NCBI GenBank assembly: GCA_023954135.1
Contig: JAMLIN010000006.1
Coordinates: 1 to 64,000, forward strand
DNA: 64,000 nucleotides
Direction of reading: 5' to 3'
Origin: Burkholderiaceae bacterium
GTDB lineage: Bacteria; Pseudomonadota; Gammaproteobacteria; Burkholderiales; Burkholderiaceae_E
Made by a program: the position numbers and the translations under genes. Shown here piece by piece: positions 1 through 64,000 of this stretch. Below the pieces are notes generated by a model, which saw only the letters and a program-made list of their open reading frames with translations, was not told the DNA's origin and did no database searches. How positions within the stretch are numbered: position 1 is the first letter of the stretch; each line of letters begins with the position of its first letter.

Positions 1-3000
1 GTGCGGCGGCACGAAGCCCGGCTCGGCCACCACCTTGAATTCACCCAGGTTGACTTTGCCGGTCGCGCCGTGATTGCTCAGGGGGATCAGGCGGGCATAA
101 CGCGCCATCACCGGCGTATCGAGCAGGAACGACTGTTCGATGGATGCCCTGCCGAGCTCTCCCTCGAGCACCGTCTCGAAGTCCTTGCCGTCCAGCGACA
201 GGGCCACCGCGAACTCGCGCAGGTGGAACTGGGTGGAAGAGGTGCTGGTGGGGTCGAGCAGGAAGCCCTTCACGGGTATGGGATTCGCTCCCGCCAGCTC
301 GAACGTCGGCTGGGGATGGGGCTCGAATCGGCCTTTCGGCCTGTTGCGCGAGTCGAACCCCAGGGTCGCCCCCGTCCACAGGCCGTACTCGGCAAGGCCA
401 TCGTGGAGCGAGTCCAGGTCCGCGCCGTGCCGCTTCGGATCGAGGTCCGGGCCTGCCACGGGTTTCGCGCCGAGCGCCTTGCCGGCCAGGTTGAAGCCGC
501 CCCGCAGCTCAGGCACCAGGGTCCAGTGGTGACGCGGATCGAGCGGCAGAAACTCCGGTCGGACGTCGACCTCCGCGAAGGCGGCAGCCATGGCGCCGGA
601 CGAATCGACGGCCCGGACATTGAGACGCACTGCGCGATCGCCCAGGGCATCGGCCGGTGCCACCAGCACGAACGGGCGCTCCACTTCGGCGTTGGCGGCA
701 AGTGTCCAGTCACCAGGATCCAGCTCCAGGCGCCAGCGATCGTCGGACAGCACGAGCTCCACATCGGGCTGCCATTCCTCGGTTGTCGGATTCTTCAGTA
801 CCAGCCTGCCGCCCAGTACCTGCTCCCATGGCGAGAACGCCTGGAGCCGGGGCTCCTCGTCGAACCGGATGTCCACCGCGATGGGCAGGTCCGTCACTGG
901 ATCGGCCTGCTGTCCGAACAGATCGAAGGCGTAGGCTCCCTTGCCGCTGACCTTGAGCAGATAGTCGACACCGGGCTCGAGCCTGGCGTCGAAGCGCCCC
1001 GCCTTGCGTTCGTGGCGCAGCAGGTCGGTGCCTCCGTCCCGCTCATCGTGGAGCGCGAACCGGATGCCGGCGGCTTGCGGAATCGCGATGTCGGTGGGCG
1101 CCGCAACCGGTGGCAGGCGGAACCAGTCCACCGCGCTGCGGGTGTGGCCCACCTCGCCGGCGATGCGGCCATGCGCCGGCACGATGGAGGCCTGCCCGGG
1201 AGCATTGTTGGGTTCGCGATCCACCTGCCCGTCGAACAGGGGCAGCCGCTCCAGGCCGAGGTAGTACTCCGCATCGGACACGGTACGCGGCACCAGCGCG
1301 ATGCTGTAGTCCCCCGCCGGCAGGTAGGCATCCCAGACCAGTTCCTCGCCAACCCCGGCATGGATGGCGCTGACCCACTGCATGGCGTCGCCCACCGACA
1401 GCGTGCCATGGACGGCGCCATCGGCCGGCGGGCGCACTCGCACGCGCACATGCTCGGGCCCGGCCAGACTGAACTGGTAAAGGTCCTTGTCGTCCTTCTC
1501 TGCCAGCATCCCATTGCGTTCCTGGCCGAACGCAATGGGTAACGCATTCTGGAAGGAATCGTTCGGCTCGAGTTCCGCATCCGGGTGCGGCGGCCCCTGC
1601 GGGCGCAGGAGCACGCGATAGTCCGAATCCGAACCGGATGCAGCCAGAAAGTAGTCTCCGGGAGTCAGGAACAGATTGTCCAGACGGACTCGTTTCGCGC
1701 CGTGGGCCCTCGCCGACGCGATCCTGCCCCGGCTGTCGTGCAGGGTCAGCTCGAACAGGCTCTCTCCCTGCAGCTGGGCACGCCACAGCTGGGGCTCGCC
1801 GGAGACGGTGAAACGCCAGAAGTCGGTTTCCTGCCGACCGTCGAAACGGCCCGTCGCCGCGGGCTTGCCGTCGGGCCACGCAAGCGCCCATTCCCTGCGA
1901 TCGTTCGGCTCCGCTTCCCGGCCGGGAGTCACCTTGCCGACGGCCCGCCAGGACAGATTCCAGTCACCCTTGCCTCCCCTGGCATCGAGATGGAGCAGAT
2001 GCTCGCCGGGAGCCAGACCGAGATTGTGCAAGGTGACCGCCACTCCACCCTGCCCCTTGCCGTCGACGCACTGCTGATTGGACTGCGCCGGCGGACGCAG
2101 GCACAGGCGCAGCTTGCCGAGCCCGGCATCGGCCGGCGTCACGGCGATCTCCCATACCGTACCGGCCTGCTCCTCGTCGATCGTGAAGCGAAACCAGTCG
2201 GCCCGATCGGTCGCGTCCAGGCTGCCGCTCAAGGCCTGCCCCGGCGACATCTCCACCGCCAGTTGCGCGCTGTCGTTCGGCTCGACCTCCCGTCCTTCGG
2301 CAGCGAGTCCTCCGGGAGCGACGAGCATGCGCTGGGCGGCGAGCTTCCGTGTCCGGGCGACGATGCGATAGTCACCGGCCGCGAGTTGCAGGCCGCTGCG
2401 GCGCAAGGGCAAGCCGCCGGAGCCGCTGATGTCCAGGATGGTGGCGCCGGCGGCATCGAGCAGCGCCACCTCGGCCGTGACACCCAGCGGCGCATGCGCC
2501 ATCAGGGACCACTGCTGGCTCGCCTCCTCCTCGTCGAGGCTGAACGCGTAGACCGTCTGCTCCTGGGACAGCACCGCGCTGGGCTGCCCCTTGCGCAGAT
2601 CCAGCGGCGAATCGGGACCATTGGCATCCGGCACCGGCCGCAGGCGCTCCGATCCCGCCTGGGAGATCTCGACCTCGTAGCTGCCCTCGCCGCCGCTGTG
2701 GGAAACACCGAGCACATAGTTGCCCGGCTCGAGCAGCAGATCCTCGTACAGGGCCGGCCGGCTGCCGTCGCGTGTGCCCAGGGTCGCGAGGATCGGCGGA
2801 CGCGCCTGCAGCTCCAGCCGCGACAGACCGGCATAGCCCGCACCGCCCAGGATCTCGGTCAGGTCCAGGATGTCCATGCGGGTGTGCGCTCCGGCCCGGC
2901 CCGAGAGGCGGATGTTCCAGCGCACACCGGCCGCCTCCTCGTCGATCGACAGGTAGTACGCATCCTGGTCCTCCCCCTGCAGCTCGCCGATGATGCGAAC

Positions 3001-3138
3001 GACCCCCTTTTCAGCGGGCGCGCGCAGCAGCACCGCCTGCTGGATCCCGTCGTTGGGCTCGATGTCGTAGACGAATTCGGTCGCCGCCCCCGCTGGCGCG
3101 CCGGCAAGGAGCAGTGCGCCCAGCAGCAGCGTCCGCAT
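1..3138 (-). CDS. Large secreted protein with PPC-like repeats and a discoidin-like C-terminal part (partial)
   Basis: 1,046 codons are open on this strand and no stop occurs before base 1, so the C-terminus lies outside the window. From ATG 3138 residues 1-18 (MRTLLLGALLLAGAPAGA) are a Sec signal peptide; in-frame GTG codons at 3150 and 3159 are alternatives. E-P-N-D/N motifs start at residues 27, 286, 410, 524 and 642, each followed by a small hydrophobic strand and then a D-x-(W/Y/F)-x-F strand. This is the signature of bacterial pre-peptidase C-terminal (PPC) domains, which are secreted beta-sandwich modules. A degenerate unit lies near residues 171-200. Residues about 880-1046 (for example GFDSRNRPKGRFEPHP, ARYARLIPLSNHG) read like an F5/8-type or NPCBM carbohydrate-binding beta-sandwich. 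No protease or other catalytic motif is visible. It follows the DUF3617 gene by 26 bases and is probably cotranscribed. A surface adhesin or envelope role is an inference only. Confidence 0.85.
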   Translation of the reverse strand, partial: MRTLLLGALLLAGAPAGAATEFVYDIEPNDGIQQAVLLRAPAEKGVVRIIGELQGEDQDAYYLSIDEEAAGVRWNIRLSGRAGAHTRMDILDLTEILGGAGYAGLSRLELQARPPILATLGTRDGSRPALYEDLLLEPGNYVLGVSHSGGEGSYEVEISQAGSERLRPVPDANGPDSPLDLRKGQPSAVLSQEQTVYAFSLDEEEASQQWSLMAHAPLGVTAEVALLDAAGATILDISGSGGLPLRRSGLQLAAGDYRIVARTRKLAAQRMLVAPGGLAAEGREVEPNDSAQLAVEMSPGQALSGSLDATDRADWFRFTIDEEQAGTVWEIAVTPADAGLGKLRLCLRPPAQSNQQCVDGKGQGGVAVTLHNLGLAPGEHLLHLDARGGKGDWNLSWRAVGKVTPGREAEPNDRREWALAWPDGKPAATGRFDGRQETDFWRFTVSGEPQLWRAQLQGESLFELTLHDSRGRIASARAHGAKRVRLDNLFLTPGDYFLAASGSDSDYRVLLRPQGPPHPDAELEPNDSFQNALPIAFGQERNGMLAEKDDKDLYQFSLAGPEHVRVRVRPPADGAVHGTLSVGDAMQWVSAIHAGVGEELVWDAYLPAGDYSIALVPRTVSDAEYYLGLERLPLFDGQVDREPNNAPGQASIVPAHGRIAGEVGHTRSAVDWFRLPPVAAPTDIAIPQAAGIRFALHDERDGGTDLLRHERKAGRFDARLEPGVDYLLKVSGKGAYAFDLFGQQADPVTDLPIAVDIRFDEEPRLQAFSPWEQVLGGRLVLKNPTTEEWQPDVELVLSDDRWRLELDPGDWTLAANAEVERPFVLVAPADALGDRAVRLNVRAVDSSGAMAAAFAEVDVRPEFLPLDPRHHWTLVPELRGGFNLAGKALGAKPVAGPDLDPKRHGADLDSLHDGLAEYGLWTGATLGFDSRNRPKGRFEPHPQPTFELAGANPIPVKGFLLDPTSTSSTQFHLREFAVALSLDGKDFETVLEGELGRASIEQSFLLDTPVMARYARLIPLSNHGATGKVNLGEFKVVAEPGFVPPH

Positions 3139-3164
3139 GGACTCCCGCACGGTGTTCACACGAC

Positions 3165-3869
3165 CTACTTGCCGAACATCTTCCCGAGCGCTCCGCCCAG
3201 GTTCTGGAGGAGATCGTTCGAATCCTGCGACTGGCCCTGCGACGCGCCGGAAGCCTGGCCGCCCCGCGGCTGCCCGGCGGATCCTCCCTGGGTCCCACCC
3301 CCGAGGACGCTGCCGAGCTGGTCGAGGATGCCGCCCCCCTCCCCTCCGGCGACACCCATCTGCAACATGTTGACCTTGGTGCCGTCCTCCATGACGAGAT
3401 CGCCGGGAACGACCCCGTCGGGGCACGCGCCGACATGCCGCGCCTCCTGGATGGTCCTGTCGTTCATCGACTGTCCCATCATCGACCCGGTGGTGACCAT
3501 GTCGGACTGATAGCGCGTGCGCATGTCGCCGGAAATCGTGCCTTCGGAGACCATCCGGCCCATCCCCGCGGGGTTGCAGACACTCCGAACCGCCCAGCGG
3601 TTGCCGCCTTGCGGCGTGATGCTCATCTCGGAGCACATGCCGCCCATGCCGCCCTGGGAGAAGACGCTCATCTTCTCCTGCATGGCGTCATCGATGCACA
3701 TGGAGATCTTCGTCGTTTCCTTGCCGTTCCTGTCCTCCTGGATCGATGTGGTTTCCCAGTAGCCCGCCCGCAGCCGGGGGGCATCGCCGACATCGATCCG
3801 GTTCTGGGCCAGCGCGCCACCGGCGACGGCTGCCGCCGCGAGCGCGATCGTGATCGGGAAGGTCTTCAT
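3165..3869 (-). CDS. DUF3617 family secreted protein
   Basis: A 234-residue exported protein. Residues 1-21 form a Sec signal peptide with a likely cut at ALA-Q (21/22). The body contains the pattern of DUF3617 proteins: an early G-Y-W-E motif, then four cysteines (in SMCIDD, GGMCSE, RSVCNP and VGACPD) that could make two disulfides in the periplasm, and the late ACPDG segment. The last 65 or so residues are rich in Gly, Gln and Ser and look disordered. The molecular function of the family is not known. The gene lies between the end of the aminotransferase operon (219 bases upstream) and the PPC-repeat gene (26 bases downstream), so it may be the first gene of a two-gene envelope operon. Confidence 0.85.
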   Translation of the reverse strand: MKTFPITIALAAAAVAGGALAQNRIDVGDAPRLRAGYWETTSIQEDRNGKETTKISMCIDDAMQEKMSVFSQGGMGGMCSEMSITPQGGNRWAVRSVCNPAGMGRMVSEGTISGDMRTRYQSDMVTTGSMMGQSMNDRTIQEARHVGACPDGVVPGDLVMEDGTKVNMLQMGVAGGEGGGILDQLGSVLGGGTQGGSAGQPRGGQASGASQGQSQDSNDLLQNLGGALGKMFGK

Positions 3870-3990
3870 GGCTGTCGGCTCCTTCTTCGTCTGCGTGGCC
3901 TCGCCTTCGTACAGCCCGCCTCGACGACAGGTACGAACACGCCGGCGCCGGAGGCGCCTCCTCGCAAATTACCTGCCATGCCACGAAGGC

Positions 3991-4012
3991 GCCCCCTTCG
4001 AACGAAGGGGGC
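3991..4012. other. 22-base palindrome between genes
   Basis: GCCCCCTTCG and CGAAGGGGGC flank a central AA, giving a 10-base perfect inverted repeat in the 219-base gap between the aminotransferase stop and the DUF3617 start. No T-run follows on either strand, so it is not a standard intrinsic terminator. It may be a processing or Rho-linked hairpin after the hyu operon. Confidence 0.4.
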
Positions 4013-4088
4013 AGCCACGCCAGAAGAACGGGAATCGCTCGAATTCCGACCGAAAGCCCTGACCGACCATCGTCAGAGCACTGGACGG

Positions 4089-5399
4089 CTACCCGGCGAC
4101 ACCTCTCCATTCGCTCAGCGCGACATCGAACAGGACATCCGCGATAGCGGCCAGCCGCGCCTCGCCCATCGGCAGGGACAGAAAGATGTCGCCGCGCGGG
4201 GTCAGGGCGAGCCCGCGCTCGAGGCAGGCCATGTGCACGAGCAGCCGGAACCCGGATGTCGCCGGATCGATCTCCGAGATACGGGTCGGTACGTGCTCGC
4301 CGAGATGCAGACTGAGGATCGAGCCGATGCCGCTCAGCCTCACGCCCGCTCCGGCCGCGGCGAAGCGCTCGTTGAGCGAGATCCGGAACGCCTCGGTCCT
4401 CTGCAGGAAGGCGTCGGCCGCCTCCGGCGTGAAGACCGACCGCAGCCCCGCGAGGCCTCCGCTCATCGACATGACGTTGTTGTTGAAGGTGCCCGCATGC
4501 TTGAGCGCGTCGGCTCGCCGCGGGTCGTAGCGCTGCATCAGCTCCTTCCTGCCGCCGAAGGCGCCGAAGGAAAGGCCCGCTCCGAGGTACTTGCCGAGGC
4601 TCGTCATGTCGGGCACGACACCGTAGTGCCCCTGCAGGCCCGCGCGGCCGAGGCGCGAGGTCTTGACCTCGTCGAATATCAGCATTGCGCCGACTCGCGT
4701 CGCCTCCGCGCGCAGGGTCTGGAGAAAACGGGCATCCCCCGGAATGTTGCCGGCCGCGCCCAGCAGGGGCTCGATGAGGATGGCCGCCAGATCGGCCGCG
4801 TTCGCGGCGATGCACGCGCACGTCGCCTCGATGTCGTTGTAGGGAGCGACGACGAACTCGAACGGAACGTTCATCGGGCTGCCGCCGCCGGCGAAGGTCA
4901 GCACCCCGCCGTGGTAGCCGCCGTCGAAGACCAGGATCCGCTTGCGGCCCGTCGCGATGATCGCCGTCAGCAGGGAGAAGAGGTTGGCTTCGGTGCCCGA
5001 GTTGCAGAACCGTATCCGTTCGACCGAGGGGAATCGCTGGCACAGCAGCGCCGCCAGCTCGCTCTCGGCCGTGGTCGGTCCGCAAAGCACCAGTCCGCGA
5101 TCCAGCGCTTCCCGCATGGCCGACATGATCACCGGATCGCTGTGCCCGTAGAGCCCGGCGGAGAACTCCCCGGCGCAATCGATGTAGTCGAACCCGTCGA
5201 TGTCGGTAAGCGTATCCGCGCGGCCGGAGGCGACGACGAACGGAAAGGGATCGAAATGCAGCACGCTGCGCGTGTTGCCGCCCGGCATCCACTGCTGCGC
5301 GCGCTCGTGGCAGGCTCTGGCCTTCGGACGCTTGCGCGCATAGGCTTCACGCAGTTCCGCGAGTCTCTCCGTCGCTCTCACTTTCTCGGTCGTGCTCAT
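4089..5399 (-). CDS. Class III aminotransferase (glutamate-1-semialdehyde aminomutase-like)
   Basis: A 436-residue PLP enzyme of fold type I, class III. Visible marks are the FCNSGTEANLF phosphate-binding segment, the I-F-D-E-V motif that holds the pyridine ring, and the Schiff-base lysine at residue 270 in SLGKYLG. The sequence resembles the glutamate-1-semialdehyde 2,1-aminomutase-like branch (AGTFNNNVMSM segment), but it is unlikely to be the heme-pathway HemL because it is the last gene of a catabolic operon. Its ATG overlaps the end of the preceding aminotransferase by 4 bases (ATGA), which suggests translational coupling. The likely job is transamination or amino-group migration on an intermediate from the hydantoinase step; the substrate is not deducible. 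Confidence 0.9.
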   Translation of the reverse strand: MSTTEKVRATERLAELREAYARKRPKARACHERAQQWMPGGNTRSVLHFDPFPFVVASGRADTLTDIDGFDYIDCAGEFSAGLYGHSDPVIMSAMREALDRGLVLCGPTTAESELAALLCQRFPSVERIRFCNSGTEANLFSLLTAIIATGRKRILVFDGGYHGGVLTFAGGGSPMNVPFEFVVAPYNDIEATCACIAANAADLAAILIEPLLGAAGNIPGDARFLQTLRAEATRVGAMLIFDEVKTSRLGRAGLQGHYGVVPDMTSLGKYLGAGLSFGAFGGRKELMQRYDPRRADALKHAGTFNNNVMSMSGGLAGLRSVFTPEAADAFLQRTEAFRISLNERFAAAGAGVRLSGIGSILSLHLGEHVPTRISEIDPATSGFRLLVHMACLERGLALTPRGDIFLSLPMGEARLAAIADVLFDVALSEWRGVAG

Positions 5400-6730
5400 C
5401 TCAGGCTCTCCAGGGCAGCGTCCAGCGATTTCGCGAGCCGCGCCACGATCTCGGCAAGCTCGTCCTCACGCGCGTTGAGCGCAGGGGCCAGCAGCACATG
5501 GTCACCGTTCCTGCCATCGATGGTGCCGCCAGAGGGATAGATCATCAACCCGTTCGTCATGGCCGCGGCCTTGACGACTGCATGGACCCCGAGAACGGGA
5601 TCGAACGGGAGCTTGCCGCCGCGCTCTCGAACCAGTTCCAGCCCGAGGAACAGCCCGCGCCCGCGAATATCGCCGACATGAGGATGCTGCCCGAACCTGT
5701 CGTCGAGCAGGCGCCGCAGCATGGCGCCGCTGCGGGCGGCTGCGGCGACGAGACCTTCCTCCTCGATCACGCGCTGCACCGCGAGCGCGCCGGCGCATGC
5801 CAGCGGGTGCCCCATGTAGGTGAAGCCGTGAGCCAGCGCACCGGAGCCGGATGCGATGGCGTCGGCAATCCGCTCGTGCAGGATCACGGCGCCGATCGGC
5901 ACGAAGCCGCCGCCGAGACCCTTGGCGACCGTGACCAGGTCGGGCACGACGCCGTCCTCCTGGAAGGCAAAATCATGGCCCGTCCGCCCGCTGCCGCACA
6001 TGATCTCGTCGAGGATCAGGAGCACGCCGTAGCGGTCGCAGATCTCCCGGACGGCCCGAAGATAACCATCGACGGCGGGTACGCAGCCCAGCGTGGCGCC
6101 CACGACCGGCTCGGCGATGAATGCCGCCACCGTTTCCGGCCCGAGGCGCAGGATCGCGGCTTCCAGCTCGGCCGCCGCGCGCAGCCCGTAGTCCCGTTCG
6201 CTCTCGTCGTCGCGACGATGGCGATAGGCATAGCAGGGAGCGATCAGCTCGGCATCGAACAGCAGCGGCTCGTAGAGCGCGCGGCGTGGCAGGTTGCCGC
6301 CGACCGACAGCGCGCCGAGCGTCGAACCGTGATAGCTCTGGCGACGGGCGATGATCCTGCCACGCTTCGGGTCGCCGCGCTCCACCCAGTACTGGCGGAC
6401 GAGTTTCAGCGCCGTCTCCACCGCCTCGGATCCACCGGAACAGAAGACGGCCCTGGACAGGCCGCCGGGCGCCCTGGCCACGAGATGGGCGGCCAGCTCC
6501 TCCGCGGGTTCGCTGGTGAAGAAGGAACCATGGACATAGGAAACGGCATCGAGCTGGCGCAGGATAGCCTCGCGCACGCGCGCGTCCCCATGCCCGATGG
6601 CGGCCACCGCGGCCCCGCCGGACACGGCGTCGAGGTAGCGCCGGCCGTCCTTGCCGGTCACCCAGAGACCGTCGGCCCGCGCCACGACGGGCAGCGGGAT
6701 CCCCGTCTTCCGATGGAGGATGGCACTCAT
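5396..6730 (-). CDS. Class III aminotransferase (omega-amino acid type)
   Basis: A 444-residue class III PLP aminotransferase of the omega-aminotransferase kind. It shows the FCSGGSEAVETALK segment, the LILDEI motif and the PLP lysine at residue 270 in TVAKGLGGG, followed by the GFTYMGHPLACAGALAV segment that typifies this group. These enzymes move amino groups between non-alpha amines (beta-alanine, GABA, taurine or diamines) and 2-oxoacids. It overlaps hyuB upstream and the second aminotransferase downstream by 4 bases each, so the three proteins are probably made together. It is clearly different in sequence from its neighbour, so the pair is not a recent duplication. Substrate unknown. 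Confidence 0.92.
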   Translation of the reverse strand: MSAILHRKTGIPLPVVARADGLWVTGKDGRRYLDAVSGGAAVAAIGHGDARVREAILRQLDAVSYVHGSFFTSEPAEELAAHLVARAPGGLSRAVFCSGGSEAVETALKLVRQYWVERGDPKRGRIIARRQSYHGSTLGALSVGGNLPRRALYEPLLFDAELIAPCYAYRHRRDDESERDYGLRAAAELEAAILRLGPETVAAFIAEPVVGATLGCVPAVDGYLRAVREICDRYGVLLILDEIMCGSGRTGHDFAFQEDGVVPDLVTVAKGLGGGFVPIGAVILHERIADAIASGSGALAHGFTYMGHPLACAGALAVQRVIEEEGLVAAAARSGAMLRRLLDDRFGQHPHVGDIRGRGLFLGLELVRERGGKLPFDPVLGVHAVVKAAAMTNGLMIYPSGGTIDGRNGDHVLLAPALNAREDELAEIVARLAKSLDAALESLR

Positions 6731-8412
6731 GCCTTGGCCGCCACGCCGGGATAGTAGCGCTGGAGCCGGTCGTTCTCCCGAGCATCCGCGCTACGCTCGG
6801 CGACCGGGCCGTACCCGCCGCCGCCCGGTGTGTGCACCTCGATCCAGTCGCCGGGCCCGAGTACGAAGTCCTCGCCCTTGGAGACATGCTCCGGCACCGT
6901 CGCCCTGCCTTTCTGCATGACCGCGATACGGTTGGGGGCCCCTGCCTCGCCGCCGAGAATTCCCGGCGGCCCGAAGCGGCCGTGCTCCATCAGGAAGGAG
7001 GCCTTGCCCTGGCCGCGCAGCAGACGGATCCTGTAGTTGATGCCGAAGCCGCCGCGATACCGGCCGGCCCCACCCGATCCCTCATGCAGGGCGAAGGTCT
7101 CGAAGAGCAGCGGATAGCGCTGCTCCATGATCTCCACAGGCTGGCTCTTCGAGATGCCGATGGTCGAGCAGCCGTTGGACAGGCCGTCGCCGTTCCACCA
7201 GCCGCCGTAACCCCCGCCGGAGAAGTAGTACATGATGTAGTTCTCGCCGGTTTCCGGGTCGTAGCCGCCGATGCCGAGATTGCCGCTCGTGCCGGCGGGG
7301 GCGGCGAAGAGCCGGCCGGGAATCGCCTTGGCCAGCGCGAGGAACACGGCCTCCATGATGCGTTGCGACACCTCCGCCGCACAGCCCGCGACGGGGCGGG
7401 GATACTCCGCATAGACGAAGGTGCCGACCGGCTTCGGGACGTGGATCGGCTTGAAGCAGCCCGCGTTCAGGGGCACGTCCGGGAAGATATGCTTCAACCC
7501 GACATAGACCGCCGACAGCGTCGTCGCCCAGACCGAGTTCAGCGGCCCCTGGCAGGGTGGGCTCGATTTCGAAAGATCCAGCTCGATCTCGCTGCCCTCC
7601 ACCTTGATCGACACATGGATTTCCAGCGGCTCGTTCACGACGCCGTCGCTGTCCATGAACGCGCTCGCCTCATAGACCCCGTCGGGAATCGTTTCGATAT
7701 GGCTGCGCATCATGCGCTCCGATCGCCGCTCCAGCTCCGCGATCGCCGTCTCGACCACATCCTGCCCGTAGCGGTCGAGCAGCGCGGTGAGCCTGCGCGC
7801 ACCGGTCAACAGCGCGGCGATCTGCGCCTTGATGTCGCCGATGCGCTCCTGCGCGACGCGGATGTTGGACAGCACCATCTGGACGAGATCGTCCTCCATC
7901 CTGCCGCGCCGCACCAGCTTCACCGGCGGGATGCGCAAGCCCTCCTGATGGATCTCGGTCGCCGTGCTGTTGAAGCCACCCGGCACCATGCCGCCCGTGT
8001 CAGGCCAGTGCCCGGTATTGGACAGGTAGCACCACAGCCTGCCCTTGTAGTAGAACGGGCGCACCATCTTCACGTCCATGAGGTGCGTACCCCCGAGATA
8101 GGGATCGTTGACGAGGATGACGTCGCCGTCCTCCAGGTCGTTCCGCGCCTCGATCACGCACCGGGTCGTCTCCTGCATCACGCCGAGGAAGATCGGCAGG
8201 CCGAGCTCGCCCTGCGCGATCATGCGACCGTCGCCAAGGCCATAGATGCCGTTGGACCGGTCGAATCCTTCGGAGATCACCGGCGAGAACGACGTCTTCT
8301 CGTGGACGAGGTCCATCTCCGAGCACACCTGCTGGAGCCCCTTCTCGATGACGGTGAGGGTGACGGGATCGATGGCTTGGCCCGGCGCCGCGGCCTGCTG
8401 CTTGTTCGACAT
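6727..8412 (-). CDS. hyuB: Hydantoinase B/oxoprolinase family subunit
   Basis: A 561-residue protein of the HyuB family, the second subunit of ATP-dependent cyclases/hydrolases such as N-methylhydantoinase, 5-oxoprolinase and acetone or acetophenone carboxylase. Family marks are the N-terminal DPVTLTVIEKGLQQVCSEMD, the NDPYLGGTHLMDVKM segment, LSNTGHWPDTGG and the Gly-rich C-terminal HTPGGGGYGP. It starts 30 bases after hyuA and overlaps the next aminotransferase by 4 bases. HyuA and HyuB normally form a heteromeric cytosolic enzyme that uses ATP to open a lactam or imide ring or to carboxylate a ketone. Sequence alone does not say which of these happens here. Confidence 0.93.
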   Translation of the reverse strand: MSNKQQAAAPGQAIDPVTLTVIEKGLQQVCSEMDLVHEKTSFSPVISEGFDRSNGIYGLGDGRMIAQGELGLPIFLGVMQETTRCVIEARNDLEDGDVILVNDPYLGGTHLMDVKMVRPFYYKGRLWCYLSNTGHWPDTGGMVPGGFNSTATEIHQEGLRIPPVKLVRRGRMEDDLVQMVLSNIRVAQERIGDIKAQIAALLTGARRLTALLDRYGQDVVETAIAELERRSERMMRSHIETIPDGVYEASAFMDSDGVVNEPLEIHVSIKVEGSEIELDLSKSSPPCQGPLNSVWATTLSAVYVGLKHIFPDVPLNAGCFKPIHVPKPVGTFVYAEYPRPVAGCAAEVSQRIMEAVFLALAKAIPGRLFAAPAGTSGNLGIGGYDPETGENYIMYYFSGGGYGGWWNGDGLSNGCSTIGISKSQPVEIMEQRYPLLFETFALHEGSGGAGRYRGGFGINYRIRLLRGQGKASFLMEHGRFGPPGILGGEAGAPNRIAVMQKGRATVPEHVSKGEDFVLGPGDWIEVHTPGGGGYGPVAERSADARENDRLQRYYPGVAAKA

Positions 8413-8442
8413 GCTGTTCCTTGTTCGGTTCCCGATCGGCCG

Positions 8443-10470
8443 CTACTGCAGATCGACGATGATGTTGCCGTATTCGTCGACGCGCGATGTCGTTCCGGGA
8501 TCGAGCACCAGCGTGGCATCGGCCTGCTCGACGATCGCGGGTCCTTCGATGCTCGCGCCCAGCGGCAGCAACTCGCGCCGGTAGATGCGCGTCGCCATCC
8601 ATCGGCCATCGAAACAGGCCTCTCTCGTACCGACCTGCGCATCGGCGAGCGATCCCTCGCGGGGACGGAAGATGGACAGATCGATCCTGTCCCGACGTCC
8701 GACCACGGTGCTCCGGACATTGATCAGCATCGGGACCATCTCGGGGAGCTCGAGCTCGAACCGCTGCTTGTATGCCTGGACGAATCGCTCCAGCACGGTT
8801 ACGGCGTCGAAGACATCGCCGTCCTGTCCGATCCGCAATACATGCGACTGGCCCCTGAACAGCAGGTCGAACTCGTGCATCGCCTCGACCTTTCCGACGT
8901 CCACGTTCTCCCTGGCGAGAAGCGCGCGGCCGTCGCTTGCCTGCTGGCGCATGATCGCGGTGATCGCATCCGCGTCGATTCCGCGCATGGGCATGTTGAC
9001 GGTCTGGACGAAATCGTGCCTGACGTCGGCCAGCGCGCAGCCAAGCGCCGACGTCAGGCCGGGGAAGCGCGGGACCAGCACGCGCGGAATGCCCAGCTCG
9101 CGCGCAATCGCGACGGCATGGAGCGGCCCCGCCCCGCCGAAAGGCATCAGCGCGAAATCCCTCGGGTCGTGGCCCTTCTCGATCGATATGAGACGGATCG
9201 CGCCGGCGAGCTCCGAGATGGCGACCTCGATGACCGCCGCCGCCGCGGCGGTTGCATCGAGCCCGAGCGGCCTGCCGATCTGCTCCTGCAGCGCCGCCGC
9301 GATACGGGCCATGGGAGCCGGCCTGTCGGAGCCCGTCACCGATCCGGGATTCAGGCGCCCAAGGAGGAAGTTCGCATCGGTGATCGTCACCCGGTCGCCG
9401 CCCCGGTCGTAGCCGATCGGTCCCGGGAACGACCCGGCGCTTTCCGGCCCAACGCGAAGCATGCCGGCCCTGTCGATACGGGCGAGGCTCCCTCCCCCTG
9501 CGCCGACGGTATGCATGTCGATCATGGGGATGCGGATCGGCACGCCGTAGGCAAGATCCTTCTCCGCGGTGATGACCGGGCGTCCGCCGACGACCAGGGC
9601 GACATCGAAGCTGGTGCCCCCCATGTCGCCGGTGATGATGTCGGGAATCCCCGCCGCCTTCGCGATCTCGGCGGAAGCGAGCACACCGGCGGCCGGTCCG
9701 GACATGACCGTGTGCACCGCATGGCCGGTGACGAGCGACGACGACATCATCCCGCCATTGGCCTGCATGACCAGCAGCTCGTTGCGAAAGCCGCCTTCCT
9801 TCAGCTGGCTTGCAACACGCGTGATGTACTGGCTGACGATCGGGCTTATCGACGCATGGATCGCCGCCGTGGTACCGCGCTCGAACTCGCGCATCTCGCG
9901 GATGATCTCGTGGCCGGCGATGACATGCTCGTTGGGCCACATCTCGCGCGCGATGCGCACCGCCAGGGCCTCGTGCTCCGGGTTCACGTAGGCATGGAGG
10001 AAATGCACGACGAGCGATTCGACGCCCGCATCGATCAGATCGCGCACCGCGGCCCTGACGTCATCCTCGGCAAGCGGCGTGACGACGCGGCCCTGCGCAT
10101 CCATGCGCTCGGTGACCTCCAGTCGGAACCGACGCTCGATCAGGGGCTGGAAGTTTCCCGAGAGCCCGTAGGCATGAGGACGGGTGCGCCGCCCGAGCTC
10201 CAGCACATCCCTGAATCCTCGCGTGGTGATGAGACCGGCGCGCGCGCCCTTGCGCTCGAGCACCGCGTTCGTACCGGCGGTCGTGCCATGCACCAGCCAG
10301 TCGATTGCCTCGAGCGGCACGCCGAGCTCCTCGATTCCCTGGAGAAAGCCCTTGGCGCGATCGTCCACCGTCGTCGGGACCTTGGCGGTCGTGAACGTCC
10401 CGGCCTTCGTATCCAGCATCAGGAAGTCGGTGAACGTACCGCCTACGTCGACACCCACGCTAACAGCCAT
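8443..10470 (-). CDS. hyuA: Hydantoinase A/oxoprolinase family subunit
   Basis: A 675-residue HyuA-family subunit, the ATP-binding partner of HyuB. It opens with VGVDVGGTFTDFLM, the actin-fold phosphate loop of the family, followed by HGTTAGTNAVLERKGA, the GPAAGV segment and GDMGGTSFDVALV, then a hydantoinase A domain with FGGAGPLHAVAIAREL near the middle. The ATG has a GGTGGAG ribosome-binding site about 6 bases upstream. This is the first gene of the hyuA-hyuB-aminotransferase-aminotransferase operon. It diverges from an IclR regulator across a 147-base gap with overlapping promoter-like elements, so IclR control is likely. Confidence 0.94.
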   Translation of the reverse strand: MAVSVGVDVGGTFTDFLMLDTKAGTFTTAKVPTTVDDRAKGFLQGIEELGVPLEAIDWLVHGTTAGTNAVLERKGARAGLITTRGFRDVLELGRRTRPHAYGLSGNFQPLIERRFRLEVTERMDAQGRVVTPLAEDDVRAAVRDLIDAGVESLVVHFLHAYVNPEHEALAVRIAREMWPNEHVIAGHEIIREMREFERGTTAAIHASISPIVSQYITRVASQLKEGGFRNELLVMQANGGMMSSSLVTGHAVHTVMSGPAAGVLASAEIAKAAGIPDIITGDMGGTSFDVALVVGGRPVITAEKDLAYGVPIRIPMIDMHTVGAGGGSLARIDRAGMLRVGPESAGSFPGPIGYDRGGDRVTITDANFLLGRLNPGSVTGSDRPAPMARIAAALQEQIGRPLGLDATAAAAAVIEVAISELAGAIRLISIEKGHDPRDFALMPFGGAGPLHAVAIARELGIPRVLVPRFPGLTSALGCALADVRHDFVQTVNMPMRGIDADAITAIMRQQASDGRALLARENVDVGKVEAMHEFDLLFRGQSHVLRIGQDGDVFDAVTVLERFVQAYKQRFELELPEMVPMLINVRSTVVGRRDRIDLSIFRPREGSLADAQVGTREACFDGRWMATRIYRRELLPLGASIEGPAIVEQADATLVLDPGTTSRVDEYGNIIVDLQ

Positions 10471-10497
10471 GCCATCTCCACCTAAATTCCGATTTTT

Positions 10498-10549
10498 GAA
10501 ACATAATTTCGGTTATTGACATTCAAGCGATGACCAATTGCCTTGTCAA
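10498..10549. promoter_or_regulatory. Divergent hyuA/iclR promoter region with possible IclR operator
   Basis: Leftward toward hyuA there is TTGACA (10549-10544), a 17-base spacer and TTGAAT (10526-10521). Rightward toward iclR there is another TTGACA (10516-10521) without a clear -10. The segment 10498-10510 is GAAA-N5-TTTC, which resembles the E. coli IclR site pattern (GAAA-N3-TTTC). It lies just downstream of the proposed hyuA -10, a position that suits repression. Prediction by eye only. Confidence 0.4.
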
Positions 10550-10617
10550 GCGGCGACGGCTTGTTGTCGATCATCACCGCGTGTATTGAGAAGCCTGCCA
10601 ACGGACAGGAGGTTGCA

Positions 10618-11388
10618 GTGGCAGCAAACGGTTCAGGGCCGATCGAGCGCTATTTCCAGATCGTCGAGATGGTCGCGGCCTCGCATGACGGCCTGACGCT
10701 GACGGACATCGCCCAGCTCACGAGGCTTCCCAAGCCGACGACCCACCGGCTGGTCCGGACGCTGGTCGAGCTGGGCATCCTTGCCAGCGACGAGACCTGG
10801 TACAAGATGTTCCGGGTCGGCCCACGAATGTGGCGAATGCTGCATCTCGGCGTCGAGCGCAACACGGCCAAGGCCTACAGCCAGATCGTCATCGACGAGC
10901 TCGCCGCGCGCTTCGGCGAGACCGCCTACGTCGTGCGCCTCGCCCATGATCACGTCCTGTCGATCGCCCGGTCCGCGCCCGATCAGGGCCATCGGCTGCA
11001 TGTGCTCCCGGGCGAGCACCTGCCGCTGCATGCCGCCTCTTCCGCCAAGGCGATCCTCGCCTTCCAGGACGACGCGACGGTCCGCTCCCGCCTTCATGAA
11101 CCTCTGGAACGGCTGACGTCGCACACGCACGCAAGGGTGCAGGACCTGTTGCGCGAGCTCGAGAACGTGCGAAAGCTGGGCTATGCGATCTGCGACCGGG
11201 AGATCGACGAGAACGTGATGGCCTACTCCTGCCCCGTGCCCATCGAGCACATCGGGGTGATCTACGCGATCGGGGTCACCGGCCCGGTCACGCGGCTGCG
11301 CGAGCATCCGGTGGAATACTGGATCGAGCCGATGAAGGCCGCGGCCGAGCGCCTGAGCGCCATGCTGACGACGCTCGAGGAACATTGA
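10618..11388 (+). CDS. IclR family transcriptional regulator
   Basis: A 256-residue regulator. The open frame extends upstream to 10543, but the best start is GTG 10618, which has a perfect AGGAGG at 10607-10612 five bases before it; the extra upstream residues do not look like an IclR N-terminus. Residues about 10-70 form the winged helix-turn-helix (LTLTDIAQLTRLPKPTTHRL), and the rest is the IclR effector-binding domain (LHAASSAKAILAF, GYAICDREIDENVMAYSCPV). It diverges from the hyu operon and converges on the TRAP operon, so it probably controls one or both in response to the imported or processed compound. The effector is unknown. Confidence 0.9.
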   Translation: MAANGSGPIERYFQIVEMVAASHDGLTLTDIAQLTRLPKPTTHRLVRTLVELGILASDETWYKMFRVGPRMWRMLHLGVERNTAKAYSQIVIDELAARFGETAYVVRLAHDHVLSIARSAPDQGHRLHVLPGEHLPLHAASSAKAILAFQDDATVRSRLHEPLERLTSHTHARVQDLLRELENVRKLGYAICDREIDENVMAYSCPVPIEHIGVIYAIGVTGPVTRLREHPVEYWIEPMKAAAERLSAMLTTLEEH

Positions 11389-11415
11389 ACGCGGGCCTCT
11401 CGGAGTCATGATGCG

Positions 11416-12729
11416 TCAGAAGAGCGCGTTGGGGACGACCAGGATGATGGCCGGCGCCATCATGCAGATGACGATCGCCAGCAGCATCAGGACGACGAAG
11501 GGAACGACGGAGAAGTAGATGTCGATCATGCTGACCGATGGCGGTGCCACGCCTCGCAGGTAGAACAGGTTGTAGCCGAAGGGAGGGGTGAGGAACCCGA
11601 CCTCCATCATCATGATGAAGAGGATGCCGAACCAGACCGGGTCGAACCCGAGCTTGATGATGATCGGCACGAAGATCGGCACCGTGATCATGATGATGCC
11701 GACGGTGTCCAGCAGCATCCCCATGACGAACAGGATCGAAAGCATGCCGACGAGGATGACCCAGCGGTTGACCTCGAGATTCAGCACGAGCCCCTCGATC
11801 AGCCGTGATGCGCCCATGGCCGTGTAGAAGGTGGACAGCGCGGTGGCGCCGATGACGATCCAGAAGATCATGCAGCTGAGATGGAGCGTCTCCTCGCAGG
11901 CTTCGCGAACCACCGGCCAGTTCAGCCGCCCGAGAACCAGCGCACAGAGAATCGAGCCTCCCGCGCCGATCGCGCTGGCTTCGGATACGCTGGCAATCCC
12001 TACGAGGATCGATCCCATCACCGTGACGATGAGAAGCACCGGCAGGACGAGCGCTTTCAGGCTGACGAGCTTCTCGCCCCAGCTGTACCGCTTCATGTCC
12101 CGTCCACCGCTGATCTCGGGCTGAAACCAGCCGCGGGTGACGAGATAGACGATGAACAGCGCCGACATCAGCAGGCCGGGCAGCAACCCGCCGGCATAGA
12201 GCTTGCCGATGGAAGTGTTGCCCACGATGCCGTAGACGATCATGGTGACGCTCGGCGGAATCAGGATGCCGAGCGACCCGCCGGCGGCCACCGATCCCAG
12301 GGCGATCCCCTTGCCGTAGCCGCGCGCCAGCATGGCGGGAACCGCGATCATGCCCATGGAGATGGTCGCCGCGCCGCTGATGCCGGCCATGGCCGCGAAC
12401 AAGGTGCAGATCGCGACGGTACCGATGGCCAGCCCGCCGCGCAGCCCGCCGAAGAACTTCTGCATCGTGTCGTACAGGTCTTCGGCGATCCGGGACTTCT
12501 GGAGCATCGCCGCCATGAAGATGAACAGCGGGATCGCCAGATACTCGAAGCTGGACGCCGTCGCAAAGGCGCGGATCGGCACCATGTTCAGCGCCATCGG
12601 GCTCCAGAAGAAGTAGATCATGCCGATCGACAGGCCGCCGAGCGCGAAGGCCACGGGCACACCGACCACGAGCAGGACGAGCATCAGGCCGAAGAGCAGG
12701 CTCGTCGTGAAGACGGGATCGGCCATCAC
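11416..12729 (-). CDS. dctM: TRAP transporter large permease (DctM)
   Basis: A 437-residue multi-span inner-membrane protein of the DctM/SiaM family, the sodium- or proton-driven channel subunit of a tripartite TRAP importer. It has many hydrophobic helices and the family segments [18 protein letters not shown] near the C-terminus and GGSLGILIPPSVTMIVYG in the middle. It overlaps dctQ by 4 bases and is the last gene of the dctPQM set, with iclR converging 27 bases away. It should move the ligand delivered by the DctP protein encoded at 13294-14343 into the cytoplasm. The closeness to hyuAB suggests, without proof, that the ligand is their substrate. Confidence 0.93.
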   Translation of the reverse strand: MMADPVFTTSLLFGLMLVLLVVGVPVAFALGGLSIGMIYFFWSPMALNMVPIRAFATASSFEYLAIPLFIFMAAMLQKSRIAEDLYDTMQKFFGGLRGGLAIGTVAICTLFAAMAGISGAATISMGMIAVPAMLARGYGKGIALGSVAAGGSLGILIPPSVTMIVYGIVGNTSIGKLYAGGLLPGLLMSALFIVYLVTRGWFQPEISGGRDMKRYSWGEKLVSLKALVLPVLLIVTVMGSILVGIASVSEASAIGAGGSILCALVLGRLNWPVVREACEETLHLSCMIFWIVIGATALSTFYTAMGASRLIEGLVLNLEVNRWVILVGMLSILFVMGMLLDTVGIIMITVPIFVPIIIKLGFDPVWFGILFIMMMEVGFLTPPFGYNLFYLRGVAPPSVSMIDIYFSVVPFVVLMLLAIVICMMAPAIILVVPNALF

Positions 12730-13235
12730 GCGCCCCGGCCGTGGAGCGCATCACGCCAGCTCCTCAGGATGTTCAGCACCCAGGCGAGCATCAGCAGCGC
12801 GCTGCCCACGGGCACCATCGCCTTGGCCAGCCACACCGGACCGCCCCAGTCGCCGGTAGCCGAACGCTCGCCCATCGCAAAGGACTTGAGCGCGAACTCG
12901 TACCCGAAGGAAAGCAGCACCCAGATGAAAAGCGCGAACAGCGTCGTCGAGACTACCGTGTCGACGATCGCCTTGGTCAAGGGCGAGAAACGCTCGTGGA
13001 TCGCGTCGACCCTGACGAACTTGCCGCGCGCCAGCGCCCACGGACCACCAAGGAAGATGAACGACACCAGCAGCCAGGTGCTGACATCGCTCGCCCAGCG
13101 AACCGACCAGCCCAGAATGGCGCGCGAGAACATCTCGTAGAGCATGATCGCGATGATCGCCAGGACGAACAGGGCGACCACGCGACCGATGCCTGCGATG
13201 ACGCGTTCGAGGGCATCGATGACCGTCCGGAGCAT
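12726..13235 (-). CDS. dctQ: TRAP transporter small permease (DctQ)
   Basis: A 169-residue protein of the DctQ family with four predicted membrane helices; the typical W-A-x-(D/E)-V-S-T-W-L segment is visible as RWASDVSTWLL near residues 65-75. DctQ pairs with DctM to form the membrane part of a TRAP importer. It lies between dctP (58 bases upstream) and dctM (4-base overlap), the usual order. The ribosome-binding site before ATG 13235 is weak. Confidence 0.9.
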   Translation of the reverse strand: MLRTVIDALERVIAGIGRVVALFVLAIIAIMLYEMFSRAILGWSVRWASDVSTWLLVSFIFLGGPWALARGKFVRVDAIHERFSPLTKAIVDTVVSTTLFALFIWVLLSFGYEFALKSFAMGERSATGDWGGPVWLAKAMVPVGSALLMLAWVLNILRSWRDALHGRGA

Positions 13236-13293
13236 GGTTCTCGCCAGGAAAGACGCCCGGACGAAGGGCTCGTCCGGGCGCGCATGAGATGGA

Positions 13294-14343
13294 CTACTTT
13301 GCCGCGCCGGGTTCGAGCCGACCGAGATCCCGCAGGAACTCGTTCAGCAGCGCAACGCCGCGCGCCGCGAAGCCGCCCTGCTTCTCATAGGCCTGCCACA
13401 GTTCCCGCGCATCCGCTTCCATGGATTCCCATTCCTTGTCGGGGATCGTGGAGATCTGCACGCCGGCGGCCTGCATCTTCTGCATCGCCTTGGCGTCGTT
13501 GTTCATGCTGATGAGGATGTAGTCGAGGGAAGAGGCGACGACCGCCTCCTGAAGGATGGCCTTCAGGTCATCGGGCAGCGCCTTCCAGGCGGCGTCGTTG
13601 ACCGCGAAGAAATTGTTCGGCACCGGCATCGGCGACGGCTGCACGTAGTACTTCGCGACCTCGTGGAACGAGTTGTTCATGTTGCCGGCCGGGCTCGCCC
13701 AGCGAGCCGCATCCAGGACACCCGTGGCGAGCGCGGTGTAGATCTCACCGCCGCTCAGGAACACCGGCGATGCCCCCATCTTCTTGTACCACTCCGCCTC
13801 GAGCCCGAAGGAGCGGATCTTCAGGCCCTTGAAGTCGGCCTTCGAGGTGATCGGCTTCTTCGACATGATGTCCCAGGCCGGCGAGAGCTGCGGACCGAGA
13901 TAGAACACGCCATGCGGCGCATAGGCCTCGCGGGCAAGCTCGAGGAAGCCTCGCTTGTAGAAGAAGTTGAAGCGCTCGATCGGCGTGCGCAGCGAGCCGG
14001 GAACGCCGCTTTCCAGGTTCGCGAACGGGCCGAGCTTGCCGGCGTAGTAGCCGCCGGTCAGCACCGCCATTTCGGTGACGCCCGCCCCGACCGCTTCGAG
14101 ACCGTCGGCGATCGGGAACAGCGCCCCCACCGGATGGATATCGAAAGTGATGCGGCCGTTCGACATCTGCGTGGCGAGCCTGGCGAATTTCTCCTCCAGT
14201 GCCACGTAGCCTGGCTCGCCGGCGTTCAGGTTGCTCTGGATGCGCCAGTGCACGGGCTTCTGGGCCCAGGCGGCATTGCCCGCGAGTGCGGCAACGGTCG
14301 CAACGGCTGCGGCCAGGAAAAGACTCTTGGCTCGGCGGATCAT
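13294..14343 (-). CDS. dctP: TRAP transporter substrate-binding protein (DctP)
   Basis: A 349-residue periplasmic binding protein. Residues 1-27 are a signal peptide ending in AWA-Q. The mature part reads as a DctP-family protein: WRIQSNLNAGEPGYVALEEKFA at the N-terminus, then MSNGRITFDIHPVGALFP, and a conserved GLKIRSFGLEAEWYKKMGASP segment with the ligand-contacting arginine. A strong AAGGAGG lies upstream of the ATG. It is the first gene of dctPQM and diverges from a crotonase gene across 216 bases. The ligand is probably a carboxylate, as for most TRAP systems, but cannot be named. Confidence 0.92.
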   Translation of the reverse strand: MIRRAKSLFLAAAVATVAALAGNAAWAQKPVHWRIQSNLNAGEPGYVALEEKFARLATQMSNGRITFDIHPVGALFPIADGLEAVGAGVTEMAVLTGGYYAGKLGPFANLESGVPGSLRTPIERFNFFYKRGFLELAREAYAPHGVFYLGPQLSPAWDIMSKKPITSKADFKGLKIRSFGLEAEWYKKMGASPVFLSGGEIYTALATGVLDAARWASPAGNMNNSFHEVAKYYVQPSPMPVPNNFFAVNDAAWKALPDDLKAILQEAVVASSLDYILISMNNDAKAMQKMQAAGVQISTIPDKEWESMEADARELWQAYEKQGGFAARGVALLNEFLRDLGRLEPGAAK

Positions 14344-14358
14344 GCTCTCCTCCTTAAA

Positions 14359-14409
14359 GTTTCGATAAACGAGACTTAATCTTGTTAATTGAAACTCTCG
14401 CTTATTTCA
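14359..14409. promoter_or_regulatory. Divergent dctP/crotonase control region with inverted repeats
   Basis: The AT-rich stretch upstream of dctP holds two imperfect palindromes: GTTTCGATAAACGAGAC (14359-14375) and TGAAA-N10-TTTCA (14390-14409). Both share GAAA/TTTC half-sites with the element in front of hyuA, so one IclR-type regulator could bind both regions. No convincing -35/-10 pair was found. Low confidence. Confidence 0.3.
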
Positions 14410-14559
14410 GCTTTCGGGTCAAGAAAATCGTGGGCGACATCGCAAGCTCGAAACTGCGACTACCATACGTGCGTACCGCAACAGCGCCACTGACCGGCGC
14501 CTGCCGGCCGGCCGAAAAATCCTCGATGCCGACGACAGGCGAACATGAGGAAACCATCA

Positions 14560-15348
14560 ATGATCCAGGACCGCTACGGCGATGTCGCCGCCACCTTGCA
14601 GGACCATGTCGTGACGCTGGAGATCCAGCGACCGCCGCACAACTTCTTCGACCATGCGCTGATCCGCGACCTCGCGGATGCGCTGCGCGACATCGATGCG
14701 ACCACCGAGGCCCGCGTCGTCCTGCTCTGCGCGCAGGGCAAATCGTTCTGCGCCGGCGCCAACTTCGCCAGCGGCCGGGACTCGGTGCTCGACAGCGCGG
14801 CACCGCGCGGGCGCAATCCGCTCTACGAGGAAGCCGTGAGGCTCTTCTCGAACAAGAAGCCGGTGATCGCCGCGGTCCAGGGCGCCGCCATCGGCGGCGG
14901 CTTCGGTCTCGCGGTGTTCGCGGACTTCCGCGTCGCCAGTCCGGACGCCCGATTCGGCGCCAACTTCGTCAAGCTCGGCATCCATCCGGGCTTCGGGCTG
15001 ACCTACACACTGCCACGGCTGATCGGCGAGCAGCGGGCCGCCGAGATGTTCCTGACGGGCGAGCGGATCAACGGCGAAACGGCGCTGGCCTGGGGCCTCG
15101 TCGATCGGCTCGTGCCGGCGGAATCGCTGCGCGAGGACGCGTTCGCGTTCGCCCGCTCGATCGCGGTCAACGCCCCGCTGGCGGTACAGTCCACGCGCCT
15201 GACGCTGCGCCGCGAGATGGCCGCGCGCGTCGAGGCGCAGACCGACCGCGAGGGCGCCGAGCAGACCTGGCTCGCCGCCACCCAGGATCACAAGGAAGGG
15301 GTGCGTTCCGTCGCAGCACGCGAGCCGGGGAATTTCCAGGCGCGCTGA
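14560..15348 (+). CDS. Enoyl-CoA hydratase/isomerase family protein
   Basis: A 262-residue crotonase-fold protein. ATG 14560 has GAGG nine bases upstream; an in-frame ATG at 14545 is an alternative. The CoA-binding and oxyanion-hole segments are present (SFCAGANFAS and AAVQGAAIGGGFGLAVFADFRVAS), as is the conserved GIHPGFGLTYTLPRLIG region. The usual catalytic-glutamate positions are not obviously both present, so hydratase, isomerase or hydrolase activity are all possible. It diverges from the TRAP operon and faces serS, separated by a hairpin. It may act on a CoA ester produced by the neighbouring catabolic genes. Confidence 0.88.
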   Translation: MIQDRYGDVAATLQDHVVTLEIQRPPHNFFDHALIRDLADALRDIDATTEARVVLLCAQGKSFCAGANFASGRDSVLDSAAPRGRNPLYEEAVRLFSNKKPVIAAVQGAAIGGGFGLAVFADFRVASPDARFGANFVKLGIHPGFGLTYTLPRLIGEQRAAEMFLTGERINGETALAWGLVDRLVPAESLREDAFAFARSIAVNAPLAVQSTRLTLRREMAARVEAQTDREGAEQTWLAATQDHKEGVRSVAAREPGNFQAR

Positions 15349-15376
15349 GACGGCCCCGACGATCGACGTGCTTGCC

Positions 15377-15409
15377 CGGGAGAGCATGGCCATCGGCCCT
15401 GCTCTCCCG
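15377..15409. terminator. Hairpin between convergent crotonase and serS genes
   Basis: CGGGAGAGCA (15377-15386) pairs perfectly with TGCTCTCCCG (15400-15409) around a 13-base loop, in the 105-base gap between two convergent genes. The location suits a bidirectional terminator, but neither side has a strong T-run. Confidence 0.4.
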
Positions 15410-15453
15410 CAGACTTGTCAGGATCGGCCGACGACGGCCAAGCCGAGCGTCCC

Positions 15454-18920
<3,467 letters not shown>

Positions 18921-18981
18921 GAAGCCGGAGAACGTTCGCGAGCCTCGCGGGTTGACCCGTGCTGCTTCGACGCGCTGCCTC

Positions 18982-19016
18982 TCAAGGAAACGCCGGGCCG
19001 CCCCAAGTTTCCTTGA
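18982..19016. repeat. 10-base inverted repeat in the ftsK-lolA gap
   Basis: TCAAGGAAAC (18982-18991) and GTTTCCTTGA (19007-19016) are perfect inverted repeats around a 15-base GC-rich loop. They lie in the 212-base spacer between ftsK and lolA, followed by a G-rich and C-rich patch. The spacer holds no gene that I can see. It could be a hairpin terminator for ftsK or an interspersed element. Confidence 0.5.
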
Positions 19017-19132
19017 CCCCCGCGGGGGGGCGAAGCCGGACACGATGGGTCCCTGCGGACCGATCGTGCCTGCGAAGCGACCTCGGCTTCCGGCCGAGGG
19101 CTCCGCTGGGCGCAGCCCGGCCCTGGGGGCGC

Positions 19133-21490
19133 TCAATCGTCGTCGCCGGTATTGCGCGGCACGAGGATGTCGCGGTTGCCGTTGGTCGCCATCTGCGAGA
19201 CGAGGCCGGCCTGCTCCATCTGCTCGAGCAGGCGCGCGGCGCGGTTGTAGCCGATCCGCAGGTTGCGCTGCACGAAGGAGATCGAGGCCCGTCCGCTCTT
19301 CAGCACGACCGAAACGGCCTGGTCGTACATCGGATCGGCCTCGCCGTCGATGCCGGCCTCGCCGAGCGTCTTCGAGAGGCCCCCGAAGCCGACCGCGCTG
19401 CCGGTATCGGCTTCCTCGGGCACGCCGCCCTCGAGGATGCCCTCGATGTAGTCCGGCTCGGCGACCAGCTTCCAGTTCTCGACCACCTTGTGCACTTCCT
19501 CGTCCGCCACGAAGGCGCCGTGGATGCGCACCGGCAGGCCCGAGCCGGGCGGCATGTAGAGCATGTCGCCCTGCCCCAGCAGCGACTCGGCGCCCATCTG
19601 GTCGAGGATGGTGCGCGAATCGATCTTGGACGAGACCTGGAACGCGATCCGGGTCGGGATGTTGGCCTTGATGAGCCCGGTGATGACGTCGACCGACGGA
19701 CGCTGGGTCGCGAGGATCAGGTGGATGCCGGCGGCCCGCGCCTTCTGGGCGAGACGGGCGATCAGCTCCTCGATCTTCTTGCCCACGACCATCATCAGGT
19801 CGGCGAGCTCGTCGATCACCACCACGATGGTGGGCAGCTTGCCGAGCGGCTCGGGCTCGTCGGGCGTCAGGGTGAACGGATTGGGGATCGACTCGCCGCG
19901 CTTGTCGGCGTCGGCGATGCGGGCGTTGTAGCCCGAGAGATTGCGCACCCCGAGCTTGCTCATCAGGCGGTAGCGCCGCTCCATCTCGGCCACGCACCAG
20001 TTCAGCGCATTGCCGGCCTGGCGCATGTCGGTGACCACCGGCGCGAGCAGGTGCGGGATGCCTTCGTAGACGCTCATCTCGAGCATCTTCGGATCGATCA
20101 GGATGAGCCGGACCTGGCTCGGGTCGGACTTGTAGAGCAGCGACAGCAGCATCGCGTTGATGCCCACCGACTTGCCCGAACCGGTGGTGCCGGCAACGAG
20201 CAGGTGAGGCATCTTCGCAAGATCGGCCACCATCGGGTTGCCGGCGATGTCCTTGCCCAGGGCGAGCGTCACCGGCGATGCCGCATCGGCATAGACCTTG
20301 GAGCCGAGGATCTCGGACAGACGCACTGTCTGGCGGCGGGCATTGGGCAGCTCCAGCCCCATCAGGCTCTTGCCGGGAATCGTCTCGACGACCCGGATCG
20401 ACACCATGGACAGCGCCCGCGCGAGATCCTTGGACAGATTGACGACCTGGCTGCCCTTGACCCCGGTCGCCGGCTCGATCTCGTAGCGGGTGATGACCGG
20501 CCCCGGATAGGCCGCGTCGACGCGCGCCGCCACATTGAAGTCGGCCAGCTTCTTCTCGATCAGGCGCGAGGTGAACTGCAGGGTCTCCTCGCTGACCGTC
20601 TCCTGCTCGACCGGCGGCGGATCGAGGAGCGACAGCGGCGGCAGCTGGGTATCGGCCGGCAGGTCGTGAAAGAGCACCACCTGGCGCTCGGCCTCGGCCC
20701 GGCGCGAGCGCTCGACCTTCAGCACCGGCGGCGCGATCCGTACCGGCTCGGGATCCTCCTCGAAGATCTTGCGCAGTTCCTGGACCTGCTCGTCGCGCTG
20801 GGTCGCCGCCCGCTCGCCTTCGCGCCGGTCGCGCAGCGCCCCGATCGCATCGACCACGCGCAGCGCCGCGGCCTCGAGCGCCTGTCCGATGCGCTCGCAG
20901 ATCAGCAGCCACGACCAGCCGGTCCAGAGGCTGAAGCCGCTGCCGACCAGCAGCAGCATCGCCAGGGTGCTTCCGACCACGCCGAGCGCCTCGACCAGGC
21001 CTTCGGCCATCAGGCCGCCGACCAGCCCGCCGGGCGCCAGCGGCAGTTCGAACTCGATGCTGTGCAGGCGCGAGGCCTCCAGCATCGAGCAGCCGAGGAA
21101 GAACAGGGCGAAGCCCAGCCAGCGCTCCCATTCCAGCCGCGGCGGATCGTCGTCGGGCTGGCGCGCGCGCTCGGCCCGCAGGCCACGCCAGGCCGCAATC
21201 ACCAGCAGCACGACGAGCAGCCAGGCGCTGACGCCGAACTGGTAGAGCAGGAGATCGGCGAACCAGGCGCCCACGCGACCGCCGCCGTTGGCGACATCGG
21301 CGTGGACCACCGAATGCGACCAGCCGGGATCGTCGCGATGGTAGGTCGCGAGGATCACCGCGAGGAAGAGGCCCAGGACGAAGACCGCGATCCAGCGGAT
21401 CTCCTGCAGCAGGCGCAGCGCCTTGTCGGGCAGCGCGAAACCCGGCGAGGACGGTGCCCGCCCGGCGTTGGCAGTGCTTGCTCGGGCCAT
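19133..21490 (-). CDS. ftsK: DNA translocase FtsK
   Basis: A 785-residue septal DNA pump that clears chromosome ends at division and activates XerCD recombination. About four membrane helices fall within residues 31-185, followed by a short linker (about 210-300), the alpha/beta motor with Walker A GTTGSGKS at 434-441 and Walker [11 protein letters not shown] near 556-565, and the C-terminal gamma winged-helix domain (about 715-785, [22 protein letters not shown]) that reads KOPS sites. The linker is short compared with E. coli FtsK, as in many Betaproteobacteria. ATG 21490 overlaps the stop of the upstream Crp/Fnr gene in a TGATG arrangement, so translation is probably coupled. Confidence 0.97.
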
Positions 21491-22173
21491 CAGTTCAGGT
21501 AGGCGCTGATCTTCTCGCGCAACAGCAGCCGGCCCTCGGGCATCGGCACGATGTAGCCGTCGATCTCGAGCCCCTTCATGACCCGCGAGACCATCTCGCG
21601 CGAGGCGCCGATCATCTTGGCGATCTCCTGGCGGGGCAGCTTGGTGCGGATGATGCGCTCGCCGCCCTGCATCTCGGAGAAGTCGAGCAGGACCCGGGCG
21701 ACCCGGCCGTAGACGTCGAGCAGCGCGAGCGTCTCGATCTTCTTGTCGGCCTCGCGCAACCGGCGCACCAGGCCCTTCATGACAGCCATGCACATCTCGT
21801 TGTTCTGCATGAGCATGGCCTTGAAGCTGTCCTTGTTGATCGCCATGAAGTCGCAGGACTCCAGGGTGATCACGCTGGCCGAACGCGGCGCGTCATCGAT
21901 CAGGCTCATCTCGCCGAAGCACTCGCCCGAGCCCAGCACCGCCAGGATGACCTCCTTGCCCTCGGAGTCCGAACGCTGCACCTTGGCGCGCCCCGACAAC
22001 AGGATGTAGAGCGACTGCGAGGGCTCCCCTTCGGCGACGATCGTGCGGCCCTTGGGGAAGTTGCGCCGGACCGAGCCGGCGGCAAGCTGATCGAACTGCG
22101 CCTCGCTGAGGCTTGCAAAAAGCGACACCCGTCGCAGGAACGCCTTGTTCTGTTCGAGTGCGACGTTACTCAC
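21490..22173 (-). CDS. Crp/Fnr family transcriptional regulator
   Basis: A 227-residue regulator with an N-terminal cyclic-nucleotide-binding fold (residues about 15-135; [44 protein letters not shown] is conserved in outline) and a C-terminal winged helix with recognition region [19 protein letters not shown]. No Fnr-type cysteine cluster is seen, so it is closer to Crp. The PRSASV segment after GEMSLIDD matches the phosphate-binding cassette layout of cAMP- or c-di-GMP-type sensors. GTG 22173 is preferred over TTG 22179 because a G-rich site lies about 8 bases before it. It diverges from trxB and its stop overlaps the ftsK start. Ligand and targets are unknown. Confidence 0.88.
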
Positions 22174-22281
22174 TGGCAATCCCCCCGTGCACGATGCACC
22201 GATGACCCGAGTTCGTATAATTTTGCATGACTGCAGGCCAAACGCAAAAATGTGCCTGAAGTTGATGCGATAAGCTGCTGA

Positions 22282-23277
<996 letters not shown>

Positions 23278-23279
23278 CG

Positions 23280-23936
23280 ATGCCCCGGCGCTTTCGCACG
23301 CTCGAGACACCGGCCGAGCTCGGCCAGCTGCAGCGTGAGCTTGTCGAGCGCCGGCGCCGCGAGCAGGCCGAGGCCGAGCGCCTCGCCCGGCGCCGCCAGG
23401 AGGAGCGACGCGAGGCCGACCTCTTTCGGGCGGAAATGGCCGACGAAGGGGTGCATCCCCTCGCCCCGCCGGATCGCATCGCGCGCGCGCCGGTAGCCAT
23501 ACCCCCTCTGCCGCGCCAGCGCGAGATCGACGAAGCGGCGGCGCTGGCCGAATCGCTCTCCGACGAGATCGACATCAGCCGCTACCTCGATGTCGACGAA
23601 AGCCTGTCCTACCACCGGCCCGGCGTCGGTCCCGACGTACCCCGACGGCTGCGCCGCGGCGACTGGACGGTCGTCGACCAGCTCGACCTGCACGGGCTGC
23701 GGGTCGAGGAGGCGCGCGAGGCGCTGGTGGGGTTTCTTGCCGAATGCCGGCGACGCGAGCGCCGCTGCGTGCGCATCATCCACGGCAAGGGGCTCGGCTC
23801 GGCCAACCGCGAGCCGGTGCTGCGCGACAAGGTGCCACGCTGGCTCGCGCAGCGCCGCGAGGTGCTCGCCTTCTGCCGGGCCCGGCCCAACGATGGCGGC
23901 AGCGGTGCGCTGATCGTGCTGCTGTCGGTGCCCTGA
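23280..23936 (+). CDS. Smr/MutS2 C-terminal domain protein
   Basis: A 218-residue protein. The N-terminal half is a highly charged Arg/Glu-rich region likely to form a helix or coil (LQRELVERRRREQAEAERLA). The C-terminal half is an Smr domain with the signature segments QLDLHGLRVEEAREAL and IIHGKGLGS. The domain is linked to endonuclease or structured-nucleic-acid binding; proteins of this layout resemble E. coli YdaL/SmrA/SmrB types, some of which cleave RNA. The start ATG lies 3 bases after trxB, so the two are almost certainly cotranscribed. A copy of the 105-base palindromic repeat follows its stop immediately. Confidence 0.88.
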   Translation: MPRRFRTLETPAELGQLQRELVERRRREQAEAERLARRRQEERREADLFRAEMADEGVHPLAPPDRIARAPVAIPPLPRQREIDEAAALAESLSDEIDISRYLDVDESLSYHRPGVGPDVPRRLRRGDWTVVDQLDLHGLRVEEAREALVGFLAECRRRERRCVRIIHGKGLGSANREPVLRDKVPRWLAQRREVLAFCRARPNDGGSGALIVLLSVP

Positions 23937-23939
23937 TCG

Positions 23940-24044
23940 TACGGATTCGCATTCGAGTGCAGGGCAAGGCGGGGCGCCGAAGACAGTGCGATCTGCACGG
24001 CAAGGCGCCCCAACGCGGTCATGCGCTCGAATGCGGAGCCGTAG
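23940..24044 (-). repeat. 105-base palindromic repeat, copy A
   Basis: One of three copies of an interspersed element; this one is inverted relative to the copies at 31068 and 60772. About 19 of the outer 22 positions pair between its two ends. Inside it, GGGGCGCC/GGCGCCCC and GTGC/GCAC form nested arms. It fills the gap between two convergent genes and extends 26 bases into the hydrolase coding region. Confidence 0.8.
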
Positions 24045-24774
24045 CGGCGAATTCCAGCAGGCGGTCGCCCAGCGCCCGCGGCGCATCGAGCATCATGTCG
24101 TGGCCGGCCTGGATTTCCTCGAAATGCCAGCCGGGTTCGGTCCGGATGCGCTCGGCGACCGCGGCGAGCCCCCGGTAGACCGGCGCGGCGGCCGCGATGT
24201 AGCTGCGCCGCAAGCCCCGGGTACCGCCGGCCCGCAGCTCGATCGGATCGAGGAAGGTCGCCGCCGGCATGGGCGTGAGCTTCGCGGCGACGAAATCGCG
24301 GTCGACATCGCTGGCGATGCCGAACACGCTCGCCGGCGGAGGCGCAAGCATCAGCCCCCTGCCCTCGCCTTCGATGGCCGCGGTCCGTTCCCTGCGGCCC
24401 TGCTCGTTCATGACGTCGGCCCAGCGCCAGATCCGGGCATCGTCGGGCGGCACCACCGCATCGAGATAGACATAGTGGGAGACCCGCTCGCGCAGCTGGT
24501 CGCCGACGCCGGTGATCACGCTGCCGGCGTAGCTGTGACCGACCAGGACGAAGTCGTCGAGGCCTTCGAACTCGACCAGGCGGACGATGTCCTCGACATG
24601 CGTCGCCAACCCGATCCGGGGCCCGAACAGATGCGAGCGGTCGGCCAGCCCGGAAAGCGACGGCGCGAAGACGCGGTGTCCGGCCGCGGTCAGCAGGCGC
24701 GCGACGCGCGACCAGCACCAGCCGCCATGCCAGGCGCCGTGCACCAGGACGAAATCACGCGGGCGCTCGTTCAT
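24019..24774 (-). CDS. Alpha/beta hydrolase
   Basis: A 251-residue alpha/beta-hydrolase fold protein. The oxyanion-hole segment is FVLVHGAWHGGWCW (residues 8-21), the nucleophile elbow is GHSYAGS with Ser81, and the catalytic His lies in QAGHDMML near the C-terminus. This layout is like the plant-type esterase/hydroxynitrile-lyase (salicylate-esterase) branch, so an ester substrate is likely but not identified. The last codons (PHSSA and stop) are encoded by the palindromic repeat, which indicates that the repeat replaced or extended the original end. It lies 34 bases after glnB on the same strand. Confidence 0.88.
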   Translation of the reverse strand: MNERPRDFVLVHGAWHGGWCWSRVARLLTAAGHRVFAPSLSGLADRSHLFGPRIGLATHVEDIVRLVEFEGLDDFVLVGHSYAGSVITGVGDQLRERVSHYVYLDAVVPPDDARIWRWADVMNEQGRRERTAAIEGEGRGLMLAPPPASVFGIASDVDRDFVAAKLTPMPAATFLDPIELRAGGTRGLRRSYIAAAAPVYRGLAAVAERIRTEPGWHFEEIQAGHDMMLDAPRALGDRLLEFAATAPHSSA

Positions 24775-24808
24775 GGATCCAAGCCTCCCGATGGGTTGCC
24801 TGCCGGAC

Positions 24809-26795
<1,987 letters not shown>

Positions 26796-26881
26796 GGAGT
26801 ATCCGCAATCCGGGACGGGTCTCGAGCCTGACCGCCCGGGCGCCACTGATACCGTGCCAATCGCCACGAACGGAAGCCCGA

Positions 26882-28078
26882 ATGAGCGCCGAGGATTATC
26901 GCACGCTGACTTGCAAGGCCATCACCGAGGTCGATCCCGCCCAATGGGACGCCCTTGTCGACCGGCGCCAGCCGGGTGCCGTGTTCGTGCGCCATGCCTG
27001 GCTGGCGGCCCTCGAGGCGAGCGGCTGCGTCGGGCGCGGGACGGGCTGGATGCCGGCGCACCTGCTGCTGCATTCGGCCGATGGCCGCCTGGTGGCGGCG
27101 GCACCGCGCTACCGCAAGAGCCACAGCTTCGGGGAGTACGTGTTCGACTGGGCCTGGGCCGATGCCTTCGAGCGCCATGGCCTCGCCTACTACCCGAAGT
27201 GGCTGGTCGCGGTGCCCTTCACCCCCGTCGAGGGGCCGCGGCTGCTGGCCCGCGATGCCCCGGCGCGCGAGGCGCTCGCGGCGGCGCTGGTCGCCGAGGC
27301 GATCGCCAGCGGCCTGTCCTCGCTCCATGTGCTGTTTCCGCCCGCGGAGCAGGCGGCCCGGCTCGAACGCGGCGGGCTGATGCTCCGCCACGGCGTGCAG
27401 TTTCGCTGGAGCAACCGGGGCTACCGCGACTTCGACCATTTCCTCTCCGCCCTCGCCCAGCCCAAGCGCAAGAAGATCCGCGCCGAGCGCCGCCGGGTCG
27501 CGCAGGCCGGCGTGACCAGCGAGCGCATCGCCGGCGCCGCGATCACGCCGGCGCACTGGCGGCTGTTCGATGCCTGCTACCGCAACACCTATGCGGAGCA
27601 CGGCTCGACCCCCTATCTCAATCTCGACTTCTTCGAGCGCATCGGGCGCGACATGCCCGAAGCCTGCGTGCTCAACATCGCTTCGCGCCACGGCCGCGCG
27701 ATTGCCGCCAGCATGCTGGTCCGCGACGACGACCGGCTCTACGGACGCTACTGGGGCGCGCTCGAGCGGGTCGACTGCCTGCATTTCGAGCTCGCCTACT
27801 ACCAGAGCATCGAGGCGGCGATCGCGCTCGGCCTTGCCCACGTCGAAGGCGGCGCCCAGGGAGAGCACAAGCTCGCCCGCGGCTTCGAGGCGATCCGCAC
27901 CACCTCCTGCCACTGGATCGCGGAGCCGGCCTTCGCCGACGCCGTCGATGCCTTCCTGCGCCGGGAGGATGTCATGCTCGACGGTTACCTGAACGAGCTC
28001 CATGAACGGGCGCCCTTTCGCAACGGGGTCGAACCGGGCGCCGGCCATGGACGAAAGGCGCGCGGGGAGCCCGGCTGA
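26882..28078 (+). CDS. FemAB-like GNAT family protein (DUF482/PF04339)
   Basis: A 398-residue protein of the DUF482 family, which has two FemAB/GNAT-like acyltransferase folds. Conserved segments visible are the early PGAVFVRHAWLAALE, the KSHSFGEYVFDWAWADAFERHGLAYYPKW outline, FLSALAQPKRKKIRAERR, and the late HVEGGAQGEHKLARGF. The last segment is the family hallmark. The substrate is unknown; the fold suggests transfer of an amino acid or acyl group from an activated donor. It diverges from nadE (86 bases) and converges on ppa with only 4 bases between stops. Biochemical role not known. Confidence 0.88.
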   Translation: MSAEDYRTLTCKAITEVDPAQWDALVDRRQPGAVFVRHAWLAALEASGCVGRGTGWMPAHLLLHSADGRLVAAAPRYRKSHSFGEYVFDWAWADAFERHGLAYYPKWLVAVPFTPVEGPRLLARDAPAREALAAALVAEAIASGLSSLHVLFPPAEQAARLERGGLMLRHGVQFRWSNRGYRDFDHFLSALAQPKRKKIRAERRRVAQAGVTSERIAGAAITPAHWRLFDACYRNTYAEHGSTPYLNLDFFERIGRDMPEACVLNIASRHGRAIAASMLVRDDDRLYGRYWGALERVDCLHFELAYYQSIEAAIALGLAHVEGGAQGEHKLARGFEAIRTTSCHWIAEPAFADAVDAFLRREDVMLDGYLNELHERAPFRNGVEPGAGHGRKARGEPG

Positions 28079-28082
28079 AGGA

Positions 28083-28631
28083 TCAGAATGCAGGCTTGAC
28101 CTTCGCCGCCTCGTAACGCGCGATGCCCTCCTCGATCTCGGCGAGGGCTTCCTCCGGACCGCCCCAGCCGCTCACCTTCACCCACTTGCCCGGCTCGAGG
28201 TCCTTGTAGTGCTCGAAGAAATGCTGGATCGTCAGCAGGCGCTCGGGCGCGAGGTCGGATGCCTTGCGCCAGTGCTTGTAGATCGGCAGGATCCGGTCGA
28301 TCGGCACGGCGAGAAGCTTGGCGTCGCCACCGGCCTCGTCCTCCATCTTCAGCACACCGAGCGCCCGGCAGCGCACGACCGCGCCGACGGCCACCGGGAA
28401 CGGCGTGATCACGAGCACGTCGACCGGATCGCCGTCGTCCGCGATCGTGTTCGGGATGTACCCGTAGTTGCAGGGATAGTGCATCGACGTGATCATGAAG
28501 CGATCGACGAACAAGGCCCCGGTTTCCTTGTCCACTTCGTACTTGATCGGGTCCGACGCCATCGGGATCTCGATGATGACGTTGAACTCGTCCGGCAGGT
28601 TCGATCCGGGGCCGACACGGTCGAGATTCAT
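28083..28631 (-). CDS. ppa: Inorganic pyrophosphatase
   Basis: A 182-residue family I soluble pyrophosphatase that hydrolyses PPi to two phosphates and so pulls nucleic-acid and CoA-ester synthesis forward. Metal- and substrate-binding residues are visible in KYEVDKETGALFVDRF, the signature DDGDPVDVLV, and KHWRKASDL. Length matches bacterial hexameric enzymes. ATG 28631 gives the conserved N-terminus. It converges on the FemAB-like gene, and its upstream region (180 bases) is shared with the divergent aldehyde dehydrogenase. Confidence 0.97.
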   Translation of the reverse strand: MNLDRVGPGSNLPDEFNVIIEIPMASDPIKYEVDKETGALFVDRFMITSMHYPCNYGYIPNTIADDGDPVDVLVITPFPVAVGAVVRCRALGVLKMEDEAGGDAKLLAVPIDRILPIYKHWRKASDLAPERLLTIQHFFEHYKDLEPGKWVKVSGWGGPEEALAEIEEGIARYEAAKVKPAF

Positions 28632-28811
28632 GGAAGTCCTTGCCTTGTTCTGTTCTCCGGCCGGCTGGCCGATGCGGGTGCGAGGGGTTCCGGATGATAG
28701 CGCGCATGGTGCATCGCACCCATCGTGGATTTCGCATCGGCCGATAATCACCGACAGGCGCCGGCGCCCCACGGGCCGCCGGAGGCCGCCCCTTCGGTTC
28801 GCGAGCCCGCC

Positions 28812-30290
28812 ATGACTGCCATGCACCCCGGAATCATCGAACGAAACCTGTTCATCGACAATGGCCCGCGCCCAGCCCTCGATGGCGAGCGGATCGACGT
28901 CGTCGATCCGTCCGACGGCATCGTGTTCGGGTCGATCGCCCGGGGCCGGTCTGCCGATGTCGGGCTGGCCGTGGCGAGCGCCAGGCGCGCCTTCGACGGC
29001 GACGGCACCGCCGACGGCCGCTGGGGCCGGACCCCGGCGCCCGAGCGCGGGCGCATCCTGGCCGGGCTCGCGCGCGCGGTCGAGGGCGCGGCCGAGGAGC
29101 TCGCCGCCCTGGAATCCCGCGACACCGGCAAGCCCCTGCGCCAGGCCCGCGCCGACGCGCTGGCGCTGGCGCGCTACTTCGAGTTCTACGCCGGCGCGGC
29201 CGACAAGCTCCATGGCCAGACCGTGCCCTATCGCCAGGGCTATACCGTGCTGACCCTGCGCGAGCCGCACGGGGTGACGGGTCACATCGTGCCCTGGAAC
29301 TATCCGATGCAGATCTTCGGGCGCTCGGTCGGCGCATCGCTCGCGGCCGGCAACGCCTGCGTGGTCAAGCCCGCCGAGGACGCCTGCCTGAGCGTGCTGC
29401 GGGTGGCGGAGCTGGCGGCCGGCTGCGGCCTGCCGCCTGGCGCCCTGAACATCGTCAGCGGCCTGGGTGCCGAGGCGGGCGAAGCGCTTGCCGCCCATCC
29501 CGGCATCGACCATCTCTCGTTCACCGGCTCGCCCGCCACCGGCACACGGGTCGCCCAGGTCGCGGCCGCCCACCATTGCCCGGTCACCCTCGAGCTCGGC
29601 GGCAAGTCGCCGCAACTCGTGTTCGCCGATGCCGACCTCGATGCGGCCATCCCGTCCCTGGTCGGCGCGATCATCCAGAACGCCGGGCAGACCTGCTCGG
29701 CCGGCAGCCGGGTGCTCGTCGAGCAGTCGATCCACGACGAAGTGCTCGAACGGCTTGCCGTCGCGTTCTCCGCGCTGCGGGCCGGCCCGGCGCAGCGCGA
29801 CCTCGATCTCGGCCCGCTCGTCTCCCTGCGCCAGCAACAGCGGGTCTGGGATGCCCTGTCGGAAGCGCAGGCCAGCGGCATCCGCTTCGTCGCCCAGGGC
29901 CAGATCATCGAGGATGCGCCGGCCGGCGGTTTCTACCAGGCGCCGGTGCTGCTCGCCGATGTGCCCCCGGGACATCACATCGAGCAGGAGGAGATCTTCG
30001 GGCCGGTGCTGGCGGTGACGCCGTTCGAGACCGAAGCCGAGGCGCTGCGGCTCGCCAACGGAACCCCCTACGGCCTGGTCGCCGGGGTATGGACCCGGGA
30101 TGGCGCCCGCCAGCTGCGGCTCGCCCACCGTCTGCGCGCCGGCCAGGTTTTCATCAACGACTACGGCGCCGGCGGCGGCGTCGAGCTTCCCTTCGGCGGC
30201 GTGAAACGCAGCGGCCACGGCAGGGAGAAGGGATTCGAGGCGCTCTACGGCTTCACCACGCTGAAGACGGTTGCGCTGCGGCACGACTAA
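28812..30290 (+). CDS. NAD(P)-dependent aldehyde dehydrogenase
   Basis: A 492-residue aldehyde dehydrogenase. The general-base Glu261 is in LELGGKSPQ and the catalytic Cys295 is in NAGQTCSAGSRVLVE. The cofactor loop is SFTGSPATGTRVA, and the closing region GGGVELPFGGVKRSGHGREKG is standard. It is closest by eye to the betaine/aminobutyraldehyde dehydrogenase-like branch, but the substrate is not assigned. An in-frame ATG further up (28725) gives a poor N-terminus; ATG 28812 is preferred. The short-chain dehydrogenase starts 22 bases downstream and the two probably form an operon for oxidation of an alcohol or aldehyde. Confidence 0.93.
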   Translation: MTAMHPGIIERNLFIDNGPRPALDGERIDVVDPSDGIVFGSIARGRSADVGLAVASARRAFDGDGTADGRWGRTPAPERGRILAGLARAVEGAAEELAALESRDTGKPLRQARADALALARYFEFYAGAADKLHGQTVPYRQGYTVLTLREPHGVTGHIVPWNYPMQIFGRSVGASLAAGNACVVKPAEDACLSVLRVAELAAGCGLPPGALNIVSGLGAEAGEALAAHPGIDHLSFTGSPATGTRVAQVAAAHHCPVTLELGGKSPQLVFADADLDAAIPSLVGAIIQNAGQTCSAGSRVLVEQSIHDEVLERLAVAFSALRAGPAQRDLDLGPLVSLRQQQRVWDALSEAQASGIRFVAQGQIIEDAPAGGFYQAPVLLADVPPGHHIEQEEIFGPVLAVTPFETEAEALRLANGTPYGLVAGVWTRDGARQLRLAHRLRAGQVFINDYGAGGGVELPFGGVKRSGHGREKGFEALYGFTTLKTVALRHD

Positions 30291-30311
30291 GCACAGTCAG
30301 GAGGAACGGGA

Positions 30312-31067
30312 ATGAGACTGCAGGACAAGGTGGCGATCGTCACCGGAGGCGGATCCGGCTTCGGCGAGGGGATCGCCATGCGCTTCGCCGCGGAAGGCGC
30401 GCGGCTGATCATCAACGACATCGACGAGGAAGGCGGCCGGCGCGTGACCGATGCGATCCGCGAATCGGGCGGCGAGGCGCATTTCCTGCGGGGCGACGTC
30501 GGCAACGGATCCGACATCGAGCGCCTGCTCGCGGCCGCCGACGAGCGCTACGGCCGCCTCGACGTGATGGTCAACAATGCCGGGGTCTCGCACCGGAACA
30601 AGCCCCTGCTCGAGGTCGACGAAGCCGACTTCGACCGGGTCTTCGCCACCAACGTCAAGAGCATCTACTGGTCGGCGCGGCACATGGTCCCCTACTTCCG
30701 CAGGCAGGGCGGCGGGGCCTTCATCAACATCGCCTCGACCGCCGGAGTACGTCCACGGCCCGGGCTCGTCTGGTACAACAGCACCAAGGGCGCCGTGATC
30801 ACGGCATCGAAGTCGCTCGCCATCGAGCTCGCCCCCGACCGGATCCGGGTCAACTGCATCAATCCGGTCGCGGGCGACACCCCGTTGCTGGGCACGTTCA
30901 TGGGATCGGACACGCCCGAGAACCGCGCCCGCTTCATCGCCTCGATTCCGCTCGGGCGCCTCTCGACCCCGCGGGACATCGCCAATGCGGCGCTCTATCT
31001 CGCCTCGGACGAGGCGGAATTCATTACCGGCATATGCCTCGAAGTCGACGGCGGCCGCTGCATCTAG
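30312..31067 (+). CDS. Short-chain dehydrogenase/reductase (SDR)
   Basis: A 251-residue classical SDR. The cofactor loop TGGGSGFGEGIA is at residues 11-22, the structural NNAGV motif near 91, the catalytic Ser in INIASTAG, and Tyr155/Lys159 in YNSTK. An acidic residue after the second beta strand (NDID) suggests NAD(H) over NADP(H). The C-terminal region GICLEVDGGRCI is typical. AGGA lies a few bases before the ATG. It follows the aldehyde dehydrogenase by 22 bases. Substrate not deducible. Its stop is followed at once by repeat copy B. Confidence 0.93.
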   Translation: MRLQDKVAIVTGGGSGFGEGIAMRFAAEGARLIINDIDEEGGRRVTDAIRESGGEAHFLRGDVGNGSDIERLLAAADERYGRLDVMVNNAGVSHRNKPLLEVDEADFDRVFATNVKSIYWSARHMVPYFRRQGGGAFINIASTAGVRPRPGLVWYNSTKGAVITASKSLAIELAPDRIRVNCINPVAGDTPLLGTFMGSDTPENRARFIASIPLGRLSTPRDIANAALYLASDEAEFITGICLEVDGGRCI

Positions 31068-31172
31068 TACGGGTTCGGATTCGGGCGCATGGCCGCGTTG
31101 GGACGCCTTGCCGTACCAACCGTACTGTCTTCGGCGCCCCGCCTTGCCCTGCACCCGAATCCGAACCCGGCT
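31068..31172 (+). repeat. 105-base palindromic repeat, copy B
   Basis: The element fills the gap between the convergent SDR and hemY genes. Its ends pair over about 19 of 22 positions (arms containing GGGTTCGGATTCGGG), and GTAC/GTAC forms an inner arm. Same family and core as the copies at 23940 (inverted) and 60772. Confidence 0.8.
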
Positions 31173-31179
31173 GCTGTTG

Positions 31180-32373
31180 TCAGCGGGGGCGGGGTCCGGT
31201 GAGCAGGGGCGTGTCGGTCGCGATGCGGCGATGGACCGCGGCCGCGTCGTCCGGGCGCTCGAGCTTCTCGTAGAGATCGGCCAGGGCGAGTCGGGCCTGG
31301 CGTGACCCGCCCTTGGCCTCGGCGCGCCGGAGGAACTCCTCCGCCTTGCCCCAGATCTCCTGCACGGTGCAAAGGCGTCCCAGCAGGGTGAGCAGCTCCG
31401 GATCCTCGCCGTGCTTGTCGAGCCAGCGCTCGGCCGTGCGCAGACGCTGCTGCGCCGGCACCTCGTCCAGGCGTCCGTAGAGGGCGAGCAGGCCCGACGC
31501 GAGATGGCGATCGAGCACACCCTCGGCGAGCCGGGCCGCCTGCGCATGGTCGCCGCTGTCGGCAAAGGCGACTGCCGCCGCCTCGACGACGCCATCGACC
31601 TCGCGCTCGGCCGCGTCGACATGCTTCCAGAGATCGCGGACCGCCGCCGCATCGCCGGCGCGGGTGCGGAACAGGGCCCGATAGGCCCGCACCCGCAGGG
31701 CGCGGCGGCGCGGCTCGGTGATCGCGTCCTGCTTGTCCAGCTCGTCGACGACCTCGAGCACCCGCTCCCAGTCCTTCTGCTGCTCGTGCACCCGCAGCCG
31801 CAGGTCCAGGGCATGCAGGCGGCCGGGCCGCAGGCGACCGAGCTCTTCGACCGCGACCAGCGCATCGCCGGGTCGCCCGTCCTCGAGCGCGATCTCCGCC
31901 GACATCACCCGGGTGGCGGTGCTCGTGTCGCTGCCCGTGCCGGCGGTCTCGAGCCAGCGATCGCGCCGCTCGGGCTGGTGGGCCGCCTGGGCGGCACGCG
32001 CGGCCAGCAGCGCCGCCGGGCCGGCCAGGGCCGGATCGTCGCGGGCACTGTCGGCGAGACGCTCGGCGCGTCCGAAACGTCCCTCGAAGAATGCGACCAG
32101 GCTGTCGCGCAGTGCGCGATTGGCCCGTTCGCGCCGGCGCGCCCCCCGGTAGCGGCGCACCCGCGCCGGCAGGCCATAGGCCTGGCTTGCCGCGCGCACC
32201 AGGAAATAGAGGAGAACGAAGGCCACCAGCAGGACGACGATCGCGAAATTGAGCGACAGGTCGACCCGATAAGGCGGCCACAGGATCGCGACATTGCCGC
32301 TGTTGAAGCGCAGCAGGAGGGCGAGCCCGACCGCGGCCGATACGACGAGGATCAGGCCGATGATCCGTCTCAT
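31180..32373 (-). CDS. hemY: Heme biosynthesis-associated TPR protein HemY
   Basis: A 397-residue protein. Two membrane helices lie at residues about 1-22 and 40-62 (MRRIIGLILVVSAAVGLALLL; FAIVVLLVAFVLLYFLVRAA), followed by a basic stretch and a long helical region of tetratricopeptide-like repeats (ALAGPAALLAARAAQAA, ADLYEKLERPDDAAAVHRRI). This is the HemY_N/TPR layout of the protein encoded after hemX in Gamma- and Betaproteobacteria; it is not the Gram-positive protoporphyrinogen oxidase of the same name. The exact function is unsettled, though it is linked to heme synthesis. Its ATG overlaps hemX by 4 bases. Confidence 0.9.
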   Translation of the reverse strand: MRRIIGLILVVSAAVGLALLLRFNSGNVAILWPPYRVDLSLNFAIVVLLVAFVLLYFLVRAASQAYGLPARVRRYRGARRRERANRALRDSLVAFFEGRFGRAERLADSARDDPALAGPAALLAARAAQAAHQPERRDRWLETAGTGSDTSTATRVMSAEIALEDGRPGDALVAVEELGRLRPGRLHALDLRLRVHEQQKDWERVLEVVDELDKQDAITEPRRRALRVRAYRALFRTRAGDAAAVRDLWKHVDAAEREVDGVVEAAAVAFADSGDHAQAARLAEGVLDRHLASGLLALYGRLDEVPAQQRLRTAERWLDKHGEDPELLTLLGRLCTVQEIWGKAEEFLRRAEAKGGSRQARLALADLYEKLERPDDAAAVHRRIATDTPLLTGPRPR

Positions 32374-33971
32374 TGGCGTGCTTCCCGCGCCGCCCGCGCC
32401 GCCCGCACCGCGCCGAGGCTGTCGTTCACCGAAGGCGCCTCGCCGGCCGTGCGCGCCCGCGCGAGCTGCTCGAGCTGGGCCAGCGCCCTGCCGACCTCGG
32501 GTGCGCTGCGGTCGAAGTAACGCTCGATCCACTTCACCGCCTGCTCGATGTCGCTGCGAAAGAGCGGATCGTTGCGCGACAACAGGGCGAGACGCGCATT
32601 GAGCAGCCGCAGACGCAGGTTCTCGCGCAGGAAGTAGGCCTGGTCGGGAGCGATCAGGGCGGCGTCGGGTGCATCGACCCGCCGCACCCGGAACAGGCTC
32701 GAGAGTTCCTCGATCATCCGGTCGACCCGGATCAGTCCGCCCAGGCGCTCGATGAAGGACGAGGATCCACCGGCCCCGGCCGGCGCATCGCCCGCGGACT
32801 CGCGCCCGACGCTCGAGGCGGCACCGTCGGTCGCCCCGCCGTCGGCGGCAGGCCCGTTCGCGCCGACGGACCCGTTCGATCCGGTCGAGTCCGCGCTTGC
32901 GGAGGCGGAATCATCGGCGGCAGCGGCCGGGGTGGCCGCACCATCGCCGGCATCCGTGCCGTCGGCAGCCGGAGCATCGGATGTCTCCGCGCCAGCCGCG
33001 GCCGGCTCGGCCGATGGGCCGGCGGACCCGGTCGAGGGCGAAGCGACGGCGGCCTGCGGCGCAGCCGGCGCCGCATCGGTTGCGGCCGGCACGCTCGTCC
33101 GGCCGGCCGGCGGGGCGATGGCCAGCGAATCGGCCGCCAGCGGCCAGTCGTCGACGGAGCGCGCGAGCGTGTCGAGCCGGGCCGCGAGCACGCCGACATC
33201 GCCACCGGTGGCGTTGCGAAGGCGCTCGATGTCGCGCCCGATGGCCCGCCGCACGCCGACCAGGGCCGGATCGTCGAGGCGACCGAGCCTGCCGTCGGCC
33301 GACTGCAGGGCGAGCAGCGCACCCTCGGCACTGCCGCCGGAAGCGAGTTGCTGGGCGGCCAGCGAAAGCGCGCTCTCGAGCTCGGCCAGCAGCGCATCGG
33401 CGCCATCGAGAGCCACCGAGCGATAGAGCTTCTCGAGCTGGGCCTGCTGCCCGGCGGCCTCGGCGAGCCGTGCCTCCGTGCCCTCGGTGCGGCTACGCAG
33501 CTCCCGGACCTGATCGATCGCCTGGTTCGCCTGTTGCGATGCCCCCGCCGACCGGGAATCGGAATCCTGTACCCGGCGGGCAAGCTCCTGGATGTTCTTC
33601 TGGCTCCACTGCCAGAGCAGCAGCGGACCGGCGATGGCGGCAACGAGGGCCAGCAGGGCGAGCCAGAGGGCGCCGCGCCCGGCCGGCTTCGGGGGTGCCG
33701 GCGGCTTCGATGCCGCGGGTGCCGGCGGTTTCGGCGCGGAACCCGACTTCGAACCCGGGCCCGACCCCGAAACCGTGGCGCCCTTCGCCTTCGATCCGTC
33801 TCCGGCATCGACATCCGCCCCGCCCTTCGGCCCGGGCTTCGGAGCAGTCTTCGGATCGCCTGCGGCGGGGTTCGCCGGCGGCTTCGAGCCGGTCGCTGCG
33901 CCGCCGGCCGGCGCGCCCGCCGGATCCGATCGACCGCCCGACCCCGGTGGCTGCGGCGTGACTTCACTCAT
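32370..33971 (-). CDS. hemX: HemX-like uroporphyrinogen III C-methyltransferase family protein
   Basis: A 533-residue single-span membrane protein. Residues 1-90 are Pro/Gly/Lys-rich and disordered, one helix spans about 94-118 (LWLALLALVAAIAGPLLLWQW), a coiled coil follows, and the HemX fold covers the rest. An Ala/Ser/Gly/Asp-rich low-complexity stretch at about 295-400 interrupts the domain before it resumes at FIERLGGLIRVDRM. The family name suggests methyltransferase activity, but no SAM motif is visible and the enzymatic role of HemX is doubtful. ATG 33971 overlaps the hemD stop (ATGA) and its stop overlaps the hemY start, so the three are coupled. Confidence 0.88.
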   Translation of the reverse strand: MSEVTPQPPGSGGRSDPAGAPAGGAATGSKPPANPAAGDPKTAPKPGPKGGADVDAGDGSKAKGATVSGSGPGSKSGSAPKPPAPAASKPPAPPKPAGRGALWLALLALVAAIAGPLLLWQWSQKNIQELARRVQDSDSRSAGASQQANQAIDQVRELRSRTEGTEARLAEAAGQQAQLEKLYRSVALDGADALLAELESALSLAAQQLASGGSAEGALLALQSADGRLGRLDDPALVGVRRAIGRDIERLRNATGGDVGVLAARLDTLARSVDDWPLAADSLAIAPPAGRTSVPAATDAAPAAPQAAVASPSTGSAGPSAEPAAAGAETSDAPAADGTDAGDGAATPAAAADDSASASADSTGSNGSVGANGPAADGGATDGAASSVGRESAGDAPAGAGGSSSFIERLGGLIRVDRMIEELSSLFRVRRVDAPDAALIAPDQAYFLRENLRLRLLNARLALLSRNDPLFRSDIEQAVKWIERYFDRSAPEVGRALAQLEQLARARTAGEAPSVNDSLGAVRAARAAREARQ

Positions 33972-34777
33972 GGGCAATTCGCGTCGGTTCGTTCATCGTT
34001 CCCGGGACCACGGGCAGGCAGCCCCGATTCTATCGCGGCATCGAGCAGATGCCCGCCGCCGCCCGTCACGCGGACATCCCGCCAGTCCGCTGTCGCCAGC
34101 CGTGCGGCGATGCGCTCGTGCGGACAGAAGGCAATGCGCCGTCGCGCCCATTCGTCCAGTCCATGCAGCGCCAGTCCCGCCACCAGCCGATCGGCGGCAT
34201 CCGCCGTCGTCACGACGAAGACCGGATCCTCGCCGTCGCCGGCCCACTGCGCCAGCCGTTGCCAATCCTCCTCGGACGGCACGATCGCCTCGCGCCGGTA
34301 GAGCTCGATGCGCTCGAGCTCGAATCCGCGCGAGGCCAGCGCATCGGCCCAGTCGCGACGCCCCCCGTCCCCGGCGAGCACGAGGATGCGGCGCCCGGCC
34401 CCCTCGCGAAACGACGGCTGCCCGAGCATGGCATCGGCATCGTGGCGATCGCCGGCCGGGGATTCCACCTGCTCCGGCGCTTCGGCGATCCCGGCCTCGA
34501 CGATCGCCTGCGCGGTGCCGGGCCCGACTGCCGAGAACCGGCTGCCCGCGGGCCAGGCACCGGGGCGAGCCCGTGCCGCGAAGCAGGCCGTCGACGGGCT
34601 GACCATGATGATCCGGTGATAGCCGGCCGGGTCGATGGCGGCAAGCCTCGCCGCCGCATCCGGAGCGGCGCGCAGGCGCGAGAAAGCGAGAAGCAGCCCT
34701 TCGTGGCCCGACTCGCGCAGGCCGGCCATGATCCGGCTCCCCCGCGGCTCGACGTGGGTCAGGACGAGCCGAGCCAC
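33968..34777 (-). CDS. hemD: Uroporphyrinogen-III synthase
   Basis: A 269-residue cyclase that closes and inverts ring D of hydroxymethylbilane in heme synthesis. The family is weakly conserved. The outline fits: N-terminal [22 protein letters not shown], the central [19 protein letters not shown] region, [14 protein letters not shown], and the later region [11 protein letters not shown] with the C-terminal [15 protein letters not shown] 34777 lies inside the hemC end, giving a 19-base overlap; its ribosome-binding site GGAG is only 2 bases away, so the start is uncertain. It is followed by hemX with a 4-base overlap. Confidence 0.88.
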
Positions 34778-35709
34778 TTCTCCGCACCCTGGGCGCGCAA
34801 TGCCGCCGCGACCTCGGCACCGATTCGTTCGGCGGCATCGATGGTCGATTCGTCGCTCGAGGCGCTGGCCTCCAGCATGACGTGGCCATCCTCGGCCGCG
34901 ACCCGGCCGCGCAGCAGCAAGCCCGAGCCACGCGGCTCGCAGTAGGCCGCCAGCGGTACCCGGCAGCTGCCGCCGAGTTCCCGCGACACGGCCCGCTCGG
35001 CCGTCACCTGCACCGTGGTCGACGTGTCGGCAAGCGGCGCCAGCCAGGCCGCCAGGTCGGTGCGATCGGCGCGGATCTCGATACCGAGCGCCCCTTGCCC
35101 CGCCGCCGGCAGGCAGTCGGTCGGCGCGAGGATCTGCCGGATCCGCTGCGCCAGGCCGAGGCGCTTGAGGCCCGCGGCCGCGAGCACGATCGCGTCGTAG
35201 TCGCCGGCATCGAGCTTCGCGAGCCGGGTGTTGACATTGCCGCGCAACGCGCGCACCTGGAGACCCGGGCGCTGCGCCCGCAGCTGGGCGGCCCGGCGCA
35301 GGCTGGAAGTGCCGACCACCGAGCCGTCGGGCAGCGCATCGAGCCCGGCGAAGCGGTTCGAGACGAAGGCGTCGCGGGGATCCTCGCGCAGCAGCACCGC
35401 CACGAGCGCGAACGGCGCCGGAAGGATCATCGGCACGTCCTTGAGCGAATGCACCGCGAGATCCGCGCGCCCTTCGAGCAGCGCGTGCTCGAGCTCCTTG
35501 ATGAACAGCGCCTTGCCGCCGATCTCGTAGAGCGCCCGATCGAGGATCCTGTCGCCCTCGGTGCTCACCCCCTCGATCCGGATCTCGCAGCCGGGATGGA
35601 GCGCGCGCAGCAGCTCGCGCACATGCTCGGCCTGCCACATCGCCAGCCGGCTTTCGCGCGAAGCAATGACGAGACGCCGGGGCGAGCCCGGCGCAACCGG
35701 TCCCGACAC
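34759..35709 (-). CDS. hemC: Porphobilinogen deaminase (hydroxymethylbilane synthase)
   Basis: A 316-residue enzyme that links four porphobilinogens into hydroxymethylbilane. The dipyrromethane-cofactor cysteine is Cys249 in [13 protein letters not shown]. The catalytic aspartate is in VHSLKDVP near residue 91. Also present are [15 protein letters not shown] and [19 protein letters not shown] 35709 is chosen because a GGGA site lies about 5 bases upstream and it begins 2 bases after the algR stop; the frame is open to GTG 35742. The order algZ-algR-hemC-hemD is conserved in many Proteobacteria, including Pseudomonas. Confidence 0.96.
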
Positions 35710-35711
35710 GA

Positions 35712-36512
35712 CTATCCCACCAGGTTCTTGACCGAGGACCACTGGCGCCGGCTCACCGGCAGGCGCTCCTCGACGTCGCGCAGCACCACCTGCCAGTACG
35801 GGTCGCCGCCCTCGTCGTCACCGGACGGGGTGACCCGCTCGAAGCCGGCGATCGACGGCCGGGCCACCAGCGCATTGCGATGGATGCGCACGAAGCGGTC
35901 GCTGAACTCCTCCTCGAGCGAGGTGAGCGATTCCTCGATCAGGTACTCGCGCTCCGCGGTGCGCACCGTGATGTACTTGAGCTCCGCCTTGAGGAAGACG
36001 ATCTGCTCGAGCGGCACCAGGATCACCCGGCCGCGTTCGTGGACCGAGAGATGGCGCCGTCGGGTATTGGTCGAGCGGGCGAGCTGATCGATCGCGTCCT
36101 GGTGCTCGGAGGGCACCCGCGCGAGCGCGCGCCGCAATGCGTCGAGCAGGCGCTGCGCCCGGACCGGCTTGAGCAGGTAATCGACCGCCCTCACCTCGAA
36201 GGCTTCGACCGCGAACTCGTCGAAAGCGGTCACGAAGATGATCAGCGGCATCGGCTTGGACGATTCGCCCGATGCCGCCCGGGCCGACACATGGCGCGCG
36301 AGCTCGATACCCGTCATGCCGGGCATCTGGATATCGAGCAGGACGATCTGGGGCTGCGCCATCTCGATCTGCGACAGGGCTTCCGGCGCATTGGCCGCTT
36401 CGCCCACGATCCGGTGCGGAAACTCCGGGGCCAGGTCGGCGAGCAGCTCGCGCAGTCGCGACCGGGCAACGGGTTCGTCGTCAATGATCAAAATCGAAGT
36501 TGCGTCTGACAT
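35712..36512 (-). CDS. algR: LytTR-type response regulator, AlgR-like
   Basis: A 266-residue regulator. The receiver domain has the acidic pair in ILIIDDEP and the phosphorylation site Asp60 in LLDIQMPG; Thr in FVTAFDE and Lys in YLLKPV complete the active site. Residues about 155-260 are a LytTR DNA-binding domain ([44 protein letters not shown]). The gene sits between the LytS-like kinase (32-base overlap) and hemC, as algR does in Pseudomonas, where it controls alginate and type IV pilus genes; the local targets are unknown. Confidence 0.92.
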
Positions 36513-37593
36513 CTCTGCGCCTTCTCTCTTTGCGATAAGGAAACTGGACGGTGACCCGGAACAGGCCTTCCTCGGTGGTCATGACGAGCTGGCCCTCGAC
36601 ATCGAAGGTCAGGCCGAGTCGCTCCCGGACATTCGACAACGCCATCTGGTTGCCCGGCCTGGTCGGCGCCCGCTCGGGCAGCGGATTGACGATCTCGACC
36701 CGCACCCGCTCACCGGACTTGGCAATGTTAATCGTGATCCGACCCGGATCGCTGCGCGGCTCGATGCCATGGTGGACCGCATTCTCGATCAGCGGCTGGA
36801 GCAGCAGCGAGGGCAGCAGGGCATCGCCCGGCATGTCGTCGATCTCCCACTCGACCTGCAGCCGCTCCGACAGGCGCAGCTTCTCGATGGAGAGATATTC
36901 CTTGCACAGGAGCACCTCCTCGTCGAGTGGCACCAGCTCGCGGCTGTCGCGCATGAACACCCGGAACAGGTCGGCGAGGTTCTCGAGGGTGCGCTCGGCC
37001 TGGCGGACATCGCTGCGCATCAGGCCGAGGACGGTGTTGAGGCTGTTGAACAGGAAATGGGGGCGGATCCGCGCCTGCAGCGCCTGCAGCCGCCCTTCGG
37101 CCTGCGACGGCTGCATCGAGAGCTGGCGCAGGCGCAGCCATTCGATCAGCCCGAGGGCCACTCCGGCGGCGAGCGCAGCCCGGGCGCCCGCCCAGCGGAC
37201 GTCGGCCGCGGCGCCGAGATCGGGCGCGATCAGCCCGCCCAGCGCCAGGCTGACGACGAAGGTCGCCGCGGCCGGCACACCCATGCCGACGGCGTACTGA
37301 AGCCAGCGCGACTTTCCGTTGACGTGCCGGCGCAGCGGACAAAGGATGATCAGCGACATCAGGGTCGCCGGCTCGACGATGGCGGCGATCTGCAGCAGAC
37401 GATCGAAGAAGCCGTGGCCGGCCGTGGCGACGACCGCCGCGACCAGCAGGGCGCCGACGTTGATGCAGACCAGGACCCGCAGGACTGTGCCGAGATTGCA
37501 GCTGTCGGGGAGCACGGGCAGGTCGGCGCCATCGGTCTGGCGGCGACGCGGCTCGATTTCTGCGGTATCGACTCCTGCTGGCGATGGCGTCAT
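36481..37593 (-). CDS. algZ: LytS/FimS-type sensor histidine kinase, AlgZ-like
   Basis: A 370-residue membrane kinase. Four hydrophobic helices fall within residues about 38-155. The His_kinase segment ALQARIRPHFLFNSLNTVLGLMR carries the probable phospho-acceptor His179, followed by a GHKL ATPase domain with LLQPLIENAVHHGIEP (N-box). The C-terminus [12 protein letters not shown] runs into the algR start by 32 bases. This kinase is the partner of the LytTR regulator encoded next. The divergent argH gene lies 197 bases away. Confidence 0.9.
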   Translation of the reverse strand: MTPSPAGVDTAEIEPRRRQTDGADLPVLPDSCNLGTVLRVLVCINVGALLVAAVVATAGHGFFDRLLQIAAIVEPATLMSLIILCPLRRHVNGKSRWLQYAVGMGVPAAATFVVSLALGGLIAPDLGAAADVRWAGARAALAAGVALGLIEWLRLRQLSMQPSQAEGRLQALQARIRPHFLFNSLNTVLGLMRSDVRQAERTLENLADLFRVFMRDSRELVPLDEEVLLCKEYLSIEKLRLSERLQVEWEIDDMPGDALLPSLLLQPLIENAVHHGIEPRSDPGRITINIAKSGERVRVEIVNPLPERAPTRPGNQMALSNVRERLGLTFDVEGQLVMTTEEGLFRVTVQFPYRKERRRRDVRRNFDFDH

Positions 37594-37790
37594 TTTCGCT
37601 TCAGGCGCCCGCCCGGCTTATCGGACAGCGGCCGATATAATCCGGCGAGCACACTCGAAGTGCATTATTTCGGTAAATCGCATCGACGCCCGATGCCCAC
37701 GCACGCCCCCGCATCCGCCCCGCGGACCGGACAGGCCGCAGGCTTTGGCGACCGTGCCTGTTTCTTTCCTACTCCCCTGCCCCAGAGATT

Positions 37791-39200
37791 ATGACAGATC
37801 AACTCGCCAAGAAATCCGCAGCCTGGTCGGGCCGATTCTCCGAACCGGTATCCGAGTTGGTCAAACGCTACACCGCCTCGGTCGATTTCGACCGGCGGCT
37901 CGCGATGCAGGACATCGACGGCTCGCTCGCCCATGCCCGGATGCTGACGAGCCGTGGCGTGCTCTCGGCCGAGGACCTCGCGGCGATCGAGTCGGGCATG
38001 GCCCGGATCAGGGAGGAGATCGCCCGCGGGGAGTTCGAATGGTCGCTCGACCTCGAGGACGTCCACCTCAACATCGAGCGGCGGCTCACGGAGCTCGCCG
38101 GCGATGCCGGCAAGCGCCTGCATACGGGCCGATCACGCAACGACCAGGTCGCGACCGACCTTCGCCTCTGGCTGCGGGCGTCGATCGACCGTTCGATCGA
38201 GGGTCTGCGGGCATTGCAGCTGGCGCTGGCCGAGCTCGCCGAGCGCGAGGCGGCGACCCTGATGCCCGGCTTCACCCACATGCAGGTGGCCCAGCCGGTC
38301 AGCTTCGGCCATCACCTGATGGCCTATGTGGAGATGTTCGCGCGCGACGAGGAGCGGCTCGTCGACGCCCGGCGCCGCGTCAACCGCCTGCCGCTGGGCG
38401 CGGCCGCCCTGGCCGGCACGACCTATCCCATCGACCGCGAGCAGGTCGCCCGGGAGCTCGGCTTCGAGGCGCTCTGCCAGAATTCGCTCGACGCGGTCTC
38501 CGACCGCGATTTCGCGATCGAGTTCATCGCCGCGGCCAGCATCGCGATGATGCACATCTCGCGCATGTCCGAGGAGCTCGTGGTCTGGATGTCGCCGCGC
38601 GTCGGCTTCATCGACCTCGCCGATCGCTTCTGCACCGGTTCGTCGATCATGCCGCAGAAGAAGAACCCGGACGTTCCGGAGCTGGCGCGGGGCAAGACCG
38701 GCCGGGTCTACGGCGACCTGATGGCGCTGCTCACGCTCATGAAGGGCCAGCCACTCGCCTACAACAAGGACAACCAGGAGGACAAGGAGCCGGTCTTCGA
38801 CGCCGCCGACACCCTCGAGGACACCTTGCGCATCTTCGCCGACATGGTCGGCGGCATTCGCGTTCGCCCCGAGCGGATGCGCCAGGCGGCGGCCGAGGGT
38901 TTCTCGACCGCGACCGACCTGGCCGACTACCTCGTCAAGCGCGGCGTCGCCTTTCGTGATGCCCACGAGGCGGTCGCCCTGGCGGTACGCGAAGCAGCCG
39001 ATCGCGGCGTCGATCTTGCCGACCTCGGCATCGAGACCCTGCGCCGCTTCAGCCCGGCGATCGGCGACGATGCGCTCGGTGCCCTCACGCTCGAAGGCTC
39101 GGTCGCCGCCCGGGACCACGTCGGCGGCACCGCGCCGACCCGGGTGCTCGCCGCCGCGCAGGCGGCCATGCGCCGGCTGGCACCGCCTACTGGTAGATGA
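37791..39200 (+). CDS. argH: Argininosuccinate lyase
   Basis: A 469-residue enzyme of the fumarase/aspartase superfamily that splits argininosuccinate into arginine and fumarate. Conserved blocks are [36 protein letters not shown] and the signature [12 protein letters not shown]. It diverges from algZ. A TATAAT at 37636-37641 is a possible -10 in the gap, with no clear -35. The 3' end overlaps the convergent dctM gene by 14 bases. Length and N-terminus ([20 protein letters not shown]) match the family. Confidence 0.97.
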
Positions 39201-40578
39201 ACTTGGGCAGCCAGGTCGCCAGCGCCGGGAAGGCGATGATGATCGCCATGGCGATGAGCTGAAGCGCCACGAAGGGCACCGCCCCCCGGTAGATCATCCC
39301 GGTCGAGACGCTCCCGGGCGCCACCCCACGCAGGTAGAAGAGCGAGAACCCGAAGGGCGGAGTCAGGAAGCTCGTCTGGAGATTCACCCCGACGATCACC
39401 CCGAGGAACACCGGATCGACACCGAGGGCGAGCAGCACCGGCGCGGTGATCGGGATCACGATGAAGATGATCTCGAACGTGTCGAGGATGAAGCCGAGCA
39501 GGAACATGACCAGCAGGACGACGATCAGCGCCCCGGTCGCGCCGCCCGGCAGGTCGGTGAGGAATTCGTGGACAAGGTCATCACCGCCCATCATCCGGAA
39601 CACGATCGAGAAGACCGAGGCGCCGAGCAGGATCACGAAGACCATCGAGGTCACGGTCGCGGTACCGATCGCGCTCTCGCGCAACATGCCCCACTTGAAG
39701 CGTCCCTTGACGAGGGTGAGCAGGATCGCGCCCATCGCGCCGACCGATGCCGACTCGGTCGGCGTGGCGATGCCCCCGAGGATCGAGCCGAGCACCGCCA
39801 CGATGAGCAGCAACGGCGGCACCAGGGCGGTCAGGACATCCTTCCCCAGCCGGGCGCGCTCGGCGTCGCTGACCTCCATCGCCGGGCAGCTCTCGGGATC
39901 GAAGATCGCCTTCCAGGCCGTGAACAGGAAGTAGAGCAGCACGAGCAGCAGGCCCGGGATCATCGCGCCGGCGAACAGGTCGCCGACCGATACGGGCGAC
40001 GGCGCGAAATTGCCCTTGGACATCTGCACCTGGGCATTGATGCCCGCCAGCATGTCGCCCATGAAGATCAGCACCGTCGATGGCGGGATGATCTGCCCGA
40101 GAGTGCCGGAGGCGCAGATGACGCCGCTGGCGAGCTTCGGATCGTAGCCGGCGCGCATCATCGCGGGCAGGCTGATCAGGCCCATGGTCACCACGGTGGC
40201 GCCGACCACGCCGGTCGAGGCGGCGAGCAGCGCACCGACCGCGATCACCGAGAATGCCAGCCCGCCGCGCACCCGGCCGAACAGCCGTCCCATCGTGGTG
40301 AGCAGCTCCTCGGCGATCCCCGAGCGCTCCAGAACCGTGCCCATGAAGATGAACAACGGCACCGCCACCAGGACCTCGTTGGTCATGAAGCCGATGTAGC
40401 GCGAGGCGAGCGCACCGAAATTCGACGGATCGAACACGCCCAGCAGCCAGCCGATCAGCGCGAAGACGAGGGAGGTTCCGGCGAGCGAGAACGCGACCGG
40501 AAAACCGATCAGCAGCGTGGCGATGATCCCGAAAAACAGACCGACGGCGAGGATCTCGCCGATCAAGACGGAGTCCAA
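39187..40578 (-). CDS. dctM: TRAP transporter large permease (DctM), second system
   Basis: A 463-residue multi-span permease of the DctM family. Family segments visible are [22 protein letters not shown], the [33 protein letters not shown] block and the C-terminal [19 protein letters not shown]. It begins with TTG at 40578, served by AGGAG about 9 bases upstream, and lies 6 bases after the dctQ stop. Its 3' end overlaps argH, which is transcribed the other way. Works with the DctQ and DctP encoded just upstream, whose binding protein resembles the 2-oxoacid type. Confidence 0.93.
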
Positions 40579-40584
40579 GTGGGC

Positions 40585-41130
40585 TTACTCCTGCGGATAG
40601 CGGAAGCGCTCCGGGATCAGGTCCTGCCTGCCGGAGAGGACGAGGATGCTGCGAGAGAGCATCGAGAGCCCCTGCAGCGCCACCAGGAACACGAACACCA
40701 GGATGAAGGTCTTGAGGATGTACAGGCCCGGCATGCCGCCCGGATTCGCCGACGCCTCTCGCAGGGCCCACGAACGGAAGACGTACTCGCTACCCCAGAT
40801 CCACACCACGGCGCAGAAGGGCAGCAGGAACAGGAGCACGCCGATCAGGTCGAGCAGCGCCTTGCGCCGGACGCTGGCCGGGCGATAGAAGATGTCGACC
40901 CGGACATGCGCGTCGGTCAGCAGCGCATAGCCGGCCACGCCCATGAACATCGCGCCGTTGACCCAGACGTAGAGATCCTGCATCCACAGATGCGTGGTCG
41001 CGAACACATAGCGCTGCACGACCACCGTGAAGCACAGGACCACGCCCGCCAGGGCCAGCCAGGCCAGCGAACGGCCCACGAAGCCATTGAGCCGGCCGAC
41101 GGCGACGACGAACAGGGCGAGCCATTTCAT
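40585..41130 (-). CDS. dctQ: TRAP transporter small permease (DctQ), second system
   Basis: A 181-residue DctQ-family protein with four hydrophobic helices. The segment HLWMQDLYVWVNGAMFMGVAGYALLTDAHVRVDIFYR holds the conserved W-x-x-(D/E)-L-x-x-(W/Y) and (H/D)-V-R-V-D pattern of this family. It lies between dctP (93 bases upstream) and dctM (6 bases downstream). It is a subfamily with longer C-terminus than the first DctQ in this window. Transports with DctM; the driving ion is probably sodium, as in studied TRAP systems. Confidence 0.92.
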   Translation of the reverse strand: MKWLALFVVAVGRLNGFVGRSLAWLALAGVVLCFTVVVQRYVFATTHLWMQDLYVWVNGAMFMGVAGYALLTDAHVRVDIFYRPASVRRKALLDLIGVLLFLLPFCAVVWIWGSEYVFRSWALREASANPGGMPGLYILKTFILVFVFLVALQGLSMLSRSILVLSGRQDLIPERFRYPQE

Positions 41131-41223
41131 GGGCGATACGACGCGAAGCGGAATTAACCGGTAGCCGCCGGATGCCCGCCCCGCTGCAGCGACGGGAATC
41201 CAGCGGCCGAGAGAGACTCGAGC

Positions 41224-42318
41224 CTAGATCTTGAAGTACTTCTCGCGGGCCCTGATGTACGGGCTGTCGGTGCTCTCCGAGCGCGTGCGCAACAGGGCGA
41301 GCGCACTGATGAAGCTCTCGGCGGTCTTCTTCGCAAGCGCATTGTCGCCGTCGCGCACCGCGCCGATCACCTCGGCGGACGCCTTGGCACCGGCTTCGAG
41401 AATCGAATCGGGGAACTGGTGGGTCTTGACACCATGCTTCTCGACCAGGGTCTTCAGGGCACGCGGGTCGTTCGCGAACATGTCCGACGACACGTTGTCG
41501 TACTCGGCCTGGCAGGCGGTCCGCACGATCTCCTGCAGGTCGGCCGGCAACGCCTTGTACTTCGACTTGTTGACGACCGCCTCGGTCGCCAGGCCCGGCT
41601 CGATGAAGCTCGGGAAGTAGTAGTTCTTGGCGATCTGGTAGAAGCCCAGGGCCAGATCGTTATACGGACCGACGAACTCCGCCGCGTCGAGCGTACCGGT
41701 CTGGAGGGCCTGGAAGATCTCGCCCGCCGCGAGATTGGTGACCGATGCGCCGAGCTTCTGCCACACCTGGCCGCCGAGGCCGGGGGTGCGGAAGCGCAGG
41801 CCCTTGATGTCCTCGAGGCCCTTGAGCTCCTTGCGGAACCAGCCACCCGCCTGGGTGCCGGTATCGCCCGAGAGGAAGCCCTGGACGCCGAACTGGTCGT
41901 AGATCTCGTCCCAGATCTCCTGGCCGCCGAGGAAGCGCACCCAGGCGGTGAACTCGCGCGAGGTCATGCCGTAGGGCACGCCGGTGAAGAACGACAGGCC
42001 GGGGTTCTTGTTCTGCCAGTAGTAGGCGGCGCCATGGCTCATCTCGGCGGTGCCGTTGATGACGGCGTCGAGCGCCTGCAGCGGCGGCACCATCTCGCCG
42101 GCGGAGTAGACCTTGACCGTCAGGCGGCCGCCCGACATGGTGGTGATGCGCTTGGCGAGGTTCTCGGCGCCGACGCCGAGGCCGGGAAAGTTCTTGGGCC
42201 AGGTGGTGACCATCCGCCATTCCATCTTGCCCTGCGAGATGGCCGGGGCGGCGATCGTGGCGGCGCCGGCGGCAGCCCCGGCGGTCAGTGTTTTCTTGAG
42301 GACGGAACGGCGATCCAT
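41224..42318 (-). CDS. dctP: TRAP transporter substrate-binding protein, 2-oxoacid (TakP/LakP)-like
   Basis: A 364-residue periplasmic binding protein. The N-terminus MDRRSVLKKTLTAGAAAG looks like a twin-arginine signal, unlike the Sec signal of the first DctP. The mature start WRMVTTWPKNFPGLGVGAENLAKRI and the block GGRLTVKVYSAGEMVPPLQALDAV, followed by MSHGAAYYW and GLRFRTPGLGGQVWQKLGA, match the outline of TakP-type proteins that bind 2-oxoacids such as pyruvate, and of the related lactate binder. This assignment is by memory of family sequences. The adjacent pyruvate dehydrogenase operon supports pyruvate or lactate as the ligand, as an inference. Confidence 0.88.
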   Translation of the reverse strand: MDRRSVLKKTLTAGAAAGAATIAAPAISQGKMEWRMVTTWPKNFPGLGVGAENLAKRITTMSGGRLTVKVYSAGEMVPPLQALDAVINGTAEMSHGAAYYWQNKNPGLSFFTGVPYGMTSREFTAWVRFLGGQEIWDEIYDQFGVQGFLSGDTGTQAGGWFRKELKGLEDIKGLRFRTPGLGGQVWQKLGASVTNLAAGEIFQALQTGTLDAAEFVGPYNDLALGFYQIAKNYYFPSFIEPGLATEAVVNKSKYKALPADLQEIVRTACQAEYDNVSSDMFANDPRALKTLVEKHGVKTHQFPDSILEAGAKASAEVIGAVRDGDNALAKKTAESFISALALLRTRSESTDSPYIRAREKYFKI

Positions 42319-42473
42319 CGGATGAGTCTCCTTGGGGCAAGTGAATCCGGTGGCCCGACGATGTCCTGCATGCAAGGACATCCCGGGCCTTCGGCGGTTG
42401 CAAATTGTAAACCCCCGAATTGACGCAAGGTCAATGCGGACAAGCCACGAGAGTCCGGTATGCCCGGTTGCGG

Positions 42474-44279
42474 CTAGCGCTTGCGGGGAGGCGGCAGCTC
42501 GGTGCAGGCACCTTCGAAGAGCTCGGCCGCCAGGCCGATGGTTTCGCCGAGCGTCGGGTGCGGATGGATGGTCGCCCCGATGTCGGTCGCATCGGCCCCC
42601 ATCTCGATCGCCAACGCGACCTCGCCGATCATGTCGCCGGCATGGACGCCCACGATCGCCCCGCCGATCACCCGGTGGGTCGCCTCGTCGAAGATCAGCT
42701 TGGTGAAACCCTCGGCGCGCCCGTTGGCGGTCGCCCGGCCCGAAGCCGCCCAGGGGAACACCGCGCGCCCGATGGGGATCGATTCGGCCTTCGCCTGCGC
42801 CTCGGTCACCCCGACCCAGGCGACCTCCGGATCGGTATAGGCGACCGAAGGGATCACCCGGGCATCGAAGCGCGATTTCTGCCCGGCCGCTGCCTCGGCC
42901 GCCACATGGCCCTCGTGGGCGGCCTTGTGGGCGAGCATCGGATCGCCGACGATGTCGCCGATCGCGAAGACATGGGGGACGCTGGTGCGCATCTGGGCAT
43001 CGACCCGGATGAAGCCCCGGTCGTCGAGCATGATGCCCGCGGCCTCGGCGCCGATCGCAGCTCCGTTGGGACGGCGCCCCACCGCGCACAGAACGAGGTC
43101 GTAGACCTCCGGCGCGTCGGGCGCGTTCTTCCCCTCGAAGCTGACCTCGATGCCGCCGGGCGTCGCCCGCGCGCCCGTCGTCCGCGTACCGAGCATGACG
43201 CGCGCGAAGCGCCCCGCGTTGTGCTTCTGCCAGACCCGGACCAGGTCGGCGTCGGCGCCGGCCATCAGGCCGTCGAGCATCTCGACGACCTCGACCTTCG
43301 CGCCGAGCGTGGCGTAGACGGTGCCCATCTCCAGACCGATGATGCCCCCGCCGATCACCAGCATCCGCCCCGGGATCGACTCGAGCGCCAGCGCGCCGGT
43401 GGAATCGACCACGCGCGGGTCATCGGGCAGGAACGGCAGCCTGACCGCCTGCGAGCCGGCCGCGACGATGGCCTGATCGAAGCGCAGCAGGCGGGTCTCG
43501 CCCGTGGTCGCGCGGCCCGGCCCGTCGGTGAGCTCGATCTCGAGATGATGCGGATCGGCGAAACGCGCCGTCCCGCGGATCACCTCGACCTTGCGCCCCT
43601 TCGCCATTCCGGCCAGGCCGCCGGTCAGCTTGCCCACCACCTCCGACTTCCAGCCGCGCAGGCGATCGAGATCGATCCTCGGTTCGCCGAAGTCGACGCC
43701 GTGGGACGCCAGCGCACGCGCTTCGTCGATGACGGCGGCGGTATGCAGCAAGGCCTTCGACGGAATGCAGCCGACGTTGAGGCAGACGCCGCCGAGGGTC
43801 GGATAGCGCTCCACCAGCACGACCTCGAGGCCGAGATCGGCTGCCCGGAAGGCCGCGGCATAGCCACCCGGCCCGCCGCCGATCACCACGAGGGCGCAGC
43901 TGCTATCGGGCTTGCGCGAACCGACCGAACCGGTCGGGCGCGCGGCGGGCGAAGGAGCCGGGGCTCGGGCCGGTTCCTCCTTCGCAGCCTTCGGCGCAGG
44001 GGCCGGCGCCGGCGCCTCCTTCGACCCGGCCGAGCCCCCTGCCCCTTCCTCCAGCACCAGCAGCACGCTGCCTTCCGATACCTTGTCGCCCACCTTCACA
44101 CGCAGCTCGACCACACGACCCGACGCCGATGACGGTATCTCCATCGACGCCTTGTCGCTCTCCACCGTCACCAGGCTCTGCTCGGCTTGCACCTCGTCGC
44201 CTGACGACACCATCACCTCGATGACCTCCACCTCCTCGAAGTCACCAATGTCCGGTACCCGTACCTCGATCGCGCTCAT
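42474..44279 (-). CDS. lpdA: Dihydrolipoyl dehydrogenase with N-terminal lipoyl domain (E3)
   Basis: A 601-residue E3 that re-oxidises dihydrolipoyl groups with NAD+. Residues 1-80 are a lipoyl domain with the lipoyl lysine at 43 in ESDKASME; about 80-125 is an Ala/Pro/Lys hinge; the flavoprotein follows with [13 protein letters not shown], the redox disulfide in [10 protein letters not shown], and the catalytic His-Glu in HPHPTLGE. Lipoyl-E3 fusions are known in Neisseria and Cupriavidus. ATG 44279 is preferred (GGAG nearby); an in-frame GTG lies at 44303. The DNA of the lipoyl domain and hinge is identical over 307 bases to that of aceF. Confidence 0.96.
43965..44271. repeat. 307-base duplication, lpdA copy
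   Basis: Identical base for base to 45354-45660 in aceF, covering the lipoyl domain and Ala/Pro linker; just outside it, the next bases differ at two positions before diverging. A duplication or gene-conversion tract. Confidence 0.9.
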
Positions 44280-44309
44280 CGCTCGTCTCTCCGACTCACC
44301 CACGGGTTC

Positions 44310-45671
44310 TCACAACATGGAGCGGCGGAAGTCCGCCAGCAGCTGCGCCAGATAGGCATTGAAGCGCGCGGCAGCAGCCCCGTCGATCACGCGGTGATCG
44401 TAGGAAAGCGACAGGGGCACCACGAGGCGCGGGACGAACTTGTCGCCGTCCCAGATCGGCCGGCGGGCAGCCCGGGACACGCCCAGGATCGCCACCTCCG
44501 GCGCATTGATGATCGGGGTGAAATAGGTTCCCCCGATCCCGCCGAGGCTCGAGATCGAGAAGGTTCCGCCCTGCATGTCCTTGGGCGAGAGCTTGCCTTC
44601 GCGCGCCTTGGCCGCAAGCGTCGCGGTCTCGGATGCGAGCTCGATCAGGCCCTTCTTGTCGGCGTCGCGGATGACGGGCACCACCAGACCGTTGGGCGTG
44701 TCGGCGGCGAAACCGATGTGGTAGTACTGCTTGAGCACGAGCTCCTCGCCCTCGAGCGAGCAGTTGAACTCCGGGAAGCGCCGCAACGTCGCCACGCAGG
44801 CCTTGATGAGGAACGCGAGCATGGTGATCTTGACGCCGGACTTGTCCTTCGCCGCCTCGTCGTTGAGCTGCAGGCGGAAGGCCTCCAGCTCGGTGACGTC
44901 CGCATCGTCATGATTGGTGACGTGCGGGATCATCACCCAGTTGCGATGCAGGTTGGCCGCCGACAGCTTGCGGACCCTGGCGAGCGGCTTCCTCTCGATC
45001 GGGCCGAAGCGGGCGAAGTCGACCTTCGGCCAGGGGATCAGCCCGAGGCCGGCGCCCTCGGCCGGCGCGCTCGCCGGCTTGGCGACCACCGACTTCACGA
45101 AGGCGAGCACGTCGTCGCGCGTGATCCGCTGCTTCGGGCCGGTGCCGGTGACCCGGGCGAGATCGACCCCGAGCTCGCGGGCGAAATGGCGCACCGACGG
45201 CGACGCATGGGGCTTGAGCACCGAGATCCCGTCACGCATCTCGACGGGAACCGGGTGGCTGCGTTCCACGTTGCCGGGGGCGGGCGGCGAATCGTCCGGA
45301 TCCTCGGCCGGCCCCGGCGCATCCGGGTCGGGCGCGGGCGAAGGAGCCGGAGCCCGGGCCGGTTCCTCCTTCGCAGCCTTCGGCGCAGGGGCCGGCGCCG
45401 GCGCCTCCTTCGACCCGGCCGAGCCCCCTGCCCCTTCCTCCAGCACCAGCAGCACGCTGCCTTCCGATACCTTGTCGCCCACCTTCACACGCAGCTCGAC
45501 CACACGACCCGACGCCGATGACGGTATCTCCATCGACGCCTTGTCGCTCTCCACCGTCACCAGGCTCTGCTCGGCTTGCACCTCGTCGCCTGACGACACC
45601 ATCACCTCGATGACCTCCACCTCCTCGAAGTCACCAATGTCCGGTACCCGTACCTCGATCGTCCCGCTCAT
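44310..45671 (-). CDS. aceF: Pyruvate dehydrogenase complex E2, dihydrolipoamide acetyltransferase
   Basis: A 453-residue E2 core. One N-terminal lipoyl domain (lipoyl lysine at 44 in ESDKASME), an Ala/Pro linker, a peripheral-subunit-binding domain (SPSVRHFARELGVDLARVTGTGPKQRITRDDV) and a catalytic domain ending with the active-site motif SYDHRVIDGAAAARF. ATG 45671 follows a GGAG site by 7 bases and lies 14 bases after the aceE stop; the frame is open to GTG 45674. A single lipoyl domain is at the low end for Proteobacteria; the E3 partner carries a second one. lpdA starts 30 bases downstream. Confidence 0.96.
   Translation of the reverse strand: MSGTIEVRVPDIGDFEEVEVIEVMVSSGDEVQAEQSLVTVESDKASMEIPSSASGRVVELRVKVGDKVSEGSVLLVLEEGAGGSAGSKEAPAPAPAPKAAKEEPARAPAPSPAPDPDAPGPAEDPDDSPPAPGNVERSHPVPVEMRDGISVLKPHASPSVRHFARELGVDLARVTGTGPKQRITRDDVLAFVKSVVAKPASAPAEGAGLGLIPWPKVDFARFGPIERKPLARVRKLSAANLHRNWVMIPHVTNHDDADVTELEAFRLQLNDEAAKDKSGVKITMLAFLIKACVATLRRFPEFNCSLEGEELVLKQYYHIGFAADTPNGLVVPVIRDADKKGLIELASETATLAAKAREGKLSPKDMQGGTFSISSLGGIGGTYFTPIINAPEVAILGVSRAARRPIWDGDKFVPRLVVPLSLSYDHRVIDGAAAARFNAYLAQLLADFRRSML
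45354..45660. repeat. 307-base duplication, aceF copy
   Basis: Partner of 43965-44271 in lpdA, offset by 1,389 bases; direct orientation. It codes for the lipoyl domain from near the start codon through the [20 protein letters not shown] linker. Confidence 0.9.
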
Positions 45672-45685
45672 CACTCGTCTCCGAC

Positions 45686-48421
<2,736 letters not shown>

Positions 48422-48527
48422 GGGGTCTCCTCGCTTTTGGCGTCCCATCGCTCACCAACGACACGGCCGGGACCAATGCCGTGCCGTCGGGTCGACGCGC
48501 GTTTCCAGTCAGGCTCTACTGCGGCCC

Positions 48528-48556
48528 ATTCTATGAATGGTTCCGGACAAAGACAA
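48528..48556 (-). promoter_or_regulatory. Sigma70-like promoter for aceE
   Basis: On the minus strand TTGTCT (48556-48551), a 17-base spacer and TAGAAT (48533-48528) match the -35/-10 consensus well. The site lies in an AT-rich patch and would give a leader of roughly 100 bases before aceE. Confidence 0.6.
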
Positions 48557-48653
48557 CAGTTTTTTTCGAATCTTGGAATGCAATCCCACGATACGATATT
48601 TTCTTATCGGTACACGGAATACCGGGGAGCCGGACCTGCGCAGCGCTTCCAGC

Positions 48654-48683
48654 TTGCGATCGGCATGGCGCGCCCGCTATAAT
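48654..48683 (+). promoter_or_regulatory. Promoter of the tRNA-Arg gene
   Basis: TTGCGA (48654-48659), an 18-base spacer and a perfect TATAAT (48678-48683) lie 15 bases before the tRNA 5' end. A GC-rich discriminator was not obvious. Confidence 0.65.
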
Positions 48684-48698
48684 TCTCGTTTCCCTCGG

Positions 48699-48775
48699 GC
48701 GGCTGTAGCTCAGTTGGATAGAGTACCTGGCTACGAACCAGGGGGTCGTGGGTTCGAATCCTGCCAGCCGCGCCA
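48699..48775 (+). tRNA. tRNA-Arg (anticodon ACG)
   Basis: A 77-base cloverleaf. The acceptor stem GCGGCTG pairs with CAGCCGC, the anticodon stem CCTGG/CCAGG encloses CTACGAA (anticodon ACG, where A34 is normally changed to inosine to read CGU/CGC/CGA), and the T-loop is TTCGAAT. The discriminator is G and the CCA end is encoded. A promoter lies upstream and an intrinsic terminator 17 bases downstream. No integrase or direct repeat of its 3' end is seen nearby, so no sign of use as an attachment site. Confidence 0.97.
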
Positions 48776-48791
48776 AAAGAATCAAGCACTT

Positions 48792-48825
48792 GGGCCAACT
48801 CTTCGGGGTTGGCCCTTTGCTTTTC
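48792..48825 (+). terminator. Intrinsic terminator of the tRNA-Arg gene
   Basis: GGGCCAAC (48792-48799) pairs perfectly with GTTGGCCC (48808-48815) around an 8-base loop containing TTCG, followed by TTTGCTTTT. Confidence 0.8.
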
Positions 48826-48840
48826 GGCCCTTTGCTTTTC
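48811..48840 (+). repeat. Tandem 15-base duplication after the terminator
   Basis: GGCCCTTTGCTTTTC occurs twice head to tail (48811-48825 and 48826-48840); the first copy is the right arm and T-tract of the terminator. Confidence 0.8.
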
Positions 48841-48997
48841 GAGTCTCGCGTCCACCAGCGTCGGAAAGTCATCCGTTTCCTCTCGCCCACCTGAACGCTC
48901 TTCGGACATACTGGGCGTCCCTCGACATTCGCAGCGGCACCGGCAGCCCGAAGCCGCATGGGCCGCGCGACCCCAGCCACGCATCATGTCCCCTCCC

Positions 48998-50152
48998 ATG
49001 AACTCGCAGACCCTGCAGCAGCGCTTCTTCCTGCTGCTGCTCGCCCTGGTGACGATCGCCTTCATGGCGGTGCTCTACCCGTTCTACGGCGCGGTGTTCT
49101 GGGCGCTGATCCTCGCGATGCTGTTCGCTCCCCTGCAGCGGGTGGTGCTGCGCCGCATGCCGTCGCGCCCCAACCTCGCCGCGCTGATCTCACTCGCGGT
49201 GATCATGTTCCTCGTGATCCTGCCGATCTCGCTGATCCTGGTGGCCCTGGTTCGCCAGGCGACCGCGATCTACGGCCGCATCACCTCGGGCGAGATCGAC
49301 TTCGGGCTCTACCTGCAGCAGATCCTTTCGCTTATGCCCGCCTGGGCTCACTCGCGAATGGCCGAGCTCGGCCTGCTCGACATCGCCGGCGTCCAGGAGC
49401 GCCTGCGCGAAGGCCTGGCGCAGATCGGCCATGTCGTGGCGCCCCAGGCGATCAACATCGGCCAGAATACCCTGCAGTTCCTGGTGAGCCTCGGGATCAT
49501 GCTCTACCTGCTGTACTTCCTGCTGCGCGACGGCCGGACGCTCGCCGCGCACGTGAGCCGCGCGATTCCTCTCGCCGAGGAACAGAAGCTCCATCTGCTG
49601 CGCAATTTCGTCACCGTCATCAAGGCCACCGTGAAGGGGAACATCGCGGTCGCCGCGACCCAAGGCGCGCTCGGCGGCCTCATCCTGTGGCTGCTCGGCA
49701 TCCAGGGCGTGCTGCTCTGGTCAGTGGTGATGGCCTTCCTCTCGCTGCTGCCGGCGGTGGGCGCCGGCCTGATCTGGGGCCCGATCGCGCTGTACTTCCT
49801 CGCCACCGGGGCCACCTGGCAGGGCATCGTCCTGATCGCCTACGGCATCTTCGTGATCGGGCTGGTCGACAACGCGCTGCGGCCGATACTGGTGGGCAAG
49901 GACACCAAGCTGCCGGACTACATGGTGCTGATCACCACGATCGGCGGCCTTACCCTGTTCGGCCTCAACGGCTTCGTCATCGGGCCGCTGATCGCGGTGC
50001 TGTTCGTGGCGGCGTGGAACCTGTTCGTCTCGCCCGAGAAGGTGCGCGCCGAGACGCACGAAGAGGTCCGCGAGGAAGCCCGCCGGGAAGCGATCGAGGA
50101 AGCGGCCGACAGGAAGGCGATCGGGCAAGCGGAAGGAAGGCAGGAATCCTGA
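48998..50152 (+). CDS. AI-2E family transporter (PF01594)
   Basis: A 384-residue membrane protein of the AI-2E/PerM/YdiK family with about eight hydrophobic helices, including the N-terminal FLLLLALVTIAFMAVLYPFYGAVFWA outline and the typical LLPAVGAGLIWGPIALYFL and DNALRPILVGKDTKLPDYMVLITTIGGL blocks. Members are thought to export small molecules or ions; autoinducer-2 export is shown only for TqsA, so function here is open. The C-terminal 35 residues are strongly charged (Glu/Arg). ATG 48998 is chosen by resemblance to family N-termini; ATG 48986 is in frame and neither has a good ribosome-binding site. Confidence 0.88.
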   Translation: MNSQTLQQRFFLLLLALVTIAFMAVLYPFYGAVFWALILAMLFAPLQRVVLRRMPSRPNLAALISLAVIMFLVILPISLILVALVRQATAIYGRITSGEIDFGLYLQQILSLMPAWAHSRMAELGLLDIAGVQERLREGLAQIGHVVAPQAINIGQNTLQFLVSLGIMLYLLYFLLRDGRTLAAHVSRAIPLAEEQKLHLLRNFVTVIKATVKGNIAVAATQGALGGLILWLLGIQGVLLWSVVMAFLSLLPAVGAGLIWGPIALYFLATGATWQGIVLIAYGIFVIGLVDNALRPILVGKDTKLPDYMVLITTIGGLTLFGLNGFVIGPLIAVLFVAAWNLFVSPEKVRAETHEEVREEARREAIEEAADRKAIGQAEGRQES

Positions 50153-50245
50153 ACGCAGGCGCATGAGATCGACATCCGGCGTCCGGCCGCTGCCGCCCGG
50201 CGCCGCGCCCGAGCGTCCGCGCAGGGCGCGACATAGAATCGGCCC

Positions 50246-51973
50246 ATGATCCATCCCCTCCGTTCCCGTCCGCCCACCGCGATGCTGCGCGGTTTCGTCG
50301 CGTGCGTCGCCTGGGCATTGGCGGCACCGCTTGCGCTGGCCAACGAATCCTTCCTGCCGGGCAGGACCCACCCGCCGGCGGACGCATTGCCGGCTGCCCC
50401 GATTCCCGGACCGGCGGCCGATGGCATGCCCACGCCCGCGCTTCCCGCCGATGCCTACGAGCGGGTGCGCCTGTATGCCGGAGCGCCTGCCATGCTCTGG
50501 CTCGACGAGACGCGGCTGCCCGCCGCCCATGCATGGGTGATGGCCGGCCTGCTCGACGATGCCGCGAGCGACGGGCTCGACCGCAACGACTACGGTCTCG
50601 ACGAGATCGCGCGCCGTTTCGACGACCTGGCGACGATGCGCGCGTCCTCGCCCGACGACCCGCGGCTCGCCGCCGCCGATCGCCTGCTGACCGAGTCCGC
50701 CCTGCGCTTCCTGCGCCATCTGCATCTCGGCCGCATGGATCCGGCCAAGGCCCATCGGGGCGTCCGGCTCCCGGCGCGCAGCTTCGACGCCGAAGCCTTG
50801 CTCGCCGATGCCCTGCGCCATCGGACGGTGGAGCGACTGCGCGAACGCGCCGCCCCGCCCTTGCCGATGTACGGTCGCCTGCGCAAGGCGCTGGCCGACT
50901 ACCGCTCGATCGCGGCGAGCCCCGTCCCGCTGCCGCCGCTCGCCCCCCTGCCCGCCAGGGGCAAGCTCGAGCCGGGCGAGCACTGGGACGGCGTCCCAGG
51001 ACTGAGCCAGTTGCTCCACGCCCTCGGCGACCTTCCCGGACAAGCGCTCGTCACCGACATCTACGAACCGGAGCTCGTCGACGCGGTGCGCCGCTTCCAG
51101 GGCCGCCATGGCCTGGACGTCGACGGCATCATCGGCAGGCAGACCCATGCCGAGCTCTCGGTGCCGATCACGGCGCGCATCGTGCAGATCGAGCTGGCCC
51201 TCGAGCGCCTGCGCTGGCTGCCCGAGATCGACGCCGACACCTTCGTCGCCATCAACATCCCGGCGTTCCGGCTCTGGGCCTTCGACAGGGGCAACGGCGG
51301 CGAGCCGGACGTCTGGGACACCCGGATCGTGGTCGGCGATGCGAGCACCCGTACTCCGATCTTCGTCGACCACATGCGCTGGATCGAATTCAATCCGTAC
51401 TGGCACGTCCCGCGCTCGATCACCCGCCGCGAGCTTCTGCCGAAGCTGCACCAGGACCCGCTCTACCTCGATCGCCAGTCGATGCGGATTCTCGACCGGC
51501 AAGGCGTGAACGCGGGCCCTCCGACCCCCGAGATTCTCGAGGGCCTGGCCGACGGAACCTACCGGATCCGCCAGGACCCCGGGGCGACGAACGCCCTCGG
51601 CAAGGTGAAGTTCGTCCTGCCGAACGACATGTCGATCTATCTGCACGATACGCCGAGCCGAGGGCTGTTCAGCCGCTCCCGGCGCGCCTTCAGCCATGGC
51701 TGCATCCGGGTCGAATCGCCCGAGACCCTGGCGCAGCGGCTGCTCGCCAACACCGGCAAATGGCCGCAGGAATCGATCATGCAGGCGATCGACTCGGGCC
51801 AGCGGACCATCGCCGGGCTGCGCCGGCCGATACCGGTGGTGATCTTCTATGTGACGACGATGGTCGATCCGGACGGTTCGATCCGCTTCTACCCGGACAT
51901 CTACGACTACGATCGCGATGCGCTCGCCAGCCTGCGCTCGGCCGGCAAGGTCGCCGCCGGCCAGGCCGGCTGA
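50246..51973 (+). CDS. L,D-transpeptidase (LdtD/YcbB-like)
   Basis: A 575-residue exported peptidoglycan enzyme. Residues 1-32 are a signal peptide ending APLALA-N. A peptidoglycan-binding helix bundle lies at about 270-300 (DAVRRFQGRHGLDVDGIIGRQT). The YkuD catalytic domain follows, with HDTPSRGLFSRSRRAFSHGCIRVESP; the nucleophile is Cys486 and the histidine of SHGC is adjacent. The long N-terminal scaffold and the capping subdomain match LdtD rather than the short Ldt enzymes. It makes 3-3 mDAP-mDAP crosslinks. A MepK-like endopeptidase gene faces it 19 bases away. Confidence 0.94.
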   Translation: MIHPLRSRPPTAMLRGFVACVAWALAAPLALANESFLPGRTHPPADALPAAPIPGPAADGMPTPALPADAYERVRLYAGAPAMLWLDETRLPAAHAWVMAGLLDDAASDGLDRNDYGLDEIARRFDDLATMRASSPDDPRLAAADRLLTESALRFLRHLHLGRMDPAKAHRGVRLPARSFDAEALLADALRHRTVERLRERAAPPLPMYGRLRKALADYRSIAASPVPLPPLAPLPARGKLEPGEHWDGVPGLSQLLHALGDLPGQALVTDIYEPELVDAVRRFQGRHGLDVDGIIGRQTHAELSVPITARIVQIELALERLRWLPEIDADTFVAINIPAFRLWAFDRGNGGEPDVWDTRIVVGDASTRTPIFVDHMRWIEFNPYWHVPRSITRRELLPKLHQDPLYLDRQSMRILDRQGVNAGPPTPEILEGLADGTYRIRQDPGATNALGKVKFVLPNDMSIYLHDTPSRGLFSRSRRAFSHGCIRVESPETLAQRLLANTGKWPQESIMQAIDSGQRTIAGLRRPIPVVIFYVTTMVDPDGSIRFYPDIYDYDRDALASLRSAGKVAAGQAG

Positions 51974-51992
51974 TCCGGCCCCGGGGCCGCGC

Positions 51993-52544
51993 CTACCAGG
52001 TGCGGAAGCGCCCGGTGTCGAGATGGACGAACTGCGACTTCCGGTAGAAGCCGACGCCGCCGCCCTTGAGGTCGATCGCGGCGTCGCGCACGTCGGCGAG
52101 GGGCACGCCGGGGATCCGGATGTCGATCGCCCTGCCGTCCATGTGCATGCTGCGCCTGGCAACCCCGCCGCCGCCGCGCTTGCGCAGCATCAGGTTGGTT
52201 GCCTCCGAGCGGAAGCCCGAGATGATGTGGATGCTGCGATCGGTACCGAGCTCGCGGCGCAGCTTCGCGAGCAGGACGATCAGGTCCGGGTCGATGATGC
52301 CGATATCGCCGGAATAGTGATCGCGCAGGAAGACGTTGACCTTCGTGAGCGCCCGACGGTCCAGCACATGCGGATCGGAGGGAATCGCCAGGGATTCCCC
52401 GGTATGCAGATGGCGCATCGTGATCGCTTTCGGCCCGCCGGGTCCGAGGTCCGATACCCGCGCCAGCGCCGAAGTGGAGAACGGCAGCAGCAGGCCGCCG
52501 GCAGTCAGTCCACGCAATAGTCGCCGGCGGTGGTCGTTCACCAT
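51993..52544 (-). CDS. DUF882/MepK-like murein endopeptidase (M15 family)
   Basis: A 183-residue exported protein like E. coli YcbK (MepK), which cuts 3-3 crosslinks made by L,D-transpeptidases. The N-terminus has a twin-arginine-like DHRRRLLRGL followed by a hydrophobic stretch ending SALA. Zinc-site motifs are visible: IISGFRSEATN, SMHMDGRAIDIRIPG and QFVHLDTGRFRTW. ATG 52544 has AAGG about 7 bases upstream; ATG 52550 is an alternative. It converges on the L,D-transpeptidase; in E. coli the two genes are also neighbours but in the same direction. Confidence 0.9.
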   Translation of the reverse strand: MVNDHRRRLLRGLTAGGLLLPFSTSALARVSDLGPGGPKAITMRHLHTGESLAIPSDPHVLDRRALTKVNVFLRDHYSGDIGIIDPDLIVLLAKLRRELGTDRSIHIISGFRSEATNLMLRKRGGGGVARRSMHMDGRAIDIRIPGVPLADVRDAAIDLKGGGVGFYRKSQFVHLDTGRFRTW

Positions 52545-52824
52545 CGTCATGCCTTGTTCTCCGTGTTTCCGCGTCGCCCGCACGCACCAGTCGGGGCGGC
52601 CGCTGTGTGACGAACGCCACACTCCAACCCTTCCGAGCACGAAGGGTACTTGACAAACGAGGCGAGGATCAAGCCGACGGGACGACGAGCGGCCGGTTCC
52701 GGGGCATGAACGCGCGACCGCAAGCCGCTTGCCGCCCGCGATCGTGGTCGATACGAGCCGGTCTACACTGTCTGCCGCCGGACCGAGGAAACAAACCGGC
52801 GATGCCTTCATCAGCGGGGGAGAC

Positions 52825-54060
52825 ATGCCGGTATTCAGGGGTTGGATCGTCGTCTGGGCGGCATTCGCCTGCATGACCGTCATCTTCGGCGTCGCCTACT
52901 CGTTCGCGGCCTTCTTCGCCGCCTTCGAGTCGGAGTTCCACGCACAGCGCGCCGATGTCTCGCTGGTCTTCGGCCTCGCGTCCCTGCTCTACTTCGGGCT
53001 CGGCGCCTTCGGCGGCATGGCGAGCGACCGCTGGGGGCCCCGGGTGGTCGGCGTTGCCGGCATGCTGCTGATCGCCGCAGGCCTGATGGTGGCGAGCCTC
53101 GCCGATTCGCTGCCGGTCGTCTACGCCGGCTACGGCATCGGCGTCGGGCTGGGGATCGCGCTGGTCTACACGCCGTCGATGGGTGCGGTGCAGCCCTGGT
53201 TCCTGCGCCGCCGCGGCCTCGCCTCCGGCGTCGCGAGCGCCGGGATCGGAATGGGCACCTTCGCCCTGCCCCTGGTCGCGGCCATCCTGATCGACGCCGG
53301 CGGCTGGCGCTCGGCGATGCAATGGCTCGCGGCGATCACCCTCATCGCCGGCATCTCCGCCGCCTGGCGGCTCGAGCGCGACCCGCGTCGCTACGGCCTG
53401 TGGCCCGACGGCGATGCGGCCCCGGCCGGCGCGCCGGCCGGTGGCTCGGGGCCGAACGGCCTTGCCCTGCGCGAGATCGTGCGGACCCGGAGCTTTCGCT
53501 GGATGTACGTATCGCTCATGGTCGCCGGCGTCTCCATGTTCGTGCCCTTCGCCCACCTGTCGGCGGGCGCGCGGGATGCCGGCATCGGTGAAGCCCAGGC
53601 GGTTGCGCTGGTCGGCCTCATCGGCATCGGCAGCCTGATCGGGCGCTTCGGGGTCGGGACGCTCGCCGACCGCTTCGGCCGGCTCGAGAGCAGGGTCGCC
53701 GTCGAGCTCATGGTCGGAGGGTCGATGCTGATCTGGCTCGCCGGCCAGTACTCCGGTTCCTGGCTCGTGTTCGCCGTGTTCGCGCTGGTGTTCGGATTCA
53801 GCTACGGCGGGATCGTGTCCCTGCTGCCCCCGATCGTCACCGATCTGTACGGTACCCGCGCGGTCGCCGGCGGCATCGGGGTGCTCTACTCCGGCGCGGC
53901 CTTCGGCTCGATCATCGGGCCGGTGCTTGCCGGCGCGGTGTTCGATGCAACCGGCTCCTATGACATCGCGCTCGTCGGCGGGCTGATCTGCTCCGCCTGC
54001 AGCGCCTTCTGCGCCTGGACCGTCGCCCGCATGGCGGCCAGGGGCGAAGGCAGCACCTGA
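52825..54060 (+). CDS. MFS transporter (monocarboxylate/oxalate-formate-like)
   Basis: A 411-residue carrier with twelve predicted helices in two six-helix halves and a cytoplasmic loop at about 195-225 (DPRRYGLWPDGDAA). The loop-2 motif is GGMASDRWGPRVVG and its repeat in the second half is GTLADRFGRLESR. The opening RGWIVVWAAFACMTVIFGVAYSF resembles the monocarboxylate and oxalate:formate antiporter subfamilies, so a small carboxylate is the best guess. ATG 52825 has a GGGGGAG site close by. It diverges from the MepK-like gene and converges on the next one. Confidence 0.9.
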   Translation: MPVFRGWIVVWAAFACMTVIFGVAYSFAAFFAAFESEFHAQRADVSLVFGLASLLYFGLGAFGGMASDRWGPRVVGVAGMLLIAAGLMVASLADSLPVVYAGYGIGVGLGIALVYTPSMGAVQPWFLRRRGLASGVASAGIGMGTFALPLVAAILIDAGGWRSAMQWLAAITLIAGISAAWRLERDPRRYGLWPDGDAAPAGAPAGGSGPNGLALREIVRTRSFRWMYVSLMVAGVSMFVPFAHLSAGARDAGIGEAQAVALVGLIGIGSLIGRFGVGTLADRFGRLESRVAVELMVGGSMLIWLAGQYSGSWLVFAVFALVFGFSYGGIVSLLPPIVTDLYGTRAVAGGIGVLYSGAAFGSIIGPVLAGAVFDATGSYDIALVGGLICSACSAFCAWTVARMAARGEGST

Positions 54061-54077
54061 CTACGGGCGAGGCCGGA

Positions 54078-54575
54078 TCAGACGACCGCTTCGGTCCAGG
54101 CGCCGTGCCGTGCGCAGGCAGCCGGGCTCATCATCCGCGGCACGGTCATGATGGCCGGCCTTGCCGGTGCCGTGCCGCGATGGACGATGCTCGCGGTGTC
54201 GAGTCGCCCGTTGTCGATTCGCAGCACGATGTCCGGATAGCGCATCTGCGCGGGGAAGGATTCCGCCGGCAGCGCCCTGTCGGTCCGATAGCCCCGCAGG
54301 GATCCGGAAAGCCAGGCCGCATAGACCTTCGAACCCGCGAACGGGAACATGTGGCGCATGGAGAGCGGCTCGGAATGGGCCCAGCGCCCGGTAAGCCTCG
54401 CGAGGTAGAGCCAGCCGTCCTCGATGACCCAGTGGGCGGCATAGCCCCGGCCGTTGCCGGCGTGGAAGTCGGGCCGGCTGCCGATCAGCTGGAAATAGGC
54501 TTCGAGCGGCTGGTCGATCAATGCGAATTCGCGACCGCGATGCGTCAGCGTATCGCCATGGAATCCCGTGTGCAT
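54078..54575 (-). CDS. Conserved protein of unknown function
   Basis: A 165-residue protein with no family that I can name. There is no signal peptide or membrane helix. The middle part HWVIEDGWLYLARLTGRWAHS followed by HMFPFAGSKVYAAWLSGSLRG reads like a compact beta-rich domain found in bacterial proteins of unknown function, with a WYA-type aromatic spacing. The gene is intact with the start at ATG 54575, though the AAGGA site abuts the start. It stands alone, converging on the MFS gene 17 bases away, with 228 bases to the crotonase upstream. Confidence 0.7.
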   Translation of the reverse strand: MHTGFHGDTLTHRGREFALIDQPLEAYFQLIGSRPDFHAGNGRGYAAHWVIEDGWLYLARLTGRWAHSEPLSMRHMFPFAGSKVYAAWLSGSLRGYRTDRALPAESFPAQMRYPDIVLRIDNGRLDTASIVHRGTAPARPAIMTVPRMMSPAACARHGAWTEAVV

Positions 54576-54803
54576 TCCTTCATCCCTGGTAGTTGTGCTT
54601 GTTCTGACTGCTTTCTTGTACGGCGCAGCCTAGCCTCGACGCGGCCACGGGGAAGAAGCGGCCGGACGAACAGGATTCCAGGGAGAACGAATGGCGCCGC
54701 CGACCGGCGACTTCCGTCGAGCGGTCGACGCAGAGGTCCGGGCGGCTGGCGCGGCGGACGCCTCAAAACCTTCCCTCCATCGCTTGACGAGGAACACGGT
54801 TAC

Positions 54804-55601
54804 TCAGTCGCCGGTGAAGCGGGGTTCCCTCCCTTCCAGGAAGGAATCCACTCCCTCGCGGAAGTCGGCGGATCTCTCGGTCAGGGCGAAGGCATCGAAG
54901 TCGCGGTGAGCGGCGGCCTTCGCCAGGGCGTGGGCCGCGATGTTGACGTCGTGCTTGACCATCTTCATGGCGGTCGGCGGCAGCCCGGCCGCGCGCGCGG
55001 CGATGGCGCGCGCCGTGGCAAGTGCCTCGCCGTCGGCGCAGACCGCGTCGGCAAGCCCCCAGTCGAAGGCGGTCCGGGCGTCGATCTGCTCGCACAGGGC
55101 GGCGATCCGCTTGGCCCGGGCCGGCCCGACCAGGGCGGTGAAGCGGGGAATCGATCCCCAGCTCATGTTCATGCCGCGCTCGACCTCGGGCACGTAGATG
55201 CGCGACGACTCGGCCATCACCCGCAGGTCGCAGGCGGCTGCCAGCGCGGCCCCACCGCCGACGCACCAGCCCTCGATCGCGCAGATCGTGATGGCGTCCA
55301 CGTCCTCCCAGGCCTGGCACATGCGAGGCCCCGAGCGCAGGTCGATCCGCCGGCTGGCCATGCCGCCGGCGCGCGACGCGGCCTGCGCCGGATCCTTCAG
55401 GTCCATGCCCATGCAGAAACCGTCGGGCCGGCCGGTGAGGATCACGGCCGAGACGTCCGGGCAGTCATGAAGGCCGCGGGCGACCTCGGCGAGCTCGCGC
55501 AGGCCCGCCAGGGAGAGCGGATTGGCGCGAAAGCCGCGATCGAAGCGCACGGTCGCGATCCGGCCGTCGCGCTCGATCTCGATGAAGGAATCCCTGCTCA
55601 T
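54804..55601 (-). CDS. Enoyl-CoA hydratase/isomerase family protein
   Basis: A 265-residue crotonase-fold protein. Conserved blocks are FCMGMDLKDP and CAIEGWCVGGGAALAAACDLRVMAESSRIYVPE, which form the oxyanion hole and CoA pocket; the region GMNMSWGSIPRFTALVGPARAKRI follows. The C-terminal FREGVDSFLEGREPRF is typical. ATG 55601 has GAGG about 8 bases upstream; an in-frame GTG at 55619 is less likely. The typical catalytic glutamates are not both apparent at once, so exact chemistry is open. Neighbours do not reveal a pathway. Confidence 0.88.
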   Translation of the reverse strand: MSRDSFIEIERDGRIATVRFDRGFRANPLSLAGLRELAEVARGLHDCPDVSAVILTGRPDGFCMGMDLKDPAQAASRAGGMASRRIDLRSGPRMCQAWEDVDAITICAIEGWCVGGGAALAAACDLRVMAESSRIYVPEVERGMNMSWGSIPRFTALVGPARAKRIAALCEQIDARTAFDWGLADAVCADGEALATARAIAARAAGLPPTAMKMVKHDVNIAAHALAKAAAHRDFDAFALTERSADFREGVDSFLEGREPRFTGD

Positions 55602-55776
55602 GTCATCGTCCTCGGTCACCGCCCGTATCGATCGCGAACGGGCGGGATATTCGCCCCGCCATGGTCTTGCGCGACTTCGTCCTGCCAGCGCAACGATCAG
55701 TCCCGCACCCGGCAGCTAGTCTAACCGCGCCCGCGCCCCCATTCTTCGGATATCGACGACTTCCGGAGTTCTTGCC

Positions 55777-56475
55777 ATGATCGAACGCAGACCCTTCGAC
55801 AGCCTCGGCCGCGCCGACCACGGCTGGCTGGACGCGAAGCATCACTTCTCGTTCGCCGACTACCACGACCCCGCACGGGTGCACTGGGGGCCGCTGCGGG
55901 TCTGGAACGACGACACGATACAGGCCGGCACCGGCTTCCCGCCGCATCCGCACGCGGACATGGAGATCATCACCTACGTCCGCGAGGGAGCGATCAGCCA
56001 TCGCGACAATCAGGGGAACCAGGGCCGGACCGAAGCCGGCGACGTCCAGGTCATGAGCGCGGGCACCGGCATCGTCCATAGCGAATACAATCTGGAGCCC
56101 GGCACGACCCGGATCTTCCAGATCTGGATCCTGCCGAACCGACGCGGCCTGCCGCCATCCTGGGGCTCCCGGCCGTTTCCCGGCGCGGATCGCGCCGGCC
56201 GGTTCGTCGCCCTGGCCAGCGGCCTGGAAGAGGACGCCGAGGCCCTGCGAATCCATGCCGATGCCAAGGTGCTCGGGGCCCGTCTCGCGGCGGGCGAGTC
56301 GACTACCTATACACTCGGCAGGGAACGCCTCGGCTATCTGGTGCCCGCGACCGGCAGGATCGAGATCAACGGGATCGTCCTCGAAGCCCGGGACGGCGCG
56401 GCGATCCGCGACGAGGAAGAATTGCGCGTGACGGCACTGGAAGACGCCGAGCTCGTGCTGGTGGATGTCAGATGA
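55777..56475 (+). CDS. Pirin family protein
   Basis: A 232-residue bicupin of the pirin/YhhW family. The N-terminal cupin carries the metal ligands in FPPHPHADMEIITYVREGAISHRDN and the fourth in GTGIVHSEYN; the second cupin is the C-terminal pirin_C part and lacks these. Members include quercetin 2,3-dioxygenase activity in vitro and a stress-linked regulatory role; the natural substrate is not settled. The upstream region (175 bases) contains a short inverted repeat (CGCCCGT/ACGGGCG at 55620-55644) of no clear use. Confidence 0.9.
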   Translation: MIERRPFDSLGRADHGWLDAKHHFSFADYHDPARVHWGPLRVWNDDTIQAGTGFPPHPHADMEIITYVREGAISHRDNQGNQGRTEAGDVQVMSAGTGIVHSEYNLEPGTTRIFQIWILPNRRGLPPSWGSRPFPGADRAGRFVALASGLEEDAEALRIHADAKVLGARLAAGESTTYTLGRERLGYLVPATGRIEINGIVLEARDGAAIRDEEELRVTALEDAELVLVDVR

Positions 56476-56552
56476 CCCGGCCCTGACCGGCCGGGGGTTT
56501 CCGAAAGAGCGATCGGCGCCAGCGCCGGTCGCCTTCCGACTGGATCAGGAAG

Positions 56553-57254
56553 ATGAAGCAAGACGGATTCCCCGGGCCCGGGGCGGACCATGCCACGACG
56601 GCCAGCACCGGTCCCGGAGCACCGCAGGGCGAGCCCTTGCCGCCCCGGGTCGAATTCGTCGAGTCCTGCGACCTGCCGACGCCCTGGGCGGTGTTCCGGC
56701 TGCACGGATTCATCGACCGGAGCACCGGCAAGGAGCATGTCGCGCTCAGTCTCGGCGACTTCAGCGACGGCGCCCCGGTGCTGGCGCGCATCCATTCCGA
56801 ATGCCTGACGGGCGACGCCCTGTTCAGCCAGCGCTGCGACTGCGGCGCCCAGCTCAACGAGGCGCTCAAGCGGATCGCCGAGCAGGGCCGCGGCATCGTC
56901 CTCTACCTGCGCCAGGAGGGCCGGGGCATCGGCCTGCTGAACAAGATCCGCGCCTATCGGCTGCAGGACGGCGGCGCCGACACCGTCGAGGCCAACCATG
57001 CTCTGGGATTTCCGGCCGACATGCGGCGCTACGATCTCTGCAAGCCGATGCTCGAGCATCTCGGGGTCCGGGCCCTGCGCCTGATGACGAACAATCCGCG
57101 CAAGCCCGAGGCCCTCGAGAAATCCGGCATCCAGGTCGCGGAACGCATCCCTCTGATCGCGGGGCTGAACCCGGCGAACCATCGCTACCTGCTGACCAAG
57201 CGCGCCAAGCTGGGCCACGTGTTCGCCAACTACCGGGGCGAACCCGAGGATTGA
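56553..57254 (+). CDS. ribA: GTP cyclohydrolase II
   Basis: A 233-residue enzyme that opens GTP to give the first riboflavin intermediate. The zinc cysteines are 84, 95 and 97 in [35 protein letters not shown] and [17 protein letters not shown] are the other conserved blocks. The first 30 or so residues are a Pro/Gly-rich extension beyond the E. coli protein, so the true start may be internal. It is a stand-alone RibA, not a RibBA fusion. It starts 77 bases after pirin. Confidence 0.95.
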
Positions 57255-57308
57255 CCAGAGACAAGCCGAAACGGACATGAACGCGACGGATGCCGTATCG
57301 TCGCGCCC

Positions 57309-59141
57309 ATGAATCCCGAGCTCGCGATCGTTCTCTTCCTGCTTGCCGCCGCGGTGCTGATGTTCGCGATCGGGCGGCCGCGCAGCGACGTGGTCGGGCT
57401 GATGATGATCGTCGCCCTGCCCCTGACCGGCGTGATCGACATGGCCGACGCGCTGGTGGGCTTTGCCGACCCCACCGTCATCATGATCGCGCTGCTCTTC
57501 GTGGTCGGCGAAGCCCTGGTGCGAACCGGCATCGCCCGTCGCGCCGGCGACTGGCTGGTCCAGCGGGCCGGCTCCAGCGAAACCCGTCTGATCGCGTTGC
57601 TGATGGCGATCGTCACCACCACCGGATCGGTGATGAGCTCGACCGGCGTGGTGGCGATCTTCATTCCGATCGTCACGCGGATCGCCCGCAGGACCGGCAT
57701 CGCCGCGAGCCGGCTGTTCATGCCGCTTTCCATCGCGGCGCTGGTGAGCGGCATGATGACCCTGGTCGCGACGGCGCCGAATATGATCGTCCACGCCGAG
57801 CTGGTGCGCAACGGCCATGAAGGCTTCGGCTTCTTCGCCTTCACCCCCTTCGGTCTGCCGATCCTGGCACTGGCGATCGCCTATGTCCTGTGCCTGCGCC
57901 GCTGGCTCGGGCGGCCGCGCACCGACGCTGCGCCAGCGGCATCGGGGCAGGAGACCATGGCCACGTGGATCGACGAATACGCGCTCGCGGGGCGCGAGTT
58001 CCGTCTGCGCATCGCCGCCTCGTCGCCGCTGGTCGGCCAGGCGCTCGAAACGCTGGACCTGCGCGCCCGCGAAGGCATCAACCTGCTCGCGATCGAGCGC
58101 GCCGAGCGCTTCGGCAAGCGACTGGTCACGCCGGCCGCGAGCACCGTGCTCGCGGCCGGCGACGTGCTGTTCCTCGACGTATTCGACCCGGCCGGGGATC
58201 TCCAGGCGCTGATGCGCCGGTTCGCGCTCGAGCCGCTCCCTCTGGCGGGCGGCTACTACGCCGACTATCGCCAGGACATCGGCATGGCCGAGCTGATCCT
58301 GCCCGACCAGTCCGCACTGGTCGGCAAGACGCTGACGCAGGCTCGCTTTCGCTCGATCCACGATCTCGCGGTGATCGGCCTCAAGCGCGGATCCGGTCCC
58401 CGCCTCGAACGCCTCGCTGAGATTCCCCTGCAGGTCGGCGACACCCTTCTGGTGGTCGGTCCCTGGCGGGCGATCCGCAGGCTAGCGCGGGCGCGCCGGG
58501 ACCTGATCGTGGCCAGCCTGCCCGTCGAGTTCGAGGAAGTGGCGCCCGCCGCATCGCGCGCCCTGCCCGCACTCGCGATCCTGGCGCTGATGGTCGCGCT
58601 GATGGCGGGCGGGATGGTGCCCAACGTCCAGGCGGCACTGATCGCCTGCCTGCTTCTCGGTCTGTTCCGCTGCATCGACATGGCCTCGGCGTATCGCTCG
58701 ATCCACTGGCAGACGCTGGTGCTGATCATCGGCATGCTGCCCTTCGCGCTGGCCCTGCAGCGCACCGGTGGCGTCGACCTCGCCGCCGACGCGCTGCTCG
58801 GCATGGTCGGCGAGGCGAGCCCGCGGCTGGTCCTCGGCGCCCTCTTCGCCGTCACGACGCTGCTGGGGCTGTTCATCTCCAACACCGCCACCGCCGTCCT
58901 GATGGCGCCGATTGCCCTGTCGGTCGCATCGAGCCTCGGCGCCTCGCCCTACCCCTTCGCAATGACCGTCGCCCTGGCCTCGTCCGCCGCATTCATGACC
59001 CCGGTATCCTCCCCGGTCAACGTCCTGGTCGTCGGGCCGGGCGGCTATTCCTTCCTGGATTTCGTGCGCATCGGCGTACCGCTGGCGATCCTGACCGGGT
59101 TCGCCTGCGTCGCGCTGGTGCCCTGGCTGCTGCCGCCCTAG
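57309..59141 (+). CDS. SLC13/DASS-type transporter with two RCK_C domains
   Basis: A 610-residue membrane carrier. Two halves of about five to six helices each surround a central soluble insert (residues about 205-400) with two TrkA-C (RCK_C) domains (FRLRIAASSPLVGQAL...VTPAASTVLAAGDVLFLD and ELILPDQSALVGKTLTQARF). Helices contain the serine- and threonine-rich motifs of the DASS family (TTTGSVMSSTGVVAIFIPIV; SNTATAVLMAPIALSVASSL). Typical substrates are sulfate or dicarboxylates; proteins with this insert are often annotated as SLC13 or ArsB/NhaD-like. Substrate not assigned. Its stop overlaps the convergent fbpB gene by 4 bases. Confidence 0.9.
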   Translation: MNPELAIVLFLLAAAVLMFAIGRPRSDVVGLMMIVALPLTGVIDMADALVGFADPTVIMIALLFVVGEALVRTGIARRAGDWLVQRAGSSETRLIALLMAIVTTTGSVMSSTGVVAIFIPIVTRIARRTGIAASRLFMPLSIAALVSGMMTLVATAPNMIVHAELVRNGHEGFGFFAFTPFGLPILALAIAYVLCLRRWLGRPRTDAAPAASGQETMATWIDEYALAGREFRLRIAASSPLVGQALETLDLRAREGINLLAIERAERFGKRLVTPAASTVLAAGDVLFLDVFDPAGDLQALMRRFALEPLPLAGGYYADYRQDIGMAELILPDQSALVGKTLTQARFRSIHDLAVIGLKRGSGPRLERLAEIPLQVGDTLLVVGPWRAIRRLARARRDLIVASLPVEFEEVAPAASRALPALAILALMVALMAGGMVPNVQAALIACLLLGLFRCIDMASAYRSIHWQTLVLIIGMLPFALALQRTGGVDLAADALLGMVGEASPRLVLGALFAVTTLLGLFISNTATAVLMAPIALSVASSLGASPYPFAMTVALASSAAFMTPVSSPVNVLVVGPGGYSFLDFVRIGVPLAILTGFACVALVPWLLPP

Positions 59142-60772
59142 CTGCGCCCGGTCTGGTTGATGATGAGGATCACCGGCAGCAGCCCGACGGCAACGATGGC
59201 CAGCGCCGGCACCGCGGCGTTCTCCCACATCGATTCGGCGGTCAGCTGGAAGATCCGGACCGCGAGCGTGTCCCAGCCGAAGCTTCGCGTCATCAGGGTG
59301 ATCGGCATCTCCTTCATCACGTCGACCATCACCATCAGGAACGCCGTCAGGAGGCCGCCGCGCATCAGGGGCAGGAAGAGACGGCGCAGCAGCGGCCAGG
59401 TGGTGAGGCCGAGCAGGCGCGCGGCCTCTTCCTGGCGTGGCGAGATGCGCTGCATGGCGCTGTCGCCGGCCTGGTAGGCCACCGCCAGGAAGCGCGCCGA
59501 GAGCGCCAGCAGCATGACGGCCACGCTGCCCTTCAACAACTGGAAGCCCTCGAAGCCCAGGGGCCTCAGCCAGCCGATCAGCAGGTTGTCGAGCCAGGCG
59601 ATCGGGATGAACACGCCGACCGCGAGCACCGCGCCGGGGACCGCATAGCCGATGATGGCGAGGCGGATCGTCCAGGCGGTGGCCTGGTCGGAGTGACGAC
59701 GCCGCAGCCACGCCAGCGCGAGCGCCAGCGCCGTGGCGATGGCCGCGGTGCCCAGCGAGAGCAGCACGGTGTTGCGCACGAACCCCCAGAAACGCGGGTC
59801 CAGTTCCTCGCGCCAGGTGGTCAGCGACCACAGCGCGAGCTGCACGATCGGCACCACGAAGCTGGCGATGAACACGAGCGCGCAGGCGGCGAGCGCGGCC
59901 CAGCGGCGCCAGCCGCGCAGGACGACGGGAGGACTGTGGCTGGTGGACACCTGGTAGCTGCGGCCGCGTCGGGAGCGCTGCTCGGCCGCTACCAGCACCA
60001 GCACGAGCACCACCACCAGGGAGGCGAGCTGGGCCGCGGCGTCGAGACTGTGCAGGTCGAACCAGGCCTTGTAGAGAGCGGTGGTGAAGGTGTCGTAGTT
60101 GAAGACCGCCACCGCGCCGAAGTCGGCGAGGGTTTCCATCAGGGTCAGCATCAGGCCGCCGGCGATCCAGGGCCGCGCCATCGGGATCGATACCCGCCAG
60201 AAGGCCTGCGGCGCGCTATGGCCCAGCGTGCGCGCCGCCTCGAGCGCACGCCGCCCCTGCGTCACGAAGGCATTGCGGGCGAGCAGATAGACGTAGGGGT
60301 AGAAGGCCATCGTCAGCACCATCACGGTGCCCCACCGGCTGCCCCGGATCTCGGGAAACCAGGCGCTGCTGCCGAACCAGGCGCGCAGCCAGCTCTGCAC
60401 CGGGCCGGCGAACTCGAACAGGCCCATCTGCACGAAGGCCAGCACGTAGGCGGGAAAGGCCAGCGGCAGCATCAGCGCCCAGGCGAAGAAGCGCTGGCCC
60501 GGGAACTCGCACAGCGCGGTGAGCCAGGCGAGCGGCACGCCGACCAGCAGCACGCCGAGCCCGACCAGCAGCATGAGCAGGGCGGTATTGATGGTGACCC
60601 GCGGCAGCACGTGCCGGATCAGGTGATCCCACACATCGGGCTGGGGAGACAGCGCGACCCCGATCACGGCGGCCACCGGGATCAGGGTCAGCAGGGCGAT
60701 GGGCAGGGCCAGCACCCAGCCCGGCAGACGCACGGCATGGGGCATGGCCGGCTGCGCCAGCGACAGGCTCAT
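59138..60772 (-). CDS. fbpB: Iron(III) ABC transporter permease
   Basis: A 544-residue double permease. It has about twelve helices in two fused halves, each with a permease EAA-type loop (ALEAARTLGHSAPQAFWRVSIPMARPWIAGG and RISPRQEEAARLLGLTTWPLLRRLFLPLMRGG). This is the FbpB/SfuB layout of ferric-iron importers. It lies downstream of fbpA on the same strand, separated only by copy C of the palindromic repeat, which touches its start codon. The cognate ATPase gene is not next to it. The end overlaps the SLC13-type gene by 4 bases. Confidence 0.92.
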   Translation of the reverse strand: MSLSLAQPAMPHAVRLPGWVLALPIALLTLIPVAAVIGVALSPQPDVWDHLIRHVLPRVTINTALLMLLVGLGVLLVGVPLAWLTALCEFPGQRFFAWALMLPLAFPAYVLAFVQMGLFEFAGPVQSWLRAWFGSSAWFPEIRGSRWGTVMVLTMAFYPYVYLLARNAFVTQGRRALEAARTLGHSAPQAFWRVSIPMARPWIAGGLMLTLMETLADFGAVAVFNYDTFTTALYKAWFDLHSLDAAAQLASLVVVLVLVLVAAEQRSRRGRSYQVSTSHSPPVVLRGWRRWAALAACALVFIASFVVPIVQLALWSLTTWREELDPRFWGFVRNTVLLSLGTAAIATALALALAWLRRRHSDQATAWTIRLAIIGYAVPGAVLAVGVFIPIAWLDNLLIGWLRPLGFEGFQLLKGSVAVMLLALSARFLAVAYQAGDSAMQRISPRQEEAARLLGLTTWPLLRRLFLPLMRGGLLTAFLMVMVDVMKEMPITLMTRSFGWDTLAVRIFQLTAESMWENAAVPALAIVAVGLLPVILIINQTGRS

Positions 60773-60875
60773 ACGGATTCGCCTTCAACCGTATAGCCGC
60801 GTTGGGTCGCCTTGCCGTGCAAGCGCACTGTCTGCGGCCCCCCCGCCTTGCTCTACGGTCGAACGCGAACCCGTA
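60772..60875 (+). repeat. 104-base palindromic repeat, copy C
   Basis: The element fills the gap between fbpA and fbpB. Its arms pair at about 19 of 22 positions but use a sequence unlike copies A and B (arms contain TTCRACCGTA). It includes the base next to the fbpB start and ends just before the fbpA stop codon. Confidence 0.8.
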
Positions 60876-61895
60876 TCATCGGTAGCCGACGCGGTCCAGC
60901 AGGCGAATCGCATCGGGCTGCTTCGCGCCGATGTCGGCCGCGTTGAGCGGGCTCGGGGTGAACTGGATGCCCCAGCCCTTGATGATGTCGTCGGGCTCGA
61001 CCGCCGGATTCACCGGACTCTCGAAGGTGCCGTGGGTGTAGCCGCTCTGTGCCTCGACCGAGGACAGCCATTCGAGCAGCTTCTGCGCACCGGCCGGGTT
61101 CTTGGCATGACGGGTCACGCCGCCACCCGAGAGATTCACGTGGGCGCCGCCTTCGTCCGCGCCCTGGTTGGCCCAGAACAGGTGCACCTTGTCTCTGATG
61201 GCGGCATCGCGCGAGATGAGACGGCCATAGTAGTAGGTGTTGGCGATGCCGACCTCGCACTGGCCGGCAGCGATCGCCTGCAACAGGCTGGCATCGTTGG
61301 TGAAGACGTCGGTGGCGAGATTGTCCACCCAGCCCCGCACGATTTGCTCGGTCTTCTCCTCGCCGTGCTTGACCAGCAGCATCGCGACCAGCGACTGCGT
61401 GTAGGTCTGCTTGCCGGTACGCAGGCACAGCTTGCCCTTCCATCGGGGATCGGCGAGATCCTCGTAGGTGGACAACTGCGCCGGCTTCAGCTTGGAGGGG
61501 TCGAAGAAGATCGTGCGTTCGCGGCGCGACAAGCCCCACCAGCGACTGCCCGGATCGCGGAAGTTGGCCGGCACGTTGCCGTCGAGCGTCGGCGATTCGA
61601 TCCGGCGCAGCAGGCCGCGCTCGGCCGCGCTCCAGAGGTTGCCCATGTCCACCGTGAGCAGCACGTCGGCGGGCGATCCCTCGCCTTCGGCGGCCAACCG
61701 CTCGGCGATCGCGCCGCCACGGTCGGTCAGCAGGTTGATCCTGACGCCGGTCTCCTTGGTGTAGCGGTCGAACAGCGGCTTGATCAGCTGCTCGATTCGC
61801 GAGGAGTAGACGGTCACGGCCGGCTCGGACTGGGCGTGTGCCAGGGGAGCGGCCAGGCTGGCCATGGCCAGGACGGTGGTGACGAAACGCTTCAA
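60876..61895 (-). CDS. fbpA: Iron(III) ABC transporter substrate-binding protein
   Basis: A 339-residue periplasmic ferric-iron binder. Residues 1-21 are a signal peptide (AHA-Q). The protein begins VTVYSSRIEQLIKPLFDRYTKETGVRINLL and has the conserved tyrosines in ANTYYYGRL, which coordinate iron in this family. It is the first gene of fbpA-fbpB. A Fur-like inverted repeat lies in front of it, consistent with iron repression. Transport would need an FbpC ATPase supplied from elsewhere. Confidence 0.94.
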   Translation of the reverse strand: MKRFVTTVLAMASLAAPLAHAQSEPAVTVYSSRIEQLIKPLFDRYTKETGVRINLLTDRGGAIAERLAAEGEGSPADVLLTVDMGNLWSAAERGLLRRIESPTLDGNVPANFRDPGSRWWGLSRRERTIFFDPSKLKPAQLSTYEDLADPRWKGKLCLRTGKQTYTQSLVAMLLVKHGEEKTEQIVRGWVDNLATDVFTNDASLLQAIAAGQCEVGIANTYYYGRLISRDAAIRDKVHLFWANQGADEGGAHVNLSGGGVTRHAKNPAGAQKLLEWLSSVEAQSGYTHGTFESPVNPAVEPDDIIKGWGIQFTPSPLNAADIGAKQPDAIRLLDRVGYR

Positions 61896-61913
61896 GTGAG
61901 ATCTCCCGGGCAG

Positions 61914-61945
61914 GAATGAGATTGATTATCGATTTTATCTCATTC
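61914..61945. promoter_or_regulatory. Fur-box-like operator upstream of fbpA
   Basis: GAATGAGAT (61914-61922) and ATCTCATTC (61937-61945) form a perfect 9-base inverted repeat around TGATTATCGATTTT. The left part resembles the Fur consensus (ATGAGAATGATTATCA, two differences). It lies 18 bases before the fbpA start codon, the expected place for an iron-controlled promoter. Confidence 0.7.
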
Positions 61946-61970
61946 GTGCTTACTTCCCTGCGCCTGCCTC

Positions 61971-62669
61971 CTACACGCCCAGGTAGCGCTTCAGTATCTC
62001 CGGGTCTGCCCTGAGCTCCGAGGCCGGTCCCTCGTGCGCGATATGCCCGTTGTTGATGATGTAGGCACGACTCGCGAGCGCCAGCGTCGCGGCAATGTTC
62101 TGCTCGACCAGCACGATCGTCTGTCCGGCATGGGCGAGCTCCCGGCAGGCCCGCACCAGGTCCTGCACGATCACCGGGGCGAGGCCTTCGAAGGGTTCGT
62201 CCAGCAGGATGATCTTCGGATCGCGCACCAGTGCGCGGGCGATCGCGAGCATCTGCTGCTCGCCCCCCGAAAGATCGGTTCCCCGGCTGGCGCGACGCTG
62301 ATGCAGGCGCGGAAACATCTCGTAGATGCGCTCGAGCGGCCACCGGTCGGTCGCGGTAAGGCCCGCGAGGACGATGTTCTCCTCGACGTTCAGGCTGCCG
62401 AAGATCCGCCGGTCCTCGTGCACGAGCTGCACCCCGGCCCGGGCGATGTCGTGCGCCTTCCTGCCGGCCAGCTCGACGCCGTCGAGCCTGACGCTGCCGC
62501 TCCTGGGGCGCACCACGCCCATCAGGCTCTTGAGCGTGGTCGACTTGCCGGCGCCGTTGCGCCCGAGCAGTGCGACGACCTCGTTCTTCTCGATCCGCAG
62601 CGAGATGTCGAACAGGATGTGGCTGTCACCGTAGTAGCTGTTCAGGCCGCTGACTTCGAGCAGGCTCAT
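61971..62669 (-). CDS. livF: Branched-chain amino acid ABC transporter ATP-binding protein
   Basis: A 232-residue ATPase. Walker A is GRNGAGKS at residues 36-43, the signature is LSGGEQQM and Walker B is IILLDEPFEGLAP. The ending EILKRYLGV is the hallmark of LivF. It overlaps the upstream LivM-LivG fusion by 4 bases. It energises uptake of branched-chain amino acids or related amides; the binding protein and LivH are not in the window. It precedes the iron operon without clear functional link. Confidence 0.95.
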   Translation of the reverse strand: MSLLEVSGLNSYYGDSHILFDISLRIEKNEVVALLGRNGAGKSTTLKSLMGVVRPRSGSVRLDGVELAGRKAHDIARAGVQLVHEDRRIFGSLNVEENIVLAGLTATDRWPLERIYEMFPRLHQRRASRGTDLSGGEQQMLAIARALVRDPKIILLDEPFEGLAPVIVQDLVRACRELAHAGQTIVLVEQNIAATLALASRAYIINNGHIAHEGPASELRADPEILKRYLGV

Positions 62670-64000
62670 GCGGTGGTCTCCATCCCTTCGTGCATGCCGC
62701 CGAGATAGGCTTCCTGGACCTTCGCGTTGGCCTTGATCTCCTCGGGAGTGCCTTCGACCAGAACGCGCCCTTCCTGGAGCACGGTCACCTTCCCGACGAG
62801 CTCGAACAGCGAATCCATGTCGTGGTCGATGACGACCATCGTGCGTCCTTCGGCGATCGATTTCAGCAGTGCCACCGTGTCGACGCGCTCTTGCGGGCTC
62901 ATGCCGGCGAGGGGCTCGTCGAGCAGGAGCAGGCTCGGCGAGCTCGCCAGCGCCAGCCCGATCTCGAGGCGCCGCTTCTCGCCGTATGCGAGCTCGGACA
63001 CCCTCGCGTCGAGCCGGCTCGTCAGGTTGACCAGGGCCGCCGTCCCCTCCACCTGCTCGGCGAGCCCGCGGACCTTCGCCAGGTTCCTGAGCATGTCCAG
63101 CCGGAACTTGCCCCGAAGCTGGCCGAGCGCGGCGATCTCCAGGTTCTGCCGCACGGTCAGGCGATCGAAGAGCTGGTTGATCTGGTAGCTCTTGGTGAGT
63201 CCGCGCTGGCAGGCATCGGAGACGTCCATGCCGGTGATGTCCTGTCCGTCGAACACGATCCGTCCCGCGGTGGGCGGCACCTCGCAGGTCAGCATCTTGA
63301 AGAAGGTGCTCTTGCCGGCGCCGTTCGGGCCGATGATCCCGCGCACCTCGCCGTGCTCGACGACGAAGTCGATGTCGCTGTTGGCGACGACCCCGCCGTA
63401 GTGCCGGGTCAGGCCGATGGCCTCCAGGATGGGGCCCTGCTTGCGGCCGCTGCTTCGCGCCTGCGGCCGGATCGTCGCGCCGCCGACCGGAGACGGGGAA
63501 GCCGGCCCGGCCGCCGCGGGGCCGGGATCCCCACCCGTCTCGCCGCGCCTCTTCGTCGCCAGGTGGTAGAGGTCCACGACGGCACCGACGAGGCCGCGCC
63601 GGAAGAAGACCACCAGGATCACGAACACGATGCCGAGGATCAGCTTCCAGGTGGCGCCCAGGCCGAGAGTCGTCTGCAGGAAGTCGCTCAGCAGCAGCCA
63701 GGTGGCCGCCCCGAGCAGCGGACCGAAGAGAGTCCCGGCCCCTCCGATGGCGGTCTGGATGACGATCTCCCCCGAGGTATGGAACATGAAGGCATCGGGC
63801 GGCATGAAGCCCTGCATCATCGCCAGCAGGCCGCCCGAGAGGCCGGCGTACATCGCGGCGACCACGAACACCGCCAGCTTGTAGCCATGGATGTCGTGGC
63901 CCAGCGCCCGGGCTCGCTGCGGATTGTCGCGGATGCCGCGCAGCAGCAGGCCGACCGGGGAGCGCACGATGCGCAGCGCCACCACCATCCCGACGAAGTA
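62666..64000 (-). CDS. LivM-LivG fusion: ABC permease and ATP-binding protein (partial)
   Basis: The frame is open through the right edge; at least 444 residues are seen. The first part (about 150 residues) is the C-terminal half of a LivM permease: RSPVGLLLRGIRDNPQRARALGHDIHGYKLAVFV and SGGLLAMMQGFMPPDAFMFHTSGEIVIQTAIGGAGTLFGPLLGA. A Gly/Pro/Ala-rich linker follows, then a LivG ATPase with GPNGAGKS, ELAYGEKRR in place of LSGGQ, and LLLLDEPLAGMSP. LivM-LivG fusions occur in several Burkholderiales. It overlaps livF by 4 bases. The true start lies beyond base 64000. Confidence 0.9.
   Translation of the reverse strand, partial: YFVGMVVALRIVRSPVGLLLRGIRDNPQRARALGHDIHGYKLAVFVVAAMYAGLSGGLLAMMQGFMPPDAFMFHTSGEIVIQTAIGGAGTLFGPLLGAATWLLLSDFLQTTLGLGATWKLILGIVFVILVVFFRRGLVGAVVDLYHLATKRRGETGGDPGPAAAGPASPSPVGGATIRPQARSSGRKQGPILEAIGLTRHYGGVVANSDIDFVVEHGEVRGIIGPNGAGKSTFFKMLTCEVPPTAGRIVFDGQDITGMDVSDACQRGLTKSYQINQLFDRLTVRQNLEIAALGQLRGKFRLDMLRNLAKVRGLAEQVEGTAALVNLTSRLDARVSELAYGEKRRLEIGLALASSPSLLLLDEPLAGMSPQERVDTVALLKSIAEGRTMVVIDHDMDSLFELVGKVTVLQEGRVLVEGTPEEIKANAKVQEAYLGGMHEGMETTA

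Follow-up and report, generated by a model that had tools for sequence, protein, structure and literature searches.

A truncated PPC-repeat gene at a contig end looks like part of an adhesion or receptor module, not a protease missing its enzyme

The left edge of a 64,000-nucleotide stretch of DNA from a Burkholderiaceae bacterium (the window) cuts through a minus-strand gene for a protein built of PPC-type repeats. The original prediction regarded an array of five or six PPC units without a protease as unusual, which raises the question of what such an array belongs to. The array is real and has six units; it looks odd without an effector part because the contig ends there. The analysis below deals with the visible part of the gene, the half that its relatives carry beyond this point, and a second gene that accompanies the family.

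Results

An intact frame that leaves the contig

The truncated gene occupies positions 1–3138 on the minus strand, with 1,046 codons visible. As predicted, translation from the ATG at 3138 gave 1,046 residues, stop-free up to the contig end. Judged from sequence comparison, the minus-strand frame 3138–1 is coding beyond doubt, because 15 related N-terminal halves (N-halves), one of them from the same genome, align with the window protein at 27–34% identity, most over the whole length. Base 1 of the window is base 1 of contig C73 and a true contig end; hence, the truncation is an assembly end, and the gene does cross the left edge as originally described.

Residues 1–19 (3082–3138, minus strand) probably constitute a Sec signal peptide, with, by eye, a hydrophobic stretch followed by AGAA, in line with the secreted protein proposed at the outset. 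Directly upstream, 26 bases before the ATG, lies a DUF3617 gene (3165–3869, minus strand). Apart from the window, this upstream neighbor was found in one of 17 loci searched, that of Alcaligenes endophyticus, using a search model built from the window and A. endophyticus proteins themselves. A literature search on DUF3617 gave nothing.

Six PPC-like units with the fold of collagen-binding domains

The window protein contains six homologous PPC-like units, all on the minus strand, five of which open with an EPND-type motif. Unit 1 spans residues 20–165 (2644–3081; EPND at residue 27). Unit 2, residues 166–282 (2293–2643), lacks the motif, shows the same strand pattern in the predicted structure as the other units and aligns with unit 3 at an hhalign probability of 98.8%. 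Unit 3, residues 283–404 (1927–2292; EPND at 286), is the best structural match to the collagen-binding domain (CBD) of ColG (Z 17.1, rmsd 1.9 over 111 residues). Unit 4 spans residues 407–517 (1588–1920; EPND at 410), unit 5, which matches ColH CBD3 (3jqw, Z 15.6), residues 520–634 (1237–1581; EPND at 524), and unit 6 residues 640–742 (913–1221; EPNN at 642). In the translation, all five motifs stand where they had been read originally, the last four being 124, 114, and 118 residues apart.

The Pfam PPC model (PF04151) had no match in the window protein at E ≤ 1, the outcome that the original prediction had named as a refutation; at E ≤ 0.1 it matched four of the 16 rows of the family alignment, the best at 2.6e-6. 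The 16-row profile, however, matches the tandem CBD of ColG (5iku) at E 2.4e-12, and that chain is also a structural match of the window model. The PPC assignment is right by fold and profile, and this overrules the missing Pfam match; as a sole test, the Pfam model is misleading. In protease E495, the PPC domains interact with protein ligands via D26, D28, Y30, and Y/W65 (PMC3327674). A DxDxY motif is present in unit 1 (residues 57–61) and unit 5 (residues 550–554).

Ig-like and discoidin domains close the visible part

The earlier domain reading, correct as to PPC-type repeats, had overlooked the sixth unit and two further domains. The predicted structure shows an Ig-like β-sandwich at residues 748–864 (547–897, minus strand), for which Pfam matches at E ≤ 0.1 were FixG_C in 11 and NPCBM_assoc in two of 16 rows, with none in the window row itself. 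It is followed by a terminal F5/8 type C (F5/8C; discoidin, CBM32-like) domain, residues 868–1042 (13–537, minus strand), indicated by its fold and by a Pfam match below the curated cut-off. The window domain matches PF00754 at E 4e-5 and 24.2 bits, compared with a curated cut-off of 28.2; a paralogue in the same genome scores 31.8 bits, and 14 of the 16 rows match at E ≤ 0.1. Its fold matches galactose oxidase, CBM32, and SUN domains (Z 15–17).

In the model of the window protein, 888 of 1,046 residues have a pLDDT of 70 or more; the pTM of 0.54 makes the arrangement of the domains uncertain. A structure search of viral models returned loose multi-sandwich matches only. The visible part is without an enzyme domain, as had been noted.

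Relatives continue into two vWA domains

A single-protein contig scan found no relative, whereas an alignment query did. Among 101 relatives (own genome included), four matched at E ≤ 1e-3: the window genome, G028, G027, and G035. G027 and G035 were set aside as short PPC matches in larger proteins with, by eye, RTX-like repeats. Draws across the order (1 of 300) and the phylum (1 of 398) at E ≤ 1e-20 returned the window genome itself only, with limited sensitivity since at most two candidates were scored per listed genome.

The paralogue, on contig C2 of the window genome, has 1,797 residues and 38% identity over query residues 186–1044; its PPC array and F5/8C domain are followed by vWA. In the paralogue and in each of the 13 related loci that extend beyond F5/8C, the protein terminates in two vWA domains bearing MIDAS-type residues. 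We aligned 15 C-terminal halves (C-halves; 14 loci, L022 giving two), all of which match Pfam VWA and keep D-x-S-x-S in both vWA domains, as well as T393/D394 in the first and T596/D623 in the second. In the paralogue, Pfam detects the second vWA domain only, the first being recognized by model and motif. Structurally, the first matches integrin α1 I domains (2b2x, Z 20.4, rmsd 2.4 over 172), and the second matches 4fx5 (Z 23.1), BatB, and the vWF domain of the Mfa5 pilus tip. Many unrelated proteins share the vWA and the discoidin folds as well, and TFIIH subunits and SUN domains rank among the top matches, so that fold alone does not show adhesion.

By comparison with these proteins, the part lost from the window gene is probably some 640–780 residues long and ends in two vWA domains. 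It is highly improbable that a secreted protease or glycoside hydrolase has its catalytic domain past the contig end instead. PPC proteins usually do have a catalytic domain, PPC and CBM32-type domains often flank enzymes in solved structures, and the end of the window protein is indeed missing; against this, no catalytic Pfam domain occurs in the 16 N-halves (E ≤ 0.1) or the 15 C-halves (E ≤ 0.01), counting PLipase_C_C and CarboxypepD_reg as accessory domains, and the loci that continue past F5/8C run into vWA domains in 13 of 13 cases. A protease with a PPC tail was rejected as the likely reading because a peptidase domain is absent from both the visible part and the Pfam families of the relatives' N- and C-halves. 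Collagenases carry one to a few PPC units at the C-terminus of the enzyme. ColG, ColH, and protease E495 share the PPC/CBD fold and the EPND motif with the window protein, which, unlike PPC proteases, has six N-terminal units, no peptidase domain found, and relatives that end in vWA.

The window copy might also be a degraded or shortened paralogue that lacks a vWA half and acts as a free-standing PPC-discoidin binding protein. We searched the assembly with the C-half of the paralogue and with a 15-row profile, and a vWA half of the window gene was absent from it, so the gene could have another kind of end. Further, the more distant relatives L032–L035 are complete PPC-only frames of 565–579 residues that match the PPC units only and not F5/8C. 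In the N-half tree, the window branch is long (1.86) and lies outside 12 other proteobacterial and desulfobacterial rows (support 84, below the 95 mark); judging by this long, outlying branch, the function of the window protein may have drifted. However, all 1,046 codons form an intact frame that is still open at the contig end, and most of the model is confident, which makes a shortened copy improbable.

A transglutaminase-like gene accompanies the vWA half

Of the 15 family loci, 12 carry a transglutaminase (TGase)-like gene, as does the genome's own C2 locus; none of the eight remaining loci, where the vWA half was not seen, has one. The gene is missing beside L018 (10 kb flanks) and L026. 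Gene order and strand of the pair vary between loci; therefore, the two genes have stayed together through rearrangement. Both are also present at an Indioceanicola plasmid locus that was found separately. Both occur together in Pseudomonadota and Thermodesulfobacteriota, and also in Thermomicrobiota, where the array gene is cut before the vWA part; the vWA protein was also found in a Trueperaceae genome.

The catalytic Cys motif is absent from all 14 aligned TGase-like copies, which have GN-[AST]-[LA]-D at the place where, from the general transglutaminase motif, we presume the Cys would be. The two copies from the window genome match Transglut_core, and the LapG peptidase family was not among the matches. 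Several copies have hydrophobic C-terminal segments. No PADLOC match at E ≤ 0.01 was obtained for the window protein, the paralogue, both TGase-like proteins of the genome, or the DUF3617 protein, and a role in anti-phage defense was set aside.

At the thresholds used, the window genome contains two PPC-array genes and two TGase-like genes. One pair is adjacent on C2; the other two genes are truncated at contig ends C73:1 and C93:1. Based on these two complementary ends, the C93 gene probably lies just across an assembly gap from the window gene, and the ends fit a gap of approximately 2 to 2.5 kb. The TGase-like tree is poorly resolved (four of 11 inner branches starred, five open) and neutral on pairing C93 with the window gene.

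Discussion

The anatomy of this protein family is well supported, and the window gene looks like one for an adhesion or receptor protein. On balance, we favor a Sec-exported PPC-discoidin-double-vWA protein with a pseudo-transglutaminase partner. The encoded protein would be large (approximately 1,700–1,820 residues), exported by the Sec route, and located in the envelope or outside the cell. Its six PPC β-sandwiches, probably stabilized by Ca2+, would form a stalk with the Ig-like and discoidin-like domains, offering several ligand-binding faces, and two integrin I-domain-like vWA domains with metal-ion-dependent adhesion sites would stand at the C-terminus, beyond the contig end. The vWA and discoidin domains would most likely bind a protein or glycan ligand in a metal-dependent manner, in adhesion or as a cell-surface receptor. 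The second half of the two-gene module would be a protein of TGase fold without the catalytic cysteine, exported judging from its N-terminus, that would bind, anchor, or regulate the vWA protein rather than act as a protease; it may gate or anchor binding by the vWA protein.

An alternative places the scaffold in the periplasm rather than at the surface. There, the vWA/TGase-like pair would help to maintain or assemble the envelope, the role proposed for the BatA/BatB vWA proteins, with the PPC and discoidin domains binding periplasmic glycans or proteins. We consider this rather unlikely. The second vWA domain of the paralogue does resemble Bacteroides BatB (3ibs, Z 20.3), the N-terminus is of Sec type, no outer-membrane, export, or other surface signal was recognized by eye in the window protein or the paralogue, and the hydrophobic C-terminal segments of several TGase-like copies would suit such a location. 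However, PPC and F5/8C domains typically occur in secreted proteins, PPC proteases among them, and N-halves were also found in Thermomicrobiales and Chloroflexia (L019 and L025, each truncated ahead of the vWA part), which are not known to have a classical outer membrane.

MoxR–DUF58–vWA (BatA/B)–TgpA transglutaminase operons likewise encode vWA and TGase-fold proteins together. Unlike in these operons, the vWA protein of the window family is soluble-looking, multidomain, and approximately 1,800 residues long, and its partner lacks the catalytic Cys motif. Mussel PTMP1 (4cn8) has tandem vWA domains as in the paralogue (Z 19.7, but rmsd 17.3 over 333); its organism and flanking domains are unrelated, and the fold alone is in common.

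The preferred reading, in which an adhesion or receptor protein is paired with a pseudo-transglutaminase, has a parallel in RTX adhesins of the LapA/ArtA type, which likewise combine a large exported repeat stalk, vWA toward the C-terminus, and a TGase-fold gene close by (PMC9430717). ArtA is described there as a vWA-bearing RTX adhesin that promotes macrophage binding and has a TGase-like proteinase encoded nearby. Those adhesins have VCBS repeats; the window family instead has PPC and discoidin units, two vWA domains, and, by eye, a Sec-type N-terminus. RTX and type 1 secretion families gave no Pfam match in the full-length paralogue (E ≤ 1) or the 15 C-halves (E ≤ 0.01), and the retention-module family was absent from the Pfam matches. 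LapG/BTLCP is a proteinase; the partner described here lacks the Cys motif in 14 of 14 copies.

In the literature searched, we found no description of the array/TGase-like gene pair and no experiments on any family member. As a tentative proposal, the pair may be a two-gene envelope system, widely scattered and so far undescribed, in which a former LapG-like enzyme serves a vWA adhesin as a noncatalytic lock, ligand, or anchor. What began as an odd, truncated repeat protein now belongs to a defined pair of genes whose anatomy is clear. It also poses a puzzle, since both MIDAS sites are kept in the 15 C-halves and the Cys motif is missing from the 14 partner copies: what role might a pseudo-transglutaminase play for a vWA receptor?

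Domain architecture of the window protein

The window gene is an uninterrupted minus-strand frame of 1,046 codons (3138-1), and translation agrees with the original prediction both in the length of this open frame and in the exact positions of the EPND/EPNN motifs. Only the end of contig C73 cuts the frame off (the window corresponds to G000:C73:1-64000). Upstream of it, 26 bases away and also on the minus strand, lies a DUF3617 gene. Window positions 4089-10470 (minus strand) encode two class-III aminotransferases and the B and A subunits of a hydantoinase/oxoprolinase; the frames after this cluster, read by eye as an IclR-type regulator and a TRAP transporter large subunit, probably form a catabolic operon with it.

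The sole Pfam match of the window protein is a subthreshold F5/8C hit (E 4e-5), and the NCBIfam match, to the DVUA0089 family, is also subthreshold. Across the 16 aligned N-terminal halves, which include the window protein, Pfam recognizes PPC in 4 rows and F5/8C in 14 (E<=0.1). The AlphaFold model, for which these 16 rows were the input (mean pLDDT 81.8, pTM 0.54), has strands that can be divided into eight consecutive predicted β-sandwich domains, whose placement relative to one another is uncertain. When the segments were compared as profiles, units 1-5 proved pairwise related (probability 94-99.6%). Unit 6 joins units 3, 4, and 5 at 94-98% and unit 1 at 82%, with no relation to unit 2, while the Ig-like and discoidin segments fall outside this group (46% at most). 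Hence, the number of PPC-like repeats is six rather than the five initially proposed. The EPND-type motif is absent from unit 2.

In comparisons with solved structures, unit 3 fits the collagen-binding domain of ColG (5iku) with Z 17.1 and an rmsd of 1.9 across 111 residues, at 22% identity; unit 5 fits CBD3 of ColH (3jqw; Z 15.6), and residues 873-1043 match discoidin-type domains (galactose oxidase, CBM32, and SUN; Z 15-17). The 16-row profile reaches 5iku by sequence alone (E 2.4e-12).

The paralogue and the missing C-terminal half

The window genome has a single paralogue, of 1,797 residues (G000:C2:1402-6795, minus strand). Between its F5/8C domain and the two vWA domains that come after it lie a second sandwich and an additional small one. 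Pfam VWA matches all 15 aligned C-terminal halves, in the paralogue through the second vWA domain only. The D-x-S-x-S motif of both vWA domains is invariant in 15/15 of these sequences, as are T393, D394, T596, and D623. In a model of the paralogue C-terminal half (mean pLDDT 83.0, pTM 0.65), vWA1 matches integrin alpha1 I domains and vWA2 matches vWA structures from bacteria, among them BatB and the Mfa5 pilus tip; the fold is widespread, and TFIIH subunits are also among the vWA2 matches.

With an alignment query, we found 23 loci in named genomes, 13 of which (L016-L018, L020-L024, L026-L028, L030, and L031) carry a counterpart of the paralogue C-terminal half in frame with the PPC part. 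The contigs of L019 and L025 end before its position, and no vWA counterpart was found in the other eight loci (L029, L032-L038). Among these, L029 has a contig end nearby, and L032-L035 hold complete PPC-only frames of 565-579 residues that match only the PPC units of the window protein. A PPC array alone thus does not predict a vWA half; what does so is an F5/8C domain together with similarity to the 13 loci over the whole length. With starts chosen here, 13 complete members (L030 and L031, whose starts are unclear, being left out) span 1,689-1,823 residues (median 1,793); by this measure, the window protein probably lacks 640-780 residues.

L032-L035 come from Deltaproteobacteria and Myxococcota, and several have, by eye, a lipoprotein-like Cys near the N terminus. 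The frame at L029:9809-11182, from an epsilonproteobacterial relative, stops after 457 residues, and the tblastn match extends about 100 bases further; the stop may come from a frameshift or mark a pseudogene, or the match may run on by chance.

A tree of the N-terminal halves puts the window protein outside the 12 other proteobacterial and desulfobacterial rows, at a support of 84; this points to a deep paralogue, the exact place of which is unsure. The window protein's branch (1.86) is among the longest. The paralogue groups with sequences from the related genome G028, Thioalkalivibrio, and Alcaligenes. The family is rare near the window genome: a full-length relative was found in one of 100 other relatives searched, namely G028.

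G028 belongs to the same family but to another genus. The paralogue and its G028 orthologue share a near-identical tract of about 3 kb (L012 ~7131-10131 against L005, the G000:C2 locus; 15 consecutive 200-column blocks, each 97.5-100% identical, mean 99.5%), and the rest of the two genes is mostly 80-93% identical. The tract would reflect either recombination or a chimeric assembly.

A transglutaminase-like partner gene

A gene upstream of the paralogue encodes a 788-residue protein that matches Pfam Transglut_core above the cut-off. A counterpart occurs in 12 of 15 loci (L016-L028, L030, and L031; missing from L018, L025, and L026) and in none of the remaining eight (L029, L032-L038). With the truncated loci L019, L025, and L029 and the window genome itself left out, the partner is present in 11/13 vWA-bearing versus 0/7 PPC-only loci (Fisher p 4.6e-4, a value that ignores kinship and unequal locus lengths). 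The relative order and orientation of the two genes differ between loci, with upstream, downstream, convergent, and divergent arrangements, and a separate search revealed both genes on an Indioceanicola plasmid. L022 holds two full-length vWA-protein paralogues (850-6174 and 9983-15346) with a single transglutaminase-like gene (7097-9451) between them, and here one partner may serve two receptors.

Two partner genes were detected in the window genome at the thresholds applied. One adjoins the paralogue; the other is cut by the left end of contig C93 and lacks roughly its first 37 residues. The window gene, lacking its 3' part, and the orphan C93 partner, lacking its 5' end, would be consistent with a same-strand pair, the arrangement seen in L017, L023, L028, and L031, interrupted by an assembly gap of about 2-2.5 kb. 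The missing C-terminal segment of the window gene was not found in the window-genome assembly.

All 14 aligned partner copies carry GN-[AST]-[LA]-D at what we take, from the general transglutaminase motif, to be the place of the catalytic Cys in the core, which indicates that the partner is probably not a LapG-type enzyme. Among these proteins (L005:6846-9209 and homologues), 9 of the 14 copies have a CC pair in the last 130 residues, and several contain hydrophobic segments there; these features suggest a tail that is exported, disulfide-bonded, or membrane-anchored.

Possible function

MIDAS-bearing vWA domains bind ligands through a divalent metal. PPC domains are able to bind proteins, and work on protease E495 showed that residues D26, D28, Y30, and Y/W65 matter (PMC3327674). 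Two of the PPC-like units of the window protein, 1 and 5, contain D-x-D-x-Y. Collagen binding by the ColG CBDs requires Ca2+, whereas that of a Grimontia PPC segment is Ca2+-independent (PMC6168687); a Ca2+ requirement of the units studied here is therefore only likely.

All domain families involved are already known, and our literature searches of open PMC papers found no description of this domain assembly and gene pairing. The nearest functional parallel is ArtA, a vWA-bearing RTX adhesin whose gene is linked in the genome to one for a transglutaminase-like cysteine proteinase (PMC9430717). Unlike in that class, no RTX or retention module was seen in the present family and its partner has no Cys motif, which places the pair outside the ArtA type. 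By analogy, the closest known kind would be vWA adhesion or receptor proteins, and the gene pair may act as an adhesin-like module.
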